Virus record (IMG/VR): IMGVR_UViG_3300020185_000305
Location: 1-20,909 of that record
Source of the DNA: a virus
Reading direction: 5' to 3' (one strand)
Length of the DNA stretch: 20,909 bases
The notes beneath the pieces are model-generated. The model was given only the letters and a program-made list of their open reading frames with translations. It searched no databases and was not told the origin of the DNA. Of the stretch, positions 1 to 20,909 are shown piece after piece (positions within the stretch are counted from its first letter, which is position 1; the number at the start of each line of letters is the position of its first letter). The position numbers and the translations under genes are program-made.

Positions 1-2
1 CC

Positions 3-242
3 ATCGAAGATGAACTTGAAGCAAGCCAAACTACAGGAACATTAGAGTTTATGGATTACTACACATCGGATGAATCAGACCCAACATGGATTGATAGCAA
101 TAAGTGGTATTATGATATTGCCAGGTATATGAAACCTAAAGGGGATGAAGTTATGATCACAGCAGGGACAGAATCAGGAACCCCAGCACTTAAACTTACA
201 TTTGACGAAAGCACTCAAAATATAAATTGGGAAACGATATGA
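3..242 (+). CDS. C-terminal fragment of an unrecognised phage protein (5' end outside window)
   Basis: The reading frame is open to the left edge of the window, so only the last 79 residues are visible; an internal ATG at 51 exists but there is no reason to prefer it over an upstream start. The fragment is acidic, with many Asp, Glu and Thr residues, and contains a Trp/Tyr-rich patch (DSNKWYYDIARYMKP). I recognise no family. Its stop codon TGA overlaps the ATG of the next gene (ATGA at 239-242), so the two are probably translated in a coupled way. Its position at the head of a run of leader-bearing, virion-type genes makes a structural or packaged role possible, but that is inference only. 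Confidence 0.7.
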   Translation: MEDELEASQTTGTLEFMDYYTSDESDPTWIDSNKWYYDIARYMKPKGDEVMITAGTESGTPALKLTFDESTQNINWETI

Positions 243-559
243 AAGAATTAAATGCATTTAAAAAATTCCTCAATAGGGAAGAGCAGATAAACGAGCGTGT
301 GACTAAGTATAAGAAATATGTACCATCTAAGTTTATAAAGAGCTCAAATCTTGATTTGCATGATGCTTTAGACGCGTTGTTCAGTCTTAATTATGACGAA
401 CATGAAGTAATGAATAGCATTAGACGTACGCTTGGAAAGCAGCGCCCAGATATAGCGGGTGATTTCAGAGATGATTTAATAGACTTAGAAGGTGCATTAA
501 CCGGAGCCTTTGATGTTATTAAACATCTTAAAAACAAAATTAACGATTTAGAAACATGA
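239..559 (+). CDS. Small hypothetical protein with a CTS-like N-terminal leader
   Basis: A 106-residue protein of unknown function. I chose the ATG at 239 rather than the in-frame TTG at 227 because it forms the ATGA overlap with the previous gene. It also gives the N-terminus MKELNAFKKFL, which matches the next gene's MKELNKFRKFL; the first 15 bases of both genes are identical. That amphipathic leader resembles the prohead-targeting peptide of T4 internal proteins, although here L-N-R stands where the other leaders have L-x-E at residues 11-13. The rest is charged and helical, with a patch of short hydrophobic residues near LHDALDALFSL. It overlaps the following gene by 4 bases. A packaged or scaffold-associated protein is one guess; no domain supports it. 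Confidence 0.75.
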   Translation: MKELNAFKKFLNREEQINERVTKYKKYVPSKFIKSSNLDLHDALDALFSLNYDEHEVMNSIRRTLGKQRPDIAGDFRDDLIDLEGALTGAFDVIKHLKNKINDLET

Positions 560-570
560 AAGAATTAAAT
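239..570 (+). repeat. Near-duplicated leader coding sequence (two copies)
   Basis: The first 15 bases of two adjacent genes, ATGAAAGAATTAAAT at 239-253 and 556-570, are identical, and the following 20 bases stay similar. The proteins diverge after residue 11, so only the leader is shared; a short duplication or gene-conversion event of the leader is likely. The span given covers both copies. Confidence 0.7.
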
Positions 571-2043
571 AAATTTAGAAAATTTTTATCCGAGAATGCT
601 CTCGGTGTCGACAAAGGAGACGGTACCTTCGAAATCACCCCCGATATCCAAATCATGGGTCAAAAATTCAACTTCTCCGATATATGTCCCAGCGCGCACA
701 AGCTAGTTCAAAACCAAGCCATTGTTCACCAGGGATTCAGCAGAACTGCCCCTATCGTATTAAGCTTCGCTATTCTACACCGTGATTTCTTCGCGTTAGA
801 AAAGGAGGCATTGGGTCCCCAAGGAATCGACGTTGACACGTTTAAGAACGATGTAACACGTTTATACACCGAAATCCTTAACGTTGCCGAACAATTAGGC
901 GTACGTAAGCAAGCTAAAAAGTACATGGACATGCACTTAGCTAAAATCAAGGATAACGGTTTTAAAGCTAGCGATCCCGGTGGTAGCTCCGATCGCATGT
1001 CCGACTACAAAGCCGACAATGATTACTATATGGATGAGACCGGTGATGAAAATGAGTTCCTACAAGAGCGGTTAAAAGAGGTACGTAGTAGGATAGAGAG
1101 TGAGGTGGAAGGATATACGGATCTACATGAGAATGATGTCGCTTTAGAAGCCTTTTTGGGAGAATCAAACGCTGAAAGTAATCCATTACGTGGCATTAAA
1201 AACATGTTCCAAGCTATTATTCCTCTTAAACTTGATACTAGCCCAATAGGTTCTTTAGGTTATGCTAAGGCTATAGGAATTGAAGGGGATTTAAATGCTA
1301 TCCAATTTTTTACCGAATACCCTGACAGGTATGAGAAATATAAGGGTCTTTTAAGTCAAGCAAATAGATTTGGAGTTGATATTAATTCTAGCACTAACGT
1401 TCTTGATGCTTATAATGCAATTTCTGCTGCTGCTAGAGAGTATGAGCTTAGAGAAAACTTAGAAGAAAATAAAAAGTATGCAGATGATCAACTTAAGTTT
1501 AAAAAAGGTGATACCGTTTACTTTAAAAATGTGAAAGGGGGTGAAAAACTCCCTATGACTATTACGGGCCCCGGTAAATTTAGGGATTCTAATAGATTAG
1601 ATGCGGGTGGTAAAGAAGTAGTATTCCCTGTTAAAGGTGGCCCCGGTGGTAAAGGAATGTATGCTGTTGATGATTTGGTTAAAGAGGATCTTAACGAAGA
1701 AATAGAAATGGTTGAACCACAAAGAGGTCATGCTTTTTACAAGCTTAATAAAGATGTTGATCTAGAATTGCAAACCGGTTCTACTTCGGTAACAAATGCA
1801 CCCGGAGTGCTTTTACATCCTGTGTTTGGTAAAACCATTATAGCTAGAAAAGGGCAATACATAATTAACTTCCACGGTCAATTATTTTATGTAGATATGG
1901 GCGAAAAATTTGCTACTAAAGTTCCTAAACACGAAGATAGCGATAATATGGAAAATCTTAGAGGAGCACTTGTTCCTGTGGATATGGCTCCTGCGTTTAA
2001 TCCCGGGTGGAAATCATACTTAAATAAACCTCTTGAAGAATGA
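556..2043 (+). CDS. Large hypothetical, possibly virion protein; composite of at least two parts
   Basis: A 495-residue protein of unrecognised family. It opens with the leader MKELNKFRKFLSE, in which L11-S12-E13 resembles a T4 gp21 prohead-protease site. Residues about 15-200 look globular, ending in a very acidic stretch. Residues about 205-310 are helical. Residues about 315-380 read as a small beta domain (KKGDTVYFKNVKGG to MYAVDDLVKE), and a final beta-rich block runs from about residue 395 to 470. Further L-x-E triplets lie near the junctions (NLEE, DLNE) and at the very C-terminus (PLEE). The first third of the gene has clearly more G/C-rich third positions than the rest, which suggests a gene assembled from two sources. 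Start and stop overlap both neighbours by 4 bases. A proteolytically matured virion or internal capsid protein is possible but unproven. Confidence 0.8.
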   Translation: MKELNKFRKFLSENALGVDKGDGTFEITPDIQIMGQKFNFSDICPSAHKLVQNQAIVHQGFSRTAPIVLSFAILHRDFFALEKEALGPQGIDVDTFKNDVTRLYTEILNVAEQLGVRKQAKKYMDMHLAKIKDNGFKASDPGGSSDRMSDYKADNDYYMDETGDENEFLQERLKEVRSRIESEVEGYTDLHENDVALEAFLGESNAESNPLRGIKNMFQAIIPLKLDTSPIGSLGYAKAIGIEGDLNAIQFFTEYPDRYEKYKGLLSQANRFGVDINSSTNVLDAYNAISAAAREYELRENLEENKKYADDQLKFKKGDTVYFKNVKGGEKLPMTITGPGKFRDSNRLDAGGKEVVFPVKGGPGGKGMYAVDDLVKEDLNEEIEMVEPQRGHAFYKLNKDVDLELQTGSTSVTNAPGVLLHPVFGKTIIARKGQYIINFHGQLFYVDMGEKFATKVPKHEDSDNMENLRGALVPVDMAPAFNPGWKSYLNKPLEE

Positions 2044-2414
2044 AAAACCTTGTCCTAATACTCCCAGTACTCTTAATGTTGGGTTGTTCAGTTCAGCAAG
2101 ATTGTTGTGAGTACGACAATCCCCAGTGTGACGAAATGTATCCATATTATAATTGTTCTCTAGAAGGCGCATATTCATATACACCTCGCAATTATGCTAA
2201 ACATATTAGAAATATGGGGAACTCGATTTTTTATGTAGGTTCGCATTATGTTGCCCCTCAAAGGGTAGCATGCACCGCCATTCAAGAATTGGCAACTCCC
2301 CCGTTAAATAATGGTAATGTAGTGTTAAATACACGCCGTCCCGAGCGGTTAGGCGCAATGGGTGAAACAAGACCAAAACCCGTTACCAACAATATTAAAC
2401 GTACTAGGGAATGA
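2040..2414 (+). CDS. Predicted phage lipoprotein
   Basis: A 124-residue protein whose N-terminus looks like a lipoprotein signal peptide: Lys2, a hydrophobic core (LVLILPVLLML) and a lipobox-like MLGC, so that Cys16 would become the lipidated residue. The mature part is Cys-rich at first (Cys22, Cys23, Cys30, Cys39) with many Tyr residues, then becomes basic and Pro/Arg-rich at the C-terminus. If exported it would be anchored in the host envelope. Known phage lipoproteins serve superinfection exclusion (T5 Llp) or lysis (Rz1-type spanins), but no similarity to either is visible and no spanin partner gene lies beside it. It overlaps both neighbours by 4 bases (ATGA), so it is co-translated with probable virion genes. 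The lipoprotein call is fairly secure; the function is unknown. Confidence 0.8.
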   Translation: MKNLVLILPVLLMLGCSVQQDCCEYDNPQCDEMYPYYNCSLEGAYSYTPRNYAKHIRNMGNSIFYVGSHYVAPQRVACTAIQELATPPLNNGNVVLNTRRPERLGAMGETRPKPVTNNIKRTRE

Positions 2415-2971
2415 AACTATACGAAGTATATACGGAGATACTGAATGAGATAGGTGAATTAGATCCCTCTAAGGCATATAAGTTTACTAAAAGATCTGAT
2501 TATCTTCCCCTTGCAGACGAGGGAAAATTAGAAGGTAGACAAGAATATAACTTTACACTTGAAGATAATACTAAATACGGTTCCCCTGAGAGTGGGGGGA
2601 GTAAGAAAAGTGGCACACCTATGCAGGTTGATATTCTTTATAAACCTAATGGACAAGTTCGAGTTGATTTTGGTTTAGATGACACAGTTGATAGTGAAGA
2701 TGCTGAACCTGTGTTAGGTGATGATTATAAGTCCTTATATGGCATCATGAATACTGTTGGGGCTATTGTATTAGATTCGTTACGTGGTACAAAAGATAAA
2801 GGTACTATACATGGTATTATGGCGGATGATAAAAGGGAGAAAAACAAAGCAAACCCCAAGCAACGCCAGTTAGTTTACCAGTTATTTCTTAGGAAAGCTA
2901 TACCTGGTGGTAAATTTCAACAGCAAGGTAAGTATTATGTTTTACCCAAAAATTATAAGGATTACCTCTAA
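2411..2971 (+). CDS. Hypothetical protein with a CTS-like leader
   Basis: A 186-residue protein that I do not recognise. It begins MKLYEVYTEILNE, with L11-N12-E13 at the same place as L-S-E in the 495-residue protein upstream, so it may be processed after residue 13. The body starts with a Lys/Asp/Gly-rich region containing beta-like segments (MQVDILYKPNGQVRVDFGL). A helical part follows (SLYGIMNTVGAIVLDSL), and the C-terminal block (YQLFLRKAIPGGKFQQQGKY) ends in a Tyr-rich tail. It is the last gene of the overlapping chain that starts at the window edge; a 12-base gap carrying a TATTTAT motif follows. A capsid-targeted or virion-associated protein is plausible from the leader alone. Confidence 0.75.
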   Translation: MKLYEVYTEILNEIGELDPSKAYKFTKRSDYLPLADEGKLEGRQEYNFTLEDNTKYGSPESGGSKKSGTPMQVDILYKPNGQVRVDFGLDDTVDSEDAEPVLGDDYKSLYGIMNTVGAIVLDSLRGTKDKGTIHGIMADDKREKNKANPKQRQLVYQLFLRKAIPGGKFQQQGKYYVLPKNYKDYL

Positions 2972-2972
2972 A

Positions 2973-2979
2973 TATTTAT
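2973..2979 (+). promoter_or_regulatory. TATTTAT motif before the 2984 gene
   Basis: TATTTAT lies 4 bases before the ATG, just after the upstream stop codon, in the context AATATTTATTAAC. It is a candidate late -10 element; a start-site or AT-rich translation signal is the alternative. Confidence 0.4.
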
Positions 2980-2983
2980 TAAC

Positions 2984-3700
2984 ATGGCTACTTACACACG
3001 AGAACAATTAAGAACATTTAATACTAATTCTGCGGATTTTAGTACTACTGCTTATACTTTTACTTTAAATAGTAATGTTTCTACTACTGCAGGATTTGCC
3101 ATAGAAGGGATAAATAAAGATATTTTTAATTCTGCCTCTATTTCTAATACAGTAGGTTGTACTTTTGTTTCAAGCAGCACTAATGCTGCTTTTCTTATAG
3201 ACCCCAATACCACAGCTAGATTTGATTTTACTCCTACTTCTGTTTTAAGTAAAGATTTAGTTAAATTTTCTGCTCCTAATGTATTAAATTATAATATTAA
3301 TGATCTTACAGCTTCAGGCTCCGTATTTGGGGTTGATTTAGATCTTACAGGGGGATGTACTAGTCCTACTTGGACAGGAGATATATGTCTTTCAGGACTT
3401 AATACAAAAATACCCCCTCTCCCAGAAACCAGAACTTTCCAATATGATGCAGTTAATACCTATAATGGTCAACCACAATATGTTGAAGGAGGTAATGGAG
3501 CAGTCCCAGGAGCTAGAATTAGATGGACAGGAACTCAATGGGAATATACTAATACATCAGTGACTGGGGCACCCACATCAACATCTGGGCCTTCAGATTT
3601 GTGTTCTCCTGCAGGGGTGTATGAAGGAAATTTATCTATAGCTCCCTTTAATTTTAATGCTAGTCCTGTAACTGCTACAGAAGGAGCTTGCCCTCCTTAA
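2984..3700 (+). CDS. Putative tail-fibre or virion surface protein
   Basis: A 238-residue protein rich in Thr, Ser, Asn and Phe and poor in charged residues, as is usual for beta-rich fibre or adhesin proteins. The N-terminus (MATYTREQLRTFNTNSADF) is followed by beta-like segments. A conserved-looking patch (ARIRWTGTQWEYTNTS, about residues 176-191) and a short C-terminal beta segment ending GACPP complete it. It has several Cys residues (VGCTF, GGCTSP, DICLSG, DLCSP, GACPP), which is unusual for an exposed protein of this size. It lies directly upstream of a second small fibre-like gene and a clear repeat fibre, so a tail-fibre module is the best reading. I cannot name a family. Confidence 0.7.
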   Translation: MATYTREQLRTFNTNSADFSTTAYTFTLNSNVSTTAGFAIEGINKDIFNSASISNTVGCTFVSSSTNAAFLIDPNTTARFDFTPTSVLSKDLVKFSAPNVLNYNINDLTASGSVFGVDLDLTGGCTSPTWTGDICLSGLNTKIPPLPETRTFQYDAVNTYNGQPQYVEGGNGAVPGARIRWTGTQWEYTNTSVTGAPTSTSGPSDLCSPAGVYEGNLSIAPFNFNASPVTATEGACPP

Positions 3701-3727
3701 AAGTGAATTTTTCCTAAAACCTCTGCA

Positions 3728-3734
3728 TATTTAT
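3728..3734 (+). promoter_or_regulatory. TATTTAT motif before the 3751 gene
   Basis: TATTTAT lies 16 bases before the ATG, further away than its counterparts elsewhere in the window. A -10 element here would leave a leader of roughly 10 bases. Confidence 0.35.
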
Positions 3735-3750
3735 CAATAAACCATAACAA

Positions 3751-4047
3751 ATGTATTTAACAGAAGGCCCAGGATCATGGCAAGCGTTTTTAAAAAGACC
3801 CGATAATACGAGTCTTAGTATAATGGAAGCCAAACAAAAATATTTGAATGAGCAGTTAATATTTGAAGAGCAAATGTCTTATCTTCAATTATGGAATACT
3901 CAAAATACCATGAGTCCAACTGCACCTGGAGCAAGTGCTGCTGGTGGAGCCCCTAGTGGTGGTCCTGCTTCAACCCCCGAAAAGGAAATTTTAACCGAAG
4001 ATGGTAAGGCCATTTTAGCAGAAGATGGTACCTATATAGTAACTTAA
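3751..4047 (+). CDS. Small fibre-associated hypothetical protein
   Basis: A 98-residue protein in three parts. The N-terminal segment (residues 1-50) is helical and ends in a Gln/Leu/Tyr-rich stretch (EEQMSYLQLWNTQ). A flexible Pro/Ala/Gly/Ser hinge follows (about residues 54-76). The C-terminus carries two near-copies of an L-x-EDG unit (ILTEDGKAILAEDGTYIVT). An anchor helix, a flexible hinge and a short beta repeat make a plausible layout for a small fibre, decoration or linker protein. It sits between two fibre-type genes, with a 50-base gap upstream and a 22-base gap downstream. Function is inferred from context only. Confidence 0.7.
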   Translation: MYLTEGPGSWQAFLKRPDNTSLSIMEAKQKYLNEQLIFEEQMSYLQLWNTQNTMSPTAPGASAAGGAPSGGPASTPEKEILTEDGKAILAEDGTYIVT

Positions 4048-4069
4048 ATAAACTTATAACAACAATAAA

Positions 4070-5260
4070 ATGGCAACCGTAAAAATATCAGAATTAGCAG
4101 GCCTAGTAAAAGGGAATGCTACAGAAAATGATGTAGTACCCATAGTTAATGGAGGTACTACTAAAAAAATGACCCTTACCAACCTAAGAGGAGTTTTACA
4201 TGGTAAAACTAATCAGGGAGGCTCTTGTGCCGCCCTATTAGGAGGAATAAATAACAACTCTGCTGGGGGATGCTCAGCAGTGGTAACAGGATTTCGAAAC
4301 ACAAACACCAATGGAGGTGAATGGATAGGAGGGGGACAGGATAATACAGTAGACGATAAAACTGTTGCTAAATCATTGGGACTAAATAATTATAATGTTC
4401 CTGATTTAAACGGTTCAATAGGTTCATATAGTGCTATTTTGGGGGGTGCTAGAAACTGTATTAATATTGTTACTGCAAGTGTTTATGCTAATGATTATAG
4501 TATAACCCCCAGTGTTATATTATCGGGAGTAGATAACGTTATAGAATCAACCGCTACTAGTACTACTAACGCTTATTGGCCTTTTGCAGGTCAAAACTTA
4601 ATAGCTGCAGGGGTATCCAATTGTATTTCTGGTAGCTCCAACTCAGGTAATTATCCAATAGGAGCAAATACTATTTTGAACGGGGCAATAAATACAATCA
4701 CAAGTAATGCAGCTACTGATTCAAACTCATACATGTACCATAATACTATATTAGGGGGAATGTGTAATGCAATAAGCGCAAATGGAACAGGACAAACCCT
4801 AGTACATGGATTTTGTAATGAGATTGGCGCTTGTGCTGGTTCCGAAGATGTGTACAACCAGCATATTACCCTGATAGGTTCTAATAATAGGGCTATCACA
4901 GATGGTAATGATTCATCACATTATGTTACATCCATAATAGGTGCTAATAACAGTACGATATATGCTACAAAGCGAGCGATCCGGCACAGCGGTATATTTG
5001 GGGGTCAGACGAATAACATATGTGCCTTCGCTGACGATGTAGGTTCATCAGTTATAGTAGGTGGTAACAGTAATAAGATTTTGGATGTAAATTGTGCTGT
5101 AGTACTAGGAGGAGAAAGCCAAATCGCTACAGTTGATTATGGAACCCACGTACAACAACTAGTAATAAAATCCACCGCAATTCCTACTGCTGATCCTGGG
5201 GTATTAGGCCAGGTTTGGGTAGATACCACTGCAGGAAATACGTTAAAAATTTCTCTATAA
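4070..5260 (+). CDS. Tail fibre / adhesin with Gly-Gly-Asn beta-repeats
   Basis: A 396-residue protein with three parts. The N-terminus (MATVKISELAGLVKG, then VPIVNGGTTKKMTLTNL) resembles the attachment segment common in phage tail fibres. The long middle holds about twelve copies of a degenerate unit, hydrophobic-x-G-G-x-x-N-x-I. Examples are AILGGARNCI, VILSGVDNVI, TILNGAINTI, TILGGMCNAI, GIFGGQTNNI and VIVGGNSNKI. The C-terminal cap (ADPGVLGQVWVDTTAGNTL) is of a type seen at the ends of phage fibres. The repeat spacing suggests a beta-roll or beta-helix, comparable in principle to YadA-type adhesin heads. At least nine Cys residues sit at or near repeat positions. It probably binds the host surface. 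The call is confident for fibre-type and less so for the exact fold. Confidence 0.85.
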   Translation: MATVKISELAGLVKGNATENDVVPIVNGGTTKKMTLTNLRGVLHGKTNQGGSCAALLGGINNNSAGGCSAVVTGFRNTNTNGGEWIGGGQDNTVDDKTVAKSLGLNNYNVPDLNGSIGSYSAILGGARNCINIVTASVYANDYSITPSVILSGVDNVIESTATSTTNAYWPFAGQNLIAAGVSNCISGSSNSGNYPIGANTILNGAINTITSNAATDSNSYMYHNTILGGMCNAISANGTGQTLVHGFCNEIGACAGSEDVYNQHITLIGSNNRAITDGNDSSHYVTSIIGANNSTIYATKRAIRHSGIFGGQTNNICAFADDVGSSVIVGGNSNKILDVNCAVVLGGESQIATVDYGTHVQQLVIKSTAIPTADPGVLGQVWVDTTAGNTLKISL

Positions 5261-5273
5261 AAAATAAATAAAA

Positions 5274-5540
5274 ATGAAAATTCATATATTACGTAATAGA
5301 GCCCATTTTGGTAATGGTACAGATTCAAAATCATTTGATGTATCTACTATATCTTCCTTACAACCTTTTGTAGATAGTATCCACTCCCTAATAGGAGGTA
5401 CTCATTCAGGATACCATGTACTTAGAATTTTTGAGGGAAATCAAGTAGTACATATAGATGGAGTTAAAGATATAGTAGATTGGGATCAAGTTGATTCTAC
5501 TTTATGGAATAATTTAAAAAACGAGTTGTTAGCTTTATAA
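5274..5540 (+). CDS. Small hypothetical protein downstream of the tail fibre
   Basis: An 88-residue protein, start preceded by an A-rich stretch (AAATAAAAATG) rather than a Shine-Dalgarno sequence. It has an N-terminal basic segment (MKIHILRNRAHFGNG), a Gly/His-containing middle (SLIGGTHSGYHVLRIFEGN) and an acidic C-terminus with two Trp residues (DWDQVDSTLWNNLKNEL). It reads as a compact alpha/beta fold. No family is recognised. It lies between the repeat fibre and the glycosyltransferase. Fibre chaperones are sometimes encoded just downstream of their fibre, but nothing in the sequence identifies it as one. Confidence 0.7.
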   Translation: MKIHILRNRAHFGNGTDSKSFDVSTISSLQPFVDSIHSLIGGTHSGYHVLRIFEGNQVVHIDGVKDIVDWDQVDSTLWNNLKNELLAL

Positions 5541-5580
5541 CAACTAGGAAATTAAAAAAGGTTTTATTAAATTTAGTTAT

Positions 5581-6462
5581 ATGGAAAAAAAATATTCAAT
5601 CTTTCATATTGAAGGAGGATTAGGTAAAAACATAATGGCTACAGCGGTAGCTCAATGTATAAAAAATAATTACCCTAATAGAGAGTTAATAGTTGTAGGG
5701 TCTTATCCCGAAATTTTCTTAAACTTAAAATTTGTAGATAGGGTGTATCGCATAGGCAATACACCCTATTTTTACCAAAATTATATAGAAAATACAGATA
5801 ATCTTATTTTTAGAAGTGAGCCTTATTTTACTACTAGTTACATAAACCAAACATCCCATTTGATTAAAAGTTGGTGTGATCTATTCCAACTTGAATATAA
5901 TGGAGAAACCCCTCAATTAATATTCAATAGAGCACAAGAATCTGAAGCGGTGGGTGTGTGGTATAGAGATAAACCTATTATGGTTATACAAACTAATGGT
6001 GGTCCCCCTTCTCAAAATGTTGCTAATGCTTGGACTAGAGATATGCCTCCTTTAATAGCTGAAGGGATAGCTCAACATTATAGTCAAGATTATCACATTA
6101 TACAAGTAACCCGGGATAATACATTTATTATTCCTGGGGCTGAGGTTATTACCAACATAGAATCAAGCATGATGTTTTTATCTCTTTTAAAATTTTCTAA
6201 AAAAAGATTTCTTATAGATTCTAGTCTTCAACATGCCGCTCAAGCACTTAACTTAAAATCCACAGTTTTATGGATAGGTAATTCTCCTAGTGTTTTGGGG
6301 TATGATTTACATGATAATATATCACCTCAATTACCTTCAATAATGCTCCCTGATTCTTATATGGGTAAGTATGATATAGGTGGAAGAACGTATGAATGTC
6401 CTATACAAGATGAAAAACTCTTTAATATAGAAGAAATTATATCTTTAATAGATAACCAATAA
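5581..6462 (+). CDS. Glycosyltransferase family 9-like protein
   Basis: A 293-residue protein with the layout of a GT-B glycosyltransferase of the heptosyltransferase (GT9) type. The N-terminal Rossmann-like start has the Gly-rich loop GGLGKNIMATAVAQCI (residues 12-27). The C-terminal nucleotide-sugar side has RFLIDSSLQHAAQALNL (about 209-225), the counterpart of the family's D-S-G-x-x-H-x-A-x-A motif, followed by TVLWIGNSP. Here Ser215 replaces the usual Gly and Gln217 precedes the conserved His218. It would move a sugar from a nucleotide donor to a glycan acceptor in the cytoplasm. It lies directly after the tail-fibre genes and 4 bases before a sulfotransferase, so the pair could modify a host surface glycan or a virion protein. 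The acceptor is unknown. Confidence 0.75.
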   Translation: MEKKYSIFHIEGGLGKNIMATAVAQCIKNNYPNRELIVVGSYPEIFLNLKFVDRVYRIGNTPYFYQNYIENTDNLIFRSEPYFTTSYINQTSHLIKSWCDLFQLEYNGETPQLIFNRAQESEAVGVWYRDKPIMVIQTNGGPPSQNVANAWTRDMPPLIAEGIAQHYSQDYHIIQVTRDNTFIIPGAEVITNIESSMMFLSLLKFSKKRFLIDSSLQHAAQALNLKSTVLWIGNSPSVLGYDLHDNISPQLPSIMLPDSYMGKYDIGGRTYECPIQDEKLFNIEEIISLIDNQ

Positions 6463-6466
6463 AAAC

Positions 6467-7282
6467 ATGAAAAAGTTATATTTCCAATCCTCTCTCCCCA
6501 GAGCAGGATCAACCCTTTTACAAAATATTATGGGTCAAAACCCTGATTTTTATGTTACTCCTACCTCAGGGGTATTAGAATTACTATACGGTGCTAGACT
6601 AAATTACACTAATTCTCCCGAGTTTTCCGCTCAAGATGAAAAATTAATGAGAGAAGGGTTCTTAAATTTTTGTTTACAAGGAATCAATGGGTTTTTTGAT
6701 TCTATAACAGATAAACCCTGTATTTTAGATAAAAGTAGGGGATGGGGTTACCATTATGATTTTTTAAATACCTTTTATCCTAATCCTAAAATATTATGTA
6801 TGGTAAGAGACCCCCGTGATATTTTTTGCTCTATGGAGAAAAATTTTAGAAAATCTCCTGAAAAGGATTCAAATATGATTAACCATAAAACTGGAGAGGG
6901 GGTTACTACTGAGAAAAGAATAGACATCTGGTCTAACAATCCTCCAGTAGGGATGGCACTTGAACGCTTATATCAGATAATTAAAGAAGGAAATGATAAA
7001 CATATCCATTTTATTAAGTTTGAAACTCTTTGTAAGAGTCCTCAAAAAGAAATGGAAAAAATTTATAATTATTTAGAATTACCACATTTTGAACATGATT
7101 TTAATAGTATAGAACAGATTACTCAAGAAGATGATAAGGTTTATGGTATATTTGGAGATCATACTATTAAAAATAAATTAGAATATGTTCCTAGTAATGC
7201 TAAGGAAATTCTAGGAAAAGGAGCGTGTGATTGGATTAAGGGTAATTATAAATGGTTTTATGACTATTTCAAATATATTTAA
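6467..7282 (+). CDS. Sulfotransferase family protein
   Basis: A 271-residue protein with both PAPS-binding signatures of the sulfotransferase superfamily. The 5'-phosphosulfate loop is SSLPRAGSTLLQNI (Pro11, Gly14, Ser15, Thr16 near the N-terminus). The 3'-phosphate region is MVRDPRDIFCSMEKNF (Arg114 and Ser122 in the expected places). A DKSRGWG segment (about residues 88-94) fits the substrate-side region. Length and order match the bacterial and phage Sulfotransfer_3-type proteins. It would transfer sulfate from PAPS to a hydroxyl or amine of a glycan, lipid or protein. It is in one transcription unit with the glycosyltransferase and ends just before a strong terminator. Sulfation of a sugar added by its neighbour is a natural hypothesis; the substrate cannot be read from sequence. 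Confidence 0.88.
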   Translation: MKKLYFQSSLPRAGSTLLQNIMGQNPDFYVTPTSGVLELLYGARLNYTNSPEFSAQDEKLMREGFLNFCLQGINGFFDSITDKPCILDKSRGWGYHYDFLNTFYPNPKILCMVRDPRDIFCSMEKNFRKSPEKDSNMINHKTGEGVTTEKRIDIWSNNPPVGMALERLYQIIKEGNDKHIHFIKFETLCKSPQKEMEKIYNYLELPHFEHDFNSIEQITQEDDKVYGIFGDHTIKNKLEYVPSNAKEILGKGACDWIKGNYKWFYDYFKYI

Positions 7283-7284
7283 TT

Positions 7285-7307
7285 AAAGGGGCTTCGGCCC
7301 CTTTTTT
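7285..7307 (+). terminator. Rho-independent terminator after the sulfotransferase
   Basis: A perfect stem (AAAGGGGC with GCCCCTTT) closed by a TTCG tetraloop and running into six T residues, beginning 3 bases after the sulfotransferase stop codon. It is the clearest terminator in the window and separates the fibre and glycan-modification block from the DUF932 gene. Confidence 0.92.
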
Positions 7308-7330
7308 AGTCATATGAAAGTCATTCTTCC

Positions 7331-7374
7331 TTTGTAATAAAATTTGGCGGCGCCGGATAAATTTCGTATCTTCC
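7331..7374 (+). promoter_or_regulatory. Candidate host-type promoter for the DUF932 gene
   Basis: The 109 bases between the terminator and the DUF932 start are non-coding. TAAATTTC at 7358-7365 matches seven of eight positions of the Bacteroidetes -7 box TAnnTTTG. A TTTG at 7331-7334 lies 23 bases upstream as a possible -33 element. A second pairing (TTTG 7343-7346 with TATCTTCC 7367-7374) is weaker. CCGGA (7353-7357) and TCCGG (7372-7376) form a short inverted repeat around the box, which could be an operator or a 5' hairpin. The presence of a promoter is likely from the gene's isolation; the exact boxes are a guess. Confidence 0.4.
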
Positions 7375-7380
7375 GGGCAT

Positions 7381-7398
7381 CGAGAAAAACGAGAAAAA
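7381..7398 (+). repeat. Tandem 9-base repeat in the DUF932 leader
   Basis: CGAGAAAAA occurs twice back to back, then an A/T-rich stretch leads to the start codon at 7417. It may act as an unstructured, A-rich translation enhancer in the 5' leader; the role is inferred. Confidence 0.6.
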
Positions 7399-7416
7399 CA
7401 AATTAATTTTTTAAAC

Positions 7417-8250
7417 ATGGAAGATTTGATGACCACCTACGAAGAGAACATGGAGTTCTTAAGCCAAGAGCAAATTCGTAAAAATTGCCCTACGGCATTT
7501 ACCGAGAAGCCCAGCAAGGAGGTTTCAGCACATTACACCCACATCCCCACTTTCCGAGTGATTGAAGATATGGAAAAGCTTGGATGGGGTGTTGTTAGTG
7601 CTCAACAAGTTAATGCTCGTAAGTCTCACACTAAGGGTACTCAAAAGCACATGATCACTTTCCGCAACACAGATATTGTGGTTCAAGGTGATGATGGTGA
7701 TACGGTTTATCCCCAAATTATCCTTACGAATTCCCACGATGGTAAGAATTCGTTTACTTTCCAAGCAGGTATGTATCGCTTGGTTTGTTCCAATGGTTTG
7801 GTTATTGCAGACCAAGAGTTTGGTCGGATGAAGATTCGCCACATGGGTTATGATTTTGAAACCCTCCGTGAAACCATGACCGAAATGGTTGAGCAATTGC
7901 CCTTAACTGTTGAAAGTATGAATAAGTTTAAGCAAACTAACCTTAATAATGAGCAAAAATATGATCTTGCTCGTAAGGCGCTTGCGACTCGATTTAAAGT
8001 CCAAGAAGGACAAAAAATTGAGGATGTTTACAAGATTGATCTTGATGCGATCTTGGCCCCAGTCCGTAAAGAGGATTCGGGTGATGACCTTTGGAACGTG
8101 TTTAATGTCGTTCAAGAAAAGGTTATTGAAGGTGACTTTGAGTATGTGAGTGGTGTTAAGCTCCGTAAAGCTCGCCGAATCAAGAACTTCAAGCAAGACT
8201 TGAAAGTTAACCAGGAACTTTACGACGTTGCAAAAGAGTTTGCAGCGTAA
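7417..8250 (+). CDS. DUF932 phage/plasmid-like protein
   Basis: A 277-residue protein of the DUF932 family (TIGR03299-like), common in phages and plasmids and without an established biochemical role. Recognisable segments are FRVIEDMEKLGWGVVSAQQV (about residues 47-66), a KHMITFRNTD strand, PQIILTNSHDGKNSFTFQ and MYRLVCSNGLVIADQEFG. The family core is complete and length is normal. Start: ATG at 7417, though Met5 would also be possible. The gene is isolated: a terminator precedes it, it has its own leader, and a strong hairpin follows. It uses G/C-ending and high-expression-type codons (GGT, CGT, AAG, GAG) far more than neighbouring structural genes, suggesting strong expression at a different time or separate ancestry. 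I do not assign a function. Confidence 0.88.
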   Translation: MEDLMTTYEENMEFLSQEQIRKNCPTAFTEKPSKEVSAHYTHIPTFRVIEDMEKLGWGVVSAQQVNARKSHTKGTQKHMITFRNTDIVVQGDDGDTVYPQIILTNSHDGKNSFTFQAGMYRLVCSNGLVIADQEFGRMKIRHMGYDFETLRETMTEMVEQLPLTVESMNKFKQTNLNNEQKYDLARKALATRFKVQEGQKIEDVYKIDLDAILAPVRKEDSGDDLWNVFNVVQEKVIEGDFEYVSGVKLRKARRIKNFKQDLKVNQELYDVAKEFAA

Positions 8251-8269
8251 GCCATGTTGTTTGTGTGAA

Positions 8270-8290
8270 GGGGGAGGAGGTGCCTCCCCC
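8270..8290 (+). terminator. Strong GC hairpin after the DUF932 gene
   Basis: GGGGGAGG (8270-8277) pairs perfectly with CCTCCCCC (8283-8290) around a 5-base loop. The nearest T-run (8302-8306) is 11 bases downstream, so it is not a textbook intrinsic terminator. It could be a weak terminator or a stabilising 3' end of the DUF932 mRNA. Confidence 0.6.
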
Positions 8291-8320
8291 GGATCACAAA
8301 ATTTTTAAAAATCCTCCACA

Positions 8321-8327
8321 TATTTAA
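8321..8327 (+). promoter_or_regulatory. TATTTAA variant motif before the 8330 gene
   Basis: Context ACATATTTAAAC directly before the ATG, with 2 bases between motif and start. It differs from TATTTAT in its last base. Confidence 0.3.
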
Positions 8328-8329
8328 AC

Positions 8330-8497
8330 ATGGATAACCCAGATAAAATGACTGTTGAAATGATTCTTGAGCAGGCTCAAGTATATGGACTTAGGGCAGA
8401 AGTTAGAGCTACAGCTATGGCTTTTATTAAAGATGACCCCAAACTTAATACAGGATCCGCTTATACTCAAGCGGCGTATGAATGGGACGTACTCTAA
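8330..8497 (+). CDS. Small 55-residue protein
   Basis: A short gene that a 60-codon cutoff would miss. It encodes 55 residues, mostly helical, starting MDNPDKMTVEMILEQAQVYG and ending in a Tyr/Trp-containing tail (QAAYEWDVL). Support comes from three things: the ATG follows the same TATTTA-type sequence as several other genes here, the frame runs without gap to a TAA directly abutting the next ATG (8498), and it fills an otherwise empty stretch between the DUF932 hairpin and the RNase H-fold gene. Coding-like features include an amphipathic helix (about residues 8-34) and no rare-looking codons. No function is recognised; a small regulator or binding protein is possible. Confidence 0.75.
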   Translation: MDNPDKMTVEMILEQAQVYGLRAEVRATAMAFIKDDPKLNTGSAYTQAAYEWDVL

Positions 8498-8947
8498 ATG
8501 ATTTTCCAAACTATAAAGGGTAAGAAAGTAAGTCCTATTATTCATACTAGAAATATAGTAAAAGGAGAACCCCACGTTGAGATTCATATAGGAACAGATT
8601 CCCAACGCCAGGGTTCAAATATTATATATGTTACTGCTGTGGCTTACCGCTACCCCTTTAGAGGGGTCCATTACATATATTGCAAAGAAACTTTCCCTCC
8701 TATTAAAGATGATTGGTCTCGTTTGTGGTTAGAAACCGAACGCACAATGCAATTAGCCGAACAACTTTCTAAAGAGTTTCCGGGTCTAAAATTTGAAATT
8801 GACATGGATTATAATGAAGATGAATTTTACATGAGCAATAAATTAGTATCTGCTGCTAAAGGGTGGGCTTCATCACACGGTTATAAAGTTAATATCAAAC
8901 CTCATAAACAAATTGCCACACGGGCGGCAGATCATCATTGTAAGTAA
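8498..8947 (+). CDS. YkuK-type (DUF458) RNase H-fold protein
   Basis: A 149-residue protein of the DUF458/YkuK family, predicted to have an RNase H-like fold. The hallmark strand HIGTDSQRQGSNIIYVTAVA (residues 30-49) supplies the first acidic residue, Asp34. Glu79 or Glu81 in LWLETERTMQLAEQL, Asp102 or Asp104 in FEIDMDYNED, and Asp145 in the final TRAADHHCK are candidates for the remaining metal-binding carboxylates. The order fits the RNase H catalytic pattern. It may be a nuclease acting on RNA, RNA-DNA hybrids or structured DNA in phage nucleic-acid metabolism, but no activity is established for the family that I can name. Its ATG directly abuts the stop codon of the 55-residue gene. The end close to the last Asp is normal for short members. 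Confidence 0.8.
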   Translation: MIFQTIKGKKVSPIIHTRNIVKGEPHVEIHIGTDSQRQGSNIIYVTAVAYRYPFRGVHYIYCKETFPPIKDDWSRLWLETERTMQLAEQLSKEFPGLKFEIDMDYNEDEFYMSNKLVSAAKGWASSHGYKVNIKPHKQIATRAADHHCK

Positions 8948-8956
8948 ACTATAACA

Positions 8957-8963
8957 TATTTAT
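8957..8963 (+). promoter_or_regulatory. TATTTAT motif before the 8968 gene
   Basis: Context ACATATTTATAAAC, 4 bases before the ATG. With the next base it reads TATTTATA, the exact reverse complement of the T4 late-promoter consensus. Confidence 0.4.
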
Positions 8964-8967
8964 AAAC

Positions 8968-9180
8968 ATGGAACCACGACTAATTAAGGCCCTTAAAACG
9001 CAGGCTGAAGCAGAAAGGCAAGAGGCTTTACTCACTTTAGAAACTCTTCTAGAATCCCCAGCAGGGATAGGAGAGCACACCTCAGGACATCTTTTAGAGG
9101 AAGCTAAAAAAGCAATCCACAAGTTAGGGGAAGCAGAAGATCAACTTGAAACTATAGAAAGACACTTTGGATATAAATAA
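8968..9180 (+). CDS. Small helical hypothetical protein
   Basis: A 70-residue, almost wholly helical protein rich in Glu, Leu and Ala. Heptad-like patterning in its two halves (LKTQAEAERQEALLTLETLL and EEAKKAIHKLGEAEDQLETI), split by a Pro-Gly-containing turn, suggests a helical hairpin. No family recognised. Its last codons (GGA TAT AAA TAA) contain TATAAATA at 9172-9179, a perfect match to the T4 late-promoter consensus, and overlap the likely TTG start of the next gene. A small accessory or oligomerising protein is all that can be said. Confidence 0.75.
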   Translation: MEPRLIKALKTQAEAERQEALLTLETLLESPAGIGEHTSGHLLEEAKKAIHKLGEAEDQLETIERHFGYK

Positions 9181-9613
9181 AATATTTGGAGCATTTGATT
9201 CCTCTTCTAATGGGGGATGGGTCCCTAAGGGATATGACTATACAGATTCTAGGTCTTTACCTGTTATAGATGAGAATCACCCTAAATATTTTATTAATAT
9301 GTTTTGGAAACTTATTATTAACCACCTTTCATACAGTAAACAATTAATTAATTTTTTTGGGGAATCTGATTCTTCTATTTCAACTGTTGAGATTGAATAT
9401 GCTGGGGAGAAGATGTTATATGCAAGAGCATATGGTTATATAGCAAGAATTGATATAAATGATGAATATCACCAAAAAATTTTAGGGGAAGAAAAGAAAG
9501 AAAAATTAGTAAAGGCCTACATTTTGTCAATTGATTTTTATGAAAAAGAAGAAGCATATGAAAAATGCGCTTTTCTTAAAAAACAACTTGATTTTGTAAA
9601 TTCTTTACCGTAA
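9167..9613 (+). CDS. Hypothetical protein with probable TTG start
   Basis: A frame of 148 codons in good coding style but with no ATG before residue 45 (within FINMFWKL). The in-frame stop at 9155-9157 limits the start to the TTG at 9167 or a rarer codon such as ATA at 9182. From the TTG the protein reads MDINKIFGAFDSSSNGGWVP, then a globular part with a helical segment (MFWKLIINHLSYSKQLINFF) and a C-terminal Lys/Glu-rich region. No family recognised. It overlaps the previous gene by 14 bases in the +1 frame, so a ribosomal +1 shift near the upstream stop codon is an alternative to TTG initiation. I prefer a TTG start because the upstream protein looks complete. Confidence 0.7.
   Translation: MDINKIFGAFDSSSNGGWVPKGYDYTDSRSLPVIDENHPKYFINMFWKLIINHLSYSKQLINFFGESDSSISTVEIEYAGEKMLYARAYGYIARIDINDEYHQKILGEEKKEKLVKAYILSIDFYEKEEAYEKCAFLKKQLDFVNSLP
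9172..9179 (+). promoter_or_regulatory. TATAAATA, match to the T4 late-promoter consensus
   Basis: A perfect TATAAATA on the + strand at the end of the 8968 gene, followed by A/T-rich sequence. It could serve the gene starting nearby, but would lie at or inside that gene if the TTG at 9167 is used. It is also coding sequence (codons TAT AAA TAA), so chance is a fair explanation. Confidence 0.3.
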
Positions 9614-9637
9614 CTTCAGTTTTAAATACTAAAAAAA

Positions 9638-9838
9638 ATGCAGTACAGAGACCATATCCAGAACAAACTCGAAGCTAGCCAGGCTAGCCTAAAAAAATTA
9701 AAATTTTGGGTTAATAGAGGAACAGGAGATGTTTACGAAATGTCTAAAGCTATAGAGGAATGTCATGACCTTCTTGAAGACGTTAAGTCTATAGTAGAAC
9801 GTGAACCTATGACCCCTAACGAACAAAATAAGTACTAA
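9638..9838 (+). CDS. Small coiled-coil hypothetical protein
   Basis: A 66-residue acidic, helical protein. Residues about 5-22 (DHIQNKLEASQASLKKLK) and 35-56 have heptad-like spacing, separated by a VNRGTGD turn, and the tail is polar (PMTPNEQNKY). The start follows a run of seven A residues. The stop codon shares its last base with the ATG of the HD-domain gene (TAATG), implying translational coupling. No family is recognised; being coupled to an HD hydrolase it may be a partner subunit or simply part of the same transcription unit. Confidence 0.75.
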   Translation: MQYRDHIQNKLEASQASLKKLKFWVNRGTGDVYEMSKAIEECHDLLEDVKSIVEREPMTPNEQNKY

Positions 9839-10608
9839 TGCTTACAGCCGAACAAATTCAAACCAATTGGGAAGAGTTCTGCAACAATATTAAGTTGTGG
9901 ATTACGGGGGATCGACAAAAAGAACTCCTCAAATTTTATAAAAAATACGAAGACCGCATTATGATGATGCCGGCTTCCCATAAAAAAGAATACCATAACG
10001 CTTTCCCGGGTGGTTATGTTGACCATGTTAATAGAGTTGTAAAATGTGCCCTTAATATTAATGATGTTTGGGTAGATATGGGTGTAGATAACACAACTTA
10101 TACTCTTGAAGAACTCGTATTTTCTGCTATCAACCATGATCTTGGAAAAATGGGAGATGAAGAACATGAATCTTACATCCCTCAGACCGATAAATGGAGA
10201 AAAGAGAAGTTAGGAGAGGATTACATGTTTAACAAAGCCCTCCCATTCTCTTCAGTTCCAGATCGTGGTTTGTTTTTACTTCAATCTCATGGCATCCAGT
10301 ACAATTTTAATGAAATGGTTGCTATCCAAACCCATGATGGTTTATATGATGAGGCTAATAAAAAATATTTATTTGCTTACCAACCAGAACAAAAACCACG
10401 AACTTCATTACCACTTATTCTCCACCAAGCAGATTTAATGGCTGCTCGTATTGAATTTGAACATGAATGGTTACCCAAACTCAAAAATCCCGTGACTACC
10501 CAGGAAAAGAATTTTATATTACAGAAGGAAGTAAAAAAATCAACAAAAGATAAAGCACTTTCTCAACTTAAAAATGAGAATTTAAAGAATATTTTCGATA
10601 AATTATAA
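9838..10608 (+). CDS. HD-domain metal-dependent phosphohydrolase
   Basis: A 256-residue protein with the HD-superfamily metal site. A likely first His is His53 or His63 in EYHNAFPGGYVDHVNRVV. The signature HD pair is His100-Asp101 in INHDLGKMGDEEHE. A later His-Asp is in IQTHDGLYDE (His166-Asp167), and the closing Asp is Asp199 in LILHQADLMAARIEFEHE. The family hydrolyses phosphate esters of nucleotides or nucleic acids; phage members have been linked to dNTP or cyclic-nucleotide turnover, but the substrate here cannot be told. The C-terminal part (after about residue 220) is Lys/Asn-rich. The 1-base overlap upstream and 2-base gap downstream place it in one operon with a small membrane protein and the late sigma factor. 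Confidence 0.85.
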   Translation: MLTAEQIQTNWEEFCNNIKLWITGDRQKELLKFYKKYEDRIMMMPASHKKEYHNAFPGGYVDHVNRVVKCALNINDVWVDMGVDNTTYTLEELVFSAINHDLGKMGDEEHESYIPQTDKWRKEKLGEDYMFNKALPFSSVPDRGLFLLQSHGIQYNFNEMVAIQTHDGLYDEANKKYLFAYQPEQKPRTSLPLILHQADLMAARIEFEHEWLPKLKNPVTTQEKNFILQKEVKKSTKDKALSQLKNENLKNIFDKL

Positions 10609-10610
10609 AA

Positions 10611-10889
10611 ATGGAAATAGTAATTATTAGTGTTTTATCGGTTTTGGTTGTAGCCTTCGGGTTTACAACCTTTAACCTTCTTCGTAAGAATGAAAAGCAA
10701 GAAGACATACTCACCGGGTATATATCTTATTTAGACCAATTAAGTAGGATAATAGAAATCTCAGATGAGAAACTTAAAAAAATAGATCAACGTGAAATCT
10801 TCAAAAGTGATGATGAAATAGGATTCATGTATGAGCAAATTAAGGATCTCCAGAGAATTCTATCCCAATTTAGGATAGATAAACTATGA
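10611..10889 (+). CDS. Small single-pass membrane protein
   Basis: A 92-residue protein with one N-terminal membrane span (about residues 2-23, IVIISVLSVLVVAFGFTTF) followed by a basic residue pair (RK) and a long, charged, probably coiled-coil tail facing the cytoplasm. No lipobox or cleavage site is apparent, so it would be a type of signal-anchor protein. The C-terminus alternates Ile/Leu with charged residues (FMYEQIKDLQRILSQF). It overlaps the late sigma gene by 4 bases (ATGA). No family is recognised. A tail that tethers a partner to the inner membrane is possible; so is a lysis or exclusion role. Confidence 0.75.
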   Translation: MEIVIISVLSVLVVAFGFTTFNLLRKNEKQEDILTGYISYLDQLSRIIEISDEKLKKIDQREIFKSDDEIGFMYEQIKDLQRILSQFRIDKL

Positions 10890-11605
10890 GCGAAATAAAG
10901 AAAAAAAGAAAAAAGAAAACAAAAAATCAATATTTTACTCAAGCAACAGAGGATGCTATAGTAAGGTATAATAGTTCAATTGACCCGGAAGAGCGTAGTA
11001 GGATCTATCGAGATAGCATCCACTACGCTTTTTTTAAGCTAACAGAGAATATAATTCATACTTTTAAATTTTATTATACCGAAGTAGATAATATTGAACA
11101 TCTCCAACATGAAGTAATAACATTTTTACTAAGTAAAATTCATTTATTTGATCAATCTAAAGGGGCAAAAGCATTTTCATATTTTGGGACAATTGCCAAA
11201 CGGTATTTGATTATACAAAATACTAAAAACTATAAAAAAAGGGTAGATAAAGCCCCCGTTGAGGAACTTTATCATAATGACAAATATTCTTATGACATAG
11301 ATTATAACCCTCTTGAGAAAGACCACTTATCAGATTTTATTGATGAATATGTAGAATATTGTAGTGATAATATATTTGAGCTTTTCCCTAAACAAAAAGA
11401 TGCTCAAGTAGCAGATGCTATTTTAGAATTATTTAGAAAAAGAGAAATAATGGATATTTTTAATAAGAAGGCATTATATCTCTTGATAAGAGAAATGGTA
11501 GAAGTCAAAACTCCCCATATTACTAGAATAGCTAATAAGTTAGGGGATATATTCAAAAAGCATTTTCTATTTTATCAAGAAAATGGGTATACAAAATTTG
11601 AATAA
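10886..11605 (+). CDS. 55: Late-transcription sigma factor, T4 gp55-like
   Basis: A 239-residue protein resembling the T4 gp55 family of late sigma factors. A Lys-rich N-terminus is followed by the sigma region-2-like core: HYAFFKLTENIIHTFKFYY (about residues 46-64), EHLQHEVITFLLSKIHLFD (71-89) and KGAKAFSYFGTIAKRYLIIQ (92-111), the equivalent of the -10-binding segment. It is longer than T4 gp55 (185 residues), with a C-terminal helical block (about 165-230; TPHITRIANKLGDIFKKHF) that could act as an extra DNA- or clamp-contacting part. It would direct host RNA polymerase to late promoters of structural genes. Its presence supports T4-type late regulation. The nearby TATTTAT motifs may be its targets. 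Confidence 0.82.
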   Translation: MSEIKKKRKKKTKNQYFTQATEDAIVRYNSSIDPEERSRIYRDSIHYAFFKLTENIIHTFKFYYTEVDNIEHLQHEVITFLLSKIHLFDQSKGAKAFSYFGTIAKRYLIIQNTKNYKKRVDKAPVEELYHNDKYSYDIDYNPLEKDHLSDFIDEYVEYCSDNIFELFPKQKDAQVADAILELFRKREIMDIFNKKALYLLIREMVEVKTPHITRIANKLGDIFKKHFLFYQENGYTKFE

Positions 11606-11618
11606 TATTTATATTTAT
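11606..11618 (+). promoter_or_regulatory. Doubled TATTTAT motif before the 11623 gene
   Basis: Two overlapping TATTTAT copies (11606-11612 and 11612-11618) occupy the 17-base gap after the sigma gene; the second ends 4 bases before the ATG. The doubling makes this the most conspicuous occurrence, and it sits at the head of the baseplate gene run. Confidence 0.45.
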
Positions 11619-11622
11619 TATC

Positions 11623-11961
11623 ATGGGACAATTAGAAAAAAATGTATTTGGTAATAAAAAATTTTCTGACCTTCTTGAGGAGATATACAATAATCAGAAG
11701 AAGAAAGAAGAACAGATTTCTACTCTTATTGCAGAACTAAAACCCCTCATTCAGGATATTGGGGATGCTACTTTAGTAGTACCCTTACTTAAAGAGTACC
11801 TTGAAATATCAGTTAAAAATGATGAACAGCTTATTAAAATGGCTAACATTGTCCAAAAAGCAGTTCAAAATGAGGGGGATGATGATAGTTTTGGTATGAC
11901 TGATGCTGAAAAGGAACAGTTATTGGGAGAAATAAAAAAATTTGGTAAAGATAAAAAGTAA
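11623..11961 (+). CDS. Hypothetical protein between late sigma factor and spike
   Basis: A 112-residue helical protein, start MGQLEKNVFGNKKFSDLLEE. The middle contains hydrophobic helices (IQDIGDATLVVPLLKEYLEI) and the C-terminus is acidic then basic (NEGDDDSFGM to KKFGKDKK). I recognise no domain. Location directly after the late sigma gene and the length raise the idea of a late coactivator such as T4 gp33 (112 residues), but no gp33 sequence feature is visible and this stays a guess. The TAA overlaps the ATG of the spike gene by one base, so a baseplate-assembly role is equally possible. Confidence 0.75.
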   Translation: MGQLEKNVFGNKKFSDLLEEIYNNQKKKEEQISTLIAELKPLIQDIGDATLVVPLLKEYLEISVKNDEQLIKMANIVQKAVQNEGDDDSFGMTDAEKEQLLGEIKKFGKDKK

Positions 11962-13220
11962 TGCCTATATTTGGTCCTGCCGGTCTAAATCCTACTCCTA
12001 ATTTTAGTGGAAATACTTCTAATAAAACGGAAGTTATAAGTGTTAGAGTAAGAGATATAGTATTAAGTCCCAATCACCCTAAATTTGAAGAAGTTGGAGG
12101 TTGGAGTGGATTGGGGACCATTTTTTTCTCATCTGTTTCCACTCCTGGTTTGAAGAGTATAGGTTCTTCACAAGGAAGTGCTAGGCCTTATTTCTCTAAT
12201 TCTAAATTTTATCCCCTTAGAAATGAGATTGTTACCATCATTAAGGCAACTGATTATATTGCTAGTCAAAATAGTAAAAATAGAGAAGCTCAAATATTTT
12301 ATTATTTCCCTCCCGTATGTGGATGGGGTGGAGTTAACCATAACGCTCTTCCTGACCCTATTCAGGGAGGTAATGTAACAACTAGCCCTAGAAAGAATTA
12401 CACTCAGGTTGAAGAGGGTGCAACTAATAAAGAACATGTAACAACTTCTAAAATATACTTAGGTGAAACATTTAAAGAAAATCCTAAGGTAAAAGCTTTA
12501 TACCCTTATGAGGGTGACTATATTTTAGAGGGTAGATGGGGTAATAGTATAAGATTTGGAAGTACTGTAAAATCTTTAGAAGTACCTAATAATTGGTCTA
12601 GTGAAGGGGATGAGGGTGACCCCATTATTATTTTAAAAAATGGTAATTTACCATTTCCTTCCACAGATCCCTCTTATATCCCTACCGTTGAAGATATTAG
12701 TAATGATCTTTCATCTATATACCTTACAAGTACTCAAAAAGTTCAATTTTTCCCATCTAGTTTTAAAACTGATTCTTTTGGGGAAAATGATACCCCCCCA
12801 ACCTCACCTTCCGAGTATCAAGGGAATCAAATCCTCCTCACATCAGGACGCTTGGTATTAAATGCTCAATCAGATGGTGTTTTAATTAGCTCTCCTAGTG
12901 TTATACACTTGAGTGCGGGTAATGCCATACATTTAGATAGCAGTGATAAAATAGTCCTCTCTTCAGGAGAGGTGTATTTAATTGGGAGAGATGCTGAGGA
13001 AAGGGCGGTGTTAGGAGATCAATTAATCCTTAATCTAAAGTTGCTTTTGGAGGTATTAGAAGGAGTAGGAATGGCTTTAACTAGTGCCAATGTAGATGGA
13101 GTTGCAGCTGTATCTTTAAATAATATAGGTCCCAATTTAACAGAAGTTGTAAAAGATTTTAAATTAGCTATTGAAGGAGATAACCCCAAAATTTTATCTA
13201 AAAACGTAAGGCTTAAATAA
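11961..13220 (+). CDS. 5: Baseplate central spike protein, gp5-like
   Basis: A 419-residue protein with the layout of a tail spike. After MPIFGPAGLNPTPNFSGN comes a beta-rich block (ISVRVRDIVLSPNHPKFEEV to GLGTIFF, about residues 26-56) compatible with the OB-like domain of gp5/VgrG proteins. A variable region with SNSKFYPLRNEIVTIIKATD follows. Near residues 290-350 there is a repetitive strand pattern (GRLVLNAQSDGVLISS, VIHLSAGNAIHLDSSDKIVL), typical of an intertwined spike beta-helix. A helical C-terminus ends the protein. It lacks an evident lysozyme domain and is shorter than T4 gp5 (575). It would form the membrane-piercing tip of the contractile tail. One-base TAATG overlaps bind it to both neighbours. 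Assignment is by pattern and context. Confidence 0.75.
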   Translation: MPIFGPAGLNPTPNFSGNTSNKTEVISVRVRDIVLSPNHPKFEEVGGWSGLGTIFFSSVSTPGLKSIGSSQGSARPYFSNSKFYPLRNEIVTIIKATDYIASQNSKNREAQIFYYFPPVCGWGGVNHNALPDPIQGGNVTTSPRKNYTQVEEGATNKEHVTTSKIYLGETFKENPKVKALYPYEGDYILEGRWGNSIRFGSTVKSLEVPNNWSSEGDEGDPIIILKNGNLPFPSTDPSYIPTVEDISNDLSSIYLTSTQKVQFFPSSFKTDSFGENDTPPTSPSEYQGNQILLTSGRLVLNAQSDGVLISSPSVIHLSAGNAIHLDSSDKIVLSSGEVYLIGRDAEERAVLGDQLILNLKLLLEVLEGVGMALTSANVDGVAAVSLNNIGPNLTEVVKDFKLAIEGDNPKILSKNVRLK

Positions 13221-15103
13221 TGGAGATAAATATAAAAAAATATAAAACCAACTCCATATACGTTTTAAACAATGGGTATTATATTGACCTTATAGTACAA
13301 GATAATGGGACAACTGTTATGGTTGTTAAATCCCCTGAGGGGGCAGCTTATTTAGAAAAACCTCTTGAGGATTCTATAGTTTCTAATTCTCAAAATTTAC
13401 AAGCAGCTTTAAATAGTGAATTAACTACCCTGTCCTCAGAATTAAATGAGGAAGAACTTTCTATATTAGAAATATTACCTAAAAAAGAAATTCCCCCTAG
13501 AAAAAGTACTACTTCTTTTAAAATTAAAGGGGTTGTTGTGGATAAAGAGGGAAACAAATTAAACCAGGTTAAAATTCAACCTTTTATAGTTACCCCTCCA
13601 CCCCCACCCCCCACTTTACCTAATGTTGGGAGTGAATTTGACTCAATTGAGGAATTTGAGGCTAACCAAACAAATTTTGACACTACTACATTTAACTTAG
13701 GTGGTGTTATAATAACAGATCCATTATTTACTAATGAGGATGGAATTTTTACTTGGGAATACATAGGGGATGAAAATATAGATTTTAGTAAAACTTACAT
13801 AGTAGTTACAAAAGAAGAATATTTTCCCAAAGATGTAGGTCCTAATTTAGTTAAAAGTGGAGAAGAATTTTCACCTACACCCCAACCTACTATTAGTAAA
13901 TTTGAGGGTCCCACTCAAACAATAGATCAGAAACTTATCCGTCAAGAAGATGGTAAATATAGGGCCGAAATAGATTTAAAAGCTTTAGAATTAGGAGAGA
14001 CTGTAAAAGGGATAGGAATAAGTCAAGATAGAGAAATTGCTAAAAAGAAAGCAAGAAGTGATGCTGAGAAAAAGCTAGCTTTAAAAGCCCCACCATCTTC
14101 TAACAGTGACACCCCACCCTCAGAAGAAGAAAAAATTAAGTTTGACATTTATGATGTAGGAAAAGTTATTCTTACTCCTACTAAAATAGATATACAAGAA
14201 AAAATAGTAGAAGCACAAGTTGAAATTCAAAAAGCAGAAAATCAAATAATAGAAAAACAAGCAATTTTAGATACCCCTTTTGAATTAAAATTCAGCAGTA
14301 TTTTTAATATTCTAAAAGAAAGATTAAAAAGGCTTTTAATACCTTATGTACTGAATTTACTTGCAAAGTTTGGCCCTAATATACTAGCTAATATTTTAGG
14401 AGGTAAAAAAGATCCTTTAGCAGATAGGATATGCCTCCCTGAAGATCAGTTATTGGGGATTTTAAAGAAAAGAAATAGATTAACCCGCCAACTTAATAAC
14501 TTATATAAGACTGTAAATACCATTTCTAAGTTATTAAAAGTTACTAGTGCTGTGATTTTTGGGTTAAAACTTGGGATTAAAATAGCCACAGTTTTCTCAA
14601 CCCCCCTTACTTTTACGGCTCAAGTTAACGAAGGCATAGCATTCTTAAAAAGAGCATTAACTAGGGCAGATCCTATAGTTTCTTCTTTAACGGTAACTGC
14701 CGCTACTATAGGATTTTTGTTAGGTTATGTGTTAGAGCTATTAAGTAAGTTAGATACCTTAATACAAGATTGTGCTGAGCAAGTAGATCCTGAGACGGGG
14801 GAATTTGTATTATCTTTTGATAAAATAGATATTGAGGTGAATAGCTTCAAAGACCCAGGCTCTCCAGAAGAACAAGATATAATTGATCCTCTAACAGGAA
14901 AACCTTTTCCTTACAAAGGGTTTACATTTGAAATAAAAAACGATATTTCTCAAAACTTTCAATATCCTAAACGATATGCTATTGCTCGAAACGTTCAAGG
15001 AATACAAGTTCTAAGAAGTGAATCATCATTTGCCTCTAACCCTTCAGTTTTAATTGAGGAGTTAAAATTTGTAATAGACAAAGATAATTTAAGGGCAGAT
15101 TAA
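13220..15103 (+). CDS. Multidomain baseplate/tail-associated structural protein
   Basis: A 627-residue protein, not assigned to a T4 gene. Residues 1-90 are a small domain. Residues about 100-205 look like a carboxypeptidase-regulatory-like beta-sandwich (KIKGVVVDKEGNKLNQVKIQ to GIFTWE), interrupted by a poly-Pro loop (TPPPPPPTLP, 125-134). Residues about 245-290 hold a Lys/Ala-rich helical segment (REIAKKKARSDAEKKLALK), followed by a coiled-coil stretch. Residues about 365-530 are long hydrophobic helices (LLIPYVLNLLAKFGPNILAN; VSSLTVTAATIGFLLGYVLE). The C-terminal 90 residues resume a beta-type domain with YKGFTFEIKNDISQNFQYPK and SFASNPSVLIEELKF. It sits between the spike and gp25 and may join hub to wedge; hydrophobic helices could contact membrane on injection. 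Inference. Confidence 0.7.
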   Translation: MEINIKKYKTNSIYVLNNGYYIDLIVQDNGTTVMVVKSPEGAAYLEKPLEDSIVSNSQNLQAALNSELTTLSSELNEEELSILEILPKKEIPPRKSTTSFKIKGVVVDKEGNKLNQVKIQPFIVTPPPPPPTLPNVGSEFDSIEEFEANQTNFDTTTFNLGGVIITDPLFTNEDGIFTWEYIGDENIDFSKTYIVVTKEEYFPKDVGPNLVKSGEEFSPTPQPTISKFEGPTQTIDQKLIRQEDGKYRAEIDLKALELGETVKGIGISQDREIAKKKARSDAEKKLALKAPPSSNSDTPPSEEEKIKFDIYDVGKVILTPTKIDIQEKIVEAQVEIQKAENQIIEKQAILDTPFELKFSSIFNILKERLKRLLIPYVLNLLAKFGPNILANILGGKKDPLADRICLPEDQLLGILKKRNRLTRQLNNLYKTVNTISKLLKVTSAVIFGLKLGIKIATVFSTPLTFTAQVNEGIAFLKRALTRADPIVSSLTVTAATIGFLLGYVLELLSKLDTLIQDCAEQVDPETGEFVLSFDKIDIEVNSFKDPGSPEEQDIIDPLTGKPFPYKGFTFEIKNDISQNFQYPKRYAIARNVQGIQVLRSESSFASNPSVLIEELKFVIDKDNLRAD

Positions 15104-15108
15104 TTAAA

Positions 15109-15115
15109 TATTTAT
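15109..15115 (+). promoter_or_regulatory. TATTTAT/TATAAATA palindrome before the 15121 gene
   Basis: TATTTATAAATA (15109-15120) is a perfect palindrome ending at the base before the ATG. It contains both TATTTAT and, on the + strand, the T4 late consensus TATAAATA (15113-15120). Confidence 0.45.
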
Positions 15116-15120
15116 AAATA

Positions 15121-15462
15121 ATGAAACAAAACGCATTTAAAAAGTTAATTAAAGAAGCAGTAAGGGAAGCAATGCAGGAAGAATTAAAAGAAATTCTTGT
15201 AGAAGCTATTAAATCCCCTAAACAAACTATTGTGGAAACTCCCCCACCCCCTTCTATTAATGAAGGAGCCGTTATGAGTTCTCGTGATAAAAGAGCAGAA
15301 TATCAAAATATTATGGGGGATATAAAATCATCTTTCAACACGAGTCATGTAGAAAAACCTCTTCAATTAAAAGGATCTATGGATACTGTGTCTGAGGGGG
15401 CAAGCCTCCCAGAGGGAAGTGTTTCTATAGACCAAATAGCGGGTTTAATGAATAGGAAATAA
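15121..15462 (+). CDS. Small baseplate-region protein with a CTS-like helix
   Basis: A 113-residue protein. Its N-terminus (MKQNAFKKLIKEAVREAM) is an amphipathic helix with I10-K11-E12 followed by A13, a fit to the (L/I)-x-E|A type of site cut by T4 prohead protease. A second helix (EELKEILVEAIKS) and a Pro-rich linker (TPPPPSINEG) lead to a polar region (SSRDKRAEYQNIMGDIKSSF) and a Gly/Ser-rich tail. No family is recognised. It has a strong start-site motif upstream and its TAA overlaps the gp25 ATG by one base, so it is a baseplate-block gene. A linker or packaged protein is possible. Confidence 0.72.
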   Translation: MKQNAFKKLIKEAVREAMQEELKEILVEAIKSPKQTIVETPPPPSINEGAVMSSRDKRAEYQNIMGDIKSSFNTSHVEKPLQLKGSMDTVSEGASLPEGSVSIDQIAGLMNRK

Positions 15463-15878
15463 TGGCTTATGTAATATCTAGTAAATTCCCAGTAGATACA
15501 TTGCTTGACGTAGCAGTGGGAGTGTCTATTCCTTTTTCGGGGGTTGCGGTATTTAATCAAACTTACTTAACTAAAGACCAAATTAAGTCTAATTTAATTA
15601 ACTTTTTTTTAACAAATAAAGGAGAAAGATATCTTAATCCTAATTTTGGAGGAGATTTAAGAAAACTTTTATTTGAAGCCATTGATTCTAATAATTTAGA
15701 CTCTATGGAAGACATGATAAAATCACAACTTACAACTTTATTTCCTAGTATTACTATTAAAAATTTAGAAATTGTAGCATATCCTAATAGTAATATGGTA
15801 AATATATTACTTAGTTACCAAGTATTAAATCAATCCCCCGATGATCTCCAAGTAAACTTTAGCACAGATGCCTTATAA
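15462..15878 (+). CDS. 25: Baseplate wedge protein, GPW/gp25 family
   Basis: A 138-residue protein of the GPW/gp25 family (T4 gp25 has 132). The diagnostic segment is LTNKGERYLNPNFGGDLRKLL (about residues 50-70), matching the family's E-R-x-x-x-P-x-F-G-x-x-L. Flanking features are an N-terminal beta/loop with VSIPFSGVAVFNQTYLTKDQ and a C-terminal part (IKNLEIVAYPNSNMVNILLS) giving the usual alpha/beta fold. It forms the part of the wedge that contacts the tail sheath and helps start sheath polymerisation. Its 3' end overlaps the gp6 gene by 11 bases, as expected for wedge genes expressed together. This is among the firmest calls in the window. Confidence 0.92.
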   Translation: MAYVISSKFPVDTLLDVAVGVSIPFSGVAVFNQTYLTKDQIKSNLINFFLTNKGERYLNPNFGGDLRKLLFEAIDSNNLDSMEDMIKSQLTTLFPSITIKNLEIVAYPNSNMVNILLSYQVLNQSPDDLQVNFSTDAL

Positions 15879-17706
15879 TACTACAACATCCACCCAATCC
15901 AACCGAAATACCAGAACAGAAAGAACTATAAGGTATATTGATAAGGATTTTACTACTTTTAAAGATTCTCTTATAGAATTTTCTAAGACATATTTCCCAA
16001 ATACCTATACTGATTTTACACCTTCCTCCCCAGGGATGATGTTTATGGAAATGGCTTCTTACGTAGGGGATGTTTTATCTTTCTATCAAGATAACCAAAT
16101 CCAAGAAACTTTCACTCAATTTGCCCGGCAAAATCCCAATTTATATCAATTAGCATATATGATGGGTTATAAACCAAAAGTAACAAGTGCTGCGGTAGCG
16201 GATTTAGACATATTTCAAGTAGTAGATGCTAATGGAGGGGGGACGCCCAATTATAGTCAAGCTGTTAGTATTCCAAGTAATACTAATGTTGAATCATCTA
16301 ATTCAAAGGGGGGTACTTTTATTATACAAGACTTTTGTGATTTTTCGGTATCTAGCTCAACAGACCCCACTCAAGTAAGTGTATTTAGTGTAAGTGGGAA
16401 TACCCCAACTAAATTTTTATTAAAGAAAACTAGGAGGGCAATGTCTGCCGCCACCTCTGAGATTACTTTTAATTTTGGGTCATATGAAAAATTCCCCACA
16501 GTAATACTTAATAATAGTAATATTATAAGTATAACAGATTGTGTTGATTCTAATGGTAATAATTGGTATGAAGTTCCCTATTTAGGACAAGAAACTATAG
16601 AAAAGTCTAATATAAACCCAACAGGAGGTACCGATACTCCTTACATATTGTCTTTGCTAAGAACCCCCAGAAGGTTTGTTACAAGATTTATATCTCCCAC
16701 GCAATTACAAATTCAATTTGGGGCAGGAGGATCTACACCTTTAAGTGATAATGACATAGTTCCTAACCCTTCAAATATTGGGGAAGGAGGGGGCAACCTT
16801 CAAGTTAGTACTGCGTTTGCTCCTTCTAATTTTGTTTTTACAAATACTTATGGTACTGCCCCTACTAATACTAGTTTGACCTTTACATATTTAACTGGGG
16901 GAGGGATAGGGTCAAATGCCCCTGCTAATTCTATAACCCAAATAGATACCTCAGGAATAACGGGTTCCCCCTCAGCCATAGCTACGGTTAGATGTAATAA
17001 CCCTGAAGCTGCTTCTGGAGGGGGGAGTGGAGACAGTGCAGATGAGATTAGAGAAAACTCTTTAAGAATGTTTGGAGCTCAGCATAGAAGTGTTACTCAA
17101 GATGATTATACAGTCAGGGCACTTAGTATGCCAGGCATATATGGGGATGTTGCTAAAATATATGTTGAACCCGAGAAAATTGAAAATTTAAATCCCCATG
17201 CTAGGCCTGCCGTTTTAGACATGTATGTCTTGGGATATGATAGTAACAAACATTTAACTACTACTTCTCAAACTTTTAAAACAAATTTATCTACTTATTT
17301 ATCTCAATATAGAATGGTAAATGATACTATTTCTATAAAAAATGGGTTTGTAGTAAACATTGCTGTGGATTTTTCAATAGTATTAAGACCTAACTACTCA
17401 GGCAACCAAGTTTTAAATAAATGTATAACAGCATTAAAAGACTATTTTCAAATAGACAAATGGCAAATTAACCAACCTATATTTTTAACTGATATACAAG
17501 TTTTATTAGATAAAATTGAAGGAGTCCAAACAGTAAAATCAGTAGAAATATCAAATAAATCGGGAGAGGCAGCAGGTTATTCTAAATATTTTTACGATAC
17601 TAAAGGTGCTACCCAAAACAATACAGTATTCCCTTCTCAAGACCCTTCTATTTTCGAAGTTAAATACCCCAACTCAGATATTAGAGGATCTGTAACAAAC
17701 TTTTAA
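15868..17706 (+). CDS. 6: Baseplate wedge protein, gp6-like (baseplate J family)
   Basis: A 612-residue protein (T4 gp6 has 660). The N-terminus (YIDKDFTTFKDSLIEFSKTY and GMMFMEMASYVGDVLSFYQD, about residues 24-75) is the family's wedge start. The middle, about residues 100-375, is Gly/Ser/Thr-rich, beta-type and variable. At about 385-435 the conserved core follows (SADEIRENSLRMFGAQHRSV, then YTVRALSMPGIYGDVAKIYV), as in baseplate J/gp6 proteins. The C-terminus ends with a beta-type part (FFQIDK-like DYFQIDKWQINQPIFLTDIQ). It forms the inner baseplate ring with gp25 and gp7 homologues. Start at 15868 inside the gp25 gene, overlapping 11 bases; this start keeps the conserved N-terminus. Firm call. 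Confidence 0.9.
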   Translation: MPYNTTTSTQSNRNTRTERTIRYIDKDFTTFKDSLIEFSKTYFPNTYTDFTPSSPGMMFMEMASYVGDVLSFYQDNQIQETFTQFARQNPNLYQLAYMMGYKPKVTSAAVADLDIFQVVDANGGGTPNYSQAVSIPSNTNVESSNSKGGTFIIQDFCDFSVSSSTDPTQVSVFSVSGNTPTKFLLKKTRRAMSAATSEITFNFGSYEKFPTVILNNSNIISITDCVDSNGNNWYEVPYLGQETIEKSNINPTGGTDTPYILSLLRTPRRFVTRFISPTQLQIQFGAGGSTPLSDNDIVPNPSNIGEGGGNLQVSTAFAPSNFVFTNTYGTAPTNTSLTFTYLTGGGIGSNAPANSITQIDTSGITGSPSAIATVRCNNPEAASGGGSGDSADEIRENSLRMFGAQHRSVTQDDYTVRALSMPGIYGDVAKIYVEPEKIENLNPHARPAVLDMYVLGYDSNKHLTTTSQTFKTNLSTYLSQYRMVNDTISIKNGFVVNIAVDFSIVLRPNYSGNQVLNKCITALKDYFQIDKWQINQPIFLTDIQVLLDKIEGVQTVKSVEISNKSGEAAGYSKYFYDTKGATQNNTVFPSQDPSIFEVKYPNSDIRGSVTNF

Positions 17707-17708
17707 TA

Positions 17709-18818
17709 ATGGCAATATATAAAATTTTTCCTGAAAAGGATGCAACATTATACTCAGCATACCCTACACAAAATACAGGGTTAGATGAAATTTTAGAAGT
17801 ATCTACTACTTACCTCCCGGGTGAACCTCAAGTAAGTAGATTCCTTATTAAATTTTCTACAGAAGAAATATTAGACATAATTGATACTAAAATAATAGGC
17901 TCAGTAACAGACGATACAGGATCCTTATTAACATCAAGTGCAGAATTTGAAGCTAATTTAAAATGTTATATAGCAGAAATAAATGGACTTAGTACCGATA
18001 CTCAACTCCATTTTTACCCCATATTAGGGTCTTGGAGTATGGGAACTGGGAAGTATTTAGACTCTCCAAAAACTGAGGATGGGTGTTCTTGGAATTACAA
18101 AGCAGCATCAGGATCTTCACCTTGGACCAATCCTGGGGGGGATTGGTATAGCGGAGTTATAGGAGGGCTTTCTGTGGAAGCTTCTCAATCATTAGAATAT
18201 AGTGGTGATAAAGATATTAATGTAAATGTTACTAATGCTATAAGGTTATTTTCTAGTGGAACCATTGACAACGAAGGGTTTATTATTAAACAAGACTCTA
18301 CTTCGGAGTTTCAACCATCGAAAGATAAAGTAACTACTATAAAATATTTTTCAATAGATACCCATACTATATACCCTCCCCAACTTGAATTAAAATGGAG
18401 AAACTATACATTTAATACAGGATCTTCTACTAATACTATTATTGATACTTCTAAATTAGTAGCTACCTTAGCAAATAATAAAGAAGAATATTTAAAAGGA
18501 AGTGTTCATAAATTTTATATAAATTGTAGACCTCAATATCCTAAGAGGGTATTTAAAACTTCTTCTCTTTATAATGAAAATTATTATTTACCTACCTCAT
18601 CATATTATGCTATCAAAGATTTACATACTAACGAGTATATAATCGATTTTGATGTAAATTACACCCAAATTAGTGCAGATGAAGAGGGCAGTTATTTTAA
18701 ACTTTATATGAACGGATTAGAACCTGAAAGGTATTATAAAATCTTAGTAAAAACCCATATAGATGGTAATACTTTAATTTTAGATGATAACTATTACTTT
18801 AAAATAATAAACGGATGA
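17709..18818 (+). CDS. Baseplate-associated structural protein with a DNRLRE-like beta-sandwich
   Basis: A 369-residue protein. Residues about 1-230 resemble a DNRLRE-type beta-sandwich, a domain known mainly from bacterial secreted proteins. Signs are KDATLYSAYPTQNTGLDEIL (about residues 10-29), SRFLIKFS, a W-x-x-G-x-GK-like patch (GSWSMGTGKYLDSP), NPGGDWYSGV, INVNVTNAIRLFSSGTI and EGFIIKQDS. The rest (about 240-369) is a second beta-type part (VHKFYINCRPQYPKRVFKTS; GSYFKLYMNGLEPERYYKIL). It starts 2 bases after the gp6 stop and overlaps the next gene by 4. In T4 this position belongs to gp7, so it is an extra component of this lineage, perhaps peripheral baseplate or receptor-binding. The domain call is moderate; function inferred. 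Confidence 0.72.
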   Translation: MAIYKIFPEKDATLYSAYPTQNTGLDEILEVSTTYLPGEPQVSRFLIKFSTEEILDIIDTKIIGSVTDDTGSLLTSSAEFEANLKCYIAEINGLSTDTQLHFYPILGSWSMGTGKYLDSPKTEDGCSWNYKAASGSSPWTNPGGDWYSGVIGGLSVEASQSLEYSGDKDINVNVTNAIRLFSSGTIDNEGFIIKQDSTSEFQPSKDKVTTIKYFSIDTHTIYPPQLELKWRNYTFNTGSSTNTIIDTSKLVATLANNKEEYLKGSVHKFYINCRPQYPKRVFKTSSLYNENYYLPTSSYYAIKDLHTNEYIIDFDVNYTQISADEEGSYFKLYMNGLEPERYYKILVKTHIDGNTLILDDNYYFKIING

Positions 18819-19282
18819 GTCAAAAAGTAAACTTAGGAAGACAGGGGTTCCTATCCCCAGTATATAAAAATGCTATTGATACTTCTTTTACTCAATTAAT
18901 TCCCCCTCCTCCTCCAATTGAAGAAGAAGTTACGGTAGAGCAATTCTTCGAATTCTACACTCAGTTATTCTACGAAATCCCCGCAGAGGGATCTATAAAT
19001 TCACATCAAGTTTTAATTGATAAAAGTAAAGAGTATATAGGATTTACTGAGGAACATGATAAGGATATTCAAATTCTTTTAGATGAGATCACTCAATTAA
19101 GGGAAGAATTATTAGCTACTCAAAAAGAACTAACAGATACTCAATCCAACAATGCTATTAATACTGATCCTAATGCTTTATTAGAAGGTACTCAAATAAC
19201 TGGGGGTGATGTAAATTCTAATTTAGCATCCCCTACTTCTACTGCAGTAGTAGGAGGTAATACAGTTAGTAGGCGTTATTAA
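18815..19282 (+). CDS. Coiled-coil baseplate-region hypothetical protein
   Basis: A 155-residue protein. It starts MSQKVNLGRQGFLSPVYKNA, followed by a poly-Pro run (LIPPPPPIEEE, about residues 28-38). A helical, aromatic-rich part follows (VEQFFEFYTQLFYEI), then a heptad-patterned coiled coil (about residues 78-108, ILLDEITQLREELLATQKEL). A disordered Asn/Thr/Gly-rich tail ends SRRY. Tail or wedge connector proteins often have this build. It starts with a 4-base overlap and is followed by a 16-base gap with a TATTTAT motif. No family recognised; a baseplate component is likely by location. Confidence 0.72.
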   Translation: MSQKVNLGRQGFLSPVYKNAIDTSFTQLIPPPPPIEEEVTVEQFFEFYTQLFYEIPAEGSINSHQVLIDKSKEYIGFTEEHDKDIQILLDEITQLREELLATQKELTDTQSNNAINTDPNALLEGTQITGGDVNSNLASPTSTAVVGGNTVSRRY

Positions 19283-19286
19283 TTAA

Positions 19287-19293
19287 TATTTAT
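19287..19293 (+). promoter_or_regulatory. TATTTAT motif before the large 3' gene
   Basis: Context AATATTTATATAAA, 5 bases before the ATG at 19299 and just after the upstream stop codon. Confidence 0.4.
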
Positions 19294-19298
19294 ATAAA

Positions 19299-20909
19299 AT
19301 GGCTATAGTTAATTTAATAGATCCCACTACATTTGAACCCCAACAATATTCTCTTGGGGATGAGAACTCAATTCCACGGTTTCCTGTAAGTTCTACTTTT
19401 AGTACTAATTCAGGAAAAGTAGAAGCTATAGTATATGACCTTAATGGTAATTTATTAAATTATAATAGTGACTCCTCATTTTCCATTATAGAAAATGGAG
19501 GTAATGGGAATATTGATTTAGGAGATGCCCTAAATATATATCCTCAAAAAGAAGTTGAAGAATTAGGATATAGTATAGGAAGTTATAATGTTGTTTACAA
19601 CATATTAAATAATGAACTCTCATCCTCTATATTCCAGAACTTTAGAATTAAGGAAATATCTGCTAATAGGCAAGAAGTAAGATTAACATCAGGGTTTTTA
19701 GAAAAAGAACAACTAAAACAAGCTGTTGAATCTTTCTCTCCCGATCAATCCACTACAGGGTATTATCCTGATTTTTACTTAAACTTTGGGAATGGTAATC
19801 TGGTTATAGCCAACAACATATTATTTGATGGTACTAATAATCAGTATTCGGTTTTAGTAAAATTATATAAACCCCTTCCTTCTTTTGTACAAATAGGGGG
19901 AAACTTAAACCCTTGGATATGTACTCTTCAAAGAGAAACTGTTGCATATAGCGTAACATTTGAACAAGAAATAATTCCTATTAAAACCACAGTAGATTTA
20001 AGGGGTCCTAATTTTTCTCTTGATTTAAATAACCAAGTCCATACTTCAATAAAGCCTACTAGTTTTAATGATTTAAATACTTTAAGTAATTTAGAATCTT
20101 CATCTTATGAAGAATTACAATATATTTTAAACCAAAAAGGAATAGAAGTTAATATAGATTACACAAGCTTAAATAATTTTGTACACTTTTCTTCCGCAGA
20201 GATGCGTGTAAGAAATTTTTACGATAAAATGGTTTTACTTGAAGATTATAGACTTGAGTTAAATGACTCTCATAGTATAGATAACCCTGCAGTATCATCT
20301 AGCGCATATATTATTCAAAGTAAAATTGATTCTCTTGTTAAAAATTTTGATGGGTTTGAATATTGGATGTATTCCAACTCTAGCTCTGCTTCATATCCTC
20401 CTGTAGGGTTTCCTACTCCTTGGCCTAAAGCAGCAAATGCTACTCCTCCTTATAGTAAATTTAATTTTAGACCTTCTGTAAACACAGCCGCATTAAATTT
20501 ATGGTATGAAAATGCTTTATTTACTGCCTCTTTATATGATACACAAAATAAAGATAACTTAAATAAAGCAATACCTGATTATTTATTAGAGGATGAAGCT
20601 AATGAACCCTACTTTAGATTTATAGGGATGGTGGGACAACATTTTGACACTTTATTTACTTACATTCAAGATATAACTAATAGATATGATGCCGATAATA
20701 GGTTAGATTTTGGAGTCTCTAAAGATTTAGTAGGAGAAGCTATTAAATCTATGGGTATAAATCTTTACACAGGCAATTTTAACTCTACGGATTTGTATTC
20801 TTCTTTTATGGGAGTAGGAGGAAATGATAGTAATATCCTTCCTTTAGAAGATGGTCAATCTCTGGGTCAGATTACAAATTATGTAACTGCATCAAGTATG
20901 ACCATACCT
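19299..20909 (+). CDS. Large baseplate protein, N-terminal 537 codons (truncated by window end; gp7 position)
   Basis: A frame open to the right edge, 537 codons from ATG 19299 with no stop. It starts MAIVNLIDPTTFEPQQYSLG. Early parts are beta-rich (YSIGSYNVVYNILNNELSSS; SGFLEKEQLKQAV) and contain beta-type repeats. Residues about 310-350 are helical (MRVRNFYDKMVLLEDYRLEL), and around 442-490 a motif-rich segment includes FIGMVGQHFDTLFTYIQDIT, RYDADNRLDFGVSKDLVGEA and INLYTGNF. I do not recognise a named domain. Its place downstream of gp25, gp6 and two baseplate-type genes is that of T4 gp7 (1032 residues), and large size with beta-rich character would fit, but a homologue cannot be claimed from sequence. 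Structural protein is a safe description. Confidence 0.82.
   Translation, partial: MAIVNLIDPTTFEPQQYSLGDENSIPRFPVSSTFSTNSGKVEAIVYDLNGNLLNYNSDSSFSIIENGGNGNIDLGDALNIYPQKEVEELGYSIGSYNVVYNILNNELSSSIFQNFRIKEISANRQEVRLTSGFLEKEQLKQAVESFSPDQSTTGYYPDFYLNFGNGNLVIANNILFDGTNNQYSVLVKLYKPLPSFVQIGGNLNPWICTLQRETVAYSVTFEQEIIPIKTTVDLRGPNFSLDLNNQVHTSIKPTSFNDLNTLSNLESSSYEELQYILNQKGIEVNIDYTSLNNFVHFSSAEMRVRNFYDKMVLLEDYRLELNDSHSIDNPAVSSSAYIIQSKIDSLVKNFDGFEYWMYSNSSSASYPPVGFPTPWPKAANATPPYSKFNFRPSVNTAALNLWYENALFTASLYDTQNKDNLNKAIPDYLLEDEANEPYFRFIGMVGQHFDTLFTYIQDITNRYDADNRLDFGVSKDLVGEAIKSMGINLYTGNFNSTDLYSSFMGVGGNDSNILPLEDGQSLGQITNYVTASSMTIP

Follow-up and report, generated by a model that had tools for sequence, protein, structure and literature searches.

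On the F plasmid, two genes that Couturier and colleagues named ygeA and ygeB lie behind Frpo1, a promoter working on single-stranded DNA (PMC9849209). There, the leading genes behind Frpo1 are described as being made before the plasmid is double-stranded, and as critical for conjugation and of unknown function. YgeA is early and transient; transfer was 25% without Frpo1 and 3.9% without ygeA, as compared to 93%, and ygeB alone could not be deleted (PMC9849209). Gene order suggests ygeB to be a gene of the DUF932 family: on F, the end of the family member (64438-65259) is separated from traM by 1220 nt and a single reverse gene, and psiB, ssb and a gene for antirestriction are found in the same leading region. 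The pMccB17 paper places yubO (11944-12231) and yubP (12350-13171) between hok and traM, with a 149-bp repeat preceding yubO. From their place and size, the repeat would correspond to Frpo and yubP to the DUF932 gene.

The family is widespread on plasmids. A tblastn search returned at least 5000 plasmid records with a DUF932 gene, 4398 of the 5000 listed being predicted conjugative. Four of the seven plasmids that we looked at carry the gene 1.2-1.4 kb from traM (1378 nt in Cedecea, 1302 nt in Klebsiella and 1221 nt in pHB37-2, besides F), and in P. lurida a mobA gene lies within 1 kb. No transfer genes were seen near DUF932 in the stretches viewed of the Nitrosococcus and Komagataeibacter plasmids, and in the E. 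coli CP4-6 prophage the genes nearby are yafX, one of RadC-like type and a toxin-antitoxin pair. Given these differing surroundings, the family is not tied to transfer origins.

The window analyzed here is the whole of a virus record of 20,909 bases, probably a fragment, that is classed as linear; it carries the T4-like baseplate genes gp25 and gp6. Its DUF932 gene (7417-8250, plus strand) encodes a 277-residue protein matching PF06067 at 113 bits, against a curated Pfam cut-off of 23, with residues 36-265 covering profile positions 5-223 of 227, and thus belongs to the family. Against TIGR03299, the ‘phage/plasmid-like protein’ family, it scored 38.3 bits, below the NCBIfam cut-off of 110.7, and it is a distant relative of that family rather than a member. 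The F plasmid protein, from the same Pfam family, shares 29% identity with it over 262 residues (E 9e-37). On F, DUF932 lies where the DNA enters first, and the upstream promoter is reported to work at entry (PMC9849209). The two differ in that F drives a pair of genes from a single-strand promoter, whereas the phage would use a double-strand promoter of Bacteroidota type for one gene followed by a 3′ hairpin.

Among phages, the closest described counterpart is immuto35A_111 of the Flavobacterium phage vB_FspM_immuto_3-5A, a DUF932 gene with 45% identity over 94% of the query. It is preceded by a promoter of the same look and followed by a phosphohydrolase gene, several further genes and gp25-like and gp6-like genes, ordered as in the window. 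Unlike the window gene, it sits among small genes forming a 17-kb block that is absent from the window, is without the codon set described below, and is followed by a gene starting at the DUF932 stop codon. In the jumbo phages GAP32 and CBB, DUF932 lies among small genes in the first 20-21 kb, in CBB inside the terminal repeat.

In the window, the gene separates genes of the glycosylation type from the baseplate genes of this T4-like phage. The gap before it, 134 nt, is the longest of the window (the next longest being 79, 50 and 40 nt), as the original prediction had it; the terminator, tandem repeat, 3′ hairpin and distinct codons listed there are likewise present in the sequence. Directly upstream, at 5581-7282, lie an ORF of 881 bases that matches nothing in Pfam and a gene for a sulfotransferase (PF13469), a stretch that differs in sequence between relatives and hence looks like a variable site. 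An RNaseH-like protein (PF04308; 8498-8947), found in 32 of the 68 loci searched, is encoded directly downstream. The host is probably a member of the Bacteroidota, judging from the type of promoter, the cultured Flavobacterium-phage relative and the two closest genome-bin relatives, which are filed as Maribacter and Flavobacteriales.

We consider it reasonably probable that the DUF932 unit is an early cassette that functions autonomously and encodes an establishment protein. Its upstream edge is formed by a direct repeat, GTCAT-N6-GTCAT (7309-7324), a candidate activator site. A predicted Bacteroidota-type promoter follows at 7343-7374, with TTTGG at −33 (7343), a 20-nt spacer (N20, counted between TTTG and TA) and TATCTTC at −7 (7367), inside TTCGTATCTTC. 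The housekeeping consensus of the phylum is reported as TTTG at −33 and TAnnTTTG at −7 (PMC7366714, PMC2483708), the −33 motif not having been found in Flavobacterium johnsoniae according to PMC7366714. Compared to this consensus, the window promoter has a complete −33 element and, at −7, TATCTTCC, that is, TAnnTT without the last TG; relatives show TATATTTA or TATATTCA at this position. The anticipated host-type promoter is thus recognizable at the sequence level. A sigma-70 promoter scan was of no use, returning 77 hits where 78.4 were expected.

The 5′ leader (7375-7416) contains the announced tandem repeat: CGAGAAAAA at 7381-7398 is real, and at just one other place in the window does a 9-mer return within 12 nt. 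As a conserved regulator the repeat was rejected, for it occurs only in the window and, in altered form, in the nearest relatives. The leader RNA (7363-7422) had no unusual fold (z +0.80), and the only Rfam match, a weak one to the Brucella sRNA BSR0709 (27 bits where the cut-off is 382), was rejected.

The putative promoter belongs to a repeated phage promoter family. In the 109.8-kb relative G001, 10 of the 11 exact copies of GTCAT-N6-GTCAT precede a TTCGTATATT-like element. Allowing up to two mismatches to a 15-base core, G001 has 12 sites between 25.9 and 53.0 kb; all are on the minus strand, where nearly every ORF of at least 150 aa is encoded. The immuto genome yielded 22 matches to a strict pattern—written after its sites had been seen—of which 20 fall within the small-gene block at 60.3-77.1 kb (one on the minus strand), two before it and none after; the promoter of its DUF932 gene is one of the 20. 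When the core was searched less strictly, 53 sites were found in this 160-kb genome, compared to 6.1 per 50 kb of random sequence of like dinucleotide make-up.

A different element, TATTTA, occurs in the window at 2984, 3751, 8330, 8968, 11623, 15121 and 19298. It lies within 25 nt before the start of 7 of the 13 genes with a gap of at least 10 nt (1.0 expected from shuffles) and of none of the 16 genes without one, and may represent the phage's late promoter, which would give mRNAs with almost no leader. The DUF932 gene is without it.

The original prediction also described the gene as insulated by a strong terminator upstream and a GC hairpin downstream. An intrinsic terminator is indeed predicted at 7285-7307 (plus strand), with a stem, a TTCG loop, a T-run and a folding energy of −13.5 kcal/mol that only 1 of 200 shuffles equaled. 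A pattern scanner missed it, probably because the T-run was counted into the stem. The stem-loop is present in L006 and L008, which have similar upstream sequence and share the sulfotransferase gene, and absent from L002, L004 and L009, where the upstream sequence is different. By fold and comparison, the terminator belongs to the sulfotransferase neighbor and lies outside the cassette proper.

The 3′ element (8251-8300) consists of a GCCATGTTGTT strand and a hairpin with an inner stem (8270-8277/8283-8290) and an outer stem (8260-8265/8295-8300). The hairpin is as strong as foreseen (−24.4 kcal/mol, z −3.55; 1 of 200 shuffles equally good). It does not have the make-up of an intrinsic terminator, GGATCACAAAATTTTT rather than a T-run following the stem at 8260-8300, and a T-run is likewise absent in near relatives; L060 and L067 have a canonical terminator in its place. 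The idea of insulation thus has to be qualified: the upstream terminator goes with the neighbor, and the downstream hairpin, while conserved, lacks canonical terminator form in this clade.

G001, G003 and the window each contain the combination of strand and hairpin once; CCATGTTGTT likewise occurs once in each, always after DUF932, and a strict search found the CATGTTGTT strand in 34 of 116 relatives. Among 22 relatives aligned for this element, chosen from those showing it, CATGTTG is invariant. In the same chosen set, four pairs of the inner GC stem changed on both sides (7 cells compared to 1.6 in shuffles), and pairing was kept at 90% (86.6% in shuffles); further pair types were not above shuffles (9 vs 8.1; 161/500). 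The outer stem was rejected as a conserved feature, as L021, L027, L029, L034 and L036 keep its left strand but are missing pairs there. The element may act on RNA ends or stability.

Promoter and 3′ fold recur with the gene across relatives, which are not mutually independent in the following counts. The core promoter (one mismatch or none, in the 200 nt upstream) was found in 85 of 116 relatives, leaving 31 without it at this threshold, and in 25 of 339 control stretches. With each 3′ flank counted once, it accompanied 74 of 106 DUF932 genes and 91 of 692 other ORFs (120 nt); the 70 nt that follow the stop codon reached a folding energy of at least −15 kcal/mol in strength for 74 of 106 and 103 of 692, respectively, with medians of −20.5 and −7.5 kcal/mol. 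These 692 controls are rough, containing spurious ORFs and some true early genes.

The unit, spanning about 7309-8300, has also passed between phages as a single cassette. When the window is compared with L002 and L006, the leader is 93% identical, the gene 94-95% and the 3′ element 96%, as against 73-74% just beyond; for L008, the values are 93%, 88%, 88% and 81%. Between the window and G001, dS is 0.26 for DUF932 and 1.37, 1.21 and 1.52 for the RNaseH-like, HD and gp6 genes; relative to G003, it is 0.61 for DUF932, 0.68 for RNaseH-like and 1.20 for HD. Codon constraint may account for part of the low DUF932 values, yet it leaves unexplained that G001, the more distant phage (53% gp6 identity to the window, against 86% over 462 aligned residues for G003), is closer in DUF932. 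By tree path, the nearest relative of the window is L002 for DUF932 (0.059), L008 for the RNaseH-like gene (0.16) and L005 for the HD gene (0.18); the DUF932 grouping is poorly supported and mosaicism is general.

Phage morons are genes with a promoter and 3′ signal of their own that are exchanged as a unit, and the cassette resembles them in all three respects. It could accordingly be an ordinary moron—an imported gene, steadily expressed from its own promoter, with no special early role and with odd codons inherited from a donor—and its exchange between phages fits this, as does a second promoter of the same look in G003 (L082 17372, minus strand), which precedes an unrelated 462-aa ORF in the structural region. 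We regard this explanation as unlikely: distant relatives retain both the promoter and the 3′ fold, the promoter comes from a repeated phage set, and DUF932 keeps a similar gene order in several relatives. RNaseH-like and HD genes are found at the same locus in 25 of the 60 loci with a complete DUF932 gene, which argues against a sporadic insert. The codon set, moreover, is common to other genes behind the same promoter in G001.

The gene is compositionally distinct, as had been noted: its GC3 of 0.42-0.43 exceeds that of the 27 other window genes (0.14-0.35), and it uses CGN 14 times and AGR never for arginine, and AAG 16 times and AAA 8 times for lysine. The accompanying claim that its codons resemble those of highly expressed genes fails when the phage capsid gene serves as the yardstick. 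The gp23 gene of the near relative G003 has CGN 1, AGR 9 and a GC3 of 0.31, and we rejected a capsid-like codon use. The match is instead to six G001 genes, picked by rule as the first behind promoters, whose median GC3 is 0.48 as compared to 0.24 in 135 others (p 0.0005). These use CGN for 20 of 26 arginines (407 of 1054 in the others), AAG for 33 of 57 lysines (450 of 2046) and TTA for only 6 of 71 leucines (1060 of 2381). In immuto, DUF932 has CGN 0 and AGR 15, and the small-gene block does not differ from the rest (p 0.28); since the set is absent there, it marks promoter-near genes of the window clade, not the DUF932 family. The highest GC3 (0.58) among 102 G001 ORFs of at least 100 aa belongs to a DnaB/Sak4-like ATPase gene (L086 5163-5900, minus strand) behind an early-type promoter.

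As for what the protein does, a PDB sequence search returned nothing below E 0.6, and no enzyme family was matched. Two AlphaFold models (pLDDT 79.7 and 87.2) had no PDB match at E ≤ 0.001; their best VIA scores (Z 7.6 and 7.0), obtained in each case with a chain of the Mediator complex, lie within the stated noise. In a viral structure library, the first model had 37 matches at E ≤ 0.001, whose informative names were DUF932, TIGR03299 or DUF945 proteins.

A DNA-metabolism protein that converts or repairs incoming DNA by single-strand binding, annealing or replication start is possible, and we hold this view at low confidence. Eight of 20 scanned DUF932 neighbors matched DNA replication, recombination or methylation families at E ≤ 0.01 (three Gp157 and one each of AAA_24, a clamp-loader-like AAA, N6_Mtase, RadC and a DnaN-like protein, three of them below the curated cut-off), and one further neighbor is a ParB_N protein. 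The 20 were, however, hand-picked, with 18 from 77 downstream ORFs, one from 65 upstream ORFs and the others from the Nitrosococcus plasmid; PolyA_pol, DUF3987 and DUF6573 were matched once each and the rest had no match. The G001 ATPase, being the first gene behind one promoter, fits the same view. RAD52 chains top the Foldseek list of the better model, albeit as weak matches (E ≥ 0.055, TM about 0.1), and are not among the VIA rows listed. Kinship to Rad52/Sak is unsupported by sequence: hhalign probability was 0.2% for an alignment of 31 Sak-type sequences and 0.1% for both a single Sak and lambda Bet, no better than the 0.4% of an unrelated window protein used as a control. On the Nitrosococcus plasmid (L102 3131-5503), genes for DUF932, an AAA_24 ATPase and Gp157 are consecutive, resembling a phage recombination module. 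ParB_N look-alikes of roughly 680 aa lie downstream of DUF932 in many Proteobacteria. In Stenotrophomonas D457 (L226 119-3402, 4902-7899), DUF932 and a ParB_N gene adjoin HerA-like and SIR2-like genes, a pair known from defense systems.

Another tentative proposal is that the protein is an anti-defense (or anti-SOS) factor that blocks a host defense component in the first minutes, an arms race spreading the cassette. Plasmid leading regions are reportedly rich in anti-defense genes (PMC11541004, PMC12826799), and the company of DUF932 on F and in CP4-6 is of a kind that would suit this role. Conversely, 50 columns are invariant in 39 DUF932 sequences. Proteins engaged in arms races are often variable. 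PADLOC, which lists defense rather than anti-defense families, gave no match up to E 1, and the suggested involvement in takeover or defense evasion found no activity to back it. Neither this nor another function was found in the searched portions of the literature naming DUF932; these cover the main text of PMC11541004, where ‘DUF’ is absent, and DUF932 may be included in its table of uncharacterised leading-region families. Our confidence in these two proposals is not exclusive of that in an establishment protein, since both are sharper, overlapping versions of it.

Neighbor families and the place on plasmids favor an establishment protein for incoming DNA. In the mechanism that we propose, host RNA polymerase with the Bacteroidota housekeeping sigma factor would transcribe DUF932 soon after DNA entry, without dependence on transcription of the structural genes; the mRNA end would be set or protected by the 3′ hairpin, and the codon set common to genes right behind such promoters would favor translation. 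The protein itself would work on or for the incoming DNA in the cytoplasm, in an establishment role comparable to that of its F plasmid relative. Early timing, in a sense that here takes in middle timing, is suggested by promoter and position. Of the separate and early or strong expression put forward initially, a separate and probably early one stands, based on the promoter family, the conservation of the unit and where the family sits in jumbo phages and plasmids; it may also be strong. The promoter family, unit conservation, cassette exchange and frequency of DUF932 on conjugative plasmids go beyond the original prediction.

More speculatively, and with the odds in our view against it, DUF932 may be a shared ‘entry’ protein of mobile DNA, which plasmids and phages separately put under a first-firing promoter—Frpo1 on F, a strong Bacteroidota promoter in the phage—because it has one conserved job on newly arrived DNA, with the conserved 3′ RNA element tuning or ending expression in the phage clade. 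If the phage and plasmid proteins do the same job, the phage cassette and F would offer two handles on the first needs of newly arrived DNA. The promoter family, in turn, would allow early-type genes of Bacteroidota phages to be called by sequence analysis.
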